Of a stretch of DNA of 64,000 nucleotides, positions 1 to 64,000 are shown piece by piece (the first letter of the stretch is position 1; each line of letters begins with the position of its first letter). This DNA is from Gemmatimonadales bacterium (GTDB lineage Bacteria; Gemmatimonadota; Gemmatimonadetes; Gemmatimonadales; GWC2-71-9): positions 1 to 64,000 of the forward strand of contig DATAOI010000044.1 of NCBI GenBank assembly GCA_036265815.1, in the 5' to 3' direction. Under the pieces are notes generated by a model. The model had not been told where the DNA came from and made no database searches. It saw only the letters and a program-made list of their open reading frames with translations. The translations under genes and the position numbers were made by a program.

Positions 1-23
1 GAGGACGACGCCCCCGAGTCACC

Positions 24-242
24 CTACGACACCTCGTGACCGTCGCTCTCCTCCCCGCGGAACTCGAAATGCGCCTCCGAGAGGACCCGATTAGAACGGT
101 CGCGGACCTCCTCACCAATCCCGAGATGGCGGGCGACCAGACCGGCGAGATGAGCAGCCGAAGTCCACATGCGGACTGGAAGGTAGGGATAGATCTCTGC
201 GGCGCCGGGCCTAAGTGCAGCTTCACGGAGAGCTTGCATCAT
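24..242 (-). CDS. Small hypothetical protein, 72 aa
   Basis: This is a short soluble protein of unknown function. No catalytic motif is visible. The pattern is an N-terminal Arg/Ala/Pro-rich stretch, then YPYLPVRMW, an amphipathic helix around AAHLAGLVARHLG, and a C-terminal HFEFRGE. From memory, small proteins of this shape (aromatic YP near the start, ending HFEFRG) are common in Gemmatimonadota-like genomes; that recollection is the main reason to prefer this strand over the overlapping plus-strand frame at 36-251. It lies alone, divergent from the response regulator to its right. The start could be either of the two adjacent Met codons. Confidence 0.45.
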   Translation of the reverse strand: MMQALREAALRPGAAEIYPYLPVRMWTSAAHLAGLVARHLGIGEEVRDRSNRVLSEAHFEFRGEESDGHEVS

Positions 243-451
243 CGCTCCTGACTCGGGACCGCTGGCATGTCGTGGGGGTCTGACTGTCGCCGGGTCTGCG
301 CGATCCCGAGCTTCAAGATGTGGCCAGAATGAGCTATATTTGCTGTGACCCAGCCCACCGAGATCGGTACCAAGTGGGCGCCTCGCGGGGGACTTGCAAC
401 GGCGTCACTTCGCCCGTATTTCATGGATCGACATCCCAACTCGAGGTCACT

Positions 452-865
452 GTGGCCGAGCGCCCCGTTTCCGACCGTCCAATCACGATTTTGGTGGCCG
501 AGGACGAGGATATCCTGCGCCACCTCGCGATCCGGCTTCTGGGGGATGAGGGCTACCGCACTCTCGAGGCGCGAGACGGCGGGGAGGCCCTCCATCTGGC
601 ACACCTGGCGTGCTCCCATCTGAGTCTGGTGGTGGCCGACGTCGTCATGCCGGGGATGGACGGCTGGGAGCTCGGCCGCCGTCTCGCGATCGACTGTCCG
701 GCAGTCCCCGTGCTCTACATGTCGGCCTATCCCCCCGAGGACATCTTCCATCGCGGCTCGCCGGGACGAACGTCGGTTCCGTTCCTAGAGAAGCCGTTCG
801 AGCCGTCGGTGTTTCTCGCGACCGTGCGAGAGCTGCTCGAGCGGACGGCAGTGCATTCGAGCTGA
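452..865 (+). CDS. Single-domain response regulator (receiver only)
   Basis: This is a stand-alone phosphoacceptor receiver domain of 137 aa with no output domain. From the GTG start, the acidic pair is in VAEDED (about residues 15-20), the phosphoacceptor Asp is D63 in VVADVVMPGMDG, the switch Ser is in YMSAYP and the conserved Lys in FLEKPF. The open frame extends upstream to 320, but residues before the GTG at 452 do not look like receiver sequence, so 452 is preferred. It probably works like CheY/SpoF-type regulators, passing phosphate or binding a partner. No histidine kinase lies nearby. It converges with a second receiver-only gene ending one base away. Confidence 0.8.
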   Translation: MAERPVSDRPITILVAEDEDILRHLAIRLLGDEGYRTLEARDGGEALHLAHLACSHLSLVVADVVMPGMDGWELGRRLAIDCPAVPVLYMSAYPPEDIFHRGSPGRTSVPFLEKPFEPSVFLATVRELLERTAVHSS

Positions 866-866
866 G

Positions 867-1289
867 TCAGTTGCGTTGCCGTATGCACCGGCGGATCTCC
901 TGCAGCAGCACGTCCGGCGGCACCGGTTTGGTGAGGATCCCACACGGCGCCACGATTCCGACGGTCGCGAGCTGGGGGATGCCGTACCCTGACATCAGAA
1001 TGCAGGGCAGGTCGGGGTGAGAGGTGGCGAGCCGCTGCAGCAGTGTCACCCCGTCCAGGCGCGGCATGACGACGTCCGACACCATCACGTCGAGCAGCTC
1101 TGGCGCTGCCTGAACGAACTCCAAGGCTTCGAGCCCATCCTTCGCCTCGTGCACCAAGTAGCCGGCCGACCGAAGCAGACGCGCCGTGACCAGCCGCACG
1201 ACGGGCTCATCGTCTACCACCATCACTTGGCGGACGGCAAACTCCTCAATGGCGGGCAGGGGCGCCGAGTCGCTGGGCCTGGCTGTCAT
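867..1289 (-). CDS. Single-domain response regulator (receiver only)
   Basis: This is a second lone receiver domain, 140 aa. An N-terminal tail of about 20 residues precedes the domain. The acidic triad is in MVVDDEP (residues 23-29), the phosphoacceptor is D72 in VSDVVMPRLDG, the switch position is Ser in LMSGYG and the conserved Lys is in ILTKPV. It has no DNA-binding or enzymatic output domain, so regulation must be through protein contacts or phosphorelay. It converges with the receiver gene on its left, with one intergenic base. The two share the VVMP-MDG/LDG pattern but differ elsewhere, so they are paralogues rather than a recent duplication. Confidence 0.82.
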   Translation of the reverse strand: MTARPSDSAPLPAIEEFAVRQVMVVDDEPVVRLVTARLLRSAGYLVHEAKDGLEALEFVQAAPELLDVMVSDVVMPRLDGVTLLQRLATSHPDLPCILMSGYGIPQLATVGIVAPCGILTKPVPPDVLLQEIRRCIRQRN

Positions 1290-1442
1290 TTGCGCGCTCC
1301 CGGTTCAGGTGGCAAATCCCAACCGTCGGACAGACGCCAACTTCGCCCCAGCACGTGGGGCGCTGCTAGCACTCACGTCGGTGCGGATCGGGTGATCTCG
1401 ATCACAACCGTCTCGCCGCCCTTCTGCAACGGAAGTGATCCC

Positions 1443-2723
1443 ATGCCGCTAACTCGCCGCGAGTTCGCCGTCTCTCTCACCGGGCTGGGGGGAGCCGCGG
1501 CCTTCGGCTCCGCCGGCACCCTGTTCCCCGGCGAACCGGGGTGCGACCTTCCCGCCCCGATTCGCCGCCTCAAGCCGATGACGGAGGGCATCAGACCGAT
1601 CGGCGACGAGGAGCGGCGCGTCCGTATCGAGAAGGGGCAACGGCTCATGACGGAGCAGGGGGTCGGCGCCGTCCTGATCGAGCCGGGGACCACGATGGCC
1701 TACTTCACGGGAGTCCGCTGGTCGTCATCGGAACGCACCTTCGCGGTGCTGATCCCGGCCCGCGGCGAGCCGGGATGGATCTGTCCCGCATTCGAGGAGG
1801 CGCGAGCCCGGGAGCTGATCCGTTTCGGTACCGACGTGCGTACCTGGCAGGAGGACGAGAGTCCGTTCCGCCTCATCGCCGGCCTGCTGCGGGATCGCGG
1901 AGTCTTCGGCGGGCGGCTCGGGCTGGAGGAGGAGGTGCGGTTCTTCCTGCTGGACGGGCTTCGGAAGGAGGCCGCCGGCGCCGAGCTGGTGAGCGCGACA
2001 CCGGTGACGGCCGGCTGCCGGATGTACAAGTCCTCCGCCGAGCTGGCGTTGATGCAGCGGGCGAGCGACATGACGATCGCCGCGTTCAAGGCCGCCTTCG
2101 CGACGCTGCGCGCGGGTATGACGCAGTACGATCTGCAGAACAACATGCTGGCGGCGCTGCGGCAGGTCGGCGGCGACGACCCCTGGGCGCTGGTGGGACT
2201 GGGGAAATCGTCGGCTTTCCCCCACGGCACGGTGCAGCCGCAGCGGCTCACCGAGGGGGACATCGTGCTGCTCGATGCCGGATGCGCGCTGCACGGCTAT
2301 CAGTCCGACATCACCCGGACCACGGTCTTTGGCCGGCCGAGCGCGCGCCAGACGGAGATCTGGAACCTCGAGCGGCGGGCCCAGGATGCCGCCTTCGCCG
2401 CCGCCAGAGTCGGGGTTCCCTGCGAGGCGGTGGACGCGGCCGCGCGGAAGGTGATCACCGACGCTGGGTTCGGGCCGGACTACCGGGTTCCCGGACTGCC
2501 CCACCGCACCGGGCACGGCATCGGCATGGACGGTCACGAGTGGACCTACTTCGTGCGCGGCAACAGCACGCCGATCGCGCCGGGGATGTGCTTCAGCGAT
2601 GAGCCGACGATCGCCATCTATGGCGAGTTCGGCATCCGGCTGGAGGACTGCCTCTACATCACGGAGCAGGGGCCGCGGTTCTTCTCGGAGCAGAGCGTAG
2701 CGATCGACCGGCCGCTCGGGTGA
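1443..2723 (+). CDS. M24 family metallopeptidase (Xaa-Pro aminopeptidase-like), Tat-exported
   Basis: This 426-aa protein has the creatinase/aminopeptidase P layout: an N-terminal creatinase_N-like domain and a C-terminal pita-bread M24 domain. Metal-ligand signatures are present: LLDAGC and SDITRT for the two Asp, HRTGHGIG for the His, SDEPTIAI and RLEDC for the two Glu. Family knowledge says such enzymes remove an N-terminal residue preceding proline using two metal ions. The ATG at 1443 begins MPLTRREFAVS followed by a hydrophobic Gly/Ala stretch, which looks like a twin-arginine signal, so the folded enzyme is probably exported. The upstream extension of the frame to 1017 runs antisense over the response regulator and is not real. 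The substrate is unknown. Confidence 0.88.
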   Translation: MPLTRREFAVSLTGLGGAAAFGSAGTLFPGEPGCDLPAPIRRLKPMTEGIRPIGDEERRVRIEKGQRLMTEQGVGAVLIEPGTTMAYFTGVRWSSSERTFAVLIPARGEPGWICPAFEEARARELIRFGTDVRTWQEDESPFRLIAGLLRDRGVFGGRLGLEEEVRFFLLDGLRKEAAGAELVSATPVTAGCRMYKSSAELALMQRASDMTIAAFKAAFATLRAGMTQYDLQNNMLAALRQVGGDDPWALVGLGKSSAFPHGTVQPQRLTEGDIVLLDAGCALHGYQSDITRTTVFGRPSARQTEIWNLERRAQDAAFAAARVGVPCEAVDAAARKVITDAGFGPDYRVPGLPHRTGHGIGMDGHEWTYFVRGNSTPIAPGMCFSDEPTIAIYGEFGIRLEDCLYITEQGPRFFSEQSVAIDRPLG

Positions 2724-3157
2724 GCCGATTGGGGGACCTGCGGAGCCCCGGTTACTTCCTCTCTGCCGATGGGCAGCCCTAGCGGGGACTCCGATAGACC
2801 AGCGCAAGCAGATCCCGCTCGAGCTGGAGCCGCAGCCCCGACTTGATGTCGGTGACTGGCGTGGTGCTGAGACCGAGGCTGAGCGCGCGCATGGTTGAAT
2901 CTCCAAGTATGTAGATCAGGCGTCCGGGACCGAGCTCCGACTGAGGCGCGGTTTGGCCCCTCGGTTGCTAGACGCCCGTATGCCGCCAAAAATTCCCCGG
3001 AATACCGCCTCCGCCGTCCCTGCTTCCGTCTAGCTAACCCCTAAAGTCCGCGGGAATAGATCGCCGGTCCCCACAGTCTCCTGTGGTGCACGGCCGACCC
3101 ATGACGCCGTTCACCAGGAACGGAGTCAGACACATCAGATATGAAAGGGGTAACCTC
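2724..3157. other. Intergenic region, no confident gene
   Basis: This 434-base stretch lies between the M24 peptidase and the SnoaL-like gene. It holds one possible small minus-strand frame at 2779-2892 (listed separately). It is somewhat richer in AT around 2985-3050 than the flanking genes, which would fit the promoter of the downstream SnoaL/DoxX pair. I see no convincing sigma-70 boxes, tRNA or terminator. Confidence 0.4.
2779..2892 (-). CDS. Possible 37-aa protein (uncertain)
   Basis: A short minus-strand frame runs from an ATG at 2892 to a TAG at 2779. It encodes a basic amphipathic peptide that starts MRALSLGLSTTPVTD and ends LLALVYRSPR. It is listed because it has a clean start and stop and a balanced composition within an otherwise empty region. 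No domain is recognisable, there is no strong Shine-Dalgarno, and chance frames of this size are common in GC-rich DNA. Confidence 0.2.
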   Translation of the reverse strand: MRALSLGLSTTPVTDIKSGLRLQLERDLLALVYRSPR

Positions 3158-3580
3158 GTGAGTAAGCGTTGGCTGGCTCCCATGGCACTGGCTCTGCTTT
3201 GTGCGGGGAGCGGTTGGAACACGACCGCGTCAGCCCAGGAGGCGGACGCACTGAACAACAAGCTGGTCTTTGCCGTGGTCGTGAACCAGATCTTCAATCA
3301 GGGCAAGGTCGCCTTGGTGGGCGACTTCATGGCCAAGGACGTAACCAGCAACGGCGTGCCGCTCGGCCGCGATGGCTTCACGGCTCTGGTCAAGGATCTC
3401 CGCACGACCGCGCCGGATTTCAAGCTGACGGTGGACGATGTCGCGACCCAGGGCGACCGCGTCATCGGGCACGTGACCCAAACCGGCGGCGGTGCCTCGC
3501 AACGTCGCATCATCCTCCTCAGGATCGACGACGGCCTGGTGCAGGAGCACTGGAGCTGGCCCGACCAACCGGTATGCTGA
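3158..3580 (+). CDS. Secreted SnoaL-like (NTF2-fold) protein
   Basis: This 140-aa protein has a signal peptide (basic start, hydrophobic ALALLCAGSG core, cleavage after TASAQ) followed by a single NTF2-like domain. The segment DFKLTVDDVATQGDRVIGHVTQTG matches the pattern of SnoaL-type predicted ester cyclases, where D-RV is followed by a T/GTH-like turn. The GTG at 3158 is chosen because an AAGGGG Shine-Dalgarno precedes it and it gives a proper signal peptide. Its stop overlaps the start of the DoxX-like gene, so the two are translated together. Function is unknown: many secreted members of this fold have no proven activity. Confidence 0.75.
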   Translation: MSKRWLAPMALALLCAGSGWNTTASAQEADALNNKLVFAVVVNQIFNQGKVALVGDFMAKDVTSNGVPLGRDGFTALVKDLRTTAPDFKLTVDDVATQGDRVIGHVTQTGGGASQRRIILLRIDDGLVQEHWSWPDQPVC

Positions 3581-4119
3581 GCTGCGACTACAACGGGTGG
3601 GCCGATGCACCCGAAGACGAACGCGAAGGGCTGGACCGCTACTTCTCCGACGTCATTGGCCCGGACTCCGGGTCTCCCGTTGCGACCGCCTCGTCACGCC
3701 CCGGCCTCGCCCTCCCGCGCCGCCCGCTCGCCCCGGTCCTGCTCCACATGCTCGAGCTCGCGATGGGCGCGCTCTTCCTCTATTTGGGTGGTGCCAAGCT
3801 CCTGGGATCGTCGCCGGCGGTGCGACTCTTTCACGACATCGGCTGGGGCCAATGGTTCCGGTACGTCACCGGGGTGGTCGAGCTGACGGGAGGCCTGTTG
3901 CTCGTCGTTCCCCGGCTGGCGGGGGCCTCGGCGCTCCTCCTCATGACGGTGATGGTGGTCGCCACGGGCATCGAGCTGTTCGTGCTGCACCGTCCGCCGG
4001 TGGCGGCGACAGCGTGCCTGTGCGCGCACGGGATCATCGCGTGGAACCGGCGGGCACAAACCCGGCGACTGTTGTCGCACAGACCGCCTCGGCCGCCTCG
4101 CCCGGTTGCCGTGGCGTGA
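3574..4119 (+). CDS. DoxX-like membrane protein
   Basis: This is an integral membrane protein of 181 aa. After about 55 soluble residues there are four hydrophobic segments: LLHMLELAMGALFLYLGGAKLL, a segment around VRLFHDIGWGQWFRYVTGVVEL, GGLLLVVPRLAGASALLLMTVMV, and a last helix ending in HGIIAW. The Gly-x-x-Lys pattern after the first helix and the E-L-x-G-G motif are typical of DoxX/DoxD proteins. Family members are often linked to respiratory or redox stress, but the reaction is rarely known. The start ATG overlaps the end of the SnoaL-like gene by 7 bases. The C-terminus is very rich in Arg and Pro. Confidence 0.75.
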   Translation: MLSCDYNGWADAPEDEREGLDRYFSDVIGPDSGSPVATASSRPGLALPRRPLAPVLLHMLELAMGALFLYLGGAKLLGSSPAVRLFHDIGWGQWFRYVTGVVELTGGLLLVVPRLAGASALLLMTVMVVATGIELFVLHRPPVAATACLCAHGIIAWNRRAQTRRLLSHRPPRPPRPVAVA

Positions 4120-4176
4120 CCCGGGAAGTGCCCGTCGATCCAGTGGCATGAACATCTCCTTCTGATGCTCCCAAAG

Positions 4177-5313
4177 TCATGGGAGCGCACCTTCGACGAT
4201 GCTGAGGGGGGACAGGGTTGGTACGACCCTCGTCATTCGGAGACCGGCGGCAGCAAACAACTGCTGAAACTCTGCTTTGGTCCGCTCACGGCCGCCATTC
4301 ATGACCAGCATGTTCAAGTCCAGCAATTTGCTGAATGAGCCTTGGTCTCCGTCCGTAACGACGCATTCGACGACCAGGACCCTAGCCGTCCGAGCCATGG
4401 CGGCTCGACAGTTCGCGAGGATTCTCACGGCGTGCTCGTCATCCCAGTCATGAATCACACCGCTCATCAGGTAGACATCCGCCCCCGCCGGCACCGACTC
4501 CAGGAAATTGCCGGCGACGAGAGAACGGCGGTCGGCACCTGCGGCCGCCTCCAGATGCCTTTCGGCGGCCGTAATCACCGCAGGGGTGTCGAACAGAGTT
4601 CCTGGCATGTCCGGATACATCCGCATGATGCTGGTCAGCAACCCTCCGCATCCTCCTCCCAGGTCAACCAGCCAGCCGGTATCCGAAAAGTCGTACGCCA
4701 GGAGGATCGCGTGCGCCACGAGCGTCGAGAAATCGGTCATCGCCGCGTTGAATGTGTTGCCGGCCTTGAGGTCGCGTCCCAGATGGTCGAACAGCGGTGC
4801 CCCGAAGGCTGTCTGGAAGGCTGAGGTGCCCGTCCTCACGCTCTCCCGGAGATGCCCCCACGCCGCATAGTGCATACTGCCCAGCGTGAGCACCATGGCG
4901 CGTAACGACCCTGGAACCCCAGACACCAGAAACCTCCCCCGCGCGGCCAGCCTGAACTGGTCGGTGCCGGCGGTACGGATCAGTCCGATCGTGCACAGGG
5001 CCCGCAACAACCGGTAGAGCGACTTTTCGTCCGCTCCCGTCTGGGTCGCGATCTCCCGGCACGACTTGGGACCCTCCTTCAGCTCATCGGCGACGCCCAG
5101 CTCCGCTGTCACATAGACCATCTGGGAGATCCAGTAGCTCGTGGCCATCTGAAACAGCACCGGCGGCCGACCAGATTGTCCCGCTCCACTGCGGCTCAGG
5201 GACAACCCATGGAGAAGGACTTCCCTGAACTCCCGCCAGCGGCCACGCCGGACGCTGCTCCTCATCACCCGGAGCAGGTGTGGCGCCTGCCGCAGCAGGC
5301 GGGAGCCTACCAC
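4177..5313 (-). CDS. SAM-dependent O-methyltransferase (plant caffeate/AcnN family fold)
   Basis: The protein (about 378 aa) has an N-terminal dimerisation/winged-helix domain (around ATSYWISQMVYVTAELGVAD and CREIATQTGADEKSLYRLLRAL) and a C-terminal Rossmann methyltransferase domain. The SAM loop is VDLGGGCGG and the catalytic region is SGVIHDWDDEHA, whose His is the expected general base of small-molecule O-methyltransferases. It follows a type III polyketide synthase: the preferred GTG start at 5313 overlaps the synthase stop (GTGGTAG) with a GGAAG upstream. An alternative ATG is at 5265; the frame is open up to 5370. The inferred role is to methylate a hydroxyl on the polyketide product. 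The substrate cannot be read from sequence. Confidence 0.85.
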   Translation of the reverse strand: MVGSRLLRQAPHLLRVMRSSVRRGRWREFREVLLHGLSLSRSGAGQSGRPPVLFQMATSYWISQMVYVTAELGVADELKEGPKSCREIATQTGADEKSLYRLLRALCTIGLIRTAGTDQFRLAARGRFLVSGVPGSLRAMVLTLGSMHYAAWGHLRESVRTGTSAFQTAFGAPLFDHLGRDLKAGNTFNAAMTDFSTLVAHAILLAYDFSDTGWLVDLGGGCGGLLTSIMRMYPDMPGTLFDTPAVITAAERHLEAAAGADRRSLVAGNFLESVPAGADVYLMSGVIHDWDDEHAVRILANCRAAMARTARVLVVECVVTDGDQGSFSKLLDLNMLVMNGGRERTKAEFQQLFAAAGLRMTRVVPTLSPLSIVEGALP

Positions 5314-6449
5314 CGCAGCAACGCGGCTTCCGCCGCCATTCCGGGACCCAGCGCGGTCATCACACCCCAATCACCCGGCCGGGGATCGCCCTTCCCGACG
5401 ACTTCGTCCAGCACGAACATCACGGTCGGCGATGACATGTTGCCGTAGTTCCGGAGGACGGTCCTGGTGAACCGCAGATCGGCGTCGGTCAGACCAAGCG
5501 TTTTCTGAACGGTGTCCAGGATCTTGCTCCCGCCGGGGTGGGCCACCCAGAAGCGGATATCGGATTGGCGGAGGTCGTGCCGCGCGAGCAGCGGAGTGAG
5601 GGCGCCCTGTATAAGAGAAGGGGCCACCTCGGGAACCTCAGCACCCAGCACGATGCGCAGCTTTCCGTTCCGATGCGCCATACCGACAAGAGCCTGTTGC
5701 TCGGCAGCGAGGGACGATTGGAAGTCCACGATCCGGGGGTAGCGGCTCGCCGCCACGGAGCCGCTTGTCAGGAGGAACGCGGATGCGCCATCGGCGCAGA
5801 TGGCGTTGCCGACCGCCGTCTCCAGGGTGTCATCCAGGTAGTAGCAGGCCGAGCAGATTTCCACGGCCAGCACCAACGCGATGCGCCCGGGATGCGCTTC
5901 GGTGAAATCGCACGCGCGCTGCAAGGCCGGAAGCGCGCCGGCGCAGCCCAGCCCGATCATCGAGGCGCGCTGAATGTCGGGGCGCAGACCCACCGGCTCG
6001 ACGAGCCGGGTGCCGATATCCGGGCAGGCATAGCCCGTCGACGAGCACACAACCAGCAGATCCACGTCGCGGGGGGACAGGCCGGTCGCCTCGAGACACG
6101 CGTGCACGGCCCGGCCACCGGTCTCCATGGCGCCGTCCAGGTAGCGCCGATTCAGCTCGTCGGAGGTTTCGTCCGAGCGCGGTGGCTTTTCGAGGTAGAA
6201 ATGCCGGTACGCGATGCCGGCGTTCAGGAAGATCCGGCGAATGCGAGCGCTGCTGTAGCCCGCGTACTGCACGCTCTCCTCCTGCGTGAGCCGGAGAGCG
6301 GGAGTCGCCCCGCCGATCGACAGAATGCTCGCGCCGGTCGCCGACAGGTGACCATGCCCATGACCCGCAGCCGCCCTGGAAGCCGAGCCCGGTATGGGCG
6401 CGGCGGGGAATGCGCGGCGGGCATGGTAGCCTTCGCGGACCGGACTCAT
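5307..6449 (-). CDS. Type III polyketide synthase (chalcone/stilbene synthase family)
   Basis: This is a 380-aa thiolase-fold ketosynthase. The catalytic triad is intact: Cys169 in GLGCAG, His304 in VAHPGG and Asn337 in YGNMSS, close to the plant chalcone synthase positions 164/303/336. Such homodimers extend an acyl-CoA starter with malonyl-CoA and cyclise it to resorcinols, pyrones or phloroglucinols. The ATG at 6449 overlaps the stop of the upstream cupredoxin gene (ATGA), which supports this start even though residues 1-40 are a poorly conserved Ala/Gly/His-rich tail. The downstream gene is an O-methyltransferase. No fatty-acyl ligase or hydroxylase lies in the run, so the starter is unknown; a long-chain acyl-CoA or acyl-ACP is a reasonable guess. 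Confidence 0.93.
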   Translation of the reverse strand: MSPVREGYHARRAFPAAPIPGSASRAAAGHGHGHLSATGASILSIGGATPALRLTQEESVQYAGYSSARIRRIFLNAGIAYRHFYLEKPPRSDETSDELNRRYLDGAMETGGRAVHACLEATGLSPRDVDLLVVCSSTGYACPDIGTRLVEPVGLRPDIQRASMIGLGCAGALPALQRACDFTEAHPGRIALVLAVEICSACYYLDDTLETAVGNAICADGASAFLLTSGSVAASRYPRIVDFQSSLAAEQQALVGMAHRNGKLRIVLGAEVPEVAPSLIQGALTPLLARHDLRQSDIRFWVAHPGGSKILDTVQKTLGLTDADLRFTRTVLRNYGNMSSPTVMFVLDEVVGKGDPRPGDWGVMTALGPGMAAEAALLRW

Positions 6450-6895
6450 CGCACCACGACCGTTCCCGGCATCATGGTGCCGTGGACCAGGCAGTCATAC
6501 TGATAGGTGCCGGCGGTGTTGAATGTCACCCGGTACGTCTTGCCGTCGCCGGTGAGCACGGTTCCGGTCGGGAACGAGGGGCTTCCCAGCGACTGGATCC
6601 CGTGCGGCGTGTTGCCCGTATTGGTCCAGGTCCAGGTGACGCTCCCGCCCACGGCGACCGTGTCCACCGCCGGGTTGGTCGAGCCGTTGTGCCCGCTCTT
6701 CATGAAGATGTTGCCCACGATCACGGCGACATCCCCGCTGGTCGGCGTGCCGCCGCCGGTGCCGCCTCCCGTGCCGCCACCACCGCCGTAGCCGATGCCA
6801 GTGCCGCCGCCGCTCGTCGGGCTGGTTGGGGTGTTGCCCGAGCAGGCCGCGAAAGCGACCATCAGGCCTGCCGCAAGAAGTGCTTGAATCCGCAT
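6446..6895 (-). CDS. Cupredoxin (plastocyanin-like) lipoprotein
   Basis: This 149-aa exported protein has a lipoprotein signal (MRIQALLAAG..., lipobox ending at Cys18), a Gly/Thr-rich flexible linker at about residues 22-54, and a C-terminal cupredoxin domain. Type I copper ligands are visible: His98 in NTPHGI, then Cys135, His138 and Met141/142 in DCLVHGTMM. It should be a membrane-tethered blue-copper electron carrier or copper-binding protein. The start at 6895 is chosen for its signal peptide; the frame opens at 6973. Its stop overlaps the ATG of the type III PKS. A periplasmic copper protein translationally coupled to a cytosolic PKS is unusual. Confidence 0.85.
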   Translation of the reverse strand: MRIQALLAAGLMVAFAACSGNTPTSPTSGGGTGIGYGGGGGTGGGTGGGTPTSGDVAVIVGNIFMKSGHNGSTNPAVDTVAVGGSVTWTWTNTGNTPHGIQSLGSPSFPTGTVLTGDGKTYRVTFNTAGTYQYDCLVHGTMMPGTVVVR

Positions 6896-7015
6896 GGGTG
6901 GTCCTCGTCTCAGTCTTGGGTTGACGGCCGGAATCGAGTTGGAGCACCCCGTGCAGGTGGCAGGAGAAGCCACACCGGCCGAGGGTGCTCCGTGGTTCTC
7001 GTCCCTGTCAGCGAC

Positions 7016-8107
7016 TCAGCTGGCCGCGGGGCGGGAGCGCGACCGCTCCCAGTTGACGAACAGGAACCCGCCCGGGGCGTCGAACTTCGGTGCGCCGGGA
7101 GCAGGGGTGATCTGCAGCTGCAGCTCGTCGATCTTGTTCTTGGAGCAGTCCCAGCAGGCCAGGGCAAAGTCCGTGGCCCGTCGGGTATGGGAAAGCAACA
7201 TCACGTGGACGAACGCGCTGTCCGACACGAGCGCGCCGTTCTTGTACAAGTGGGCGATGGACCACAACGCCACGGCGCTGTTGATCGTGGGAACGAGCGG
7301 CGTGTGGACCCCGGTGGCGCCGTGGTAGTAGAGCCCGCGAATCACGCCGCCGAATTTCGGGTGGTGCGGTACATCCTTGGTCTGAACCCGGTCGAGGACG
7401 ACCTTCCAGCGGGCGCCATCGTGCGTGGTGAACTCCGCGGCGCCGTCCACCGAGTCCCGGACCGCACCCTTGTCCCATGCACTGAAGCTGAACGTGCCCG
7501 AGATCGGCACCACATTGTTCGAGTAGGGGCCGTTCTGGATCTGCGACTCGAGCGCCTCGTGCTCTGGACCGAAAGACTTCAAGATCGGTCCGGCGCTGTC
7601 CGGGAACGGGAACGGTCCGGGGAGGATCTGGATGACGGGTCCCCCGCCGGTCACCCGAATCGGCTCGGCCGGCGCGGTCGTGCCGTTCGGCTCAGCCGTG
7701 ACTTCGTGCCCGCTCATCGCCGAGCCGGTGGCGCCGACGACCTTGAGATGGGTGTCCATGCCGAGCTTCTTGTGCGAGTCCGCGCCGACCGGGCAGTAGA
7801 CCTCGTACGTCCCCGGTTTGAGGGTGAGCGTCAGGGTGGCGCTCGCGCCAGGCTGGATCAGGGGGGTCTCTCGTTCGGTCCCGTTCCCCTCGACCTCGAA
7901 TGCATGCGGGATGCTGCCGCCGTTCGTGGCGGTGAAGGTGACCGTTCCGGCCGGGACGGTTGCTTCCGACAGCTCGATGGCCCACTCGGACAACTTGGCG
8001 CTGACGGAGACCGGGTTGCCGCGGCGAGCCGGCATGCCGGCGCCGATGGCGCCAACGAGCAGCAGCCCGGCCACATAGCGGGTCGCAACAATCAGGTTCT
8101 GGCTCAT
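7016..8107 (-). CDS. Secreted cupredoxin with an unrecognised C-terminal domain
   Basis: This 363-aa protein starts with a signal-anchor segment (about residues 8-28) and a cupredoxin domain (about 33-125). Copper ligands are His68 in SIPHAF, Cys105 in EVYCPVG, His112 in DSHKKLGM and Met117. After a Pro/Gly-rich linker (about 140-170) comes a domain of roughly 190 residues that I do not recognise; it contains a CWDC pair and two His-rich spots (DVPHHPKFGG, YYHGATGVH). It lies 120 bases upstream of the cupredoxin lipoprotein in the same direction, so they may share a transcript. It is divergent from the ECF sigma gene, with the regulatory palindrome between them. Confidence 0.75.
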   Translation of the reverse strand: MSQNLIVATRYVAGLLLVGAIGAGMPARRGNPVSVSAKLSEWAIELSEATVPAGTVTFTATNGGSIPHAFEVEGNGTERETPLIQPGASATLTLTLKPGTYEVYCPVGADSHKKLGMDTHLKVVGATGSAMSGHEVTAEPNGTTAPAEPIRVTGGGPVIQILPGPFPFPDSAGPILKSFGPEHEALESQIQNGPYSNNVVPISGTFSFSAWDKGAVRDSVDGAAEFTTHDGARWKVVLDRVQTKDVPHHPKFGGVIRGLYYHGATGVHTPLVPTINSAVALWSIAHLYKNGALVSDSAFVHVMLLSHTRRATDFALACWDCSKNKIDELQLQITPAPGAPKFDAPGGFLFVNWERSRSRPAAS

Positions 8108-8174
8108 ATACGCTCTTCCTCATGGTAGGGTGGCAGCAGTAACGTTCGAGCGGGAGACTCCAGCCACCCCGCGC

Positions 8175-8192
8175 TTATTCCGTCGGGAATAA
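8175..8192. promoter_or_regulatory. Inverted repeat in the divergent cupredoxin/sigma promoter region
   Basis: A perfect 7-4-7 inverted repeat, TTATTCC-GTCG-GGAATAA, sits between the divergently transcribed cupredoxin gene (start 8107) and the ECF sigma gene (start 8253). Each arm reads GGAATAA outward, which resembles a GGAA-type minus-35 element recognised by ECF sigma factors. It could therefore serve as a back-to-back minus-35 for both directions, or as an operator. No transcription start is known, and the minus-10 elements are not clear. Confidence 0.4.
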
Positions 8193-8252
8193 ACTGGTCG
8201 CCTGCGGAGTCCTCTCTCGGTGGCAGCCCCGCGACACACTTGAGGACCGGTT

Positions 8253-8780
8253 TTGGAGCCAAGAGAGCTCGAACGATTCGAAGCCGTGGTGTTGCCGCAC
8301 CTGAGCGCCGCCCACCGGCTGGCGCGTTACCTGACTCGGAACGACGCCGACGCCGACGATGTCGTGCAGGAGGCTTTTCTACGCGCCCTCAAGTATTTCG
8401 GCGGCTTCCGGGGGGAGGCGGACCAGAGCCGCGCATGGCTGCTCGCGATCGTCCGGAACACGACCCATACCTGGCAGCGCCGGCATCTCGCGGATGCATC
8501 GGTGGCGGAGTTCGACGAGACGGTGCACAGCGAGGCGATCGCCGACGAGGACCCGGGATCGGCGCTCTCCAGAAGTGACTCGCGCGAAACCCTGGCAGCC
8601 GCGCTCGAGCGTCTGCCACCCGAATTTCGAGAGGTGATCGTGTTGCGCGAGGTGGAGGGGTTGTCCTACAAGGAGATCAGCGAAGTGGTGAATGTGCCCG
8701 TTGGCACGGTCATGTCGCGGCTCGCTCGCGCGCGCAAGCGTCTCCAGCAGGCCTTGATCGTCTCCGACAAGGACCGTTGA
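8253..8780 (+). CDS. ECF sigma factor (RpoE-like)
   Basis: This 175-aa protein has sigma region 2 (ADDVVQEAFLRALKYFGGFRG, core binding and minus-10 recognition, with RAWLLAIVRNT) and region 4 (LPPEFREVIVLREVEGLSYKEI followed by VPVGTVMSRLARARKRL, the minus-35 helix-turn-helix). Region 3 is absent, as expected for the ECF group. The start is TTG at 8253, with GAGG 8 bases upstream. The next gene, one base after the stop, encodes its probable zinc anti-sigma factor. Divergent cupredoxin, PKS and methyltransferase genes across the palindromic promoter region are natural candidates for its regulon. Confidence 0.92.
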   Translation: MEPRELERFEAVVLPHLSAAHRLARYLTRNDADADDVVQEAFLRALKYFGGFRGEADQSRAWLLAIVRNTTHTWQRRHLADASVAEFDETVHSEAIADEDPGSALSRSDSRETLAAALERLPPEFREVIVLREVEGLSYKEISEVVNVPVGTVMSRLARARKRLQQALIVSDKDR

Positions 8781-8781
8781 T

Positions 8782-9558
8782 ATGACCCACCCGGATGTGG
8801 AAGCGCAGGTCGACGCGTACCTCGACGGCGAACTCGCCGCGATGGATACGGTCGAACTCGAGGCGCACCTCGCCGGCTGCGCAAGCTGCGGACGATTCCG
8901 CGATGATCGCCTGGCGCTGCGCACGGCGATCGCCGCGCAGCTCCCCCGGACTGAAGCCCCGGAGGCGTTGCGGGGGCGGGTGCGCGCAGCGGTGCGCAAA
9001 GCCGCGGGACCGGGTCGCACCCACCGCCTTGCGCCGCCCATGGCACGGCGCTGGCTGGCACTCGCCGCGTCGCTCGCCATCGTCGCGGCGGGCAGCTGGC
9101 GGCTCGCGACGGCGCACACCGCGTCGGAGATCCTGACTGACGAAGTGCTCGCGAGCCATGTGCGCTCGCTCATGCCCGGCCACCTCAGCGATGTGCTGTC
9201 GACCGACCAGCACACCGTAAAACCGTGGTTCAACGGCAAGCTGGACTTCTCGCCGCCGGTACACGATTTCGCCGGTCGCGGCTATCCGCTGCTCGGAGGC
9301 CGGCTCGACTATCTGAACGGGCGGCCGGTGGCGGCGTTGGTGTACGGCCGGCGACAGCACCTGATCAACGTATTCCTGTGGCCGGCGACCGGGTCTTCGG
9401 GCGGGGGGGCGCCGCTGGTACGGCACGGATATTACTTGCTCCACTGGACGACGCCGGAGTACACCTATTGGGTCGCGTCCGATCTCGGGCTCTCGGAGCT
9501 GACCACCTTCGCGGGACTGCTCCAGCTCGGTGACTCGGCCGCAGCGTCGGGGCGGTAG
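8782..9558 (+). CDS. Zinc-finger anti-sigma factor, membrane-anchored
   Basis: This 258-aa protein has an N-terminal anti-sigma domain with the zinc motif His29-x3-Cys33-x2-Cys36 (EAHLAGCASC), a single transmembrane segment at about residues 88-107 (WLALAASLAIVAAG), and a periplasmic domain of about 150 residues. It should hold the adjacent ECF sigma inactive until a signal, perhaps redox or envelope-related, releases it. The periplasmic part carries GRPVAALVYGRRQHLINVF and resembles the conserved C-terminal region of anti-sigma proteins that sense envelope conditions. It starts one base after the sigma stop, so the pair is co-translated. Confidence 0.9.
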   Translation: MTHPDVEAQVDAYLDGELAAMDTVELEAHLAGCASCGRFRDDRLALRTAIAAQLPRTEAPEALRGRVRAAVRKAAGPGRTHRLAPPMARRWLALAASLAIVAAGSWRLATAHTASEILTDEVLASHVRSLMPGHLSDVLSTDQHTVKPWFNGKLDFSPPVHDFAGRGYPLLGGRLDYLNGRPVAALVYGRRQHLINVFLWPATGSSGGGAPLVRHGYYLLHWTTPEYTYWVASDLGLSELTTFAGLLQLGDSAAASGR

Positions 9559-9601
9559 CCGATGCTCGAGGGTGAGATGGAGCTGGTGCAGGGCCCCCGA
9601 G

Positions 9602-10867
9602 TCAGTGGGTCGTCAGGGCGCCAAGCTCCGAGGTGATGTTTCCGAACGGACTGTAGACGTACTGCTTCCCGTCCAAGCTGCCCCCCCAGAGAATCCCCGC
9701 GAGCTTCACGCCGGTACTGGTGGTCCGGAAAACGTCCGCGCCACTGTCCCCGGCACCCACGTTGGCCGAGACGAGGGTCTGACACAGCTGCACGATGCTG
9801 GTTCCGGTGACCCCGACGTTCACACACGTCTTGGTGATCTTTCCGGCCGTCCAGCCCGTGGTGCGGCCGACTTTGTTCACCGTGGCCCCAACCGCCAGGC
9901 ATCCTCCGATGGTCGAGCAGTCGTTGGAGGTGATGGTGAACGACCCGGTGATCGAAAGACTGCCGTTGTTGGCTCCGCTCGTCTTGGCGATGAGCCCGAG
10001 CGCCTGATTGCTCCCGTTGAGATACGCCGCACGCGAGGCGTCGCTCCGACGGCACTTCTTTCCGACCGGGCAGCCGGGCCCGTTCTTCAGGTACACCGGA
10101 TCGGCCACCTCGACGGCGATTTGGGTGCCGTTGACCGACTGGAGCGGCTGCCAGTAGGGCGTACTCTCCACGCCCCCTTGTTTGCTGGTGCAGTGCGAGG
10201 CGGTGATGAACGACTTCTTGCCCCCGGCGGTGGCGTTGAAGCCCACGGAGCACAGGAAGCCGGGGAAATTGATCTGCACGCCGGCGCGTACCGGCCGGTC
10301 CACCACGTTCCGGAGGGTAGCCATTTGAACGATCGGGGCGGTCCGCTCGACGATCACCGCATCGTCCGGGATCCCGCGTCCGGCGGTGGCTGCCCTGATC
10401 GCTCCGACGGCGCCCTGGTTGTCGACGCCGATCCGCACCCGATTGGCAGTCTCATCGTTGTCCACGAACACGGCCCCGGGAACCGCGAGGGCATTCTCGG
10501 TCGCCGCCTCCTGCCAGCGCTCGAGCTGATTCCACCCGTAGCGGGCTTCGAGCACTCGCAGCGCCGCCGGGGGAAGGCCGCGAGCGGAGAGATACGCCGA
10601 TAACAACTGCTGGGCCGGTACGCGGCTGGACCCTCGGGTGAGGTACACCGTGGGGGTCCCGTCCTGGCTCAGGAAGAAGCCACCGAAGCCGGGAACACGG
10701 CGAGCAAATTCGGCGGCAGGGGGAAGATCCGGCCCGTGTGTGGATTGGACCTGGACGTTCGGGAGTGCGTCGTCCGGAGCTGTCGCCGGAGGGTTGTCCT
10801 GGCAGGCCGAAACAGCCAGCGCGGCACCGGCCGCAAACCCCATTTCAAGGAAGAGTATACGCGGCAT
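9602..10867 (-). CDS. Secreted S1-like serine protease (lipoprotein)
   Basis: This 421-aa protein starts with a lipoprotein signal peptide (lipobox ending at Cys22), followed by a pro-region of about 170 residues and a trypsin-like catalytic domain. The probable triad is His225 in ITASHCT, an Asp around 276 (RRSDASRA) and Ser375 in [10 protein letters not shown]. Paired cysteines (206/226, 266/272, 317/323, 348/362) suggest disulfides. The layout, pro-region plus chymotrypsin fold, resembles alpha-lytic/streptogrisin-type proteases that self-process after export. It is convergent with the anti-sigma gene and divergent from malate synthase. The assignment of the Asp is tentative. Confidence 0.8.
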
Positions 10868-11130
10868 ACGTGGAGCTCTCTATGGATGAGCGGGGGTGTG
10901 AAACGCAGGGACGCCCGCCGCGGCGGGGGCGTCGTGCAGCCATATATACCGCTCCGGGAATGCGGCCGCCACTGGCCGAGCGCTCGAGCGATCAGGATTT
11001 CCGTCCTTGTCGTGATCGATCTGTCTGGCGCTCGAGACGGGTGACGATGTCCCTTGCGGGGCGTGTTTTACACCGACTTGATTCCCTTCTCGAACCGTCA
11101 GCGGCCAATGACAGCGAGGGGAGGCAACGC

Positions 11131-12690
11131 ATGTCCGACGTCGAGATCACCGGTGCCCCGGTCTCTGGCTGCGAACACGTGCTCACCCCGGAGGCGCTGG
11201 CACTGGTTGTCCGGCTCTCTCGACGCTTCCGCCCGGAGCGTGACGCGTTGATCGCGCGGCGACACGAGCGCCAGCGCCGGTACGATGCCGGTGATCTGCC
11301 CGGCTTTCTTCCGGAGACCGCGGAGGTCCGCCGGGCCGAGTGGACGGTTGCGCCCGCGCCGGCCGATTTGGACGACCGCCGCGTGGAGATCACCGGTCCC
11401 GCCGAGCCCAAGATGATGATCAACGCGCTCAACTCGGGCGCGAAGGTGTTCATGGCGGACTGTGAGGACGCGCTCTCTCCGCCCTGGCGGAACGTGATCG
11501 AGGCCCAGGTCTGCTGCATGGCGGCCGTGCGGCGCACCCTGCAGTACACCGCCCCGGACGGGAAGCACTATGGCCTGGGTGAGCGGCTGGCGACGCTGGT
11601 GCTGCGCCCCCGCGGATGGCATCTCGACGAGGCGCATGTGCGGGTCGACGGCCAGCCGGTGCCGGCGGGATTGTTCGACTTCGGGCTGTACCTCTACCAC
11701 AATGCCCGCGAGCTGTTGCGTCGGGGAAGTGGTCCGTACTTCTACCTGCCAAAACTCGAGAGCTACCTCGAGGCCCGGCTCTGGAACGCCGTCTTCGAAG
11801 ACGCGCAGGAAGCCGTCGGCCTTCCGCAGGGAACCATTCGCGCAACGGTGCTCATCGAGACCATCGTGGCGGCGTTCGAGATGGATGAGATCCTGTACGA
11901 GCTGCGGCCCCATGCGGCCGGTCTCAACGCCGGCCGCTGGGACTACATCTTCAGCGTGATCAAAAAGTTCGGGCACCGTCCGGAGTTCGTGCTGCCCGAC
12001 CGGGCGCAGGTCACCATGAGCGTTCCGTTCATGCGCGCGTATGTCGAACGGCTGGTGCGCACCTGCCATCGCCGGCAGGCGCATGCGATCGGCGGCATGG
12101 CGGCCTTCATCCCTTCCCGGCGCGACCCGGAGGTCAACCGGCTGGCGTTAGCCAGGGTGCGCGAAGACAAGGGGGCGGAGGCGGACCTGGGGTTCGACGG
12201 CGCCTGGGTGGCGCACCCCGATTTGATCCCGGCGGTGGAAGAAGTGTTCACGGCGCGGCTGGGAAATCGCCCGCACCAGAAGGAGCGACTGCCCGACGCG
12301 CCGGAGGACCCCGACCGGCTGCTGAACGTTCACATCCCGGGTGGCCGCGTCACCGCGGCCGGCGTCCGAAACAATGTCGCCGTCGCACTTCAGTATCTCG
12401 AAGCATGGCTCCGGGGCTCTGGAGCCGTCGCGATCAACAACCTGATGGAGGACACTGCGACCGCGGAGATCGCCCGCGCCCAGCTCTGGCAGTGGATCCG
12501 GCACGGGACGATGACGGAAGATGGGCCCGTCACACTCGCGGGCGTTCGGGAGCTCGTTCGAGGGGAGTGCGAGATCCCCGGTCGGACCGGAGGCCGATGG
12601 AGTGATGCCGCCGCGCTGCTCGACTCACTGGTATCGGCCTCCTCGTTCATCGAGTTTCTCACGCTTGCCGCCTACCAGCAGCTGGCGTGA
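11131..12690 (+). CDS. aceB: Malate synthase A
   Basis: This 519-aa TIM-barrel enzyme condenses acetyl-CoA with glyoxylate to malate in the glyoxylate bypass. Diagnostic sequences are [57 protein letters not shown], and [13 protein letters not shown], all characteristic of the A isoform. Length is typical for AceB (about 530 aa). The ATG at 11131 has a strong GAGGGGAGG Shine-Dalgarno; the frame is open further upstream but without such a site. No isocitrate lyase gene lies in the window, so the bypass partner is elsewhere. It is convergent with the tricorn-like protease, with 21 bases between stops. Confidence 0.96.
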
Positions 12691-12711
12691 TTCGGTTCTG
12701 AACCGCAGTCC

Positions 12712-15700
12712 CTACTTCGGGTCCTTGCCTTTCGCCCACGTCGGGAACGCCGGCCGCTTGGGCCCGGCCGGCGGCCGCCGCTCGAGCTCGGCCAGCACTA
12801 CCTTCACCGCCCGCTCGAGCTGCGCGTCGCGCCCCGCGCGCCATGCCGCGGGCTCGAACTCCACCTCGACGTCGGGTGCCACGCCCTTGTTCTCGATCGC
12901 ATAGTCTCCTTCCGCCGTCCACAGCGAGATGCGCGGCGCCGTCACGTAGCCACCGTCCATCAGCGGCGGGTATCCGCCAATGCCGACGAGTCCGCCCCAC
13001 GTCCGGGTCCCGATGAGCGGGCCGACCTTGTACCGGCGGAAAAGCCAGGGCAGCTCGTCGCCGCCCGAGCCGGCATACTCGTTGATGAGCATCGCCTTCG
13101 GCCCATAGATGGCCCCCGCCGGGATCGGCAGGTCGGCCCCGTATCGGACGGTGGTATAGTTGAACGGTGCCTCGCGGCGGAGGTAGTCCACCATGTAATC
13201 GGCGATGTTGCCGCCGCCGTTGAAGCGCTCGTCCACCACCGCGCCCTGCCGATCCTGCTGCGCGAAGAAGTAGCGGTTGAAGCGGCTGTACCCTTCGTTC
13301 GCCGTGTTCGGCACATAGATGTAGGCGAGCTTTCCACCCGAGAGGCTGTCCACTACGCGCCGGTTGTGGTCGATCCAGGCGAGGTGGCGGAGCATCGCCT
13401 CGCTCGGGACGGGTACCACGGTCACGTCGCGTGCACCTGTCCCGTCCGGCTTCGGCCCGACGCGCAGCACTACCGCCTTGCCCGCCAGCCCCTCCAGCGC
13501 CTGGTCGACGTCGTCCGCCGGCGCCAGCGGCTGGCCGTTGACGGCCAGCAGATACTCGCCGGCTCGCACGTTCACGCCCGGCTGCGTGAGCGGGGCGACC
13601 GACTGGGGGTTCCAGTTCTCCCCGGCGTAGACCCGGGAGAAGCGCCAGTGCCCGTTCTCGATGGTATAGTCGGCGCCGAGCAGCCCGTTCTCCGGCGTCT
13701 TCGCCGGCGCCTCGTCGGGCGAGCCGACGAACAGGTGGCCCACCGTCAGGTTGCCGAACACCTCCTCGAGCAGGTAGTCGAGGTCCGACCGGCCGCCGAG
13801 GCCGTCGACATATTTCGCATAGAACCGCTCGGTGCGGTCCAGGTCGAGTCCGTGGTATCCCGGGTCGTAAAAGAAGGCGCGCTGCAGCCGGAACGCCTCG
13901 TGATACATCTCGGCCCACTCGGCACGCGGGTCGGCGAGGACCTGGATGTCGTCGGTCTTGAGCGGCCCACCCGCGCTGTCGTCGCCCGGACCCGCCAGCG
14001 CATTGCCGGCGGGTGGGCCCGCCGGCGCGGCCGGTCCGGCGGCTCCGGGTGCGCCCGGGGCACCAAACGGGGCGATGCTCCACGCGTCGTGTACCTTGGC
14101 CAGGAGCATCTTGCCGTCGCGTGACAGGTCGTAGTCGCCGACATCGGTCATGAGCTGCTCGGTCTTCCGCGCGCCCAGGTCGAACTTGTGCAGTGTCACC
14201 GGTAGGGTCGTGTCCGGCTGCTGGTCGATGGGCACGAGGGGCTGCTCGGCGAGCAGTAGCGTACCCGCCTGGCCCGGCAGGACGGCGATGTAGTTCCGCG
14301 GATCGGCCGGGAGCGCCACGGTGCGCTGGTCTATGCCGGCAAAGTCGATCCGCACCGGCTCGGGTGGCCTCACCGCACCGGTGGTGTCCTTGCCGGGCTT
14401 GGCCGCTTTCGCGCCCTTCACGTCGCCGGCCGCCGCCTTGGCGGCACTCACGGCCGCGCTGTCGCCCTTCGCCTTCTCCTCGTCGCTCTCGGGCGCCATC
14501 GGCGACGGATCCTCGGCCCGGAGCACGATGGCGTAGAGGCTCCGGGTGATCGGGTGGTCATACGTCGTCATGCTGAAGTCGCTCGCAGGGCCGGCGTCGG
14601 TGCTCGCGACGAAGTAGAGGTACTTGCCGCCCGCATCGAATGCCGGCGTGCGCACGTCGCTCATGCCGTCGGTCACCTGTGTGGCCTTGCCGCTCCCCAC
14701 ATCGTACACGAACACGGCACCGAGCCGGTTCTTGATGGAGCGAGCGTAGGCGAGCCAGCGCGAGTCGGGCGACCAGGACGGCGGCGGGAGCCCGTCCGAT
14801 GCCGGGCCGAGCGGATCGGTGTCGACCTTGGTGGTGTGCCCGTTCGCCACCTCCACGTACCAGAGCTCGCCGCGCGAGGTGGCGTAGGCGATCCGCTTCC
14901 CGTCGGGGGACCACACCGGATGGAAGTAGTAGGTGTCGTTGTCGCCCAGTGAGAGGCTGCGCGGCTTGCCGGCGCCGCTCTGGGCGCGGAGCTCGAGATG
15001 GTAGGGGCCCCCGGCGTCCGAGAAGTACGCGAGCGTCTGCCCATCGGGCGACCAGACCGGGGAACGCTCGGTGGCGGCGGGCGTGCGCGTGAGATTCCGT
15101 GCGTCGCCCTTCTTCCCAGGCACCGTGACGATCTCACCCCGCGCCTCGAAGGCGGCGCGCACGCCGGTGGGCGACAGCGCGGGATGCACCAGCTGGTCAC
15201 TTACAGGGACCCAGTGCGGCAGCGTGCCGGTGAGCTCCCCTGCCAGCGTAACCGGGACCGGCGTCGTTTTGCCGGTGGCGACCTCGTAGAGCCCCAGCGC
15301 GCCGAACTGCTCGTAGACGATCGCGCCCGGGCCCGCGGACGCCGACTTGAGGTCGAGTCCACGGTTCTCGATCCGTCGGGCGACCCGCTTCGACCGGGTG
15401 TCGAAGGCGTAGAGCGTGGCCGGCCCGTCGCGGTCGCTCACGAAATACACCGTGTCGCCGATCCACATCGGGAACTGATCGGTCGAGCCCTCGCGGGGCA
15501 ACTTCTCGAGCGACGCGTCGGCGAGCGTGGCGATCCAGATCGGCGTCGTCCTCCCGCCGCGGTAGCGCTTCCAGGCACGGTTCGCCGGGGGGAAGGGGAC
15601 GTAGGCCAGCCGCTTGCCGTCGGTACTGAACGCCCCATCCCACACGCTCGGCAGATCGACGGGGGTCGGCCGCACGGCATCCGGCGCCTGCGCGAACAGC

Positions 15701-16125
15701 CGCGGCGCGCCCAGCGCTGTCGTCAGGGCGATACCGTCGCGGTCGGACATGAAGAGCACGCGCCCGTCGTCGGTCCAGCCGCGCACGCGGTCGGCGGAGG
15801 GATTCCAGGTGAGTCGCCTGGGGCGACCCCCGCCGGCCGGGATCACGTAGACATCCGGGTTCCGGTTGAGCGTGTTGGTGTAGGCGATCCAGCGGCCGTC
15901 GCGGGAATAGTGGCAGCCGGTCTCGGTGCCGGGTGAGGCGGTGAGCCGGTGCGCGGCACCGCCCGCGCGCGGCACCGTCCAGAGGTCGCCGCCGTAGGTG
16001 AAACAGATCTCGGTGGCGCTGAGCGCCGGCTCTCGCAGGAGCAGAGGAGCGGAGGACTGGGCGGAGGCGGCGGCCGGCAGGAGCAGCGCGGCGGCGAGGG
16101 GGACGGCAGACCGACGGCAGAGCAT
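12712..16125 (-). CDS. Tricorn-like S41 serine protease with beta-propeller domains
   Basis: This 1137-aa exported protease begins MLCRRSAVPLAAALLLPAAASAQ, a clear signal peptide preceded by GAGGAG. Residues of about 30-640 form PD40/WD40-like propeller repeats (for example HYSRDGRWIAYTN, VWSPDGQTLAYFSD, SWSPDSRWLAYARS). Then come a helical C1 domain (EWAEMYHEAFRLQRAFFYDPGYHG), a PDZ domain (GVNVRAGEYLLAVNG) and the S41 core with the probable nucleophile Ser1020 in EYAGSGGDE. Family knowledge: tricorn-type enzymes degrade oligopeptides, the propellers gating access. Two low-complexity inserts, an Ala/Lys linker and a GAPGAPG collagen-like run near residues 690-710, are not in archaeal tricorn. 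Archaeal tricorn is cytosolic; this copy should be periplasmic. Confidence 0.9.
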   Translation of the reverse strand: MLCRRSAVPLAAALLLPAAASAQSSAPLLLREPALSATEICFTYGGDLWTVPRAGGAAHRLTASPGTETGCHYSRDGRWIAYTNTLNRNPDVYVIPAGGGRPRRLTWNPSADRVRGWTDDGRVLFMSDRDGIALTTALGAPRLFAQAPDAVRPTPVDLPSVWDGAFSTDGKRLAYVPFPPANRAWKRYRGGRTTPIWIATLADASLEKLPREGSTDQFPMWIGDTVYFVSDRDGPATLYAFDTRSKRVARRIENRGLDLKSASAGPGAIVYEQFGALGLYEVATGKTTPVPVTLAGELTGTLPHWVPVSDQLVHPALSPTGVRAAFEARGEIVTVPGKKGDARNLTRTPAATERSPVWSPDGQTLAYFSDAGGPYHLELRAQSGAGKPRSLSLGDNDTYYFHPVWSPDGKRIAYATSRGELWYVEVANGHTTKVDTDPLGPASDGLPPPSWSPDSRWLAYARSIKNRLGAVFVYDVGSGKATQVTDGMSDVRTPAFDAGGKYLYFVASTDAGPASDFSMTTYDHPITRSLYAIVLRAEDPSPMAPESDEEKAKGDSAAVSAAKAAAGDVKGAKAAKPGKDTTGAVRPPEPVRIDFAGIDQRTVALPADPRNYIAVLPGQAGTLLLAEQPLVPIDQQPDTTLPVTLHKFDLGARKTEQLMTDVGDYDLSRDGKMLLAKVHDAWSIAPFGAPGAPGAAGPAAPAGPPAGNALAGPGDDSAGGPLKTDDIQVLADPRAEWAEMYHEAFRLQRAFFYDPGYHGLDLDRTERFYAKYVDGLGGRSDLDYLLEEVFGNLTVGHLFVGSPDEAPAKTPENGLLGADYTIENGHWRFSRVYAGENWNPQSVAPLTQPGVNVRAGEYLLAVNGQPLAPADDVDQALEGLAGKAVVLRVGPKPDGTGARDVTVVPVPSEAMLRHLAWIDHNRRVVDSLSGGKLAYIYVPNTANEGYSRFNRYFFAQQDRQGAVVDERFNGGGNIADYMVDYLRREAPFNYTTVRYGADLPIPAGAIYGPKAMLINEYAGSGGDELPWLFRRYKVGPLIGTRTWGGLVGIGGYPPLMDGGYVTAPRISLWTAEGDYAIENKGVAPDVEVEFEPAAWRAGRDAQLERAVKVVLAELERRPPAGPKRPAFPTWAKGKDPK

Positions 16126-16208
16126 CACGCGGGCTCCTCGAGCATGAGGCGAATGAATCGGAGGCAGGTACGAGGCCGGCACGACAACGGGGCCGACCGG
16201 CATGAATA

Positions 16209-17690
16209 CTACCCTTCCTCCGGCCGGCCGAACATCAGCTGCACCAGTGGCCGGTCCTCCGGCCGGGCCAGCACGTACACGTGGTCGCCCGGCTGGAGCA
16301 CGGTGGCTCCGCGCGCCGGCAGCAACTGGTTTCCCCGCACGATCAGCGCGATCGACGCACCCTCCGGAAAGTCCAGCTCGTCGAGCGACATGCCCGCCAC
16401 CAGCACCGCCTCGTCTATATAGAAGGAAAGGAGATCGCCCTCCAGCGGCAGCCGGGACTCGATGGTGAGCACCGCGGGCGGCGCCGGCGGCTCCTTGGCC
16501 TGCAGGCCCAGCCGGCGGGTGACCCAGGCCACGGTGCCGCCCGGCACCAGCGCGTTCACCACCACGATGAAGAAGACCAGGTCGAAGATCCGCGGCGCGC
16601 CCGGCGCTCCCGCGAGCACCGGAAAGGTGGCCAGCACGATCGGCACCGCGCCCCGGAGGCCGACCCATCCGATGTAGAGACTCTCCCGCGCCGAGTAGCG
16701 GAATGGGAGGAGACAGAGCGCCACCACCAGCGGGCGCACCACGAAGGCGAGCAGCACCGCGAGCCCGAGCCCGGAGAACGCCACCGCCTCCATTCGAGAG
16801 GGAAATACCAGTAGGCCCAGCACCAGGAACATGCCGATCTGAGCCAGCCACGCGAGCGCGTCGTGCACCCGGAGCAATCCCGGCCGAAATGGGAGCGGTC
16901 CGTTGCCCAGCACCAGTCCGGCCAGGTAGACCGCGATGAAGCCACTGCCGTGCAGCAGGGTGGTGGCGCCGTAGGCCAGGAGGGCCAGCGCCAGGGTGAG
17001 CGCGGGATAGAGCCCACCGCTCTGGAGGTGCAGCCGAGCCAGGAGCTGGCGCCCCCAGTAGCCCAGTGCCACGCCGAGGATGCCGCCCACGGCGAGCTGC
17101 ACCAGGACTTCCACTCCGACGTGCCACGCGTCGGTCTCACCGGGGCGCAGCAGGTTGGTGGTGAGCGCGGTCGTCAGGATGACGGCCACCGGGTCGTTGA
17201 GTCCGGACTCCAGCTCCAGCGTGGTGCCGACCCGCCGGCGAAGCTGGAGCCCGCTGCCCCGCAGAATGGCGAACACCGATGCGGCGTCGGTGGAGGAGAC
17301 GATGGCGCCGAGCAGCAGCGCCTCGGGCCAGGAGAGTCCCCACGCGTGGGCGGGCACGGCCAGCAGCGCGCCGGTGAGCGCGACGCCCACCGTGGCCAGC
17401 ACCGATGCGGGCGCCCAGGAGCGGCGCATCGCCTGCAGCGGGGTGTTGAGTCCGCCGTCGAACAGGATCAGAGCCAGCGCCAGCGAGCCGAGGCGGAAGG
17501 CGAAGCCATAGTCGGCGAAGGCGATCCCGCCGACGCCCTCGGAGCCGGCCAGCATGCCGATGAGCAGAAACAGCAGCGCGATGGGCACGCCGATCCGCTG
17601 CGACGCCCGGCTGAAGAGCACACTCACGCCCAGCAGGAGGCCGCAGGTGGTGAGCAGCAGGGCGGTGGCGGTGGGCTCGTGCACGGTCAT
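16209..17690 (-). CDS. Potassium/proton antiporter, CPA1 NhaP2/CvrA type
   Basis: This 493-aa protein has about 12 transmembrane helices of the Na+/H+ exchanger fold (PF00999 type), then a C-terminal regulatory region with a TrkA-C-like domain (EGASIALIVRGNQLLPARGATVLQPGDHVYVLARPED). The ion-binding helix carries SSTDAASVF and LESGLNDPVA, typical of CPA1 antiporters. The TrkA-C domain and overall length match the NhaP2 (CvrA) branch, which exports K+ or Na+ in exchange for protons. The start at 17690 is placed at the ATG beginning MTVHEPTATALLL; the frame runs open to 18182 antisense to the neighbour. It is divergent from the second antiporter, with 60 bases between. Confidence 0.88.
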   Translation of the reverse strand: MTVHEPTATALLLTTCGLLLGVSVLFSRASQRIGVPIALLFLLIGMLAGSEGVGGIAFADYGFAFRLGSLALALILFDGGLNTPLQAMRRSWAPASVLATVGVALTGALLAVPAHAWGLSWPEALLLGAIVSSTDAASVFAILRGSGLQLRRRVGTTLELESGLNDPVAVILTTALTTNLLRPGETDAWHVGVEVLVQLAVGGILGVALGYWGRQLLARLHLQSGGLYPALTLALALLAYGATTLLHGSGFIAVYLAGLVLGNGPLPFRPGLLRVHDALAWLAQIGMFLVLGLLVFPSRMEAVAFSGLGLAVLLAFVVRPLVVALCLLPFRYSARESLYIGWVGLRGAVPIVLATFPVLAGAPGAPRIFDLVFFIVVVNALVPGGTVAWVTRRLGLQAKEPPAPPAVLTIESRLPLEGDLLSFYIDEAVLVAGMSLDELDFPEGASIALIVRGNQLLPARGATVLQPGDHVYVLARPEDRPLVQLMFGRPEEG

Positions 17691-17750
17691 GGCAGTCGAG
17701 CTTAGCCCCCGGGTGGCGGGCGGCGCCAGGGCCGGGACATACTTGAGCCC

Positions 17751-19304
17751 ATGACCCATGACAGCTTCCCCGCGCTGCTCGCCCTGGTGGGCATCGTCAT
17801 TATCGTCTCGTCTCTGCTCTCCGGAGTAGTCGAGCGGACCGGGCTCCCCCAGGTTGCCATCTTCCTCCTGATCGGCGCCGTGCTCGGCCCCGCGGGGCTG
17901 GGGCTGGTGGATCTGCGCCTGGAGTCGCCCGCGCTCCAGGTGATCGCGACGCTGGGCCTGGTGCTGGTGCTGTTCAGCGACGCCATCGGAGCGGACATCG
18001 GCGAGATCCGGCAGCAGCGCCGGCTCGCGGCGCTTATCCTGGGTCCAGGGACGCTCCTGCCCGCCGCCATCACCGCGCTCGCGGCCTGGCTCCTGCTCGG
18101 CCTCCCACCGGCGGCAGCGGCCATCCTGGGCGCCGCCCTCGCCTCGACCGATCCGGTCCTGCTGCGGACCCTGATCCGCCACCCCAGCCTGCCCCCCTCG
18201 GCCCGGCTCGCGCTTCGTCTGGAGAGCGGGATGAACGACGTGATCCTGCTTCCCATCGTGGTGCTCTGCATGCTGACCCTCCAGGCCGGCATCGCCGCGC
18301 CGGCCTGGGAGATCGAGAGCCGCGCGGTGGGCCTCTTCCTGCTCGGGCCCATGCTGGGCGCGTTTGCCGGCTGGGTGGCGATCACCCTGCTGGACCAGGT
18401 GCGCCGGCGGGTCGGCGTCCGGCGGGATTACGAGTCGCTCTATGCGCTGGGGGTGGCGTTCTCCGCCTACGCGGCAGCTGAGGCGGTGGGCGGGAGCGGG
18501 TTCCTGGCGGCCTTCGGGGCCGGGCTGGTGATCGCGGCGCTGGACGTCGAGCTGTGCGACTGCTTCCTCGACTACGGCGAGGCGTCGGCGGAGATGTTCC
18601 TGCTGCTCACCTTCGTGGCGTTCGGCGCGGGGCTCATCTGGACGGGGTTCCGGGTGGCGGGGGACTGGCGGGTGCTGCTGTTCGCGGTGGTGGCGCTGGG
18701 CGGACGGACGGCGGCGCTCTTTCCGGTGCTTCGGGGCTCCGTCGTGGGGGAGCGGGACCGCAATATCATTGCGATGTTCGGCCCGCGGGGCCTGAGCTCC
18801 CTCCTGCTGGTGCTGCTGCCGGTATTCGCCGGGATTCCGGGCGCGGAGCAGCTGTTCGAGATCACCTCACTGGTGGTGCTGCTGTCGGTGGTGGTGCATG
18901 GTGGCGGCATCGCACTCTATCTGCGGCGGCACGGCGGGGCGGCCGCGGTGTCCGCTCCGTCGGATACGGCCCGTCCCCAGTTGGCGGACACCGGGTTTCA
19001 CCCCGCATCGTCGTCGCATCCGCAGCTCGCGGATACGGCCTTCCACGTCACCCCGCTTCCGCGCGCTCGACCGGCGTCGGTGGACGGCGAGCCGGTACCC
19101 GAGCGGATCACCATCCAGGAGTTCCGCGACCTGCACCGGTCCGGCGAGCCAATCGTGGTGGGCGACGTCCGCACCGAGCGGAGCTACCGGGACGATCCCC
19201 ACATCGGCACCGGCGCCATCCGCCTGCCGCCGGACGATGCGGTGCGGCTGGCGCGGCAGAAGAGCCTCGACCAGCACGCCACCATCGTCCTCTACTGTGC
19301 GTGA
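17751..19304 (+). CDS. Na+/H+ antiporter (NhaP type) with C-terminal rhodanese domain interrupted by in-frame TGA
   Basis: Residues of about 1-395 form a CPA1 antiporter with some 12 helices; key motifs are ASTDPVLLRTL and LESGMNDVILLP. A Pro/Ala linker with a partly repeated PQLADT(G/A)FH follows, then a rhodanese domain from about residue 452 (ITIQEFRDLHRSGEPIVVGDVR). The domain reaches the active-site loop IVLYCA and then meets TGA at codon 518. The same frame continues without a shift for 46 more codons that encode the expected end of a rhodanese domain (see the 19302-19445 entry). So the product is either truncated, a pseudogene tail, or a selenoprotein. Antiporter-rhodanese fusions are known; the physiological link is not. 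Confidence 0.88.
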   Translation: MTHDSFPALLALVGIVIIVSSLLSGVVERTGLPQVAIFLLIGAVLGPAGLGLVDLRLESPALQVIATLGLVLVLFSDAIGADIGEIRQQRRLAALILGPGTLLPAAITALAAWLLLGLPPAAAAILGAALASTDPVLLRTLIRHPSLPPSARLALRLESGMNDVILLPIVVLCMLTLQAGIAAPAWEIESRAVGLFLLGPMLGAFAGWVAITLLDQVRRRVGVRRDYESLYALGVAFSAYAAAEAVGGSGFLAAFGAGLVIAALDVELCDCFLDYGEASAEMFLLLTFVAFGAGLIWTGFRVAGDWRVLLFAVVALGGRTAALFPVLRGSVVGERDRNIIAMFGPRGLSSLLLVLLPVFAGIPGAEQLFEITSLVVLLSVVVHGGGIALYLRRHGGAAAVSAPSDTARPQLADTGFHPASSSHPQLADTAFHVTPLPRARPASVDGEPVPERITIQEFRDLHRSGEPIVVGDVRTERSYRDDPHIGTGAIRLPPDDAVRLARQKSLDQHATIVLYCA

Positions 19305-19445
19305 AAGGACGAAGCCACAAGCACCCGGGTGGTGCGAGAGATGAGAAGGGCGGGATGGAAGAAGGCCCGGGCGCTGGTGGGCGGCTGGGCAGCGTGGCAG
19401 GCGGAGGGGTTGCCGGTGGAACCCAAGGACGGCACCACCGGCTGA
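19302..19445 (+). other. In-frame TGA and conserved rhodanese continuation (possible Sec recoding)
   Basis: After TGA (19302-19304) the antiporter-rhodanese frame stays open to a TGA at 19443-19445. The 46 codons include EATSTRVVREMRRAGWKKA and ALVGGWAAWQAEGLPVEP, a normal rhodanese C-terminus with the GGW...W...G.P pattern. The TGA replaces the residue two after the YC cysteine in the active-site loop, a position that in relatives reading YCxCPNEATS is Cys, as I recall the family. Candidates: selenocysteine insertion, a TGC/TGT to TGA nonsense mutation, or a base-calling error. A small hairpin at 19321-19335 lies where a bacterial SECIS could be. No selA/selB/selC is in the window. Confidence 0.6.
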
Positions 19446-19489
19446 CGGCCGGGTCGACGCTCGGCACCCGCGCGCACACCGCGGGCATC

Positions 19490-20257
19490 TCAGAAGTGCG
19501 TAATGGAGACCAGCTCGCTCGCGATCCGCCCTCCCTTGGGCTGCTCCTCCTCGACAAAGCCAGTCCCGGGACAGTAGAACTTGTGCTCTCGAACCCCCAG
19601 CTCCAGGAGGCTCCACTCCATCGTCTGGAGGCAGTGATCGAAGGAGCCGTAGGGAACGTCTACCTTGGCTTTCAGGCTCAGCGCCTTGGCCCGGTCTTCC
19701 GCCACGTCGGGGGCGTCTTCCTGCACATAGGTGGCTCCCGTCTTCGGGTGGGCCAGCATGATGATCCCCGGGTGAGCTCCATTGACTCCGGCCTCCCAGG
19801 AGCCCTCGGTGCTCACGACCTGGCCGTTCTCGATCTCCTTGGAGTCCTCGCCGAAGTACCAAACGTTGCCCTGCTTGTCCTGGGCTTCCCAATCGAAGGT
19901 ATCCTCGGTCAGCTCGCCATCGAGGAAGACCTGATCGTGCACCACCGTCACTGCGACGCCGAGAATCTGCTTGGTGTCGCGGGTGATGATGACGTCGTTC
20001 GTCTCTACTCCATCCGGGGTCTCGCTGCGATAGTGGTAGGCGGTCCCCGGGGTCTGCGGTAGATAGGGATTGTCGATCAGGGGGACGAAATTGGAGGGGT
20101 CGAACGGAATCTGCACCAGACTGGCCGCGGTTACGGGCAACGCCTCCGATCCGGCTTGCCCAGCCTCTGACGCGGGTGAGGAAGGCGCATCACACCCTTG
20201 AACCAGCAGTGCCAGCATCGCGGCCCACGAGCTGGCTGCTCCAGCATAGCGTACCAT
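19490..20257 (-). CDS. Exported lipoprotein of unknown function
   Basis: This 255-aa protein begins with a lipoprotein signal (MVRYAGAASSWAAMLALL, lipobox ending VQGC) and an AGGAGG Shine-Dalgarno lies directly upstream of the ATG at 20257. The mature part is mostly beta by composition, with NPYLPQTPGTAYHYRSETPDG near the start, then VVHDQVFLDGELTEDTFDWEAQDKQGNVWYFGE, and a C-terminal FYCPGTGFVEEE segment. These recall a family of conserved secreted proteins found in soil bacteria, but I do not know its function. It is convergent with the antiporter-rhodanese gene. Confidence 0.78.
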   Translation of the reverse strand: MVRYAGAASSWAAMLALLVQGCDAPSSPASEAGQAGSEALPVTAASLVQIPFDPSNFVPLIDNPYLPQTPGTAYHYRSETPDGVETNDVIITRDTKQILGVAVTVVHDQVFLDGELTEDTFDWEAQDKQGNVWYFGEDSKEIENGQVVSTEGSWEAGVNGAHPGIIMLAHPKTGATYVQEDAPDVAEDRAKALSLKAKVDVPYGSFDHCLQTMEWSLLELGVREHKFYCPGTGFVEEEQPKGGRIASELVSITHF

Positions 20258-20531
20258 ACCTGCCTCCTGCGAACGAACAGAGTGTCGGCCTGGACCGAGG
20301 CCGGCGGCTCGGTCGGAGGGATACGAACAACCGCCGCCGATTCGCCGACGGTGCCGGTCGTCCAGAGGAGCATCCGACCGGAGGGGTTTGTGACGAAATG
20401 GGGTCGGAGGTCCTCTTGAGCAGAGCAGCACTGGTCGCTCTCGAGGATCGGCCGAAGGCCTCAACGGTCAAGGACTTGCACCCAATTCGCGGGAGGGTGG
20501 CGGCGAGTGATGGTCGCATTCCGATGGCGTC

Positions 20532-23360
20532 TCAGGACGGCGGCCGCTCCGATGCCAGTGCGGCCATCCGGTGGCGAACTTCGGTCACCTGCGGTTGCAG
20601 GTCACGGTCGGCATCTCGCCACAGGTCCACAAAACGTTGGTAGGCCTGCATAGCTCGCTTCTGGTCTCCGCGTGCTTCGTACAACTCGCCCGTGCGCCGC
20701 AGGATCGGTGCGAGGTTGTAAGGATCCGATTCCAGACGGAAGTTTTCCGTCGATGCGAGGTATTGCTGATAGATCGCAAGCGCCGAATCGACGTCGCCAG
20801 CGCGATCGTAGGCCGTGGCGAGCTCCGGGAGCCACCAGTAGTGCGAATAGATGGTCCGAGCCTGGCGGAATCGTTCGGCTGCCGTGGGATAGAGTTTTTC
20901 CTGCAGCGCTGCCGCTCCTTGCTGTGCCATCCGCCACCAGCGGGATTCCCGGTTGTGCTCGCCAGTCTGCCGGAGCGAGGCTGCACGGTCGGGGCGCCCG
21001 GCCATGGTGTAGAGGAACGCGATCACGCCGTCGGGCCGATCGATCGGGCTAGTCGCGGCGAAGTCATCGCTCGCGACCAGGCTGTCCAGCCGCCGCACGG
21101 CAACCTCCCTGCCGTTTCCGACATAGATGCCGAACCAGGTCGCATCGAGCGCCGGCCGGAGCGCCCCGGCCCGTGACCCGTCGAGCTCCGCCGCGCGCCG
21201 ATCGAGCTGCCCGCTCTCGTGAAGCCGGCCGCGGGTCCGGGCCACATCGGCCAGTAGGCGGGTGGCGTGCGCCCGTTCGGCGTCCTCCTCGTGGAAGGCG
21301 AGCGCCCGCCGGAATGCGCGGTCAGCCGAGTCGTATTGGGCCCGTGCCGCCGCCATCAACCCGACCTGGATCTCGAAGGTCGGGCTGACGCCGAACCGGG
21401 TCCGCCAGAGAGCGAGGGTGCTCTCGGCGGCCGCCATCCGGCCGCGAGAGACCTGGGCGTCAACCAGATTGGTCCACGGAGCGACATCGTTGGAGTCTAC
21501 CTGAATGGCCCGCGCGGCCATGCTTTCCGCCTCTTCGAGGTCATCGTCGAACCACGCATGCAACCCCAGGTTCTTGAGCGCGAGAGGATCGGTCGAGTCG
21601 AGCGCCAGGAGCGAGCGGTACGCTCCGCGCGCCTGTGCCGGATCGTCCAGCACCCAGTCCGCGTATTGGCCCTCGATCCTGTAGCGCTCCCGCTCGGTGA
21701 GCCGCTCGCGCAGAGCGTAGGCTCGCGACGTCGCGTCCTGCTGCCTGGCACGATCGCGATCCATATCCCAGAGAATCAGGCCCAGTTGCTCCCAAGCCAT
21801 GGCAAACGCCGTATCGAGACGCACCGCGTCTTCGTAGAGCGCGAGCGCATCACCCCATCTGCCCGCCGCCCTGGCCCGGGCGCCGAGGGAGTAGCGACGG
21901 AGCGCGTCTAGCGACGCCGTTGTGACCGCCTCGAGCGGCGGCTCCGCTCGAACACTGCGGAGCGACTCCCCAATGCGTCGCCGGAGGTGGCGCGAGAGGC
22001 GATCCACGGCGCCGATGAGCTGCGCCGCACTCGCGGCGGTCTCCCGCTCCGCTGCCAGCACCCGCCCGCTGTCGGCGCTCACCAGGGTGGCGGAGACGAC
22101 GTAGCCCTCACCCAAGCGGGCCACCTCGCCGCTCAGCACCGCCTTGATGCCTTCGCGCTGCGCGACCTCGCGCCCGCGCTCCGCCGTAAGGGGCACGGTA
22201 TCCGGCCGCTGCATCCGTTGGAGCGCTGCTCTGACTCGTGGCGGGCTCGCCAGACGTATCAGCCGGGACTGGGCGAAATCGACCCGGAAGGCCTCGGTGA
22301 CCGCCGTCGCGAGAGAGCTGTCATTGGCGTGATCGGCGAAATCGGCGAGGACGAGCTCGTCGCTCGCTGCGAGCGACCCGGCACTCACCAGCGATTCGCG
22401 CTGAATGAGCCCCAGGGCGGTCGCCGCGATGAGTGCGACGACCGCGACGCCGGCGATCGCCGCGCCCACGACGGCCGGCCGTATGCGACGTCGTCGCTCT
22501 GGGGTATGCTCACCCAGCGCGCGAACGAACTCCGCCATCGAGCGGAATCGGTCGGCCGGCGCTCGGGCCAACGCTCTCGCAATCGCGTACTCGATCGCCT
22601 CCGGCACCGACGGGCGTAGCAGCCGGACGCGAGGGGCCTCGGTCGTCATCCGTTTGGCGATGATCGCCTGCGTCGTGGGGCCGGTGAACGGCGGCTCCCC
22701 GGCCAGCATCTCGTAGAGGACGCAACCGAGGGCGTACAGGTCAGCGCGGGCATCGGTCAAATGGTCCCCGCTGGCCTGCTCGGGGCTCATGTAGGCCGGA
22801 GTTCCGACCACGACGCCAGTCTCCGTGAGCTGCTCGCTACCGACTCCCAACGCGCGCGCGATCCCGAAATCGGCCACCAGCGTGCTGCCATCGTTGGTCA
22901 GGAGAATGTTCTCGGGCTTCACGTCGCGGTGGATCACGCCGTGCTGGTGGGCATAGTCGAGTCCTCTCGCCGCTTCGACCGCGATCCGGAGAGCGTCCTC
23001 GACCGGCAGTTGGCCCTCACGGCGCAGGCGGTCGCGGAGCGACTCGCCTTCGACATAGGGCATGGTGAACCACAGCCGGCCACCGCCAGGCTCGACGGCG
23101 CCAGCCTCACCGGAATCGAACACGGTCAGGATGTGCGGGTGCTGCAGGCGGGCGGCCGTGCGGATCTCGCGCTGGAAACGCTCCGGCCCGAGCGCCGCCG
23201 CAAGCTCGGGGTGCAAGACCTTGAGCGCCACCCGCCGGTCGTGCTTCAGATCTTTCGCGAGGTAGACCGTTGCCATTCCGCCCCGGCCGAGCACTCGCTC
23301 GATCAGATAGTGATCGCGCAGAGCCTCGGTGAGGGCGGGCGGCGGTAGCGACGGCGGCAT
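20532..23360 (-). CDS. PknB-like serine/threonine protein kinase with TPR-type C-terminal region
   Basis: This 942-aa protein has an N-terminal eukaryotic-type kinase domain (about 17-280): glycine loop LGRGGMATVY, Lys47 in VALKVL, catalytic loop HRDVKPENIL, ADFGIAR and SPEQ in place of APE. One transmembrane helix (about 300-322, AAIAGVAVVALIAATALGL) separates it from a large exterior half. That half starts with a FlgO/TolB-like segment (LVLADFADHANDSSLATAVTEAFRVDF) and continues with TPR-like helical repeats (ALALYEDAVRLDTAFAMAWEQLG, and others to the C-terminus). All catalytic residues are present, so it should be active. The helical half may sense or scaffold proteins. Confidence 0.92.
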   Translation of the reverse strand: MPPSLPPPALTEALRDHYLIERVLGRGGMATVYLAKDLKHDRRVALKVLHPELAAALGPERFQREIRTAARLQHPHILTVFDSGEAGAVEPGGGRLWFTMPYVEGESLRDRLRREGQLPVEDALRIAVEAARGLDYAHQHGVIHRDVKPENILLTNDGSTLVADFGIARALGVGSEQLTETGVVVGTPAYMSPEQASGDHLTDARADLYALGCVLYEMLAGEPPFTGPTTQAIIAKRMTTEAPRVRLLRPSVPEAIEYAIARALARAPADRFRSMAEFVRALGEHTPERRRRIRPAVVGAAIAGVAVVALIAATALGLIQRESLVSAGSLAASDELVLADFADHANDSSLATAVTEAFRVDFAQSRLIRLASPPRVRAALQRMQRPDTVPLTAERGREVAQREGIKAVLSGEVARLGEGYVVSATLVSADSGRVLAAERETAASAAQLIGAVDRLSRHLRRRIGESLRSVRAEPPLEAVTTASLDALRRYSLGARARAAGRWGDALALYEDAVRLDTAFAMAWEQLGLILWDMDRDRARQQDATSRAYALRERLTERERYRIEGQYADWVLDDPAQARGAYRSLLALDSTDPLALKNLGLHAWFDDDLEEAESMAARAIQVDSNDVAPWTNLVDAQVSRGRMAAAESTLALWRTRFGVSPTFEIQVGLMAAARAQYDSADRAFRRALAFHEEDAERAHATRLLADVARTRGRLHESGQLDRRAAELDGSRAGALRPALDATWFGIYVGNGREVAVRRLDSLVASDDFAATSPIDRPDGVIAFLYTMAGRPDRAASLRQTGEHNRESRWWRMAQQGAAALQEKLYPTAAERFRQARTIYSHYWWLPELATAYDRAGDVDSALAIYQQYLASTENFRLESDPYNLAPILRRTGELYEARGDQKRAMQAYQRFVDLWRDADRDLQPQVTEVRHRMAALASERPPS

Positions 23361-23387
23361 TTTTCGGCGGCTGGAGACCTCTCGAAT

Positions 23388-24290
23388 CTACTTCCCCGGC
23401 CCCGGCAACTGCAGCATCGGCATCGCCCCGCCGGTCACCTGCGGCATCTGCCCGTTCCACCGCTTGCTCATCTCGTACTGCACCAGCGTGGGGGTGATGC
23501 TCTCGCTCAGGAGCCGGTTGGCCTTGGCCTGCGCCTCCGCCTCCGCCAGAATCGCCTTGGCCCGGCCGGCAGCCTTGATCGAGTCGCCCTGGGCCTGGAA
23601 CTGGTTCTTCTGCAGCTCGTTCTGCGACGTGAGCGCCTGCTGCTGCATGACGTTCTTCTGGTTGATCGCCTCGATGACGGCTGGCGGCGCGCGCAGCTCG
23701 TTGATAGTGAACTGCTTCACCTGAATGCCGTAGGGATCCAGCCGCTGCTCCAGCGACTTGGTCACCCGGCCGGTCACTTCGGCCTTCTTGGGGCCGATGA
23801 TCGCCGCGATCTCCTCGTTGCCCACCACTTCCTGTAAGGCTTGCCGGATGGCCTGCTTGACATAGGTGTGCTGGATGGTGCCTATGTCCGTCCGGAAAGT
23901 GGAATAGAGCGCCGGCACTTTGGTCGGGTCGAGCTCGAACGACATCGACACGTCGAGCGACAGCGGCTGGCCTTCGACGCTGTTGACGTTGATCTCGTCG
24001 TTGTTGCTCGACCCTTCGCTCGAGGCCCGGGTCAGCACCAGGGTCTGCATGAACGTGGGATACTCCTCGATCCCGGTCGTGAGCGGATTCCGCGCGTGGA
24101 GGCCGGGCCCGAGCGGCCGCGGGTCCACCCCGCCGCCGGTCCGATGGATCACGATGCCGACGTGCCCCGGATTGACGTACGTCACCGCCGTCGGCCCCAA
24201 CAGCAGCAACACCAGCAGCCCCAGAGCGATGCCGGCCAGCCGCGCGATCCTGCTGAGGCCACTGTCGCCGTCGCCCATGGCACTACTCAT
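23388..24290 (-). CDS. SPFH/band 7 (prohibitin-like) membrane protein
   Basis: This 300-aa protein has one N-terminal membrane helix (about residues 17-37, AGIALGLLVLLLLGPTAVTYV), an SPFH domain (VNPGHVGIVIHRTGGGVDPRPLGPG through NSVEGQPLSLDVSMSFELD and a QVKQFTINELRAP segment) and a helical tail rich in Gln/Ala/Lys (about 205-275) likely to form a coiled coil. Such proteins assemble into ring or cage oligomers in the membrane and often chaperone FtsH-type proteases. The preferred start at 24290 overlaps the end of the upstream small zinc-ribbon gene by 8 bases; an internal ATG at 24278 is also possible. Confidence 0.88.
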   Translation of the reverse strand: MSSAMGDGDSGLSRIARLAGIALGLLVLLLLGPTAVTYVNPGHVGIVIHRTGGGVDPRPLGPGLHARNPLTTGIEEYPTFMQTLVLTRASSEGSSNNDEINVNSVEGQPLSLDVSMSFELDPTKVPALYSTFRTDIGTIQHTYVKQAIRQALQEVVGNEEIAAIIGPKKAEVTGRVTKSLEQRLDPYGIQVKQFTINELRAPPAVIEAINQKNVMQQQALTSQNELQKNQFQAQGDSIKAAGRAKAILAEAEAQAKANRLLSESITPTLVQYEMSKRWNGQMPQVTGGAMPMLQLPGPGK

Positions 24291-24537
24291 GTAACGCCTC
24301 CTTGTAGCACACCGGACACATGCGGCTGCCGGACGGCAGTCGCACCAGCTCTTCCTCCCGCTGCAGGCCGTGGATGGGACACTCCAACTCCAGCTCCCGC
24401 TCCAGCCGCCGGCGGTTGCCGACCTGCCGCAGCAGGAGACCCAGCGGCGTCCACTGCCGGAGGACAAAGAAAAGGAGGGCGGCCATCGTCGCGAGCATCG
24501 CGACGAACAGCACGCCCTCCACAATGATCCCTGCCAT
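24283..24537 (-). CDS. Small membrane protein with putative zinc ribbon
   Basis: This 84-aa protein has an N-terminal membrane helix (IIVEGVLFVAMLATMAALLFFVL), a basic amphipathic stretch (LLLRQVGNRRRLERELELE) and a C-terminal metal-binding-like pair, CPIH...CPVC (Cys and His in the first knuckle, two Cys in the second). It overlaps the start of the SPFH gene by 8 bases and is transcribed first, so the two are coupled and may form one membrane complex. I do not recognise a named family. The predicted zinc site is inference from Cys/His spacing. Confidence 0.72.
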   Translation of the reverse strand: MAGIIVEGVLFVAMLATMAALLFFVLRQWTPLGLLLRQVGNRRRLERELELECPIHGLQREEELVRLPSGSRMCPVCYKEALHE

Positions 24538-24767
24538 GTCCTCCGCCTCTGTTGGTGAAGCGTCCTTCCGGACGCCACAAATATAGCGCGCCGGAGACGA
24601 CTCCGTCAGCGGCCCCGGCCGCCGGGCATGACCGTTGCCCCTTCACCTCCGCGTCGGCCCAGCCGGTCTCACCCGGCGGTGCTGCAAGCTCCGACACGAT
24701 CGCGCAACCCGATCTCACAGAACCGGTTACGGTTCCCTTCACGCTCCCAGCTCCGGAGGTCGCACGC

Positions 24768-25829
24768 ATGCTCGTCCTGCATTCCGCAAGGCGCGTCCCG
24801 GTGGTCGCAAGCCTGCTGCTCCTGCTCGCTGCCTGCTCTCACGACAACGGGCCGAGCGAGTTCAATCCTGCCGGCGCGACCGCCGACCTGACCGCCGCCG
24901 AGGACGCCTTCCAGGCACCCGCCGTTACCAGCTATGGGGCGGTCAGCAGCGACATCGCGTTCGCGCTCGGCGGTTCGGCCGCCGTGGTCGGTTCCCCCGC
25001 ACTCGCCCTCTCCGGGAGCTCCAGCCGCGAGCGATATGCCCGCGCCGTGACCCGCATGCTTCCCGCCTCGTCGGGGATGCAAGCCTCGGTGGCCGCGATT
25101 CCAGCCAGCGCGCTGGGCACGACCTACGAGTGGGACACGACCAGCGACGTGTACGTGCAGTCCGACCTCCCCGGCGCGCCATCCAACGGCGTGCGCTTCC
25201 TGCTCTACGCGGTCAATCCGGTCACTTTGCGTCCGGTCGAGCCGCTGGATGAGGTCGGCTATGTGGACTTCATCGACGAGAGCGGCAGCAGCACCCTCGC
25301 CGTCCGCGCCATCGTCGTCTCCAATGGCACCACCTATCTGGATTACAGCGTGCACGCCAGCGGGACCAGCTCCTCGGGATCGGTCACCGTCACCGGCTAC
25401 GCCTCCGACGGCACCATCCGGGCGAACTTCAACCTGGAGAACGCCCTCACCCAGACCACCGATGGCATCACCCTGGAGCTCGACTACGGCCTGGACGTGC
25501 CCAACCGGAATCTCGAGCTCGACTGGACGGCGACGATCAGCGAGGTCAGCGGTCAGGAGACCCAGGTGGGCGTCGACCTCACCATCCAGGGGGAGAACGG
25601 CACCATCCGGCTGCAGGGTACGGTGGCCGCGGGCGACGGCAGCTTCACCGTCCGGGTGAATGGGGATCTCTTCGCCACGATCACGCTCTCGAGCGGCAGC
25701 GAAGCGGTGATCACCGGCGCGAACGGGGGGACGTTGACCGCGGAGGAGGAGGAGACGCTGCGGACGATTCTGAGCTACTACGACGACTCGTTCGGCGTGT
25801 TCGGCGCTCTGCTGGCGCCGATCGGCTGA
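24768..25829 (+). CDS. Exported lipoprotein, beta-rich, unknown function
   Basis: This 353-aa protein has a lipoprotein signal (MLVLHSARRVPVVASLLLLL, lipobox LAAC) with GGAGGT upstream of the ATG at 24768. The mature region is rich in Ser, Thr and Gly, with repeated beta-strand-like units in the second half (SVTVTGYASDGTIRANFNLE, ELDYGLDVPNRNLELDWTAT, TIQGENGTIRLQGTVAAGDG). This suggests a beta-solenoid or surface-exposed beta-sandwich. No catalytic motif is visible. It ends before a bidirectional-looking terminator shared with the MoxR gene. Confidence 0.75.
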   Translation: MLVLHSARRVPVVASLLLLLAACSHDNGPSEFNPAGATADLTAAEDAFQAPAVTSYGAVSSDIAFALGGSAAVVGSPALALSGSSSRERYARAVTRMLPASSGMQASVAAIPASALGTTYEWDTTSDVYVQSDLPGAPSNGVRFLLYAVNPVTLRPVEPLDEVGYVDFIDESGSSTLAVRAIVVSNGTTYLDYSVHASGTSSSGSVTVTGYASDGTIRANFNLENALTQTTDGITLELDYGLDVPNRNLELDWTATISEVSGQETQVGVDLTIQGENGTIRLQGTVAAGDGSFTVRVNGDLFATITLSSGSEAVITGANGGTLTAEEEETLRTILSYYDDSFGVFGALLAPIG

Positions 25830-25854
25830 GAGCAGAAGCAGCAAGGTTGAACGA

Positions 25855-25878
25855 CGGCCCGGCGAAGTTGCCGGGCCG
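25855..25878. terminator. Bidirectional hairpin terminator
   Basis: A perfect 9-bp GC stem, CGGCCCGGC / GCCGGGCCG with a GAAGTT loop, lies between the convergent lipoprotein gene (stop 25829) and the MoxR gene (stop 25881). It is followed by a short T-containing tract (CTCTATTTCG) on the plus strand. It could end transcription from either side, though the U-tract is weak. Confidence 0.6.
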
Positions 25879-25880
25879 CT

Positions 25881-26906
<1,026 letters not shown>

Positions 26907-27020
26907 CGGATCTCGGCGATTGGTCGGGTGGGTGAGAGTATTGTGGAGATTACCCGGGTCTCAGGATGGACGCCAGGCGCAGACCTGGTGTTTCAACGGC
27001 GGAGGCGAAGAAACGACACT

Positions 27021-27070
27021 CTGTCATTGCGAGAAGATCCATCCCTTGGTCGCTGGCGCTCCTCAGGGTG
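27021..27070. repeat. Dispersed repeat fragment (copy upstream of the atp operon)
   Basis: The sequence ATTGCGAGAAGATCCATCCC followed by TTGGTCGCTGGCGCTCCTCAG resembles the repeat in ligD near 38783-38797: a 15-base block, TCGCTGGCGCTCCTC, is identical (here 27050-27064). The block lies in the non-coding region between the MoxR gene and the atp operon, about 50 bases before the first atp start. Confidence 0.45.
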
Positions 27071-27115
27071 CGGAAAACGCTTGCGAAATATTTCACAAGC
27101 GGGTAGCTTAGCCCC

Positions 27116-27346
27116 GTGAAAACCCCTGATCCGGGCGGCGGGAAAACCCCCGGGCCGATGCGGTACGCGGGGCTCGGGATCCAGCTCGCGGTGAGCCTGG
27201 TGGTGTTCGTCCTGATCGGGCAGTGGGCCGACAAGAAGCTCGGGACCGGGGGAATCGTCACCATCCTGGCGGCTTTCGTCGGGTTCGGTGGGACGATGTA
27301 CTCGCTGGTCCGAAGCCTTAATCGCAAGGACAACGGCGACGAGTGA
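27116..27346 (+). CDS. AtpZ/AtpI-like small membrane protein of the ATP synthase operon
   Basis: This 76-aa protein has two transmembrane helices (GLGIQLAVSLVVFVLIGQW and GIVTILAAFVGFGGTMYSLV) linked by ADKKLGTG, the arrangement of the AtpZ (F0F1-ATPase-associated DUF) family, which helps assemble the c-ring or moves Mg2+/Ca2+ with AtpI. It starts at GTG 27116 and overlaps the next gene by 4 bases (GTGA). It heads the operon atpZ, an AtpI-like gene, atpB, atpE, atpF, atpH. Confidence 0.8.
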   Translation: MKTPDPGGGKTPGPMRYAGLGIQLAVSLVVFVLIGQWADKKLGTGGIVTILAAFVGFGGTMYSLVRSLNRKDNGDE

Positions 27347-27693
27347 CGGCCGGCCGCTACCTCCTCGGCGTAAGCCTCGTGGCCGCGGCCGGAGCAGGGC
27401 TGGTGCTGGCGGTACCCGATGAGGTGCGGGCGGAAGTCATCTGGGGCGTGGCCACCGGCCTGATCCTGCAGACACCGCTCGGCTGGTGGGCGCTTCGAAG
27501 CATCGGCCGGGACGAGTTCATGCTGGTGTGGGGACTCGGGATCCTGGTGCGGCTCACCGTGGTGGGCATCGCGGGCCTCGCGCTCATTCCCGTCCTCGGC
27601 CTCCGCGCCGGCCCGATGCTCGGTTCGATGGTGGGAGTTCTGGTGGCCCTGCTCCTGGTAGAAGGCGTCACCGCAGCCCGGGAACATCCGTAG
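27343..27693 (+). CDS. Small four-helix membrane protein in the AtpI position
   Basis: This 116-aa protein has four predicted helices (LLGVSLVAAAGAGLVLAV, VIWGVATGLILQTPLGWWAL, LVWGLGILVRLTVVGIAGLALI, and MLGSMVGVLVALLLVEGV). Position between an AtpZ-like gene and atpB, and topology, match AtpI, an assembly factor for the c-ring. Sequence similarity to well-known AtpI is not obvious to me, so the name is inference. GTG start overlaps the preceding stop (GTGA). Its stop codon lies within the first unit of a 13-bp tandem triplicate that precedes atpB. Confidence 0.6.
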   Translation: MTAGRYLLGVSLVAAAGAGLVLAVPDEVRAEVIWGVATGLILQTPLGWWALRSIGRDEFMLVWGLGILVRLTVVGIAGLALIPVLGLRAGPMLGSMVGVLVALLLVEGVTAAREHP

Positions 27694-27726
27694 CGCAGAC
27701 CCGTAGCGCAGACCCGTACCGCAGAG
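27688..27726 (+). repeat. 13-bp tandem triplicate before atpB
   Basis: Three adjoining 13-base units, CCGTAGCGCAGAC, CCGTAGCGCAGAC and CCGTACCGCAGAG, span 27688-27726. The first two are identical and the third differs at two positions. They begin in the last codons of the upstream gene, include its TAG stop, and end 10 bases before the atpB ATG. A purine-rich GAGAAGAAGAG follows immediately and may be the ribosome site. Confidence 0.85.
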
Positions 27727-27736
27727 AAGAAGAGCG

Positions 27737-28741
27737 ATGATCCGATCCGGTCGTCTGGCGATGGTGGGACTGACGGCGGCGCTGCTCGGCGCCGGCTTCG
27801 CACCCATGGCGTCGCTCATGGCCCAGGAGCCCACCGGGGAAGTGGCTCGCGAGGCGGTGGCGCCGCGGAACCAGGCGCAGGCCGCCCGCGATCAGATCGA
27901 CATCGTTCACCACATCGGCAACTCCCACGAGGTGGAGACTCCGTTCGGCGTGTGGCACCTGCCCGAGGGATGGACCATTCCGCTCGGCACCGCCGCCAAC
28001 GGGGAGCCGCGGTCTCTCGACCTGTCGCCCACCAAGCACATGGTGTACATGGTGCTCGCCGCGCTCATCGTGGCGTTGACGTTCCTACTCAGTGCGCGGT
28101 CCATCAGCGCGGCGCAGGCGCGGGGTCGGCCATCGAAGGGCTTCGCGGGTGCGATGGAGGCCATGGCGCTGTACATCCGCCAGGAAGTGGTATTGCCCAA
28201 CGTGGGGCCGCACGGTGAGGGGTTCACGCCGTATCTGCTGACCCTGTTCTTCTTCATCCTGACGATGAATCTCCTCGGGCTGCTTCCGTGGGGTGCCACC
28301 CCCACCGGCAACATCACGGTCACCGCCGCGCTCGCGATCATCGCGTTCCTGGTGATCGAGGTGACCGGGATGCGGGCCCTGGGACCCAAGGGCTATCTGG
28401 GCACCATCTTCTATCTGCCGCATGGGCTCCCGGGTGGGGTGGGCGGGAGCTTCCTCAAGGTGGTCCTGCTCGCGGTCCTGACCCCGATCGAGCTGATCGG
28501 GAAGCTGGCCAAGCCGTTCGCGCTGGCGGTGCGGCTCTTCGCCAACATGACATCGGGGCACGTGCTGGTGCTGGCACTGATCGGACTGACGTTCCTGTTC
28601 CAGAGCTATACCGTCGGGGTGGCGGCCGCGCTGCTGGCCACCGGGGTGATGCTGCTGGAGCTGTTCGTGGCGTTCCTGCAGGCCTTCGTGTTCACGCTGC
28701 TGACCAGCGTGTTCATCGGCCTGATGCGCGCCGAGCACTGA
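27737..28741 (+). CDS. atpB: ATP synthase F0 subunit a
   Basis: This is subunit a, which forms the proton half-channels next to the c-ring. At 334 aa it is longer than the E. coli protein (271 aa) because of an N-terminal extension with a signal-like hydrophobic stretch (about residues 7-30) and a soluble region up to about residue 95. The essential Arg is in ALAVRLFANMTSGH; conserved helices include TLFFFILTMNLLGLLPWG and AFLQAFVFTLLTSVFIGL. Long a-subunits with such an extension occur in several non-proteobacterial phyla. It lies between the AtpI-like gene and atpE; the spacing to atpE is large (202 bases) and structured. Confidence 0.95.
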   Translation: MIRSGRLAMVGLTAALLGAGFAPMASLMAQEPTGEVAREAVAPRNQAQAARDQIDIVHHIGNSHEVETPFGVWHLPEGWTIPLGTAANGEPRSLDLSPTKHMVYMVLAALIVALTFLLSARSISAAQARGRPSKGFAGAMEAMALYIRQEVVLPNVGPHGEGFTPYLLTLFFFILTMNLLGLLPWGATPTGNITVTAALAIIAFLVIEVTGMRALGPKGYLGTIFYLPHGLPGGVGGSFLKVVLLAVLTPIELIGKLAKPFALAVRLFANMTSGHVLVLALIGLTFLFQSYTVGVAAALLATGVMLLELFVAFLQAFVFTLLTSVFIGLMRAEH

Positions 28742-28755
28742 GGCAGGGAGCAGGA

Positions 28756-28787
28756 CCGGCGCCCGCGCGCGCTCGCGCGGGTGCCGG
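28756..28787 (+). other. Strong RNA hairpin between atpB and atpE (14 bp)
   Basis: The arms CCGGCGCCCGCGCG and CGCGCGGGTGCCGG pair over 14 positions, with one G-U and a CGCT tetraloop. It starts 15 bases after the atpB stop. No U-tract follows, so it is more likely an RNA stability or processing element, or an attenuator, than a simple terminator. A second hairpin follows at 28794. Confidence 0.75.
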
Positions 28788-28793
28788 CATGTA

Positions 28794-28811
28794 GTCCGCC
28801 GAACGGCGGAC
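28794..28811 (+). other. Second hairpin between atpB and atpE (7 bp)
   Basis: The arms GTCCGCC and GGCGGAC pair perfectly around a GAAC loop, 6 bases after the first hairpin. Together the two make a tandem structured spacer upstream of the subunit c gene, whose protein is needed in many more copies than subunit a. Confidence 0.65.
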
Positions 28812-28943
28812 AATGCCCGCTGTTCTCGACCCATCGGGTCGGAACGCCGGCGGGCTACCGTGACGAGGTCGCTCCGGAGAGGCGGCCCACGCATGGCGGG
28901 CGCGGCGGAATCTCATCTCCCATCCAAAACGAGGGAGCACGCT

Positions 28944-29222
28944 ATGCTGCACATGCTCGCCCTGCTGCAGGCTGCGGCCGCGGCCGGCGCGGACAAGGGC
29001 TATGGTCTGATCGGCGCGGGTCTCGCCGCCGGGCTCGCGGTGGTCGGCGCCGGCATCGGGATCGGCCGGATCGGTGGCTCGGCCACCGAAGGGATCGCCC
29101 GCCAGCCCGATGCAACCGCCCGGATCCAGACGGCGATGATCATCGCGGCCGCGCTGGTGGAAGGCGTCGCGCTGTTCGTCGCGGTCATCGCCTTCCTGAT
29201 TCAGGGGAAGATCAATTTCTGA
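28944..29222 (+). CDS. atpE: ATP synthase F0 subunit c
   Basis: This 92-aa hairpin protein forms the rotating c-ring. Helix 1 carries the Gly-rich GAGLAAGLAVVGAGIGIG motif, the polar loop is RQPDATAR, and helix 2 holds the ion-binding Glu73 in AALVEGVALF. The residue after this Glu is Gly and there is no Gln/Ser set of the sodium type in the expected places, so a proton-driven ring is more likely. A short Ala-rich N-terminal extension precedes helix 1. ATG at 28944 has GAGGGA upstream. It is preceded by two RNA hairpins and followed by another. Confidence 0.95.
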   Translation: MLHMLALLQAAAAAGADKGYGLIGAGLAAGLAVVGAGIGIGRIGGSATEGIARQPDATARIQTAMIIAAALVEGVALFVAVIAFLIQGKINF

Positions 29223-29243
29223 AGCCGTTTCGTACCCGGCCAA

Positions 29244-29268
29244 GGCCATGGACCACCGGTCCATGGCC
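29244..29268 (+). other. Perfect 11-bp hairpin between atpE and atpF
   Basis: The arms GGCCATGGACC and GGTCCATGGCC are exact complements with a 3-base ACC loop, starting 22 bases after the atpE stop and ending 19 bases before the atpF start. There is no U-tract. It probably protects the 3' end of the abundant atpE message or reduces read-through into atpF. Confidence 0.75.
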
Positions 29269-29286
29269 CGCCGTCTCGAGGTTACC

Positions 29287-29865
29287 ATGACGCAGATTTT
29301 CCGGCTCGCTCTCCCCTCGATGTCCCTCCTCCTCGGAGCCGCTCCATTGGCGGCACAAGAGGAGCACGCGTCCGGCCCGCTCACGGTCGAGGGCGGCCTG
29401 ATGTTCTGGACCGTCGTGGTGTTCCTGATCCTGCTGGCGGTGCTCAAGCGGTTCGCCTGGCCGGCGGTCCTGGGCGCGGTGGAGGCCCGGGAGAAGGCGC
29501 TGGAGGAACAGCTGGCGGAGGCCGAGCGGAACCGGGCCGAGTCGGCGGCGCTGCTGGAGGAGCACAAGAACCTGATCGCCGGCGCCAAGTCCCAGGCGCA
29601 CGCGGTGCTGGCCGAGGCCAAGGCGCTGGCGGAGAAGGAGCGCGCGGTCGCGCTGGAGAAGACCAGGCAGGAGCAGGAGGAGCTGCTGGCCCGGGCGCGG
29701 CGCGACATCCAGACCGAGCGCGACCGGGCGATCACCGAGCTCCGCCGCGAGGCCGTGGATCTCTCGCTCGCGGCGGCATCCAAGCTGATCGGCGAGCGGC
29801 TCGATTCGCCCACCGACCGGAAGCTGGTGCTCGAGTATCTCGCGTCGTTGGAGTCGCAGCATTGA
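29287..29865 (+). CDS. atpF: ATP synthase F0 subunit b
   Basis: This 192-aa subunit is the peripheral stalk. It has a signal-like hydrophobic N-terminus (FRLALPSMSLLLGAAPLAAQ), a short acidic spacer, the membrane helix GLMFWTVVVFLILLAVLKRF, and a long charged coiled coil (about residues 65-170) rich in Glu/Arg/Ala heptads. The end, LIGERLDSPTDRKLVLEYL, is the usual subunit-delta contact region. The ATG at 29287 is chosen over upstream codons that fall inside the hairpin. The final bases overlap the TTG start of atpH (TTGA). Confidence 0.93.
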   Translation: MTQIFRLALPSMSLLLGAAPLAAQEEHASGPLTVEGGLMFWTVVVFLILLAVLKRFAWPAVLGAVEAREKALEEQLAEAERNRAESAALLEEHKNLIAGAKSQAHAVLAEAKALAEKERAVALEKTRQEQEELLARARRDIQTERDRAITELRREAVDLSLAAASKLIGERLDSPTDRKLVLEYLASLESQH

Positions 29866-30398
29866 GGTCCGTCACCATCGCCCGCAACTACGCCGAGGCG
29901 CTGTTCGCCCTCGGCGAGCGCACCGGGCAGACGGAGCGGTTCGCGGAGCTCATGGATGCCGTGGCGGCCGCGGTGGAGACCACGCCGCAGGTACAGGCAA
30001 CACTGATGTCGCCCAGGGTGCCCAAGGCCGCCAAGGCACGGCTGCTGGGCTCGGCGCTCGCCGGTGTACCCCGGGAATTCGTGCTGTTCCTCCAGGCGGT
30101 GGTCAAGCGCGGGCGGCAGATGCTCTTCCGCGACATCGCCACGGAGTACCTGGAGCTGCTCGATATCAAGCTCAACCGGCTGCGTGCCGGCGTCACCCTG
30201 GCCCGGCCGGCCGATGAGGCACTCCGGCGCTCGATCCAGGACAAGCTGAGTCAGCAGCTCGGCAAGCAGGTGCTCGCGTCGTTCTCGGTCGATCCTGAGA
30301 TCCTCGGGGGCGCCGTGGTCCGGGTGGGCGAGCGGATCCATGACGGCTCGGTGCGGCGGCGGATGACCAAGCTCCGGCGGGCGCTCTTGACCCGCTGA
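29862..30398 (+). CDS. atpH: ATP synthase F1 subunit delta
   Basis: This 178-aa subunit (OSCP homologue) joins the peripheral stalk to the alpha/beta head. N-terminal helical domain: ARNYAEALFALGERTGQTERF; C-terminal domain: ARPADEALRRSIQDKLSQQLGKQVLASFSVDPEILGGAVVRVGERIHDGSVRRRM. The family signature G-G-x-x-x-R-x-G is present. Start is TTG at 29862 overlapping the atpF stop. It is the last gene of the operon here: alpha, gamma, beta and epsilon do not follow, and a strong terminator does. Confidence 0.95.
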   Translation: MRSVTIARNYAEALFALGERTGQTERFAELMDAVAAAVETTPQVQATLMSPRVPKAAKARLLGSALAGVPREFVLFLQAVVKRGRQMLFRDIATEYLELLDIKLNRLRAGVTLARPADEALRRSIQDKLSQQLGKQVLASFSVDPEILGGAVVRVGERIHDGSVRRRMTKLRRALLTR

Positions 30399-30437
30399 GT
30401 CGCGCGTCCGCGGCGACGATCCCGCGAAGCTCACCGT

Positions 30438-30465
30438 CGAGGGCAGGCCAAGTGGCCTGCCCTCG
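30438..30465. terminator. Hairpin terminator after atpH
   Basis: A perfect 12-bp stem, CGAGGGCAGGCC / GGCCTGCCCTCG with an AAGT loop, lies 40 bases after the atpH stop and just before the convergent gene that ends at 30471. It marks the end of the F0/delta operon and can serve both directions. The following TTGCGT is only weakly U-rich. Confidence 0.8.
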
Positions 30466-30470
30466 TTGCG

Positions 30471-30920
30471 TCAGGGGAGCGGCTCCAGATCGGGTGGCAC
30501 CCATCCCGCCCGGGCGGCGGGCGACATGAGCAGTGCCTGGCTGTAGTACCGGAACGGCAGATCACGTGCGCCGTAGCGCTGGAAGAGCAGGTTGGCGCGG
30601 GTGGCCCAATCGCCCTCGGGCATCTCGTCTCGGACGAATCGCCCGACCACCCGCATGTAGAGACGGGTCATGGTCTCGTGGTACCCGCGGGTGGGTGTGG
30701 GCACCAGACCGTGGGACGCGTTCAGCCGGTGGATGCCTTCGCGCATGAGCTCCAGCGCGCAGTCCGGCGGATGGTGGGTCGCGTACCAGAGGGCCACGGT
30801 GAGGTGTGCCCGATGAGTCCACCGCCCGTGCGGCAGGCTGCAATCCCCGAACGCCTCGATCAGGCGGTGGACCTCCCCTGCGTCGGCAAAAGGCCGGTCG
30901 CGCGCGACGATGCCGGTCAC
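30471..30920 (-). CDS. Conserved hypothetical protein, 149 aa
   Basis: This soluble protein begins at GTG 30920, overlapping the stop of the DMT transporter (GTGA). It contains LPHGRWTHRAHLTVALWYATHHPP near residues 30-55 and HGLVPTPTRGYHETMTRLYMRVVGRFV further on, both with well-spaced His, Arg and Trp residues suggesting a conserved helical family. I recall small proteins with the HRAHL signature as widespread but uncharacterised. A likely operon is Lrp regulator, DMT exporter, this gene. Confidence 0.75.
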   Translation of the reverse strand: MTGIVARDRPFADAGEVHRLIEAFGDCSLPHGRWTHRAHLTVALWYATHHPPDCALELMREGIHRLNASHGLVPTPTRGYHETMTRLYMRVVGRFVRDEMPEGDWATRANLLFQRYGARDLPFRYYSQALLMSPAARAGWVPPDLEPLP

Positions 30921-31873
30921 GCCCGCTCCGGGAACCGGCGCCTGCCCTCGGGCCCGATCGCGCGCATTTCGCTGGTGCTGAGGTTGGCGGCGCGAGAAGC
31001 GAGCTGGATCCAGATCACCGCCCCCAGGATCAGCACCATCGCGCCCACGGTCCGGAAGGTGACCGACTCGTGGAGGATCAGCCAGCCGAGGGCGACCGCG
31101 ACCACCGGGTTGACGTAGGCATAGGTGCCCACGATGGTGGCGGACGCGTGCTTCAGGGCGTACCCGTACGCGGTGTATCCCACGATCGAGCCGAACACCA
31201 CCAGATAGGCGAGCGCGCCGAATCCGGTCGGCGTCAGGTGCCAGGCAGGCCACTCACCCAGCGCGAGACCGATCCCGGTCAAGAGGGCGCCCGATATCGC
31301 CATCTGTATCGCGGCCGCCGCGTAGGGCGAGGTCTCGGTCGGGTGGCGCTTCCAGTAGACGGTTCCGAATGCCCAGGAAGCGCTCGCCAGGGTGAGCGAG
31401 ACGGGGCCGCGCAGATCGGCCACGAGCAGGTCGCCCGGCGTGACGCCCGCGAGCAGCGCGCTCCCCAGGAAGCCGAGCGCCAGGCCCAGGCCGATGCGCC
31501 AGGTCAGAACACTCTTTCCGCCCGGGATGACCGCGTCGAAGAACGCGGCCCAGAGCGGCATGGCCGCGACAAACACGCTGGCCGGGCCCGAAGGCATGAA
31601 CTGCTCGGCCCAGACGACGATGGCGTTGCCGCCGACCAGCAGGAAGAGCGAGGTGAAGGCGAGTGTGCGCCAGTCGCGGGTCCGCTTGGGGAGCCGGCCG
31701 CCGGTGGCGAGCACGCCAGCCCCCAGCAGCAGCCCGGCGATGAAGAAGCGAATCCCGGCGAACAGGAACGGCGGCAAGTGGGCGACGCCGATCCGGATGA
31801 ACAGGTAGGTGGACCCCCAGATGGTGCACATGAGCAGGTAGGCGATGAGCGCCTTGCCGCGGAGACCTGCCAT
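30917..31873 (-). CDS. EamA/DMT-family transporter
   Basis: This 318-aa protein has ten predicted transmembrane helices in two EamA repeats (first repeat from IAYLLMCTIWGSTYLFIRIG; second from GPVSLTLASASWAFGTVYWKRHP). Drug/metabolite transporters of this branch often export amino acids or other metabolites. The C-terminal tail is basic and cytosolic. It lies one base after an Lrp/AsnC-type regulator gene on the same strand, which suggests amino-acid export under Lrp control, as in several known exporter-regulator pairs; that link is inference. Confidence 0.88.
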   Translation of the reverse strand: MAGLRGKALIAYLLMCTIWGSTYLFIRIGVAHLPPFLFAGIRFFIAGLLLGAGVLATGGRLPKRTRDWRTLAFTSLFLLVGGNAIVVWAEQFMPSGPASVFVAAMPLWAAFFDAVIPGGKSVLTWRIGLGLALGFLGSALLAGVTPGDLLVADLRGPVSLTLASASWAFGTVYWKRHPTETSPYAAAAIQMAISGALLTGIGLALGEWPAWHLTPTGFGALAYLVVFGSIVGYTAYGYALKHASATIVGTYAYVNPVVAVALGWLILHESVTFRTVGAMVLILGAVIWIQLASRAANLSTSEMRAIGPEGRRRFPERA

Positions 31874-31874
31874 C

Positions 31875-32351
31875 TCAGTCGAGCTCCACGGGAGCGATGC
31901 CCGACTTCTCGAAGACGGACGAGAGCACGATGGTGGTGCGGGTGCTCACCGGCTGCCCAGGCTGCCTGAGCTCGTGCAGCACCTGGCCGAGCGCCTCGAG
32001 CGAGGGGGCGGCCACTTTGAGCACGTAGCAGTCTTCGCCGGCCACGTGGTGGCACTCCAGCACGCCGGGATTGGTGGCCAGCGCCTTGACCCCGACCTCC
32101 GGACCGGGCGAGTCCGAGGAGGGATACCGGACAGCGACGAACGCGGTGACCGGAAAACCGACCTTGGCCCGGTCGAGACGCGCGGTATAGCCCAGGATGA
32201 AGCCGCCCTCCTCGAGCCGCTTGACCCGCTCCATCACGGCGGGCCGGGAGAGGCCGACCTCATCGGCGATGGCCTGGTAGCTGGCCCGACCGTCGGCGAC
32301 GAGGAGCTGGAGGATGCGGCGGGAGGTGGGATCGATGGCGGGCGTGCTCAC
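31875..32351 (-). CDS. Lrp/AsnC-family transcriptional regulator
   Basis: This 158-aa regulator has an N-terminal winged helix-turn-helix (IDPTSRRILQLLVADGRASYQAIADEVGLSRPAVMERVKRLE) and a C-terminal RAM/AsnC effector-binding domain (VGFPVTAFVAVR... LECHHVAGEDCYVLKVAAPS). It should form dimers or octamers that respond to an amino acid. Start is GTG 32351. It is one base upstream of the DMT exporter. A palindrome 31 bases upstream (32382-32393) and a spaced direct repeat are candidate binding sites for autoregulation. Confidence 0.92.
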   Translation of the reverse strand: MSTPAIDPTSRRILQLLVADGRASYQAIADEVGLSRPAVMERVKRLEEGGFILGYTARLDRAKVGFPVTAFVAVRYPSSDSPGPEVGVKALATNPGVLECHHVAGEDCYVLKVAAPSLEALGQVLHELRQPGQPVSTRTTIVLSSVFEKSGIAPVELD

Positions 32352-32381
32352 GGGCTCCTCCGAAACAATGTTAACTCAATT

Positions 32382-32431
32382 TGCCAATTGGCAGACTATT
32401 CGTCAATGGCTTGAGAAGGAGGCAGACTATT
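32382..32431. promoter_or_regulatory. Candidate Lrp-type operator: palindrome plus direct repeat
   Basis: TGCCAATTGGCA (32382-32393) is a perfect 12-base palindrome. GGCAGACTATT occurs at 32390-32400 and again at 32421-32431, a spacing of 31 bases, close to three helical turns. The set lies upstream of the Lrp-like gene and could bind its product on one face of the DNA. Confidence 0.45.
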
Positions 32432-32609
32432 AGGAGGAGTATGTACTTGACGCACGGGGGAGCCGATCGCGGCCCAGGTGGGAACGAGGACATTCCGATC
32501 GATCTCAATATCAGGGCCCCCAGACGTGAGCACGATCACAGTCTCGGCTGACCCGCGGGGGCGACATTGACTCGTTGGGAGCTGGCTTCCTGTCTTTTTG
32601 GAGGACCCC

Positions 32610-32789
32610 GTGTCACGCGATAGGAAGCGAACCAGCGAGTTGGCGCGCCTGCTGCGGCACAGTGCCAAGCTCCGGAAGAGAACCGACGAATTGGGTGCCG
32701 AGGCCGGACGGCTGCGGGCAGAAATCGCCAAGTCTACCAAAGGACGGATTGTCGAGCGGCGACAGAAGCCGAGATTACGGGGGAAGTAG
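32610..32789 (+). CDS. Small highly basic protein, 59 aa
   Basis: This is a soluble, strongly positively charged peptide, rich in Arg/Lys with regular Leu and Glu (SELARLLRHSAKLRKRTDEL, then AGRLRAEIAKST), probably one long helix or a coiled coil. GTG at 32610 has GGAGG with a 5-base gap, an ideal ribosome site; a TTG 12 bases upstream is the alternative. The stop codon overlaps the left arm of a strong terminator hairpin. The family is unknown to me; nucleic-acid binding is possible from charge alone. Confidence 0.6.
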   Translation: MSRDRKRTSELARLLRHSAKLRKRTDELGAEAGRLRAEIAKSTKGRIVERRQKPRLRGK

Positions 32790-32817
32790 AAGGGCCGGGG
32801 CTACTTCCCGGCCCTTC
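32789..32817 (+). terminator. Hairpin terminator overlapping a stop codon
   Basis: The arms GAAGGGCCGGG and CCCGGCCCTTC form a perfect 11-bp stem with a 7-base loop. The first base belongs to the TAG stop of the small basic protein gene. A U-tract is not obvious, but the A-rich 5' side makes it usable from the opposite strand, where the convergent Cache-domain gene ends at 32865. Confidence 0.75.
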
Positions 32818-32864
32818 GGCCTCTCAGCGAGCGGCGACAGTGCAGTCCACTTCTTACAGGGCGC

Positions 32865-33248
32865 TTACTTCGGCACACCGACGAACAAGGCACCAGTCAA
32901 CGTGCCATCCTCACTCGTAAGCGGCGCATAGCTGGCACGATAATCACGACCGAAGACGTTCGCATCTCCAGTGTAGGAATGCTTGTCCATCAACGCTTTG
33001 TACGCAGGGCTATCATGGTCGAGTTTGGTGTTGACGACAGACTTGCCGTCCTTCGTGAGGACCGTACTTTCGGTGCGCACAAAGTCAGTGCCGTCGTAGG
33101 AGAAGATCGTCGCGTCAAGCTTCCCTTTCGTTTCCGCAGGGCCACCGCGAGTCCCGCCGAAAGCCAGGAGCGCACCCGAAAACGCCAAGCCAACGGCCAA
33201 CAGAACCCCCCTGCTTACCCGAGCTGAAATCCGCTGACGTGCACGCAT
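32865..33248 (-). CDS. Secreted stand-alone Cache-type domain protein
   Basis: This 127-aa protein has a signal peptide (RVSRGVLLAVGLAFSGALLAFG) and a single small ligand-binding domain. The text ATIFSYDGTDFVRTESTVLTKDG, SPAYKALMDKHSYTGDANVFGRDY and APLTSEDGTLTGALFVGVPK matches the sCache_3/Cache_3 pattern usually seen in the periplasmic part of chemoreceptors and histidine kinases. Here no transmembrane or signalling domain follows. The ATG at 33248 has an AGGAGG site. It may be a free binding protein that presents a ligand to another receptor. I do not know of a proven function for such stand-alone forms. Confidence 0.8.
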   Translation of the reverse strand: MRARQRISARVSRGVLLAVGLAFSGALLAFGGTRGGPAETKGKLDATIFSYDGTDFVRTESTVLTKDGKSVVNTKLDHDSPAYKALMDKHSYTGDANVFGRDYRASYAPLTSEDGTLTGALFVGVPK

Positions 33249-33704
33249 AGATTGCCTCCTTTTTGAGGAAACTTGCGGAACACAGTGGTCATTCATCTCT
33301 GGGCGGAGGGAAGGCCGGCCTCCAGGTCACGCCCGGTTCGTCAGGAGTGGCTGCGGATCACCAGCAAGTATACCCGCGGTACCTGAGTGCACCAGACCAA
33401 CCAGGCGGGTGAGGGGGCGAAGCCTGGAGCCGTGCCAGAGCCAAAAGTGGGGGGGCGAGTGTTAGAGCGAGGGCGGCTCGGGAACTCGGAACTCACCTGA
33501 GACATGATGGGCACCCGAGATTCGCTGGCGCACGGGGACGGTGGGCCGCACGGGTGTGTGTTCCGGCATTGAGCGGTGGGCCGGTTGGGGCAGGGCGAGG
33601 GCGCGCTGGTACAGGCCGAAGACGTCTGGCATATGCCAAAATGTACCTACCTCGTTGCCGAGGCGGTGACCCGCGGCACACGCAAATCGGTGCAGCGCCC
33701 TCCG
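33249..33704. other. Intergenic region without a recognised gene
   Basis: About 450 bases between the Cache protein gene and the Y1 transposase gene. It contains a G-rich stretch around 33410-33470, and no frame with convincing protein sequence on either strand. Since it flanks an IS200-like transposase gene it may include the right end of a decayed element, but I could not identify a characteristic terminal hairpin. Confidence 0.35.
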
Positions 33705-34199
33705 TCAGCCCATCACATCGCGGAGATCGTACTCGATGCCGTGACGCTCGAGGATGCCCAGGTACTCGGTCTGGAACGCGAGCTCGCGATGATGGGTCTC
33801 CTGGTTCCGGATGTACGCCTGAAGCGCGGTGTCCTCGCGCGGCGTGACGCTGAACGCCGCGTATCCCGCCTGCCAGCGAAACTCCTTCCGATGTGAAAAC
33901 GTCTCGTGAATCCAGCGCGAGGTGCTCGCCTTGATGGCGTGTACCAGGTCGGCGAGGGCGAGGCTGGGCGGGTACTCCAGATAGAAGTGGACATGGTCCC
34001 TGGTGCCGCCGGCGCAGAGGAGCTGCGCGCCGCGGCGCGCCGCGACCGCACTCGCGCTGGCGAACAGCCGTGCGCGCCACTCGGGATCGATCCAGGGCCG
34101 GCGCCGAGCGGTGCTGCAGATGAGGTGCACGCGAACCACGGAATAAGTGTCGGACACGAGCGGCAAGGTAGGCGGGTCGGCGGAGTCAGCCGTCACCAC
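33705..34199 (-). CDS. Y1-type (IS200-like/RAYT) transposase
   Basis: This 164-aa protein (or 150 aa from an alternative GTG at 34157) has the HUH nuclease motif in TRDHVHFYLEYPP and a candidate catalytic Tyr in ALQAYIRNQETHH, the hallmarks of the Y1 transposase family (IS200/IS605 and REP-associated transposases). The fold begins with SVVRVHLICSTARRRPWI. Such enzymes cut single-stranded DNA at hairpins. There is no tnpB beside it and no clear left/right end, so it is either a RAYT-type domesticated nuclease or an isolated IS200 relic. All key residues remain, so it could be active. Confidence 0.85.
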   Translation of the reverse strand: MVTADSADPPTLPLVSDTYSVVRVHLICSTARRRPWIDPEWRARLFASASAVAARRGAQLLCAGGTRDHVHFYLEYPPSLALADLVHAIKASTSRWIHETFSHRKEFRWQAGYAAFSVTPREDTALQAYIRNQETHHRELAFQTEYLGILERHGIEYDLRDVMG

Positions 34200-34261
34200 C
34201 GGTGCGCGGGCCGGTGCCGAATCGCGAGATCACTCATCGAGGCTTCAAGCGGCGACTAGGC

Positions 34262-34549
34262 TCAGCTCTGCTGTGGCTCGGCAGTGCCGAATCTCCGGGC
34301 GGCGCGCGCCTTCGCCTTGACCGCCATGTCCTCCCGATTCCTCGGCGGGGCAGTGGATTGGAGCGAATGCAACAGCCGGCGCGAGACGCCGGCAATCTCC
34401 TCGACCGCCGCCTGGAAGGTGGCCTCGTTCGACCTGGACGGCTTGGTGAACCCGCTGATCTTCCTGACGAACTGCAGGGAGGCCCCGAGGATCTCTTCCT
34501 CGGTGACCGGCGGGTCGAAATTGAACAGAATCCTGATGTTTCTACACAT
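34262..34549 (-). CDS. DUF2277 family protein
   Basis: This 95-aa protein starts with MCRNIRILFNFDPPVTEEEI, the signature of DUF2277, followed by LQFVRKISGFTKPSRSNEATF and LHSLQSTAPPRNRE. Function is unknown; members are widespread in Actinobacteria and soil bacteria as lone small proteins. The start at 34549 matches the conserved MCRN N-terminus; the frame extends upstream to 34624 antisense to the MATE end, which is not expected to be translated. It lies 26 bases after the MATE gene. Confidence 0.88.
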   Translation of the reverse strand: MCRNIRILFNFDPPVTEEEILGASLQFVRKISGFTKPSRSNEATFQAAVEEIAGVSRRLLHSLQSTAPPRNREDMAVKAKARAARRFGTAEPQQS

Positions 34550-34575
34550 GAGAATGGTCTCCTGGCCGCAGCCGA

Positions 34576-36045
34576 TCAGGTCGAGCGGCTGCCGGGGCTG
34601 ATGTCGACCGCGATACCGCGCCACTTACCCTGGTTGAAGCGCACCACGCTCAAGGCGCAGCGGGTGGCGTGACCCACCAGGATCGCCAGCCAGATGTGGA
34701 GCGGCTGCAGCGTCCCGGTCTGCCGGATGACGAAACAGATCCCCAGGGGCACCACGACCTGGGAGACGATCGAGATGTAGAGCGGGCTCTTGGTGTCGCC
34801 GGTTCCCTGCAGGCCACCGGTATAGGTCAGCGCCGCCGCGATGAACAGACCTGAGACGCTGAGCACGCGGAGGAGCTGGGTACCGATCTCCACGACCGCG
34901 GGCTGGTTCATTCCGAACACGCCGAGGAGCTGTTGCGGAAAGAAGAAAAAGAAGAGTCCCACGAACGCGGCGCCGGCCATTCCCATCCGCGCCGCCACGT
35001 GGACCGCCTGGTCGGCCCGGTCGGGATGGCCCGCGCCGAGGTTCTGCCCGGCCACTGCCGCGGCCGCGCCCATGAGGCCGATGGAAGTCCAGGTGATGAG
35101 CGAGAAGAGCTGGGTATACGAGATGGCGAACGCCGCCTGCGCCGCGGCGCTCTGGGCCACCGAGCCGATGAACGAAAGCATGAACACCCCGCCGACGTTC
35201 ATCGCGATGCCCTGGATCCCGGTGGGCAGGCCGAACCGGAAGAGCGACCGGATGATGTCCCAGTCCGGGGCGAAACCCCCGCCCCGTGGAAACGCGACCA
35301 CCCAGCCGCCCTTCCAGAACTTGACCAGCGCGTAGGTGGCCACCAGCCCCGCCGCGGTCACGGTCCCCATCGCCGCGCCGGCGGTGCCGAAGGGGGGCAC
35401 CGGACCCAGGCCGCGAATCAACACCACGTTGAACACGATGTTGAGCACCGTCATCGCCACGCCGAGGATCATCGGGGTCCGGGCATCTCCGGCCGAGCGC
35501 AGGGCGCCACCGAGCATGTAGAAGACCAGCATGCCGCTGCTGAACAGGAACATGATCCGGAGGAAGGGCAGCGCTTCGGCCTTGACGGCCGGGGCGGCGT
35601 TGACCAGGTCGAGCAGCGTGGGCGACAGGAAGTACCCGACCGGCGCCATGATCAGGAGCGACATCGCGATCGCCGTCAGAAAGGCCTGATACACGGTGCG
35701 ATCGACCTTGGCTTCCTGCCCAGCGCCCGCGAATCGGGCCACCAGCACGCTCATCCCGGTGAACAACGAGCTGATGAAGATGATGACGACGATGACGATC
35801 TGCCACGCGACGCCGATCGCGGCGTTACCGGTGTAGCCGACCAGATGACCGACGAGCACATGGTCGATGATGCCCTGCAGTCCGCCGATGACGTTCGTCA
35901 GCATGGTGGGCCACGCGATCCTCCACACCGCCCGGGCCAGCGGCCCCTCGACGATGGAGCGATCGTAGCGCGGGGTAGCCGCCGGCCGCGATGCCGGAGC
36001 CGCCGCCGCTGAATCGGTCTCGGGAGCCGCGCCGACCTCGGTCAT
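34576..36045 (-). CDS. MATE-family efflux transporter
   Basis: This 489-aa protein has about 12 transmembrane helices in two six-helix halves after a soluble Ala/Pro-rich N-terminus (1-30). The first half begins ARAVWRIAWPTMLTNVIGGLQGIIDHVLVG, the second FRFGLPTGIQGIAMNVGGVFML. These are typical of NorM/DinF-type multidrug or toxin exporters driven by Na+ or H+. It follows the YCII gene by 9 bases and precedes the DUF2277 gene, in a probable operon with the VOC gene further upstream. Confidence 0.92.
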   Translation of the reverse strand: MTEVGAAPETDSAAAAPASRPAATPRYDRSIVEGPLARAVWRIAWPTMLTNVIGGLQGIIDHVLVGHLVGYTGNAAIGVAWQIVIVVIIFISSLFTGMSVLVARFAGAGQEAKVDRTVYQAFLTAIAMSLLIMAPVGYFLSPTLLDLVNAAPAVKAEALPFLRIMFLFSSGMLVFYMLGGALRSAGDARTPMILGVAMTVLNIVFNVVLIRGLGPVPPFGTAGAAMGTVTAAGLVATYALVKFWKGGWVVAFPRGGGFAPDWDIIRSLFRFGLPTGIQGIAMNVGGVFMLSFIGSVAQSAAAQAAFAISYTQLFSLITWTSIGLMGAAAAVAGQNLGAGHPDRADQAVHVAARMGMAGAAFVGLFFFFFPQQLLGVFGMNQPAVVEIGTQLLRVLSVSGLFIAAALTYTGGLQGTGDTKSPLYISIVSQVVVPLGICFVIRQTGTLQPLHIWLAILVGHATRCALSVVRFNQGKWRGIAVDISPGSRST

Positions 36046-36054
36046 CGCGGGCGG

Positions 36055-36438
36055 TTACCGGTTGCTGGCCGCGAGCTCAGACTGGCCGGCCTGAAACGCC
36101 GGTGCGTCATACATCTGCCGAATCTCGCTCTCACCCTCGCCTACCACGGTGAGAAAGCGCTTGGTCAGCTCGACCGCCTCCTGCAACGACCCGGCCTGGA
36201 GGATCGCATACCCGGCGACCAGCTCCTTGGCCTCGGTGAAGGGCCCGTCGGTGACGGTAAACTTACCGTCGGAGACCCGGACGCGAGCGCCCTTCGAGCT
36301 CGGCAGGAGTCCATCGGTCGCGAGGAGCACGCCGGCCTTGGCCATGTCCTCGATCAAGCGTCCCATATCGGCCATCTCCTGCTCCCTTGGAGGAGCGTCC
36401 GACTCCCTGCCGGGCTTGTACAGCGTCATGAAGCGCAT
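36055..36438 (-). CDS. YCII/DGPF-domain protein
   Basis: This 127-aa ferredoxin-like-fold protein begins MRFMTLYKPG and carries SDGKFTVTDGPFTEAKELVAGYAILQAGSLQEAVELTKRF, the DGPF (YCII-like) signature. The His/Asp pair of the YciI active site is not obvious, so an enzymatic role is uncertain. In many soil bacteria such genes accompany ECF sigma factors and are used as stress-linked accessory proteins. The start at 36438 is chosen because the upstream frame to 36564 is unlike the family. It is 9 bases upstream of the MATE gene. Confidence 0.88.
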   Translation of the reverse strand: MRFMTLYKPGRESDAPPREQEMADMGRLIEDMAKAGVLLATDGLLPSSKGARVRVSDGKFTVTDGPFTEAKELVAGYAILQAGSLQEAVELTKRFLTVVGEGESEIRQMYDAPAFQAGQSELAASNR

Positions 36439-36560
36439 GGTGACTCCGTATGGTTTCGGTTCGTGACTACCGCCTCGCGGACGCCGCTTCCGGCGGTCGC
36501 CTTCGGGCGGGTCTACCCATACGTCGAACGGGATTGCGCGAGATCGACAGAGCGACCCGC

Positions 36561-36962
36561 TCACCCGCTGTTGATGTGGAGGATGTTGCCGTCGGGGTCC
36601 TTGAACCAGGCCGCCCGGAAGGTCCCGAACTGGTGCACATCGCCTTTGCGGGTGAGCCCGGGCAGGTCATAGTGCTCGAAGACGACTCCCTTGGCCTGGA
36701 GAGACTGGACGACCCGCTCCAGGTCGTCGCCGAGGCCCCAGGTGACGGCGTTGGCCTTGTTGGTCCCGGCGTATTGCGACTTGTACACGAGGAAGTTGGT
36801 CTTGCCGCTCCGATATACCCGCACATCGGCGTTCGAAAGCGGCTGCGAGGGGCCCGAGTCCGCACCAGCCGGCTTGAGACCCAGCGTGCCTTCGTAGAAC
36901 CGCTTCGCAACCTCCATGTCTTTCACCGCGACGGTGGCGATGGCGTCTCTGTCTGCCAACAC
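36561..36962 (-). CDS. VOC-family (glyoxalase/bleomycin-resistance-like) protein
   Basis: This 133-aa protein has the paired beta-alpha-beta-beta-beta modules of the vicinal oxygen chelate superfamily: AIATVAVKDMEVAKRFYEGTLGL at the start and GTFRAAWFKDPDGNILHIN at the end. Metal ligands of classical glyoxalase I are only partly visible, so the exact chemistry cannot be named. A neighbouring YCII gene lies in the same direction, 122 bases downstream; VOC and DGPF genes are often found together. Confidence 0.87.
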   Translation of the reverse strand: MLADRDAIATVAVKDMEVAKRFYEGTLGLKPAGADSGPSQPLSNADVRVYRSGKTNFLVYKSQYAGTNKANAVTWGLGDDLERVVQSLQAKGVVFEHYDLPGLTRKGDVHQFGTFRAAWFKDPDGNILHINSG

Positions 36963-37131
36963 GGGAGCCTCCTCTCCTCGATCGTCATACCTGTCGTGAG
37001 GCCGGACGCGCCGATCGCGGGCGCCTCGGGCGACGGTCCACCCTGGTATCTAGTCGCACACTCCCCCGGAGATCGAGGGCAGGTGCCGTTGCGATGTGAG
37101 ACATGACGCTATCTGGCGGCCCGAGTGCGGC

Positions 37132-37818
37132 TTACGGGGGGAGGAGCGAGCGGACCCACTGGGTGATGGTCGTGACCAGCTCTTCCATTGCCTCGGCAGC
37201 GGTCCTCCCCGACCGCTTCAGCACGGCAAAGGAGTGGTCGGCACCTTCGACGACGTGCAGCGAGGCACGGGATCCCAGGCGCCCGCAGACCGCCGTGATG
37301 AGGTCCAGCTCGGCGAGCGTGTCGCGGGTTCCCTGGAGGAAGAGCATCGGCACCTCGACCTCACGCAGATGGTCGGCCCGGCGCTCGCCGGGCTGCTTCG
37401 GCGGGTGGAGCGGAAACCCCAGAAATACGAGGCCGAGGACGCCGGGCAGTACGTGACGGGCCGCGGCATGCGAGGTCATTCGGCCGCCGAGGGATTTCCC
37501 GCCGGCGACGAGGGGCAACTCGGGCGCGACCTCCCGGGCCTTCGCTACCGCGGCTTGCACGGTGGCCTGGAGAACGCCGGGCGGATCGGGACGACGACCA
37601 CCCGACTCCGTGTAGGGGAACTGATATCGAAGGGTGGCGATCCCCTGCTGCGCCAACGATTCGGCCACGGCCGCCATGAAAGGGTGTCGCATGCCGGCCC
37701 CGGCGCCGTGCGCCATCACATAGCCGGCCCATGCGTTCGAGGGGCGGAGCAGAATCCCCGAGACTGTCCCAAGGCGCTCGCCGACGTCGATCTGAAGGTC
37801 CATGCCAGGACTACTCAC
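37132..37818 (-). CDS. Alpha/beta hydrolase (KANL3/Tex30-like, dienelactone-hydrolase fold)
   Basis: This 228-aa hydrolase has an oxyanion region VMAHGAGAGMRHPFM, a nucleophile elbow in GGKSLGGRM (Ser as nucleophile), an Asp in LQGTRDTLAELD and a His in VEGADHSFAVL, a complete Ser-Asp-His triad. The HGAGAGM motif and length match the KAT8-complex/Tex30 branch often annotated as dienelactone hydrolase-like. Substrate unknown. GTG start at 37818 overlaps the ligD stop (GTGA), so it is co-translated with the DNA repair ligase. Confidence 0.88.
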   Translation of the reverse strand: MSSPGMDLQIDVGERLGTVSGILLRPSNAWAGYVMAHGAGAGMRHPFMAAVAESLAQQGIATLRYQFPYTESGGRRPDPPGVLQATVQAAVAKAREVAPELPLVAGGKSLGGRMTSHAAARHVLPGVLGLVFLGFPLHPPKQPGERRADHLREVEVPMLFLQGTRDTLAELDLITAVCGRLGSRASLHVVEGADHSFAVLKRSGRTAAEAMEELVTTITQWVRSLLPP

Positions 37819-40421
37819 CCGAGCTCCTTCATCAGTCGCTCCAGCGCGCCGACCAGATCGGGCGAGAGCTCCAGCACCTCGGCCAGCGGATCCGCGGCCA
37901 GCTTTCGCATCCGCTGGGGCACCGTCTTGATGGTGTGGGCGCGGATGTCCAGCTTCCGGTTCACCTCACGCCAGGACAACGGGACCGATACGGGCGCACC
38001 CGGCAGGGGACGCACACTGAAGGGGCCGACGATCAACTTGCCGGACCCGTTCTGGAGATAGTCGACGTAAACTTTGCCGTTCCGCTGCGAGACCTGACGG
38101 GCGATGGTGGCGATCTCCGGCAGGCGCTCGACGATACAGCGGGCCAGCAGCTCGCCCAGTGAGCGCGACTGCTCGTGGGTGCACTGGCGGCCCAGCGGGA
38201 TCATCAGGTGGAGCCCGGTCGAGCCGGTGGTCTTCACCTGCACCGGCAGGCCGATCCGGCGGCAGAGCTCCCTGGCGGCTAGGGCCACCTCGACCACGTT
38301 GAGAAACGGCGCGCCCTTGGGATCGAGATCGAGCACGCACCAGTCCGGCCGCTCGAGGGTGGGCGTCCGGCTGGCCCAGAGATGGATCGGGATGCAGCCG
38401 AGATTGATGACGTAGAGCAGCGAGGCCGCGTCGTCGCAGATGAAGTAATCGATCTCCCGCTGGGTGTCCTCGCTCCACATGCGCTCGGTCCGGACCCACT
38501 GGGGCGTGAATCCCGGTGCATCCTTCTGGAAGAAGGACTTGCCGGCGATCCCATCAGGATACCGGGTCATCACCAGTGGGCGATTCCGCAGATAGGGCAA
38601 GAGCCAGGGTGCCACCGCGCGGTAGTACGCGATGAGGTCGCCTTTGGTGTAGCCGTCCTCGGGCCAGAAGACCTTGGCGAGGTTGGTGAGCTCGAAGGGG
38701 AGCTCATCGGGGGGCGCGGCGATCTTCTCATCGGGATCGGAGCTCCGCAGCGGCGGTCGGGAGCCGCGGGCAAGGTCCCTCGTCGCTGGCGCTCCTCGGG
38801 ATGACAGTGCGGCGCCTCGGGGTGACGGTGCGGCGCTTGGGGGTGACAGTGGGGCGCTTCGAATGCACTCCTCCGGCCGCTTGTCGTCCCGGAAGCGCAG
38901 GAAGACCGGCTGGCGCAGCAGGCCTTCGTCGGTCCACTCGGTGTACTCCACCTCGCTCACCAGCACCGGCTCGACCCAGGTGGTGCCCTTCTCCTTCGGA
39001 ATCGGCCCGACGCAGGGCGGGTCCATTCGCCGGTGCTCCAGGAGACTCCGGCTGACCTCCGCAAGCTGCTTGTCGCTGAAGCCGCTGCCCGCACGGCCGG
39101 CATAGACCAGGGCACCGTCCACGAAATCCGCCAGCTGGAGCGCGCCGAATCCTCCCCGTGAGCCTTTCGGCGCGGTGAAGCCCACCACCACGAAATCGCC
39201 GGTCTTGCGCGAGCGGAACTTGAGCCAGGCGGACGATCGGCCATGTTGGTAGGGCGAATCGGCCTTCTTGGCGACGATACCCTCGAGCCCGAGCCGCTCG
39301 GCTTCCTGATACAACGCCTCGCCCACCTCCTCCACGTGCTCCAGATAGCGCAAGGCGCCGAGGGGAGGGAGCACCCGGCGGAGCACCGCCTTGCGCTGGC
39401 TGAGCGGCAGCGCCCGCAGATCGAAGTCCTCGAAGCCGAGCAGGTCGAACGCGTAGTAGGTGACCGGACACTCCACGGCCGCATGGCGGATATCGATCGC
39501 GCGGAGGAAGCGCGCCCGTCCCTGCAGCCGCTGAAAGCTGGGCCGGCCCGCATCGTCGAGGGCCACGACTTCGCCATCCAACACCAGCCGGTCGAAGGGG
39601 AGCGCCGCCACGGCGCGAAGCACCTCGGGAAAGGTGGGGCCGCAGTCGTTCCCGCTTCGGGTGAGGAGCTGCGGACCGCCCGGCGCCCGGGCGGCCAGCA
39701 CACGGTATCCGTCGAGCTTGGGCTCGAAGATCCAGCCCTTTCGCGAGAACGGCCGCTCCGCCGATTCGGCGAGCATGAGCTTTATCGCTTTCGCCTCGAT
39801 CGGCTTCCGCACCGCGCCGAGCCGGGTGAGCTCGCGGCGGATCGCCTCGCCTCGATCGCCTCCGGCGCCGAGCTCCTCTACGGTGAGCCCGGAGAGCACC
39901 GACTCCGGCGCGAGCTCTGCGGGATCGCTCGACGTCCAGGCGTCCCGCTCCTTGATCAGGAGCCAATCCTTCTCCGATTTCTTCAGCTTCACCAGAGTCC
40001 AGAGCCCATGCAGCTTGTAGCCGTGGAGCTCGAAGAGGAGCTTCCCCTTGGCCAGTCCCTCGAGCGGGTCGCCGATCGGGATCCAGCGGCCGCGATCCCA
40101 CACGATCACGGCGCCGGCGCCGTAGTTCCCCTTGGGGATGAGGCCCTCGAAGTCGCCGTACTCGAGCGGGTGATCCTCCACGTGAACCGCGAGCCGCTTC
40201 TCGGCGGTGTCGTACGAGGGTCCTTTGGGCACAGCCCAGGAGCGGAGTACGCCCTCCATCTCGAGCCGGAGGTCGAAGTGCAGGCGCCGCGCGGCGTGCT
40301 GATGGACCACGAAGAGCCGGCCGCTCTCCTGGGCCAACGCGCCGGCGGGCTCGGGCGTGCGCTCGAGCGAGCGTTTGGCGCGATAGGCGTCGAGCGGGCT
40401 GGTGGCGGGCTTTCGGGGCAT
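37815..40421 (-). CDS. ligD: Multifunctional ATP-dependent DNA ligase LigD
   Basis: This 868-aa protein repairs DNA double-strand breaks by non-homologous end joining with Ku. Domain order is 3'-phosphoesterase (about 1-165; HQHAARRLHFDLRLE and HVEDHPLEYGDFEG), ligase (about 210-515; adenylated Lys235 in EPKLDGYR, VLDGEVVALD, WLKFRSRKTGDFVVVGFT) and polymerase/primase (about 565-868; LDLDPKG with the catalytic Asp pair, TTGSTGLHLMIPL). This is the Pseudomonas-type order, not the mycobacterial one. The linker between ligase and polymerase (about 520-550) is encoded by three 21-base tandem repeats joined to a dispersed-repeat block. It is divergent from ku. Confidence 0.97.
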   Translation of the reverse strand: MPRKPATSPLDAYRAKRSLERTPEPAGALAQESGRLFVVHQHAARRLHFDLRLEMEGVLRSWAVPKGPSYDTAEKRLAVHVEDHPLEYGDFEGLIPKGNYGAGAVIVWDRGRWIPIGDPLEGLAKGKLLFELHGYKLHGLWTLVKLKKSEKDWLLIKERDAWTSSDPAELAPESVLSGLTVEELGAGGDRGEAIRRELTRLGAVRKPIEAKAIKLMLAESAERPFSRKGWIFEPKLDGYRVLAARAPGGPQLLTRSGNDCGPTFPEVLRAVAALPFDRLVLDGEVVALDDAGRPSFQRLQGRARFLRAIDIRHAAVECPVTYYAFDLLGFEDFDLRALPLSQRKAVLRRVLPPLGALRYLEHVEEVGEALYQEAERLGLEGIVAKKADSPYQHGRSSAWLKFRSRKTGDFVVVGFTAPKGSRGGFGALQLADFVDGALVYAGRAGSGFSDKQLAEVSRSLLEHRRMDPPCVGPIPKEKGTTWVEPVLVSEVEYTEWTDEGLLRQPVFLRFRDDKRPEECIRSAPLSPPSAAPSPRGAALSSRGAPATRDLARGSRPPLRSSDPDEKIAAPPDELPFELTNLAKVFWPEDGYTKGDLIAYYRAVAPWLLPYLRNRPLVMTRYPDGIAGKSFFQKDAPGFTPQWVRTERMWSEDTQREIDYFICDDAASLLYVINLGCIPIHLWASRTPTLERPDWCVLDLDPKGAPFLNVVEVALAARELCRRIGLPVQVKTTGSTGLHLMIPLGRQCTHEQSRSLGELLARCIVERLPEIATIARQVSQRNGKVYVDYLQNGSGKLIVGPFSVRPLPGAPVSVPLSWREVNRKLDIRAHTIKTVPQRMRKLAADPLAEVLELSPDLVGALERLMKELG
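38783..38862. repeat. Dispersed repeat plus 21-bp tandem triplicate inside ligD
   Basis: The block TCGCTGGCGCTCCTC (38783-38797) is identical to one at 27050-27064. It runs into GATGACAG and then three 21-base units at 38800-38820, 38821-38841 and 38842-38862 that differ at a few positions. As 21 is divisible by 3, the coding frame is kept; the units encode SAPLSPP, SAAPSPR and GAALSSR in the LigD linker. Confidence 0.7.
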
Positions 40422-40784
40422 CAGGGAGTGGGCTCGGGCATCACGGTCCTGGGCGTCACGGTCTGGACCTCACGGGTCTTTATCATGTCCCACTCCGCGC
40501 GATCTGTCATCTGTCAGCTGTGTTCCCGGGGAGCTGCGGTGAGGGATCTTGCCCGCGAATGCCCGGGGCCCTCGGGCAAGATCCCTGGCTTCGCTCGGGA
40601 TGACAGACCCGGGCACTGAACGATGCTGGGGGCTCGAGCTGAAGCTCGCGCTCCGGCGACCGGAAAGGACGGAGCTAACTGCTGATGATGCTTGGCGCTA
40701 GCCCCGGCTGCAAGAATCTGCACCAGGCCACTTCGATGTCCCCTCTAGCGGGGTCCGGATTCTGCCTGTATATCCAGTCTCCTC
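40422..40784. other. Divergent ligD/ku intergenic region with repeats
   Basis: This 363-base region separates ligD and ku. It holds a tandem of CACGGTC-type units just upstream of ligD (about 40438-40480), a palindromic element with 14-bp arms (40542-40586), and about 180 further bases without visible structure. No gene is evident. Both promoters must lie here. Confidence 0.5.
40542..40600. repeat. Palindromic dispersed repeat with 14-bp arms
   Basis: The arms AGGGATCTTGCCCG (40542-40555) and CGGGCAAGATCCCT (40573-40586) are exact complements around a 17-base GC-rich loop. The right arm continues GGCTTCGCTCGGGATGACAG, resembling CTCGGGATGACAG in ligD and the element at 59495. This is a REP-like intergenic repeat. 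Confidence 0.75.
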
Positions 40785-41669
40785 ATGGCCGCCAGATCCA
40801 TCGGTTCCGCGACGATCTCCTTCGGGCTGGTCTCAGTCCCGGTCAATCTGTTTTCCTCCAGTGAATCCACCGGCGCGATCAGCTTCAACATGATCCACGC
40901 CAAGTGCGGCTCGCGCCTGAAGCAGCAGTACATCTGCGCCAAGGACGGCACGGTGGTGGAGAAGGACGAGATCACCAAGGGCTACGAGTTCGCCAAGGAC
41001 CAGTACGTCCTCTTCTCCGCCGACGAGATCAAGGCCCTGGACGAGAAGGCCACCAACGCGATCGACATCGCCGAGTTCGTTCCCCTCGCCGCGGTGGAGC
41101 GGATCTACCTGGAGAAGGTGTACTATCTCGGCGCGGGCAAGGGGGGCGAGCGGGCCTACCGCCTGCTGGTCGCCGCGCTCGAGGTGACCGGCCGTGCCGC
41201 CCTGGGCCAGTACTCGGCGCGAGGAAAGCAGCACCTCGTCCTGGTCCGCCCGATGGGCGACATCCTGGCGATGGAGCAGCTCCACTACCAGGCCGAGATC
41301 CGGAGCGCGGCCGACGTGCCACGGGCGGACGTGCCGCTCAAGGACGCGGAGCTCGCGCTCGCACGTCAGCTCATCGAGCAGGGCGCGGTGGACGAGTTCC
41401 GGCCGGAGAATTTCCGCGACACGGTGCGGGAGCGGGTACTGGAGGAGATTCAGCGGAAGGTGGACGGCGAGCAGATCTCCGCCGCCCCGGCCGAAGCGCC
41501 CCAGACCCGGGTCATCGACCTGATGGACGCCCTCAAGGCGAGTCTGGCCAAGCGCGGCGCCAGCACGGTGGAGAAGATGCCTGCCAGACGGGTGGCAACC
41601 AACGGCGCGAAATCAGAGGAGAAGGAGATTCAGACGAAGCCGAAGAAGAAGGCGAGCGGCGCCCGCTAG
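40785..41669 (+). CDS. ku: NHEJ end-binding protein Ku
   Basis: This 294-aa protein has the bacterial Ku core: MAARSIGSATISFGLVSVPVNLFSSS at the start, then HAKCGSRLKQQYIC, AVERIYLEKVYYLGAGKGGERAYRLL and ALGQYSARGKQHLVLVRPMGDIL. It forms a homodimeric ring on DNA ends and recruits LigD. The last 50 residues are rich in Lys (AKSEEKEIQTKPKKKAS), a typical extended tail that helps threading or DNA binding. It is divergent from ligD and is followed after 8 bases by a MerR/TPR gene. Confidence 0.97.
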   Translation: MAARSIGSATISFGLVSVPVNLFSSSESTGAISFNMIHAKCGSRLKQQYICAKDGTVVEKDEITKGYEFAKDQYVLFSADEIKALDEKATNAIDIAEFVPLAAVERIYLEKVYYLGAGKGGERAYRLLVAALEVTGRAALGQYSARGKQHLVLVRPMGDILAMEQLHYQAEIRSAADVPRADVPLKDAELALARQLIEQGAVDEFRPENFRDTVRERVLEEIQRKVDGEQISAAPAEAPQTRVIDLMDALKASLAKRGASTVEKMPARRVATNGAKSEEKEIQTKPKKKASGAR

Positions 41670-41677
41670 GTCCTCTC

Positions 41678-42505
41678 ATGAAGTCCTATACCACTCGCGA
41701 CGTGGCCAAGCTGCTCGGCCTGTCCGAGGCGCAGGTCCGCTCGCAGGCCCGGGTGGGCTATCTCGCGCCGGACCGTGGTCCTCACAACGCCTACCGCTTT
41801 TCCTTCCAGGATCTGGTCCTGCTCCGCACTGCCAAGTCGCTGAACGAGGCGCGCATCCCACCGCGGCGCATTCGCCGCGCGCTCCGGGCCCTGCTCCACG
41901 AGCTCCCGGAGGGCCGTTCGCTGAGCGGCGTGCGCATCTCCTCGGAGGGCGACAAGATCGTGGTGCGAGACGGCAGGGACACCTGGAACCCGGAGTCGGG
42001 CCAGCTCCTGCTCGATTTCCACGTCGCCGATCTGGCGGCGGAGGTCGGCCCGGTGGCCCGCCGGCTGGCGCGGCGCGCGCGCCGCTCGGACGAGCCGCTC
42101 ACCGCCACTGAGTGGTACGACCTCGGCGCCGACCTGGAGACCGTGGCTCCGGAGGACGCCCGCGATGCCTACGCCAGGGCCGTGGTGCTCGACCCGCGGC
42201 ACGCCTCCGCCAGGGTGAATCTGGGCCGCTTACTCCAGGACCTGGGCCTGGCGGTCGAGGCGGTCCAGCAGTACCGGGCCGCGCTGGCCATTCAACCGAG
42301 ACATCCGACGGCCGCGTTCAACCTGGGCACCGCACTGGAGGACCTGGGCCGGCGCCGCGAAGCCATCGAGGCCTACCGCCAGGCGCTCGACGCCGACCGC
42401 GACTTCGCCGACGCCCACTTCAACCTCGCGCGGCTCTACGACCAGACCGGCAAGCGCGCCGCAGCGCTGCGGCACCTCAAGGCCTACAAGCTGCTGAGCG
42501 AGTGA
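41678..42505 (+). CDS. MerR-like DNA-binding protein with TPR repeats
   Basis: This 275-aa protein joins a MerR-type winged helix at the N-terminus (YTTRDVAKLLGLSEAQVRSQARVGYLAP, then YRFSFQDLVLLRTAKSLNEARIPPRRIRRALRAL) to three to four TPR motifs (for example AYARAVVLDPRHASARVNLGRLLQDLG, AVQQYRAALAIQPRHPTAAFNLGTALEDLG). Such fusions are known as uncharacterised regulators. It starts 8 bases after ku and ends 2 bases before the DUF72 gene, so all three are probably one transcript. A role in controlling or scaffolding end-joining is inference from position. Confidence 0.85.
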   Translation: MKSYTTRDVAKLLGLSEAQVRSQARVGYLAPDRGPHNAYRFSFQDLVLLRTAKSLNEARIPPRRIRRALRALLHELPEGRSLSGVRISSEGDKIVVRDGRDTWNPESGQLLLDFHVADLAAEVGPVARRLARRARRSDEPLTATEWYDLGADLETVAPEDARDAYARAVVLDPRHASARVNLGRLLQDLGLAVEAVQQYRAALAIQPRHPTAAFNLGTALEDLGRRREAIEAYRQALDADRDFADAHFNLARLYDQTGKRAAALRHLKAYKLLSE

Positions 42506-42507
42506 CC

Positions 42508-43227
42508 ATGCGCATCCTGATCGGCACCAGCGGGTGGTCGTACAAGGAGTGGAAGGGCTCGCTCTATCCCGCCGACCTCCCCGCGGACGGCATGCTCCGC
42601 CACTACGCCACGCGCTTTCCCACGGTCGAGATCAACAACTCGTTCTACCGGATTCCCAAGGAGAAGGTGCTGCTGGAGTGGGCGGAGCAGGTGCCCCCGG
42701 AGTTCCGCTTCGTGCTCAAGGCGTCGCGGCGGATCACCCACATCAACCGGCTCACCGACGAGGACGGCTCGTTGGGGTATTTCCTCCGAACCGCCAACGT
42801 GCTGGGCGAGAAGCTGGGGCCGACGTTGTTTCAGTGCCCGCCATCGCTCAAGAAGGATGTGGCCCGGCTGCGCGAGTTTATCGCTCTGGTGCCGCGGACG
42901 TGGCGCGCCGCCTTCGAGTTTCGTCACGCCTCGTGGTTCGACGACGAGGTGTACGATGCGCTTCGGGGACACGATATGGCGCTGGTCACGGCGGAGGAGG
43001 ACGACGAGCCGTCCACGCCGCTGGTGCCGACGTCGGGATGGGGCTATCTGCGGCTCCGTCGGACCGTGTACTCGGAGGACGAGCTCACGGAGTGGCTCGA
43101 GCGGATCGAGGCCCAGCCCTGGCAGGAGGCGTTCGTCTTCCTCAAGCACGATGAGGAGAACAAGGCGGGCCCGGACGCTGCGATACGGCTGGTGGGAAAA
43201 GTCTCCAGCGGACTGGAGCATCGGTGA
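42508..43227 (+). CDS. DUF72 (YecE-like) TIM-barrel protein
   Basis: This 239-aa protein has the DUF72 pattern: MRILIGTSGWSYKEWKGSLYP at the start, FPTVEINNSFYRIP, PPEFRFVLKASRRITHINRL, FEFRHASWF and a C-terminal GWGYLRLRR. The family folds as a TIM barrel; activity is not established, though ties to DNA repair or Fe-S/ RNA processes have been proposed. It starts 2 bases after the MerR/TPR gene. Proximity to Ku and LigD is a recurring theme worth noting. Confidence 0.93.
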   Translation: MRILIGTSGWSYKEWKGSLYPADLPADGMLRHYATRFPTVEINNSFYRIPKEKVLLEWAEQVPPEFRFVLKASRRITHINRLTDEDGSLGYFLRTANVLGEKLGPTLFQCPPSLKKDVARLREFIALVPRTWRAAFEFRHASWFDDEVYDALRGHDMALVTAEEDDEPSTPLVPTSGWGYLRLRRTVYSEDELTEWLERIEAQPWQEAFVFLKHDEENKAGPDAAIRLVGKVSSGLEHR

Positions 43228-43495
43228 TGACGCCACGCGCCGAGCGGGAGTGCCAGATTTTGCAACCTCTGGCGACCGGTCGCCTTGGTGTCCACATTGA
43301 TTTTGGCGGAGCCGGGGAATACCATTGCGTGCCGACCTGGTACGTCGCTGGAGTCTGCTCCGCCGACCAGGTCGTCCAAATCCTGCCCCGGCATACCCGG
43401 GCACGGCATCTCCGCCACGGGTAGCTCTGCCAGGGCCCCAGCGTCTCGCATCGCGACGCGCTGGCCTGCGTCCCCTGCCGTGGAGACTTCCCCCC

Positions 43496-44938
43496 ATGAG
43501 TCCCCGATTCACCCTTCTGGCTCTTACGGGCCTGCTCGCCCTCGGTGCCTGTACCGAGGAGCCGACCGAGCCCGCCAATCCGTCCTCTCCGTCGCCCGCC
43601 GTATCCACCAGCTCAGGCATGGTGGCCATCAACGTGGTGCTCAAGGCCAAGCCCACCAGCGCGCAGCTCGCCCAGCTCAACGCGCTGGGCCAGGTCAAGC
43701 ACCAGTTCACTGAGATCAACGGCCTGACCATGGCAGCGAGGGGGAGCCAGCTGGCCGCGGTCCGGGCGCTGTCGTTCGTGAAGGGCGCGGCCATCGATCA
43801 GGATCTCGATTTCGGCCCCCATACGGATCTGGTACCGGTGAGCGACCTGACCAGTGGCTTCAGCACCTGGAACCAGGATGCGATCAACGCGACGGTCGCG
43901 CCCATCTCCAATGCCCGTGCCGTCTCCCAGACCGGCGAGGGGGTGTACGTCGGGATCCTCGACACCGGGCTGCTGAACACCTGGCCGCAGTACTTCCCGC
44001 AGGAACGCATCGCGACGCAGTACGCCCGGACGTTCCTGGGAGGTGGTGCTGCGGACCTCGGCGCAATCACTTCTCCGGGCGGCGACTCCTGGCAGCACGA
44101 CAAGTGCGCCCACGGCACGGCGACCACCAGTGAGATCCTGGGATATCAAATCTCCGGCGTCTTCTTCCAGGGAACCGCACCCAAGGCGACCATCATCCCT
44201 GTGCAGCTCCACTCCGAGGGCAGCATCAATTCAGCGAACCGGCCTTGCCCCTTCTCCGACGCGGTGGCCGCCGCCGGGCTCCTCTACTTCGCGCAGCTCA
44301 AGATGGGACCGCTGGCGGGTCAGCCCCTGGTGGTGAACAACAGCTGGGGAAGCAGCTCGCCTGATCCGCTGACCCAGGCGGCGGTCGACTTCGCGCTCGC
44401 TCACGGCGTATTGCTGGTGTTCTCGGCCGGCAACGCGGGGGATTCCGGCATGAGCTATCCGGGCGCCTTGCCGCAGGTGATCTCGGCCGCGGCGAGCGGA
44501 TGGATCGAGGAATGGACCAGTGATACCTGGTGGTTTGCCACCGATGTCGCCGATCCGACCGATCCAGAGGACTTCTACATTGTCGATTTCTCCAGCCGCC
44601 AGAAATCAGGGCAGGACCTCGACGTCGCGGCGCCGGGCAGCTGGGTGCTGGCTCCGTTCCAGCTCCAGCGGGGGCATGCGGATTATTTCTTCCTGGGTGG
44701 AACCTCCTTCGCCGCTCCGGAAGTGACTGGTACCGTCGCGCTGATGTTGCAGAAGAACCCCGCGCTTACCGAGGCGCAGGCGGAGACGGCGATCGAGAAC
44801 TCGGCCGTCCCCCTGGGGCCGGGATGCCGGGATGTCATCGATCCGAACACCGGGACGGCTAGGGAGATCTGCTGGGAGGCGGACGCCACGGGCGCCGGGC
44901 TGCTTGACGCGGCCGCGGCGGTCGCAGCGACGCCATAG
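43496..44938 (+). CDS. Subtilisin-like (S8) serine protease, lipoprotein
   Basis: This 480-aa protease has a lipoprotein signal (MSPRFTLLALTGLLALGAC), a propeptide of inhibitor-I9 type (VAINVVLKAKPTSAQLAQLNALG), and a subtilase catalytic domain with Asp156 in ILDTG, His206 in CAHGTAT and Ser404 in GGTSFAAPEVTG, plus the oxyanion Asn in VVNNSWG. It should be tethered to the envelope and secreted in an inactive form. Several Cys pairs and a long loop between His and Ser fit secreted subtilases. The start at 43496 is chosen for its signal peptide. A hairpin terminator follows. Confidence 0.93.
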   Translation: MSPRFTLLALTGLLALGACTEEPTEPANPSSPSPAVSTSSGMVAINVVLKAKPTSAQLAQLNALGQVKHQFTEINGLTMAARGSQLAAVRALSFVKGAAIDQDLDFGPHTDLVPVSDLTSGFSTWNQDAINATVAPISNARAVSQTGEGVYVGILDTGLLNTWPQYFPQERIATQYARTFLGGGAADLGAITSPGGDSWQHDKCAHGTATTSEILGYQISGVFFQGTAPKATIIPVQLHSEGSINSANRPCPFSDAVAAAGLLYFAQLKMGPLAGQPLVVNNSWGSSSPDPLTQAAVDFALAHGVLLVFSAGNAGDSGMSYPGALPQVISAAASGWIEEWTSDTWWFATDVADPTDPEDFYIVDFSSRQKSGQDLDVAAPGSWVLAPFQLQRGHADYFFLGGTSFAAPEVTGTVALMLQKNPALTEAQAETAIENSAVPLGPGCRDVIDPNTGTAREICWEADATGAGLLDAAAAVAATP

Positions 44939-44979
44939 CGGCACTCTCACCATATCATAGCAGCATCTGCATCGAGATC

Positions 44980-45013
44980 GGGCCGGCCGCGGCGACATGG
45001 CTGCGGTCGGCCC
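44980..45013 (+). terminator. Hairpin terminator after the subtilase gene
   Basis: The arms GGGCCGGCCGC and GCGGTCGGCCC pair over 11 positions with one G-U and a 12-base loop, 42 bases after the subtilase stop. It is followed by GTCTCATCTG. The loop is longer than in typical intrinsic terminators and the U-tract is weak. Confidence 0.5.
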
Positions 45014-45079
45014 GTCTCATCTGCGAGCGTCAGAGCTTCAGCCGGTCCTGGCCGGTGCCGAATCATCCAGGGGACATCT

Positions 45080-48000
45080 ATGTTTCCCGCCGATGCCCAT
45101 CCTCCACGTCCGCCCCCGCCTCCCGAGTCGTCCGTGATCGTTCTCGCCCTGCTTGCCCTGCAGACCAGCGACCCGGAACCCAAGGCCTCCTACTGGCAGC
45201 AAGAGGTGGCCTACCAGATCACGGCGCGTCTGGATGAGCCGAGCGGCGTGCTCGCGGGACACGAGGTGGTGCGCTACCTGAACCGCTCGCCCGATACCCT
45301 CACCAGCTTCTCCCTTCACCTCTATCTCAATGCCTTCCGCCCCGGCTCCCGCTGGGCGGATGCGGACTCGGTCGAGGGAAGACGTCGCTTCAACGACCTT
45401 CGGGAGCCGGACTTCGCCTTCAACCACGTGCGGAACGTGCGGATCATGGGTGCCCGGGCCGAGCCGGTCTACCCGTTCGCGCCGGACAGCACGATCGTGC
45501 GGTTCGCGCTGCCGCGGCCGCTCGCGCCCGGCGATTCGATGACGGTCGAGCTCGGCTGGGATGCGCGCCCGTCGACGGTTCCGCGGCGTCAGGGCCGGGA
45601 GGGGCGGCGCTTCGACTTCGCCCAGTGGTACCCCAAGGTGGTGGTCTACGACCGCCACGGTTGGGAGGAGCATCCGCTGTATCCGGCCGGCGAGTTCTAC
45701 GGCGAGTTCGGCAGCTTCCTGGTGGACCTCGACGTTCCCCAGGATCAGGTAGTGGGTGCCACGGGCGTCCCGGTCTGCGGCGACCCCGGATGGGAGCGGG
45801 CGAATCGGGCCCCGGCAGCTCCGGTCGACTACCAGCGCGACTACTACGGCGCCACCACACCGGCTGCCGACGCCTGCGACGGCGCCGCGGCCGGCCGGAA
45901 GAAGATCCGGTGGTACGCGGAGCGCGTGCACCATTTCGCGATGTCGCTCAATCCGAGCTACCGCTACGAGGGCGGGCACTTCGGCAACGTCGCCGTGCAC
46001 GTGCTCTACCAGCCGGGGGACGAAGCAAGCTGGGGCAACGGGATCGCCGTCAAACGCACCCAGACCGCGCTCGCCTGGCTCGATCAGTTGTACGGGCCGT
46101 TCGGCTGGCCCCAGATCACCAACGTGCACCGGATCGAGGGGGGCGGCACCGAATTCCCCATGATGATCCATAACGGATCGGCCGAGCAGGGGCTCATCGT
46201 GCACGAGCTGGGACACAACTACACGATGGGTCTCCTGGCCAACAACGAGTGGCGCGAGGGATGGCTGGACGAGGGCTTCACCAGCTTTCAGACCAACTGG
46301 TTCTGGGAGACGATGGGCCGTCCCAGCAGCTATCCCTCGAGCGAAGCAGAGATCCTGGACCTCGATCTGGACGATTATTCCGAGCCCCCCAGCCTGGTAG
46401 CGGAGGACTATCGGGACTTCAGCTCCTACAACCTGGCGATCTACAGCCGGGGGGAGCTCTTCTTCCAGCAGCTCCGCTACATCGTGGGCGACGCCACCAT
46501 GCACCGGATCCTCCAGGCGTTCTACGATCGGTGGAAATACCGGCACGTGGACGAGGCCGCCTTCCGGGAGGTGGCCGAGGAGGTGTCGGGACAGGACCTT
46601 TCGACCTTCTTCGCCCAGTGGCTGCACACGACGGAGCTCTACGACTACGCCGTCGGCCGGGTGCAGAAAGAGCAGAGGGTCGATGGCTGGGTGACCCGGG
46701 TGGAAGTCGTGCGCAAGGCGCCAGGCCGGATTCCGGTCGAGGTGGCGGTGATCGCCCAGCACGACACCGCACTGGTCCGGACGGAAGGACTGGCCGAGCG
46801 GGAGTGGGTCGAGATTCCGACCCGGAGCCGGCCGCGGGAGGTGCTGGTGGACCCGCGCGTGCTGACCCATGACTGGAACATGCTGAACAATCGCCACTGG
46901 CTCGGCTTCGGGTTTTCCACCGTCACGGCGTATCCGCCGGCCACCGACGTGTACTTCCATCGCTACTTCAGCACCCGGAGCCGCCGTGACCGGATGACTC
47001 TCGGTCTCCAGCCCACGGTCTGGTACAACGACGCCGGCGGGGTCACGCTCGGTGTCCGGGGCAGGGACGATTACCTGGGCCGCTTCGAGCAGGGGGTCTT
47101 GCTGCTCACCCGGGGCACCGGATGGGGAGTCGATGATGGAGTGGAGCACCTGGACGTCCTGCTGCGGGCCCGCAACCCGGTGTTCCTCCGCGGCCCGGGG
47201 GTTTCTCAGACTCTCGATCTGTTCAGAATCGAGGGCCGCTACGGCCTCCTCGCCAAGACGGAGCGCCGCCGCCGTGCCCACCTCGCGTTCGGGCCCACCT
47301 GGTCCCAGGACCTGAGCCTGCAGTGGGTGCATCCGGATGATTTCCGCTACCTCGATCGTGGCCTCTACGAGGATGTCGGTACGGTGGAGCTGCAGGTCGG
47401 TGGAGGAGTGACCACCGAGGCGGGCAACTGGCAGCTTGCCGGGCACACCTCGGTCGGCGGTGGGCTGGCCTACAACCGTGCCGGTCTCGCGGCGAGCGGC
47501 CGGACCGACCTGGACCCGTTCTACTTCCGGGGTGCGCTGGAGGGAACCGCGCGGCGGGCGTTCGGCCGGAGAATGAGCCTGGGCGCGCGGGCCTTCGCCG
47601 GTGTGGCGGGCGGCGGGGACGAGGCGCCCAAGCAGCGGCAGGTCTACTTCCAGGGGGCCGATCCGCTTGCCGTGCTGGAGAACCCGTTCCTCCGCTCGCG
47701 CGGCGCGCTGCTGGTGGGTGACGACATGCACTACCAGGCGCCCGGCGGCGCCGGCGTGCGGGGGGTTGACCCGCGGATCTCCACCGCGGCCATCATCGCG
47801 CTGAACCTGGAGCTCGAGCGCACCGTCGTGGCCCGGCCCGCCGCGCGGCTCTTCAGCCGGATCGCGCTCGCGGGGTTCACCGATCTGTCGCAGGCGATCG
47901 GTGGCTCCGCTCAGCCGCTCCTGGGCGACCGCATCCGTTTTCTGGCCGACGCCGGCGTCGGCCTCCGGGCCGAGCATCGCATCGGCGACACCCGCTTCAC

Positions 48001-48115
48001 CACCCGGCTCGACCTGCCGCTGTTCGTGAGCCGGCCCGCGCTCGCCCAGGACCGCGCGCCCGGCGACGATCAGCTGGCGTTTCGCTGGATGTTCAGCTTC
48101 CAACCGGAGTTCTGA
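45080..48115 (+). CDS. M1-family metallopeptidase, large exported form
   Basis: This 1011-aa protein is a gluzincin: zinc motif HELGH (His375, Glu376, His379) with the third ligand Glu398 in GWLDEGF, exactly 18 residues later. The exopeptidase signature is GGTEFPMMIH in place of GAMEN, a known variant. Before it lies a beta-sandwich N-domain (TARLDEPSGVLAGHEVVRYLNRSPDTLTSFSLHLYLNAF). After residue 640 comes a C-terminal half of beta-strand pattern with alternating Gly and aromatic residues ending in FMFSFQPEF, reminiscent of an outer-membrane barrel. The N-terminus (Pro-rich then VIVLALLALQ) is only a weak signal peptide. Substrate unknown. Confidence 0.9.
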   Translation: MFPADAHPPRPPPPPESSVIVLALLALQTSDPEPKASYWQQEVAYQITARLDEPSGVLAGHEVVRYLNRSPDTLTSFSLHLYLNAFRPGSRWADADSVEGRRRFNDLREPDFAFNHVRNVRIMGARAEPVYPFAPDSTIVRFALPRPLAPGDSMTVELGWDARPSTVPRRQGREGRRFDFAQWYPKVVVYDRHGWEEHPLYPAGEFYGEFGSFLVDLDVPQDQVVGATGVPVCGDPGWERANRAPAAPVDYQRDYYGATTPAADACDGAAAGRKKIRWYAERVHHFAMSLNPSYRYEGGHFGNVAVHVLYQPGDEASWGNGIAVKRTQTALAWLDQLYGPFGWPQITNVHRIEGGGTEFPMMIHNGSAEQGLIVHELGHNYTMGLLANNEWREGWLDEGFTSFQTNWFWETMGRPSSYPSSEAEILDLDLDDYSEPPSLVAEDYRDFSSYNLAIYSRGELFFQQLRYIVGDATMHRILQAFYDRWKYRHVDEAAFREVAEEVSGQDLSTFFAQWLHTTELYDYAVGRVQKEQRVDGWVTRVEVVRKAPGRIPVEVAVIAQHDTALVRTEGLAEREWVEIPTRSRPREVLVDPRVLTHDWNMLNNRHWLGFGFSTVTAYPPATDVYFHRYFSTRSRRDRMTLGLQPTVWYNDAGGVTLGVRGRDDYLGRFEQGVLLLTRGTGWGVDDGVEHLDVLLRARNPVFLRGPGVSQTLDLFRIEGRYGLLAKTERRRRAHLAFGPTWSQDLSLQWVHPDDFRYLDRGLYEDVGTVELQVGGGVTTEAGNWQLAGHTSVGGGLAYNRAGLAASGRTDLDPFYFRGALEGTARRAFGRRMSLGARAFAGVAGGGDEAPKQRQVYFQGADPLAVLENPFLRSRGALLVGDDMHYQAPGGAGVRGVDPRISTAAIIALNLELERTVVARPAARLFSRIALAGFTDLSQAIGGSAQPLLGDRIRFLADAGVGLRAEHRIGDTRFTTRLDLPLFVSRPALAQDRAPGDDQLAFRWMFSFQPEF

Positions 48116-48191
48116 GCCGCCGCGAAGCCCCGGCCCGCCTATATTTCTGCGCTGCCGCATTGCCATTCCCTGCCGCGTCCGTGGAGGCCAA

Positions 48192-48542
48192 GTGCCCGAC
48201 GTACCATATCGAGTGGACAAGCCCTGGGGCTACGAGCTGGTCTGGGCCAGGACCGATCGCTATGTAGGGAAGATCCTGCACGTCGAGGCGGGGCACGTGC
48301 TCAGCCTGCAATACCACAACTTCAAGGACGAGACGATGCACGTCCTCGCGGGCGAGCTGCTGCTGCGCACCCAGCCGGACGAAGAGCTGGTGGAGCGCCG
48401 GTTTCGCGCCGGCGAGTCGGTGCGCATCCTTCCCAAGCTGATCCACCAGATCGAGGCGGTGGTGGACAGCGACGTGCTCGAGGCGTCGACCCCGGAGCTC
48501 GACGATCTCGTGCGACTCCAGGACCGATACGGACGAGGCTGA
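48192..48542 (+). CDS. Cupin, mannose-6-phosphate isomerase type II-like
   Basis: This 116-aa single-domain cupin begins YRVDKPWGYELVWARTDRYVGKILHVEAGHVLSLQYHNFKDETMHVLAGELLL, the pattern of the C-terminal half of type II phosphomannose isomerase/GDP-mannose pyrophosphorylase proteins. Metal ligands of the cupin are seen in QYHNFKDETMHVL and ILPKLIHQIEAV. It starts at GTG 48192 and ends one base before a nucleotidyltransferase gene, whose product may supply the sugar-nucleotide. Catalysis versus simple sugar-phosphate binding is uncertain. Confidence 0.8.
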   Translation: MPDVPYRVDKPWGYELVWARTDRYVGKILHVEAGHVLSLQYHNFKDETMHVLAGELLLRTQPDEELVERRFRAGESVRILPKLIHQIEAVVDSDVLEASTPELDDLVRLQDRYGRG

Positions 48543-48543
48543 C

Positions 48544-49527
48544 ATGCAACTGATCATCCCGCTCGCTGGCAAGGGCACCCGGCTCCGGCCGCATACTCAT
48601 CTGACCCCCAAGCCCCTGCTGAAGGTGGCGGGCCGGCCGGTGATGGATTGGGTGATGGACCGGCTCGAGGGGCTGGAGGTGAGCGAGCTGATCTTCATCA
48701 CCGGCCACCTCAAGGAGCAGGTGGAGGCCTACGCCCGCGCGCGATACGCGATCCCCTCCCGGTTCATCGAGCAGAAGGTGCAGGACGGCACCGCCGGGGC
48801 GATCAACCTGGCCCGGCCGTACATCCGGGAGCCGGTGCTGATCATCTTCGTCGATACCGTGTTCGAGGCGGATCTCACGCTGATCAATCGGGCTGACGCG
48901 GACGGGATCATCTGGGCCAAGGAGGTGGAGGACTACCAGCGCTTCGGGGTGGTGGTGACCGACGCCCAGGGCTACATGACCCGGATCGTGGAGAAGCCGT
49001 CGACCCCGATCTCCAAGCTCGCCAACATCGGCCTGTATTACATCCGGGCGGTGGACAGCCTCTGGCAGGGCATCGATCACGTGCTGGCGCAACCCAAGAA
49101 CAAGGGCGAATATTTCCTCACCGACGCCTTCCAGTGGATGATCGAGCACGGCAAACGGATCCTGACCGCCGAGGTGGGCGGCTGGTACGACTGCGGCAAG
49201 CTGGACACACTGCTGGAGACCAACGAGATCCTGCTCCGGAAGGGCGCGGCCCGGCGGGTCGACTTCCCCGGGGTCGAGATCCGCGACCCGGTCTACATCG
49301 AGGACGGCGTCACCATCGAGCGGAGCACCATCGGCCCCAACGTCTCGCTGGAGCGGGGTACCACGGTGACCGACTGCCGGCTGACCAATACCATCGTGGG
49401 TCGGGACGCCACGCTGCGCCGGGCGGAGCTGGACGGCGCCATGCTCGGAAACAGCGTGGTGGTGGACGGCCTCCGGGGAAGCGCATCGCTGGCCGATCAT
49501 TCGGAGGTGACCGCTGCCGTCCGTTGA
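48544..49527 (+). CDS. Sugar-phosphate nucleotidyltransferase with hexapeptide tail
   Basis: This 327-aa enzyme has the NTP-transferase domain: LIIPLAGKGTRLRPHTHLTPKPLLKVAGRPV, the G-x-G-T/S-R-x-R-P-x-T signature and K for phosphate binding, then FVDTVFEADL, EYFLTDAFQWMIE, and WYDCGKLDTLLETN. The last 70 residues form left-handed beta-helix hexapeptide repeats (PVYIEDGVTIERSTIGPNVSLERGTTV). It should make a nucleotide-sugar such as dTDP- or GDP/UDP-sugar; which is not readable. It follows a cupin and precedes a DUF885 peptidase. Confidence 0.92.
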   Translation: MQLIIPLAGKGTRLRPHTHLTPKPLLKVAGRPVMDWVMDRLEGLEVSELIFITGHLKEQVEAYARARYAIPSRFIEQKVQDGTAGAINLARPYIREPVLIIFVDTVFEADLTLINRADADGIIWAKEVEDYQRFGVVVTDAQGYMTRIVEKPSTPISKLANIGLYYIRAVDSLWQGIDHVLAQPKNKGEYFLTDAFQWMIEHGKRILTAEVGGWYDCGKLDTLLETNEILLRKGAARRVDFPGVEIRDPVYIEDGVTIERSTIGPNVSLERGTTVTDCRLTNTIVGRDATLRRAELDGAMLGNSVVVDGLRGSASLADHSEVTAAVR

Positions 49528-51127
49528 CGCGCTCTGCCGGTCCTACCTGGACCTCAAGTATCACTTCGATCCCTCGGCCGCGAGCGCGGCCGGGCTGGTG
49601 ATCCATGACGCGCGTCTGGGGAGCTTCGATCCCCAGACCGTCCGGGAGTACCTCTCCGCACTCCGCTCGGTCTCCGGCGCGCTGGAGGAGCTGGATGTGG
49701 AGGAGGTGCAGGACGAGATCGACCGGACCGCGCTCCTGGGGGAGATCCGCAGCACCATCTCCCGGCTGGAGGTGGAGCGCCCCCAGGTGCGGAACCCGGG
49801 GTTCTGGCTGGCCCACCTGTTTCAGGCGCTCTATTCGGTGCTCGCCCGCCAGGACGCGGTCGGTCCCCGCGCACCCGCCGCGCTGGAGCGTCTGCAGGCC
49901 ATTCCCGGCTTCCTCGACGCGGCCCGCACCACGCTGGACGGACCGCCCATGGTCTTCGTCGACTCCGCGCTGGCGATGCTCGGGGGCGGGGGCGAGCTGG
50001 TGGTGCAGCTCGCGATGGCGATGGCCGGCGAGGCGCCCGATCTGCGCGAGCGGCTGCAGACGGCGGCGGCCGCCGCGCTCGAGAGCCTCAAGGCCTTCGG
50101 CGCGGCGCTCCGGGACGAGGTCGAGCCCCACCCCGATCCCCAGGCGTTCGCCATCGGGGAGGAGCAGTTCAGTCGCCGGCTGCACTTCGAGCACGCGCTC
50201 ACTTCGGGTGCGCCGGAGCTCTGGCGTTACGGCCTCCACCTGCAGGAGGAGACCGAGGCCCGGCTGGCCGAGCTGGCCGCGGCGATGGGCACGCGACCCT
50301 GGCGGGAGCTGGTGGACGAGCTCCGGGGCGATGCGCCGGCTCCGGACGATATTCTGGACGCCTACCGCGAGGAGCTCGACCGGGCGCACCGCTTCGTCCT
50401 CGAGCACGATCTGGTCACGACGCCGTCCGGCCCGGTCGAGGTGGTGCCCACGCCGGCGTTTCTGGCGTCGCTGGTGCCGTTCGCGGCGTACGAGCCGCCG
50501 CCGATCTACCTCGGCGCGCAGCACGGCCGTTTCTACGTCACGCGACCCGATCCGACGCTGCCGCCGGAGGCGTTCGCCCAGCAGCGGCGGGGCCACTGCC
50601 GGCACGCCATCGCCGCCATGGTGGCGCACGAGGCCTATCCCGGCCATCACCTGCAGCTGGTCACCGCCCAGGAGCTCGGCTCCGAGGTCCGGCGCCACCT
50701 CTGGACGCCGGTCATGGTCGAGGGCTGGGCGCTCTACTGCGAGCAGCTGATGGACGAGGCCGGCTACTACCGCACCGCGGAGGAGCGACTCTTCCAGCAG
50801 GTGAACCTGCTCTGGCGCGCGGTGCGGGTGGTGCTCGACGTCGGTCTGCACACCCGCGGGATGACGCCGCTCGAGGCCGTCGACTACATGGTGACCCACC
50901 TCCCCATCGAGCGCCGGAGCGCGGAGGCCGAGGTGCGCCGATACTGCGCGATGCCCACGTACCAGTTGTGCTACGCCGTCGGGCGGCGTGAGCTGCTGCG
51001 TCTGCGCGACGCGGTCCGCCAGCTCGCGGGCGCCGACTTCAACCCGAAGCGCTTCCACGATACGGTGCTCGCCTACGGCGGGCTGCCCGTCTCTCTCGCC
51101 CGCTGGGGCATGGCTCTCGCCGAGTAG
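49514..51127 (+). CDS. DUF885 family secreted-type metallopeptidase, possibly CTG-initiated
   Basis: This protein (537 aa from CTG 49514; 509 aa from GTG 49598) contains the DUF885 metal site HEAYPGHHLQL in the second half, with RRGHCRHAIAAMVAHEAYPGHH and GWALYCEQLM, which are typical. The region between the TGA at 49508 and GTG 49598 has no ATG, GTG or TTG in frame upstream, yet encodes residues (CRSYLDLKYHFDPSAASAAGL) that look like the natural N-terminus of the family. CTG at 49514 has GGAGG with a 6-base gap; the GTG has no site. So non-canonical initiation is proposed. It overlaps the nucleotidyltransferase end. Confidence 0.85.
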   Translation: MPSVDALCRSYLDLKYHFDPSAASAAGLVIHDARLGSFDPQTVREYLSALRSVSGALEELDVEEVQDEIDRTALLGEIRSTISRLEVERPQVRNPGFWLAHLFQALYSVLARQDAVGPRAPAALERLQAIPGFLDAARTTLDGPPMVFVDSALAMLGGGGELVVQLAMAMAGEAPDLRERLQTAAAAALESLKAFGAALRDEVEPHPDPQAFAIGEEQFSRRLHFEHALTSGAPELWRYGLHLQEETEARLAELAAAMGTRPWRELVDELRGDAPAPDDILDAYREELDRAHRFVLEHDLVTTPSGPVEVVPTPAFLASLVPFAAYEPPPIYLGAQHGRFYVTRPDPTLPPEAFAQQRRGHCRHAIAAMVAHEAYPGHHLQLVTAQELGSEVRRHLWTPVMVEGWALYCEQLMDEAGYYRTAEERLFQQVNLLWRAVRVVLDVGLHTRGMTPLEAVDYMVTHLPIERRSAEAEVRRYCAMPTYQLCYAVGRRELLRLRDAVRQLAGADFNPKRFHDTVLAYGGLPVSLARWGMALAE

Positions 51128-51151
51128 CGCGGGAACGGAGGAGGAGCGCGG

Positions 51152-52141
51152 ATGAAGATCACCGTCCTGACGTATCTCGACAGCGAAGACGAGAACTCCA
51201 AGGAGTACGATCCGGTGGTGCCCCAGGTCGCGCGCACCCTGCGGCGCCTGGGACACCGGGTGTCCATCCTCGGAGTCCACGGCGACGTCAAGCGACTCAT
51301 CGGCGGGCTCTCCCGCCGGCGGCCGGACCTGGTCTTCAACCTGATGGAGATGTTCGGGGACAACGTGTTCGGCGATATCCCGGTTACCGGGCTGCTCGAC
51401 CTGCTGGGCCTCAAGTACACCGGTAGCGGACCGGGCGAGCTCTACCTGAGCCAGGACAAGGGGCTCAGCAAGAAGCTGCTGGCGTTCGAGGACATCCTGT
51501 ATCCCCGGTTCGCCGTGTTCTCCCGGGAGGCGGCGTTCGAGACCGGCGGCGGCAATCTCCGCATGCCGCTGTTCGTCAAGCCGCTCCGCTCCGACGCCTC
51601 CCTGGGCATCGGAGGCAAGTCGCTGGTGCACGACGCGGTAGCGCTGATGGAGCGGGTGGCGTTCATCCGGAAGGAGCTCAACGATTCGGCGCTGGCCGAG
51701 GAGTATATCGAGGGCCGCGAATTCTACGTCGGGGTGCTGGGGAATGCCCAGGCCAAGCCGCTGCCGCCGGTCGAGGTCGATTTCACCGGCTTTCCCGAGG
51801 GCGTCCCCAAGGTGATGGACAGCAAGGCCAAGTGGGACGAGCGGAGCAAGGAGTACAAGGGGACCAAATCGGTGCTCGCCAACCTCCCGGACGAGCAGCG
51901 CGCCCGGCTGCAGAAGGTGGCGGTGGACGCGTATCGGGCGCTCCGGGTGCGGGACTACGGGCGGGTGGATCTCCGGCTCACCGACACCGGGGACATCTAC
52001 GTGCTGGAGGTGAACGCGAGCTGCTACCTGGAGCGCTCCAGCGAGTTCGCCATGGCCGCGGGCGCGATGGGCGTGGATTATCCCCGGCTCATCGAGCGGG
52101 TGGTGAACCTGGCGCTGGAGCGATATGGCGGGCGGCGCTAG
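51152..52141 (+). CDS. ATP-grasp ligase, D-alanine-D-alanine ligase-like
   Basis: This 329-aa ATP-grasp enzyme has a substrate-binding N-domain (MKITVLTYLDSEDENSKEYDPVVPQVARTLRRLGHRV), a central lid and Mg-binding C-domain with YGRVDLRLTDTGDIYVLEVNASCYLE. D-Ala-D-Ala ligase relatives use ATP to join a carboxylate to an amine. The YTGSGPGELYLSQDKGLSKKLLAFEDILYPRF segment fits the family, but the D-Ala ligase specificity residues are not obvious; other amino-acid or peptide ligases remain possible. It follows the DUF885 peptidase by 24 bases, suggesting a peptide made and broken by one unit. Confidence 0.85.
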   Translation: MKITVLTYLDSEDENSKEYDPVVPQVARTLRRLGHRVSILGVHGDVKRLIGGLSRRRPDLVFNLMEMFGDNVFGDIPVTGLLDLLGLKYTGSGPGELYLSQDKGLSKKLLAFEDILYPRFAVFSREAAFETGGGNLRMPLFVKPLRSDASLGIGGKSLVHDAVALMERVAFIRKELNDSALAEEYIEGREFYVGVLGNAQAKPLPPVEVDFTGFPEGVPKVMDSKAKWDERSKEYKGTKSVLANLPDEQRARLQKVAVDAYRALRVRDYGRVDLRLTDTGDIYVLEVNASCYLERSSEFAMAAGAMGVDYPRLIERVVNLALERYGGRR

Positions 52142-53190
52142 CCCGGCTCGGGCAGATAGCTCCCCCGCTGCACGTAATTCATGGCCAGGCTGGTCACGAA
52201 CGTGGTGAACGCCACGATGGCCGAGGCTTCGCGGCCCGACGCGTACCCCTGTTGCAGCTGGTCCGCGCGGTCGGCCAGATAGCGGAGCAGGGCCCGGGTC
52301 CGCTCCGGGAAATGGCCGGTCCAGCGGAAGATGTTGGCCATCAGCCCGGGCTCAAGCCGGCGGATGAGCGCCGCCGCCGGAGCCAGCGGCTCCTCCAGTG
52401 ACATCCCCTCGTCGGTACCGAGATCCTGAAAGATCGCCCGCAGGGCACCGTCCAGCCCGGGTGGGGGCTCGCCCAGGGCGGTCGGCACGTTCCGGTAGTA
52501 CTGATCCAGCGAATATTCGATCTCCCCCACATCCTCATCCAGCTCCGCGTCGGTGACCATCGGGTCCTGGTTGCGGAGCGCCGCCACCGTCCGCTCGCAG
52601 TAGGCCAGCTTGGCGCAGGCTACCGGCCAGGGGCCGTACTCCGCCCGCCAATCGAGCTCCGGCGTCATCCAGACCGCGAAAGTCTCGGCCCAATCCTCGT
52701 CAGGATGCTTCTGGGCGTACCAGCCGGGCAGGTGCCGTACGTACCGCCGGCTGAACGGCTCGGGCCGGTACTCCTCGGCGTACGGCTGGGTGATGGAGCC
52801 GAACTGCTTGACCCACTCCTCCTCCTCGTAGAGGCAATAGGCGTAGTTCACCACGTGCCCCATCTCGTGGCGCAGGTAGCGCAGGATGTCGGCCCGGTCG
52901 AATCCTTCGACGTGACCCACCCGCTCCGCGTGCAGTGCGGTGAGATCGGGCCGGGCGAGATAGAAGGGGATGGCGATCGCCACCGTCTCGAAGGGGACGC
53001 CCCACTCGGTGGACAGGTAGAACCGGGGGCGGACGCGGATGAGGCCGATCCGCTGAAGCTCGCCGGCAAACTCCTCCAGGATAGGCTCCAGCGGGGTGTC
53101 CTGGATGGTCAGGCCAAGATCCCGGATAGGCGTCGACCAGAGATTCGACTCATGAAAGCGTACGGGCTCGGCGGCCATGGGGAGTAACAT
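52138..53190 (-). CDS. Zinc metallopeptidase-like protein with HEMGH motif
   Basis: This protein (about 350 aa) has a gluzincin-type zinc site, ILRYLRHEMGHVVNYAYCLYEEEEW, followed by DEDWAETFAVWMTPELDWRAEYG, where a Glu/His may be the third ligand. It is similar to an uncharacterised family annotated as putative zinc-binding metallopeptidase. N-terminus: FHESNLWSTPIRDLGLTIQDTPLEPILEEF. There is no signal peptide, so it may be cytosolic. Start at 53190 or 53178; neither has a good ribosome site. The stop codons of this gene and the ATP-grasp gene overlap (convergent). Confidence 0.8.
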   Translation of the reverse strand: MLLPMAAEPVRFHESNLWSTPIRDLGLTIQDTPLEPILEEFAGELQRIGLIRVRPRFYLSTEWGVPFETVAIAIPFYLARPDLTALHAERVGHVEGFDRADILRYLRHEMGHVVNYAYCLYEEEEWVKQFGSITQPYAEEYRPEPFSRRYVRHLPGWYAQKHPDEDWAETFAVWMTPELDWRAEYGPWPVACAKLAYCERTVAALRNQDPMVTDAELDEDVGEIEYSLDQYYRNVPTALGEPPPGLDGALRAIFQDLGTDEGMSLEEPLAPAAALIRRLEPGLMANIFRWTGHFPERTRALLRYLADRADQLQQGYASGREASAIVAFTTFVTSLAMNYVQRGSYLPEPG

Positions 53191-53208
53191 ACATGCTAGT
53201 TTCCAACG

Positions 53209-54414
53209 ATGCCCTCGCGCGTGCCGTCGAGCTCCAGCGGGTCCGGTTCGTCTCTGATTCCGCCGACGGTCAAGGGTCTGTCGGCCGTCTCGCTGTTCAA
53301 CGATGTGGCGAGCGAGATGGTTTACCCGCTGTTGCCGGCGTTCGTGGTGGGCACGCTGGGAGGCGGGCCGCTCGTCCTCGGGCTGCTGGATGGCGCGGCG
53401 GATCTGACCTCGGCGGCACTCAAGATAGTGAGCGGCCGGCTGGCCGACCGGCCAGGCTGGCGCGGGCCGCTCATCCTGATCGGATACGCCACCGCCGTCC
53501 TGGTGCGCCCGCTGATCGCGGTGGCGGGGGCGGCGTGGCAGGTGGTCGGCTTCCGGGTGATCGATCGCGTGGGCAAGGGCCTCCGCACCCCTCCCCGGGA
53601 CGCGCTCATCGCAGCGGTCACGCCGGAGCCGCAGCGGGGCCGGGCGTACGGCTTTCACCGCGGGGCGGACCACGCTGGCGCCGTGCTGGGCTCGCTCGCG
53701 GCCTGGTACCTGCTCACCCGGGGGGTCGAGGTGCCACGGGTGATCGCCTGGAGCGCCGCGCCGGGCCTGGCGGCTTTCCTCATCCTTGCGGTGGTGCTGC
53801 CCCGGAGCCGGGGATCGCGCGCGCGGGCGTCGGATTCGCCGATACCTGACGTCGACGCCTCCGGCCGGGTGTTCTGGACACCGGTCACGGCGCTCGCCGC
53901 CATCACCTTCTTCCGGCTTCCCGAGACTCTGCTCCTGCTCCGGCTACAGCAGCGCGGTGTGGCCGTGGCGCTGGTTCCCCTGGTCTGGGCGGGGCTTCAC
54001 GTGGTGCGGAGCGCCAGCTCGTATCCCGGCGGCTGGATATCCGACCGGCTGGGGCCGCGCGGTGCGGTGGCTGCGGGCGGAGTGCTGTTCGCGGCGGTGG
54101 CCGGGGTGCTGGGCGGGCCGCTCGCGCCGGTGGCGGCAGTTGTGGCGTTCCTCGCCCTGGGCCTGGTGGCCGGGCTCACCGAATCGGCGGAGCGGGCGCT
54201 GGTGGCGCGGCTGGCCCCGATCAGGACCGGCCGGGGTTTCGGCGCGTACCATGCCCTCACGGGTGTGGTCGCACTTCCGGCCGGTCTGGCGTTCGGCGCG
54301 CTCTATCAGTCGGTCGGCGGCCCGGGAGCGCTCTGGGTCTCCGCCGCGGGCATGCTCGCGGCGGTGGTCGCCTGGCTCCTGGTCTCGCCCTCTCGGGGAG
54401 AACGTGGCACGTGA
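53209..54414 (+). CDS. MFS transporter
   Basis: This 401-aa protein has about 12 helices in two six-helix bundles and begins after a Ser-rich N-terminus. The loop motif GLLDGAADLTSAALKIVSGRLADRPGWRGP is the typical MFS A-motif pattern (G-x-x-x-D/R-x-x-G-R-R), and RVGKGLRTPPRDALIA is a second conserved loop. It is closest in pattern to single-membrane exporter-type MFS members with uncertain substrate. Start 53209 gives 18 bases of separation from the divergent zinc peptidase gene. The next gene overlaps its stop by 4 bases. Confidence 0.9.
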   Translation: MPSRVPSSSSGSGSSLIPPTVKGLSAVSLFNDVASEMVYPLLPAFVVGTLGGGPLVLGLLDGAADLTSAALKIVSGRLADRPGWRGPLILIGYATAVLVRPLIAVAGAAWQVVGFRVIDRVGKGLRTPPRDALIAAVTPEPQRGRAYGFHRGADHAGAVLGSLAAWYLLTRGVEVPRVIAWSAAPGLAAFLILAVVLPRSRGSRARASDSPIPDVDASGRVFWTPVTALAAITFFRLPETLLLLRLQQRGVAVALVPLVWAGLHVVRSASSYPGGWISDRLGPRGAVAAGGVLFAAVAGVLGGPLAPVAAVVAFLALGLVAGLTESAERALVARLAPIRTGRGFGAYHALTGVVALPAGLAFGALYQSVGGPGALWVSAAGMLAAVVAWLLVSPSRGERGT

Positions 54415-55370
54415 TGAGAATCGTCCTTCCTGCGGCACTGGCGTTGACGGCTCTCGCGCTGCGCCCGGTGAGCGGCCTGGCGCAGGTCCAGGTCCGGGTG
54501 GGCCAGCCTGGCCGGGCAACCTATTCCGAGCTGCACGAGGCGTTGAGGGAGGGGACGCCCCGGGCCGACTCGGTGCTGGCCATCATGCGGGTAAAGGCGC
54601 CCGGCCCGCTCTGGCGGCATATGCGGGCATCGGCTCGGGGCACCGAAGACTGGAACATCGGACTGGTCGCGCTCACCCGGTTGGCCGAGCTTCGGAGTCG
54701 TGCATACGCCGACAGCGCGCGACGGCTCAGGCGCACACTGGAGCAGGCCGAGGGGCCGCCGTTTCCGGAGAACCCGGGGATTACCGCGGAGGATCTGGAG
54801 CCCTCCCTGCAGGCGATCATCCTGGAGCGCCGCCGCGCCACCCAGGGTGACCCGGCCGTGCTGACCGACATTCTCTCCCGGATTCCCACACGGAACTACG
54901 ATCACGGGGACGCCTGGGTGCTGGGCCGGCTCGGCGCCGGAGCGCTCGACTCGGTCGCGGCCCGCTTCCGCGCGGCAGACACGGAAGAGTTCCGGGTCCG
55001 CTATCTGACGTTGCTTTCCTATTTCACCGATCCCAGGCTGATCCCGCTCCTGAGCCAGGTGTACGTGGCGCCGGACAGCTTCGGCGTGCCGAAGCGGTAT
55101 GCCATCCGGGCCTCGGACGGCCTGCTCTGGATCGGCACGCGCGGCAGCCTCACGGCGCTGCTGGACGCGCGCGAGCGGGCGCGGGCCAACGGCGTGTACG
55201 CCGACTCGACCCTCGACCGCGGGGGCTACGATTTCCTGGCAAACGACAGCTCATCGGTGATCTCGCGCACCGGCAAGTGGCTGACCGCGTGGCTGGCGAC
55301 GCTCCCCGATTCTGCGGCCGCTCCGGTCAGCGGGGCAACCATTAGGGCTCGACCAGATTCTGCCCGCTGA
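54411..55370 (+). CDS. Exported protein of unknown function, HEAT-like
   Basis: This 319-aa protein begins at GTG 54411 (or ATG 54414), overlapping the MFS stop, with a signal peptide (MRIVLPAALALTALALRPVSGLAQ). The mature part is helical, with repeated short helices in the middle (ALTRLAELRSRAYADSARRL, DILSRIPTRNYDHGDAWVLGRLGAGALDSVAARFRAADTEEFRVR, LSYFTDPRLIPLLSQVYVAP) suggesting HEAT-like repeats. No catalytic motif is visible. Function unknown; translational coupling suggests a tie to the MFS transporter. Confidence 0.75.
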   Translation: MMRIVLPAALALTALALRPVSGLAQVQVRVGQPGRATYSELHEALREGTPRADSVLAIMRVKAPGPLWRHMRASARGTEDWNIGLVALTRLAELRSRAYADSARRLRRTLEQAEGPPFPENPGITAEDLEPSLQAIILERRRATQGDPAVLTDILSRIPTRNYDHGDAWVLGRLGAGALDSVAARFRAADTEEFRVRYLTLLSYFTDPRLIPLLSQVYVAPDSFGVPKRYAIRASDGLLWIGTRGSLTALLDARERARANGVYADSTLDRGGYDFLANDSSSVISRTGKWLTAWLATLPDSAAAPVSGATIRARPDSAR

Positions 55371-55403
55371 GCGGCAGGGCGACGAGGCAGGTGCCGGAGG
55401 CGG

Positions 55404-56252
55404 TCAGGCGGCCGGTCGGGCCGGCTCCCGGGGTGGGGTGAAGATGGTGGCCGGAACTCCCCGGGTGTCGAGCTGCTCGCGGATGCGCTCGGCGAGCTCG
55501 CGCCGCACCTGGACGGCGGCCTGGCTGTCCGCACACCAGACCCGCAGGCTCAGCACCACGCCGGATTCACCGTGCGGCCGCACCGGGCAGTCGATCACCC
55601 GATCGACCCGCGGATGGCCGGCGCCGATGGCGAGCAGCACGTGGCGGACTGCATCGACATCCTCGTCCGCGGCGATGCCGACCGGCACGATCGCCATGGC
55701 CTGGAGGTTCCAGGTGTTCAGGTTCACCGTGACCTGAGAGGCCATGGTACTGTTGGGCACCACGATCCGGCGGTCGTCCGCGGTGCGGAGCAGCGTATAG
55801 CCGAGGGTGAGCTGCTCGACGATGCCGGTCTCCGGGCCCGCCGGCGTCGTCACCTGCACCAGATCGTCCAACCGGATCGGGCGATAGAGCAGCAGCGACA
55901 GTCCCGCGATCAGATTCCCCAGGGTGTTCTGGGCCGCCAGTCCGATGACCACGGACGCGATGCTCACGCCCGCCAACAGCGCCGTGCCCACCCGCTGCAG
56001 CTCGGGGATGATGTGGGCGTATACCGTCAACGCCACGATGAAGATGGCGATCTGCCCCAGCTGGGTCAGGAAGCTCGCGACGGTCCGGTCGATGTGGCCG
56101 TGCTCGTCCCGGGCGAGCAGCCGGTCGACCGTGCCCCGGAGCGTCCGTGCGAGCACGCTCGCCAGCAGCACCAGGAGCACCGCGTACACCACGGCCCCGA
56201 TGAGACTCTGCGGCTCGAGCAGCGCTTCGGGAATGCGGATGATGGGATTCAC
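55404..56252 (-). CDS. Small-conductance mechanosensitive channel (MscS-like)
   Basis: This 282-aa protein has three transmembrane helices: GAVVYAVLLVLLASVLARTL, GQIAIFIVALTVYAHIIPEL, and the pore helix TALLAGVSIASVVIGLAAQNTLGNLIAGLSLLLYRPIRLDD, which is the MscS TM3 motif with small residues. The cytosolic beta domain (VVPNSTMASQVTVNL) and a C-terminal alpha/beta domain follow. It should open under membrane tension to relieve osmotic downshock. It follows the CstA-YbdD pair on the same strand by about 4 bases after YbdD. Confidence 0.93.
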   Translation of the reverse strand: MNPIIRIPEALLEPQSLIGAVVYAVLLVLLASVLARTLRGTVDRLLARDEHGHIDRTVASFLTQLGQIAIFIVALTVYAHIIPELQRVGTALLAGVSIASVVIGLAAQNTLGNLIAGLSLLLYRPIRLDDLVQVTTPAGPETGIVEQLTLGYTLLRTADDRRIVVPNSTMASQVTVNLNTWNLQAMAIVPVGIAADEDVDAVRHVLLAIGAGHPRVDRVIDCPVRPHGESGVVLSLRVWCADSQAAVQVRRELAERIREQLDTRGVPATIFTPPREPARPAA

Positions 56253-56256
56253 GACA

Positions 56257-56439
56257 TCAGCAGCAGCGGGTGGGGCCGTCGCCGTAGCGGGTCCGCACGA
56301 ACTGGTCGAAGTACTCCCGCTCGCTGGGCGGCGGACGGTCGGGATGGCAGCGGCGGAGGTGCTCCAGGTGCGCCTGATAATCCGGCATGCCCATCACCCG
56401 TCGGAAGGCTCGCAGCAGCTCTCTCATCTCAGCCCGCAT
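56257..56439 (-). CDS. YbdD/YjiX (DUF466) small protein
   Basis: This 60-aa protein matches YbdD: helix RELLRAFRRVMGMPDYQAHLEHLRRCHPDRPPPSEREYFDQFVRTRYGDGPTRCC, with the conserved PDY, H..HP and YF..F/RYG spots. YbdD-type proteins accompany CstA and modulate peptide or pyruvate uptake. The start is uncertain (56439 or 56427, both Met), and it overlaps the end of cstA by 11 bases. It precedes the MscS gene. Confidence 0.9.
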   Translation of the reverse strand: MRAEMRELLRAFRRVMGMPDYQAHLEHLRRCHPDRPPPSEREYFDQFVRTRYGDGPTRCC

Positions 56440-58465
56440 AGGCCGTCTCCACGAAGGGAGATTCCTTGGCGACCTGTGGGCGCCGGTTGGTGAGCACCAG
56501 GATCCACTCGCGGGCGGAAGCGAGCACTACGAGCACTGTCACCACCATGAACACCAGGGCGGCGGCGGCGTCCAGGCGGGCGTTGAAGATCAGCCGCGCC
56601 CCGCGGCCGGGCTCGATGGTGCCGGCCGCCACCTGTCCGGCGGTAAGCGCCGCCTGCGAAAGGAACCCCAGCCGGGGGTCGGCGGCGAAGACCTTCTGCC
56701 AGCCGGCGGTGAGCGTGACGGCGAGAACCCAGGCGAGCGGCATCAGAGTGACCCAGGCGTAGCGGGCCTTGCCGCCCTTGATCAGGACCGTGGTCCCCAC
56801 GCAGAGCGCTACGGCGGCGAGCAGTTGATTGCTGATGCCGAAGAGCGGCCAGAGCGAGTTGATCCCGCCCAGCGGATCGAGCACGCCCTGCACCAGGAAA
56901 TATCCCCAACCGGCGACGATGATCGCGGATGCCATGATGCTGCCGGGATACCAGGAGGTCCGCCCCAGGGGGGCCCAGAGGTGACCAGCCAGCTCCTGGA
57001 ACATGAAACGACCCACCCGGGTGCCGGTGTCGACCGTGGTGAGAATGAAGAGCGCCTCGAACATGATGGCGAAATGGTACCAAAGGGCCATCAGGGTGCG
57101 GCCGAACGCGCCGCTCAGGATCTGGGCCATGCCTACCGCCAGGGACGGCGCTCCGCCCGAGCGGCCGAGCAGCGTCTTCTCGCCCACTTCGGCGGCGAGC
57201 CCGGTGATCTGGTCCGGCGAGACGGTGAAGCCCCAGCCGCGGATCACCTCCGCGGCCGACTGGACGTTGCCACCCAGCGTGGCGAGGGGCGCGTTGATGG
57301 CGAAATAGATGCCGGGGTCGAGCAGGGCGGCCGCGGTGAGTGCCATGATCGCGACGAACGACTCCATCAGCATCCCGCCGTACCCGATGTAGCGGGCGTC
57401 GCTCTCCCGGACGAGCATCTTGGGCGTGGTGCCGGATGAGACCAGCGCGTGGAAGCCGCTGATCGCGCCGCAGGCGATGGTGATGAACGCGAAGGGGAAC
57501 AGCTTGCCGGCGAACACCGGGCCGGTGCCGTCGATGAACCGGGTCATCGCGGGAAGCTTGAGGGGCGGGAGCACGAGGAGGATGCCGGCCGCCAGGAGCA
57601 GGATGGTGCCGATCTTCATGAAGGTGGAGAGATAGTCCCGGGGACAGAGCAGCATCCACACCGGCAGCACGCTGGCGATGAAGCCGTAGATGATGATGCC
57701 GTACGCGATGGTGAGCCCCGAGTGGGTGAAGTATGGCGCGAGAGTGGGTGACGCGGCCACGTAACGACCGCCGACCAGCGCCAGCAGCAGGAGCGCCACG
57801 CCGCCGAGCGAGGCCTCGATGGTCCGTCCCGGACGCCAGACCTTCATCCAGAAGCCCATCAGCACCGCGATCGGGATGGTGCAGAGGATGGTGAACACGC
57901 CCCAGGGACTGTCCTTGAGCGCATTCACCACCACCAGCGCGAGTACGGCCAGCAGGATGACCATGATCGCCAGCACGGCGAGCATGGCCAGCATGCCGGT
58001 CACCGGCCCGGTCTCCTCCTTCGCCATCTGGCCGAGCGACTTGCCGTCCCGGCGGGTGGAGGCGAACAGGATCACGAAGTCCTGTACCGCGCCCGCGAGC
58101 ACCACGCCGAACACGATCCAGATCGTTCCCGGCAGGTAGCCGAACTGGGCGGCGAGTACGGGGCCGACCAGCGGTCCCGCGCCGGCGATCGCGGCGAAGT
58201 GGTGCCCGAACAGGACCCAGCGCGAGGTCGGAACGAAGTCCCGGCCGTTGGCCAGGCGCTCGGCCGGCGTGGCGCGGCGGTCGTCCAGCTGAAAGACGCG
58301 ATCGGCCAGGAAGCGGCTGTAGAAGCGGAAGGCGACGAGATAGGTGCCGACGGCGGCGAGGACCAGCCAGGCGGCGCTGATCGTCTCCCCGCGATGCAGG
58401 GCGAGCATCCCCCAACCGGCCGCGCCAACCAGGGCGACGAGCGCCCACGCCAATCGTGAGGGCAT
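56429..58465 (-). CDS. cstA: CstA carbon starvation protein (peptide/pyruvate transporter)
   Basis: This 678-aa membrane protein has about 16-18 helices. The CstA signature is RFYSRFLADRVFQLDDRRATPAERLANGRDFVPTSRWVLFGHHFAAIAGAGPLVGPVLAAQFGYLPG, continuing VVLAGAVQDFVILFASTRRDGKSLGQMAKEE. Family knowledge: CstA imports peptides or pyruvate in starvation. The start at 58465 (MPSRLAWALV) gives the typical N-terminus; the frame is open upstream. YbdD follows with an 11-base overlap. It is divergent from the SDR gene. Confidence 0.95.
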   Translation of the reverse strand: MPSRLAWALVALVGAAGWGMLALHRGETISAAWLVLAAVGTYLVAFRFYSRFLADRVFQLDDRRATPAERLANGRDFVPTSRWVLFGHHFAAIAGAGPLVGPVLAAQFGYLPGTIWIVFGVVLAGAVQDFVILFASTRRDGKSLGQMAKEETGPVTGMLAMLAVLAIMVILLAVLALVVVNALKDSPWGVFTILCTIPIAVLMGFWMKVWRPGRTIEASLGGVALLLLALVGGRYVAASPTLAPYFTHSGLTIAYGIIIYGFIASVLPVWMLLCPRDYLSTFMKIGTILLLAAGILLVLPPLKLPAMTRFIDGTGPVFAGKLFPFAFITIACGAISGFHALVSSGTTPKMLVRESDARYIGYGGMLMESFVAIMALTAAALLDPGIYFAINAPLATLGGNVQSAAEVIRGWGFTVSPDQITGLAAEVGEKTLLGRSGGAPSLAVGMAQILSGAFGRTLMALWYHFAIMFEALFILTTVDTGTRVGRFMFQELAGHLWAPLGRTSWYPGSIMASAIIVAGWGYFLVQGVLDPLGGINSLWPLFGISNQLLAAVALCVGTTVLIKGGKARYAWVTLMPLAWVLAVTLTAGWQKVFAADPRLGFLSQAALTAGQVAAGTIEPGRGARLIFNARLDAAAALVFMVVTVLVVLASAREWILVLTNRRPQVAKESPFVETAYAG

Positions 58466-58559
58466 ATGCAGAATTAAACAGCGGCAAGTGCGAAAGGTAA
58501 ACCGCGGGCGTGGCGGGCCTGCTTGCCCTTCCCCAGGGGGGACCGTACCTTCGAAGCGC

Positions 58560-59426
58560 ATGCCATTGCCATCCTTCGGCTTCGGCCATCGGCCCTCGTG
58601 GGAGCACGAGTCCCAGGAGGCACGCGGAGCCGTGCTCGAGGAGCCTCAACCGCAGCCGATCCGGAAGGGTTGGCGGGGAAAGGTCGCGGTCGTGACCGGA
58701 GGCGCCACCGGGCTCGGTCGCGCCATCGCCATGGAATTCGGCAAGCTCGGCTGCGACGTCGCCTTCTGTTTCGTGAACATGCCCGGGCGCGACGTGAGCG
58801 AGCAGGCACTGCTGACCGAGACCGCGCTCATGGCGATGGGCGTGAACGTGCTGGCCTGCCGCTGCGACGTGCGCGACCGCGAGGCGGTCGCGCTGTTCGT
58901 GCGCAGCACCAACGAGCGGCTCGGCGGGGTGCACTTCCTCATCAACAACGCTGGAATCGCCAGCGACGGCGCGCTCTGGCGGCTGAGCGAGGACGCCTGG
59001 GACGAGGTGCTGGACACCAACGTGACCGGCTCCTTCAACTGCATCCGGGCGGTCGCGCCGATTTTTCGGGGGCAGCACTTCGGCAAGATCGTCAACGTAA
59101 GCGCCCACCAGGCGAAGCGCCCCGGCTTCGGGGTGGCCAACTACGCCACCAGCAAGGCCGCGCTGCTCGGGCTCACCCGCGCGGCCGCGGTCGAGCTCGG
59201 TCCCGCCAACGTCAACGTGAACGCGGTCGCCCCCGGCTTCATCCGCACCGAGCGGATGGCGATGCTGCCGGCCGAGGTGATCGAGCGCGCCCAGAAGAGC
59301 TCGGTCCTCGGCCGGGTGGCCGAGCCGGAAGACGTGGCGCACGTGATCTCCTTCCTGTGCTCGGACTCGGCGCGGCATATCACCGGGCAGACGATCGTGG
59401 TGGATGGGGGGTTGTCGCTGGAGTAG
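58560..59426 (+). CDS. Short-chain dehydrogenase/reductase (FabG-like)
   Basis: This 288-aa Rossmann-fold protein has TGGATGLG as the cofactor loop, NNAG, and YATSK as the catalytic Tyr-Lys. An N-terminal tail of about 38 residues precedes the fold. One point is odd: aligning IVNVSAHQAKRPGFGVANY to FabG IINIASVVG...ANY places Ala at the usual catalytic Ser position, with a Ser one residue earlier. The Ser may still reach the active site, or activity may differ. A hydroxyl/keto reduction is likely, NADPH or NADH unknown. Start at ATG 58560. It is divergent from cstA. Confidence 0.88.
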   Translation: MPLPSFGFGHRPSWEHESQEARGAVLEEPQPQPIRKGWRGKVAVVTGGATGLGRAIAMEFGKLGCDVAFCFVNMPGRDVSEQALLTETALMAMGVNVLACRCDVRDREAVALFVRSTNERLGGVHFLINNAGIASDGALWRLSEDAWDEVLDTNVTGSFNCIRAVAPIFRGQHFGKIVNVSAHQAKRPGFGVANYATSKAALLGLTRAAAVELGPANVNVNAVAPGFIRTERMAMLPAEVIERAQKSSVLGRVAEPEDVAHVISFLCSDSARHITGQTIVVDGGLSLE

Positions 59427-59494
59427 GGGGGCGGCGGGGAGTTCGCTGGTCGTTCTCAGCTTTCTGCAGTATCCCGGGCATACCGGCACGATCC

Positions 59495-59640
59495 TGAACT
59501 GTCATCCGAGCCCATTCGCTGCGCTCAGGGTGAACTCCGCGAGGGATCTGTGCTCTCGGCATTGACCGCTCCCCTCGGCACGACCGCTCCTCTCCGCATC
59601 ACCGCTCCTCTCGGATGACCACTCCGTCCAGGATGACACT
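59495..59640. repeat. Dispersed-repeat copy with 18-bp tandem units
   Basis: This region between the SDR gene and a secreted protein gene starts AACTGTCATCCGAGCCCATT with CGCTGCGCTCAGGGTGA, similar in style to the repeats at 40586-40605 and 38783. It continues with three to four 18-19-base units of the form GCA(T/C)(T)GACCGCTCC(C/T)CTC (59559-59629) and ends GGATGACAC. It is non-coding. Confidence 0.55.
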
Positions 59641-59667
59641 TTCCCGCCCCACAGTTACTTTCCCGGC

Positions 59668-60309
59668 GTGAAGCCCGCTGCTCTCGCCGCACTCATACTG
59701 CTGCTGTTGAGTCCGCCGCTCGCCGCCCAGGATGCGCCGGCGGCGCCGGCCGCGCCCGTGCTGGTCCCCACCGAGGGATTGGCCGGCCAGCAGGTGGCGG
59801 TGATGCCGCTGACCCTGATGGCCGCCGACCCGACGCTGCAGTCCGACTCGCTCTACGCTCCCTACCGCGATCGCCGCACCGCGCTCCTCTGGGCCGACTC
59901 CCTCATCGGCGACGCATTCACCGGGCGCGCGCCCGAGGTGCAGTGGGTCTTGCCGCCCAAGCTCCGGAAGCTGGCGCGTCGCTCGCCGGGACTGGTGAAC
60001 GATCCCGACCAGATGGGCCAGGCCATGCTGCGCGCGCCCAAGATGCGCGAGATCCGCGACCCGCTCCGCTCCTCCCTGCGGAATCTCATGGCCGTCGTCG
60101 GTGGCCGCGTGGTGATGGTGCCCGCGGCGCTCGGCTTTGCGCTCCTGCCCGATCGGCGGGTGCACGCGGACCTCTCTCTGGTGGCGGCCGACACCCGGTC
60201 GGGCAAGGTGCTCTGGCGGAGTCAGGCCAGCGGGTCCGGTGCCACGCCCGACGCGGCGCTGCAAGCCGCCCTCGCCTCGGTGCTGCCGATCGATCCCACC
60301 AGTCCATGA
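59668..60309 (+). CDS. Exported protein of unknown function
   Basis: This 213-aa protein starts at GTG 59668 with a signal peptide (KPAALAALILLLLSPPLAAQ), an Ala/Pro linker and a soluble domain with GQQVAVMPLTLMAADPTLQSD near the start, and HADLSLVAADTRSGKVLWRSQASG near the end. The last segment resembles the beta strands of proteins in the LptE/CsgG or lipoprotein-like sensing families, but I cannot assign it. Its stop overlaps the IDH start by 4 bases (ATGA). Confidence 0.7.
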   Translation: MKPAALAALILLLLSPPLAAQDAPAAPAAPVLVPTEGLAGQQVAVMPLTLMAADPTLQSDSLYAPYRDRRTALLWADSLIGDAFTGRAPEVQWVLPPKLRKLARRSPGLVNDPDQMGQAMLRAPKMREIRDPLRSSLRNLMAVVGGRVVMVPAALGFALLPDRRVHADLSLVAADTRSGKVLWRSQASGSGATPDAALQAALASVLPIDPTSP

Positions 60310-61322
60310 CCTACGACGTCACCCTGATCGCCGGCGACGGCATCGGCCCGGAGATCACCGCCCAGACGGTTCGGGTGCTGGAAGCCACCGGGCTCCACTT
60401 CAGGTGGGACGAAGAGCTGGCTGGCATGGCCGCCGTCCAGGCCACCGGCACGCCGCTCCCCGACGCGACGGTCGAGAGCATCCGAAAGAACTCGCTGGCG
60501 CTCAAGGGCCCGCTCACCACACCGGTGGGCACCGGATTCCGCTCGGTGAACGTGGGGCTCCGGAAGGAGTTCGAGCTTTTCGCCAACGTGCGGCCGGCCA
60601 AGACACTGATTCCGGGCGGCCGGTTCGAGAACGTGGACATCGTGCTGGTGCGGGAGAACCTGGAGGGGCTCTACATCGGGGTCGAGCACTTCGTGCAGAT
60701 CGGGGACGACCCGCGGGCGGTCGGCGAATCGATGGCCATCGTCACCCGCAAGGGCTGCGAGCGGATCGTGCGCTACGCCTTCGAGTACGCCCTCAAGCAG
60801 CGCCGGCGCAAGGTCACCATCGTCCACAAGGCGAACATCCTCAAGATGGTCAGCGGCCTCTTCCTGGAGGTGGGGCGGCAGATCGCCGAGGAGTACGCCG
60901 GGCAGATCGAGGCGAACGACATGATCGTCGACAACACCGCGATGCAGCTGGTGATGCGCCCCGAGCAGTTCGATGTCATGGTCACCACCAACATGTTCGG
61001 CGACATCCTCAGCGACGAGGTGTCGGGGCTGGTGGGCGGCCTGGGCTTGGCGCCCGGCGCCAACATCGGCACCAGGGCCGCCATCTTCGAGGCGGTGCAC
61101 GGGAGCGCGCCGGACATCGCGGGGAAGGGAATCGCCAACCCGTCGGCCCAGATGCTCGCGGCTGCGATGATGCTGGACCACCTGGGCGAGTTGGACCGCG
61201 CCGAGCGGCTACGCCGGGCCGTGACCGCCACCATCGTGGAGGATCAGATCCGCACCCGTGATCTCGGCGGCACGGCGACCACAGGAGAGTTCGGAGATGC
61301 TGTCGCGCGGCGGGTTGCCTGA
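60306..61322 (+). CDS. NAD-dependent isocitrate/3-isopropylmalate dehydrogenase family enzyme
   Basis: This 338-aa decarboxylating dehydrogenase has the family motifs: IAGDGIGPEI, ALKGPLTTPVG, RKEFELFANVRPAK, VRENLEGLYIG, VHKANILK, DNTAMQLV, MFGDILSDEVSGLVGGLGLAPGANIG and the GSAPDIAGKGIANPSAQMLAAAMM nucleotide region. The length (338) and the ANVRPAK/ENLEGLY text fit the NAD-isocitrate dehydrogenase branch (homologue of mitochondrial IDH3), but isopropylmalate or homoisocitrate specificity cannot be excluded by eye. The start overlaps the previous stop. Confidence 0.92.
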   Translation: MTYDVTLIAGDGIGPEITAQTVRVLEATGLHFRWDEELAGMAAVQATGTPLPDATVESIRKNSLALKGPLTTPVGTGFRSVNVGLRKEFELFANVRPAKTLIPGGRFENVDIVLVRENLEGLYIGVEHFVQIGDDPRAVGESMAIVTRKGCERIVRYAFEYALKQRRRKVTIVHKANILKMVSGLFLEVGRQIAEEYAGQIEANDMIVDNTAMQLVMRPEQFDVMVTTNMFGDILSDEVSGLVGGLGLAPGANIGTRAAIFEAVHGSAPDIAGKGIANPSAQMLAAAMMLDHLGELDRAERLRRAVTATIVEDQIRTRDLGGTATTGEFGDAVARRVA

Positions 61323-61590
61323 AGTCCCCTGCGCCCGCTGCGAGCGACGGGTGCCCGGCCTCGCCTGGGGCGAGCTCTGTGCCCAGTGCCGCGCGGAGCG
61401 GATGAGCCGGTCCTCCCGGCTGGGCAATCGGATCGCGCTGGGTGCGACGCTGCTGATGGCGACCTACGTCGGCTGGCACCTGCCGGTCGATACCACGGCC
61501 CGCTTCTACGGCGCGGTCGCGGTGGTAGCCACCTACATCATCGTGCGGCGGATCGCCAGCCGCATCGCCATGGAGTTCCTTCCCCGATGA
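61297..61590 (+). CDS. Small membrane protein with zinc ribbon
   Basis: This 97-aa protein has a zinc-ribbon-like start, PCARCERRVP...LCAQC (two CxxC pairs), followed by two hydrophobic segments (LGATLLMATYVGWHL and FYGAVAVVATYIIV). It begins inside the end of the IDH gene (26-base overlap, GGAG before ATG) and its stop overlaps the next start. The function is unknown; similar zinc-ribbon membrane proteins are common in compact genomes. Confidence 0.75.
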   Translation: MLSRGGLPEVPCARCERRVPGLAWGELCAQCRAERMSRSSRLGNRIALGATLLMATYVGWHLPVDTTARFYGAVAVVATYIIVRRIASRIAMEFLPR

Positions 61591-62954
61591 TCACAGCTCG
61601 GATGGCCGCATGCCTGCTCCTGCTGGCCACGGCCGGCAGTGCGCGGCTGGAAGGGCAGACGTCGCTCACCATCTATAACGACGGGCGGGTGCTGGTGCGT
61701 CGCGGCGTGCCCGTCGCGGTGCCCAAGGGCGCCTCCACCCAGCGGGTGGCTCTGGGGCCAATCGAGCCCGCGTCGCTCTTCGCGCTGGATTCGTCGGTCA
61801 CCCTCCTGGGCGTCCGGTACGACGGCGCGGTGGACGAGGCGAGCGTGCAGCGACGCTCGGTCGGCCGCCGGGTGGTGTTCCGGCTGCCCGAATCCAAGGA
61901 CACACTGAGCGCGCTCATCCTCGGCGTGGACCCGCTCCGGCTCCAGCTGCCGGACGGCCGCATCAGCTTTGCGGCGCCGGGGGCCGGCCTCTATCCGGCG
62001 GACGTCGTGGTCAGCGATCCGACGGCCGTGCTGGATCTCCGGGCGGAGCGGGCGCAGGACCACCTCCGCCTGGGCTACTTCACGACCGGCGCCTCGTGGC
62101 GGGCGAGCTATCAGGTCGTGCTCGGCGCGAGCGAGGCCCGGGTCACCGGTATGGCGGTGCTCGAGTCGCAGGCGCTCCGGCTGGAGAATGCGGAGGTCCA
62201 GCTCCTGGCGGGCGCGGTGAGCCGAGCGGAGCCGCCGCCGCCGGTCCCGCTGTACAACGAGGCGCGCGCGGCCCTCCAGGCGGCCAAAGCCGATGTCGCG
62301 GGAGAGCAGCGGGTCGGCGAGTTTCATCTCTACTCGCTTCCCGGCACCAGCTCGCTCGCGCCGGGGCTCACCACCTCGGTGGCACTGTTCGAGCCGAGCC
62401 GGGTGAAGTACGAGCGCGCCTACGTGGCGCACGGCGCCGCTCCGTACTGGGGGATGCTCCCCCAGCAGGGCGAGGAGACCCAAGTGCCGGTCGAGGTGAG
62501 CTACACCCTCAAGCGTCCGCGTAAGACCGAGTTCGGCGATCGCCCGCTGCCCGGCGGCGTCGCGCGGCTGTTTCAGGCCGACAGCGCCGGCCGACTCCAG
62601 CTGGTGGGTGAGGCCGCGCCGGACCACACGCCCGCGGGCGAGGATCTGCGGCTCTCCGCCGGCACCGCATTCGATCTCACGGCCAAACGGGTCCAGACCT
62701 CCTACTCGACCAGGCGTGACAGCAGCAAGGCCGGTTGGCGCACGGTGGCCACCGCCGATTACCGGGTTACCCTGAGCAACGCACTCGACAGTGCCGTGAC
62801 CATCGACGTGCAGGAAGAGCGCGGCGGGGAGTGGACCGTGGTCTCGAGCTCGGTCCGGCCGGAAAAGATTTCGTCCACCATCACGCGCTTCCGGGTGCGG
62901 GTCCCCGCGGGCGGCGAATCCCTGCTCACCTACCGCCTCCGAGTCGTGTGGTGA
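61587..62954 (+). CDS. DUF4139-family exported protein
   Basis: This 455-aa protein has an N-terminal signal sequence (MITARMAACLLLLATAGSARLEG) and then the DUF4139 domain: HLRLGYFTTGASWRASYQVVL, SQALRLENAEVQLLAGAV, TSYTLKRP-like segments such as VEVSYTLKRPRKTEFG, and a last beta-rich portion ending FRVRVPAGGESLLTYRLRVVW. The family is of unknown function and is often found in periplasmic or outer-membrane proteins. The start overlaps the previous stop (ATGA), and its TGA overlaps the next GTG. Confidence 0.88.
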   Translation: MITARMAACLLLLATAGSARLEGQTSLTIYNDGRVLVRRGVPVAVPKGASTQRVALGPIEPASLFALDSSVTLLGVRYDGAVDEASVQRRSVGRRVVFRLPESKDTLSALILGVDPLRLQLPDGRISFAAPGAGLYPADVVVSDPTAVLDLRAERAQDHLRLGYFTTGASWRASYQVVLGASEARVTGMAVLESQALRLENAEVQLLAGAVSRAEPPPPVPLYNEARAALQAAKADVAGEQRVGEFHLYSLPGTSSLAPGLTTSVALFEPSRVKYERAYVAHGAAPYWGMLPQQGEETQVPVEVSYTLKRPRKTEFGDRPLPGGVARLFQADSAGRLQLVGEAAPDHTPAGEDLRLSAGTAFDLTAKRVQTSYSTRRDSSKAGWRTVATADYRVTLSNALDSAVTIDVQEERGGEWTVVSSSVRPEKISSTITRFRVRVPAGGESLLTYRLRVVW

Positions 62955-63823
62955 CCGATCCGGTCATCGCGATCGCGCACGTCTCCGACCTGCATTTCGG
63001 GGGCTACGCCGACCTGGCGCAGATCGAGGCGCTGGAAGATTTCCTGCCCACGCTGGGTGTCGGGGCCACCGTCATTTCCGGCGACCTGAGCCAGCGCGCC
63101 CGCCATGGCGAGTTTCAGGCGGCCCATGCCTTTCTCCAGCGGATTCGCCATTCGATGCCGGTGCTGGTGGTGCCGGGAAACCATGATCTCGAGTGGTGGA
63201 AGAGCCCGCTGGGGGCGTTCGGCGCCGCGCCCAAGTATGCCAAGTACGCCCGCTACTTCGGCCCGCTGACGCCGGTACTGGAGATCCCCGGCGCGATCAT
63301 CGCCGGCGCACTCAGCAGTTACGGCGTTGCCTTTGGCTCGCTCACCTGGAACCTCCGAGACGTGGCCGTGAAGGGGCACCTCCCCGCCTCGGAGACCACC
63401 CGGGTGGCCACCATCCTGGGCCAGGCGCCGCCCGGCACCGCGCGAATCCTGGCCCTGCATCACAACGTGCTGGCGGGCGGGCTCTCCCGGCGGATGGGCC
63501 TGGCCCGCTGGCGCTCGGCGCACCGGCGGCTGCTCGCGACCGGCGCCGACGTGGTCCTCTGCGGCCACGATCACCAGGAGGGCGCCGGCCAGGTGGAGGG
63601 GAGCCTCGCCATCAGCACCGCCGGCACCCACAGCTTCCGCACCCGCCACCGGCGGCCCTCGGTGTTCAATCTGGTGAAGATCGATGCCCGCGCCGTGCAC
63701 ATCCAGCATTATCGCTGGGAGCCGAGCGGCGGCCGGTTCCTCAAGTCGGATACGTACTCGTTCGCCCGCGCGGAGGCGCCCGGCCTGGCGGTCTCGGTGG
63801 CGGGTGGGGATCAGGGATCGTAA
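62951..63823 (+). CDS. Calcineurin-like metallophosphoesterase
   Basis: This 290-aa enzyme has the full metal-binding set: DLHFGG in block I, SGDLSQR in block II, PGNHDLEWW in block III, LHHN in block IV, and CGHDHQEG in block V. It should hydrolyse phosphodiesters or phosphomonoesters with two metal ions (Mn or Fe). The substrate is unknown; cyclic nucleotides or nucleotide phosphates are common for this group. GTG start at 62951 overlaps the DUF4139 stop. No signal peptide, so it is cytosolic. Confidence 0.93.
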   Translation: MTDPVIAIAHVSDLHFGGYADLAQIEALEDFLPTLGVGATVISGDLSQRARHGEFQAAHAFLQRIRHSMPVLVVPGNHDLEWWKSPLGAFGAAPKYAKYARYFGPLTPVLEIPGAIIAGALSSYGVAFGSLTWNLRDVAVKGHLPASETTRVATILGQAPPGTARILALHHNVLAGGLSRRMGLARWRSAHRRLLATGADVVLCGHDHQEGAGQVEGSLAISTAGTHSFRTRHRRPSVFNLVKIDARAVHIQHYRWEPSGGRFLKSDTYSFARAEAPGLAVSVAGGDQGS

Positions 63824-64000
63824 GTGGACGACCTTCTGGCACAACGGCTGAAGCAGCTCGGTCTCCGGGACGTGGAACGGGTGCTGACCCACACCAATCG
63901 GACGGTCATGGTGAGCCTGACCGCGCGCCGGGTGCTCCGGCTGCACCGCGGCTACGCCGCCGCCCCGGACCGAGTGCTCCGCGCCATCGTGCGGTTCCTC
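63824..64000 (+). CDS. Partial gene, possible SprT-like protein (N-terminal 59 codons)
   Basis: An open frame starts at GTG 63824 immediately after the metallophosphoesterase stop and runs to the window edge. It encodes a mainly helical region with QRLKQLGLRDVERVLTHTNRT and VSLTARRVLRLHRGY. The pattern of a short helical start, then R-N-x-x-x-x-x-S-x-x-x-x-R-L-x-x-x, loosely recalls SprT-type metalloprotease domains where a zinc HExxH would come further downstream, outside the window. The family is not confirmed. Confidence 0.5.
   Translation, partial: MDDLLAQRLKQLGLRDVERVLTHTNRTVMVSLTARRVLRLHRGYAAAPDRVLRAIVRFL

Follow-up and report, generated by a model that had tools for sequence, protein, structure and literature searches.

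Does the gene that starts at position 17751 of the window, by which we mean the whole stretch of 64,000 nucleotides analysed, encode an antiporter that ends at the in-frame TGA at 19302-19304, or is this codon read as selenocysteine (Sec) within a longer protein? An earlier note on this DNA had proposed the TGA as a selenocysteine candidate. Our analysis argues strongly for this reading, with a probability of about 0.95 that the UGA at 19302 is decoded as Sec in a 564-residue antiporter-rhodanese. The prediction is based on the Sec machinery of the genome, a homologous codon that is either TGA or Cys, the link between TGA and SelA, a SECIS-like hairpin, purifying selection beyond the TGA and a match to the rhodanese family NF041203.

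A reading frame that continues past the TGA

The frame that begins with the ATG at 17751 is open for 517 codons up to the TGA at 19302-19304, which lies right behind ...ATIVLYCA. Translation beyond it gives 46 sense codons (KDEATSTRVVREMRRAGWKKARALVGGWAAWQAEGLPVEPKDGTTG) and then a second TGA at 19443-19445.

17751..19442, + strand: predicted selenoprotein gene, CPA1-type cation/proton antiporter with a C-terminal rhodanese domain; 564 aa, Sec as residue 518, stop at 19443-19445 (from translation, Pfam, AlphaFold and Foldseek)
19302..19304, + strand: in-frame TGA, predicted selenocysteine codon (residue 518; from the homologue comparison and the Sec machinery in the genome)
19305..19442, + strand: C-terminal part of the rhodanese domain, 46 codons past the TGA (from frame conservation and dN/dS)

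Pfam assigns residues 19-392 to Na_H_Exchanger (PF00999, 132 bits against a gathering threshold of 26.2) and residues 456-552 to Rhodanese (PF00581, 39.8 bits against 22.2). The latter match spans the TGA and agrees, as does the translation, with the claim of the earlier note that an intact rhodanese C-terminus follows in the same frame. An AlphaFold model of the read-through protein, computed from a 31-sequence alignment with Sec entered as Cys, reached a mean pLDDT of 86.7 and values above 90 over nearly the whole rhodanese domain, with a disordered linker at residues 400-445. The best Foldseek matches of the model were PaNhaP, at the top, and MjNhaP1, an NhaP fold in keeping with the CPA1 type, and KefC was also among the matches. 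N162 and D163, the Asn-Asp pair of CPA1, do not vary across the fusion alignment, so the transporter core looks functional. We propose that the rhodanese half is a cytoplasmic domain of this 564-residue integral membrane antiporter.

The homologous codon was compared in 59 sequences, namely the window, 56 of the 57 relatives that a scan of genome contigs had yielded, and L081 and L087, both from the family search. It is TGA in 52 of them, mostly from Gemmatimonadota, Acidobacteriota, Chloroflexota and Myxococcota, and TGC or TGT in the other seven (L029, L036, L057, L059, L060, L070 and L071); no other codon occurs. The contig scan was not biased towards TGA, because its peptide pattern encoded Cys at that site, and in pattern-free whole-genome searches of the family and the phylum all fusions that reach the codon carry TGA. 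L065, whose sequence stops short of the codon, was left out of this count. In L065 and L116 the antiporter jumps abruptly to an unrelated oxidase-like frame inside the rhodanese, which is lost; both are probably truncated or chimeric assemblies, and we excluded them from the comparison. At L060:5000-5600, in the chromosome of Candidatus Manganitrophus GAC4, antiporter and Cys-rhodanese are in different frames, reflecting a frameshift or a sequencing error.

The codons flanking the TGA vary by species, for instance TGT GCG TGA AAG, TGC GCC TGA ACG and TGC ACC TGA ACC, so the TGA is not one copied error. The earlier note had left room for a base misread in sequencing or a Cys codon newly mutated to a stop, and a single base does separate TGA from TGC or TGT. 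We reject this explanation as extremely improbable: many independent assemblies, including those of related species, agree on the TGA while their synonymous codons nearby differ. In nearly all homologues the next stop follows about 42-58 codons past the TGA. Measured against close relatives, the 40 codons after it have a dN of 0.10-0.26 and a dS of 0.38-1.89, and their dN is not above that of the 60 codons preceding the TGA. These rates point to purifying selection on the codons past the TGA, and the downstream frame shows none of the decay that the earlier note had also judged absent. As 51 homologues from outside the window share the TGA, and dN stays well below dS behind it, the in-frame TGA is not a matter of chance.

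A tree built from 54 fusion proteins cannot be explained with fewer than three changes between Sec and Cys. Proteins with Sec come from Acidobacteriota, Chloroflexota, Gemmatimonadota and Myxococcota, plus a Thermomicrobiota row on a long branch, those with Cys from Nitrospirota, Armatimonadota and a single Chloroflexota row; the fusion of antiporter and rhodanese has been kept across these phyla. Carriers of the TGA gene include the cultivable Ktedonosporobacter rubrisoli and Dictyobacter aurantiacus. The conservation of the fusion bears on an alternative reading, a genuine stop, in which the protein would end after YCA and the downstream frame would be a remnant or untranslated. A standard annotation would say so, and the listing of open reading frames gives a 517-aa ORF. 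Against this stand the conservation of the frame past the TGA over several phyla, the low dN relative to dS, and the model, in which truncation at that point would deprive the rhodanese fold of its final helices and strands.

Selenocysteine machinery and a SECIS-like hairpin

The genome of the window (4.59 Mb, 119 contigs, 99% complete) was searched for selA, selB, selC and selD, as the earlier note had suggested, and holds all of them. The tRNA-Sec scores 67.6 bits against an Rfam gathering threshold of 47, has a TCA anticodon and the canonical long form, and is the sole match over the cut-off. SelB scores 336.9 against a cut-off of 242.25, SelA 436.8 bits and SelD 377.4 against a cut-off of 125, and none of these protein genes has internal stops. 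Across 50 genomes, a strong SelA match is present in 40 of 43 with TGA and in one of seven with Cys (L059), a difference with a Fisher p of 3.5e-5, uncorrected for phylogeny. The three TGA genomes that lack such a match are the draft MAGs L040 and L056, and L064. The last is a Scytonema scaffold with a TGA fusion in a genome without SelA; in the tree it falls within Oscillochloridaceae, and we regard it as probable contamination.

It is also conceivable that UGA is read as another residue, either because the code has been reassigned or because a tRNA that reads UGA carries Cys or Ser, and the alternative residue at the codon is indeed Cys. However, the sole tRNA match over the cut-off is a canonical long tRNA-Sec, SelA, SelB and SelD are all in the genome, TGA is tied to SelA across genomes, and the gene itself terminates with TGA at 19443. 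We regard this alternative as highly unlikely.

A candidate SECIS lies shortly behind the codon.

19321..19335, + strand: SECIS-like hairpin GCACC-CGGGT-GGTGC; the apical loop starts 21 nt past the UGA and its second base is G

All five base pairs are intact in each of the 52 TGA sequences, compared with 3.57 expected under a synonymous-codon null in which codons were redrawn from each gene's own usage. The loop, CGGGT or CGTGT and in a few sequences with another end, starts 21 nt past the UGA throughout this set. Among 28 diverse sequences, both partners have changed in three of the five pairs (C-G to U-A, G-C to A-U), and 100% of cells were paired as against 93.6% in shuffles, with none of 500 shuffles as high. 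Shifting the partner strand along destroyed the pairing pattern, and RNAalifold, unprompted, returned exactly the same hairpin. Only one of the seven Cys homologues keeps the five pairs. Below the 5-bp stem no consistent pairing of a lower stem was found in the TGA sequences, and we claim the upper stem alone. The distance of the hairpin and its loop G agree with the bacterial SECIS model, and by this covariation pattern it appears to behave as a bacterial SECIS should.

A hairpin conserved beyond codon requirement, together with the replacement of TGA by Cys mainly in genomes without SelA, further weakens the case for a genuine stop, which we consider very improbable. The favoured reading is instead that SelB and tRNA-Sec would insert selenocysteine at the UGA at 19302, with the hairpin at 19321-19335 as the directing signal; the machinery, the conserved TGA or Cys codon and the hairpin are all in favour of the candidate raised by the earlier note. 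Under the standard code, the gene would be an antiporter cut off in a useless stub. Read through, it would be a conserved selenoprotein of the membrane in which selenium redox chemistry is combined with ion exchange, and the fusion could give Gemmatimonadota and other mostly soil lineages a concrete reason to keep their Sec machinery.

The active-site loop and the antiporter half

The predicted Sec has a Cys close by in the loop.

19296..19298, + strand: Cys516 (TGT), at the canonical rhodanese active-site Cys position; invariant in the alignment and the first residue after the beta strand in the model

In the model, a strand at residues 511-515 is followed by a loop and by a helix from residue 522, with Cys516 first behind the strand. 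In rhodaneses, the catalytic Cys occupies this position right after the active-site strand. Within the rhodanese half, the fusion alignment has invariant Cys/Sec at two positions, 516 and 518. Sec518 is therefore the third loop residue, two beyond the canonical Cys516 and not a replacement for it, forming the motif Cys516-Ala-Sec518 (C-x-U). The placement of Sec in the rhodanese active-site loop, as proposed in the earlier note, stands. C-x-U occurs in every TGA homologue, as YC[AT]U in most. The earlier note had also taken the Lys behind the TGA, where Pro was expected, as a slight counter-sign; since K, Q, H, T, V, P, S, R and G all occur there in TGA homologues, this residue is no objection. 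Redox or persulfide switching fits the C-x-U pair at least as well as the putative gain in sulfur/selenium transferase activity that the earlier note suggested.

A dithiol motif is located in the antiporter half, and the gene next door offers a comparison.

18543..18566, + strand: DVELCDCF dithiol motif (residues 265-272), at that end of the helix pair 250-264 / 266-301 which is predicted to face the cytoplasm
16209..17690, - strand: divergent neighbour, a conventional potassium/proton antiporter with TrkA_C (Pfam Na_H_Exchanger and TrkA_C); no LCDCF and no rhodanese

Every fusion that covers the region has [ED]LCDCF at residues 267-272, pattern-free loci included. We discount that DVELCDCF is invariant among the homologues collected first, since the contig scan used this peptide as a pattern; the motif held in the loci from whole-genome searches, and in pattern-free fusion loci the residues before it vary (DAELCDCF, DIELCDCF, DVDLCDCF, DLELCDCF). 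LCDCF is absent from the compared antiporters without a rhodanese, the divergent neighbour included. One such antiporter, L086, has the Cys-rich stretch GNCCRSVCSCLYEF where the fusions have LCDCF. From a helix count that starts at the C-terminus, assumed to be cytoplasmic as in the family, and from the positive loop at 216-226, we predict that LCDCF lies on the cytoplasmic face, on the same side as the rhodanese. The head-to-head antiporter pair is kept within the genus (also in G046, G047, G048 and L018), and among the neighbouring genes at ten loci we found no common partner or pathway pointer other than this genus-level divergent antiporter.

As LCDCF goes together with the rhodanese domain, the two halves of the fusion may talk to each other. 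The C-x-U pair on the cytoplasmic side could form a reversible selenenylsulfide or take up a persulfide or an oxidant. Its redox or persulfide state might then be handed to the antiporter half, perhaps by exchange with Cys269-Asp-Cys271 at the cytoplasmic helix end, and cation/proton exchange would thereby be switched by redox or sulfane-sulfur stress. That such a switch gates the antiporter is a tentative proposal by analogy, to which we give somewhat less than even odds. Alternatively, the Sec could be real and the rhodanese half a membrane-tethered enzyme without any gating, be it a sulfur/selenium-transferase or a C-x-U oxidoreductase, whose substrate is carried by or near the antiporter. 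This main rival is a realistic possibility too, if one we would not bet on. Stand-alone C-x-U rhodaneses are a known selenoprotein family (NF041203; PMC13188914), and the taxonomic family of the window also has single-TGA rhodaneses that lack an antiporter match, which suggests that the domain can work alone. On the other hand, LCDCF in the antiporter half accompanies the rhodanese domain, and the fusion is kept across phyla. If gating is the right reading, these proteins could form a class of ion exchangers, widespread and so far undescribed, that depend on selenium: their Cys-x-Sec rhodanese would sense oxidants, electrophiles or sulfane sulfur and, via Cys-Asp-Cys in the membrane domain, gate the exchange of cations for protons. 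We hold this view with similar caution, as plausible but short of probable; selenium chemistry would then be coupled directly to ion transport.

Known relatives of the fusion

The rhodanese half has a close relative in NF041203 (rhodanese_LYCAU, 'rhodanese-related (seleno)protein'), whose profile positions 23-126 align to residues 453-559 with an E value of 2.2e-22 and which is matched by all 31 fusion proteins scanned. The window protein scores 79.1 bits, below the cut-off of 115 bits, and is related but not filed as a member. Both share the domain and the C-x-U (YCAU) loop, whereas the known family is a 126-position domain and the fusion has an antiporter in front. A 2026 inventory of prokaryotic selenoproteins treats this type as rhodanese-like form 3, CxU (PMC13188914). 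Many genomes of the window's taxonomic family (G012, G015, G017, G026, G028, G041, G066 and G067) have rhodaneses in which a single TGA lies in frame and no antiporter is matched; these are probably further C-x-U selenoproteins. The TsoB rhodanese/DsbD fusion-like selenoprotein (NF045694) also combines a rhodanese with a membrane redox protein, yet the match is weak (E 4.6e-4, far below the cut-off) and its membrane partner differs from the antiporter of the fusion; the inventory describes two Sec in a UxxxxU motif for TsoB (PMC13188914). The main text of the inventory lists no antiporter among selenoproteins (PMC13188914), and our search for a selenoprotein or rhodanese domain with an antiporter returned no relevant paper within the literature covered. 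What we describe is a known C-x-U rhodanese domain type, in a fusion with an antiporter for which we found no description.

The membrane half resembles the potassium/proton antiporters of the PRK05326 type (NF003716, NF003715 and NF003714; CPA1), aligning over residues 8-389 with an E value of 8.4e-40 and keeping the Asn-Asp pair, though at 136.7 bits it remains below the 355-bit cut-off of these equivalogs. In the fusion, a TrkA_C-type tail, as in the neighbour, is replaced by the rhodanese, and LCDCF is added. A functional analogy, and only that, is offered by KefB and KefC, in which an exchanger core is likewise combined with a cytoplasmic C-terminal sensor. KefC is a K+/H+ exchanger gated via a glutathione-binding cytoplasmic domain. 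Its sensor is a Rossmann (KTN) domain, whereas the putative sensor of the fusion is a rhodanese with Cys-x-Sec.
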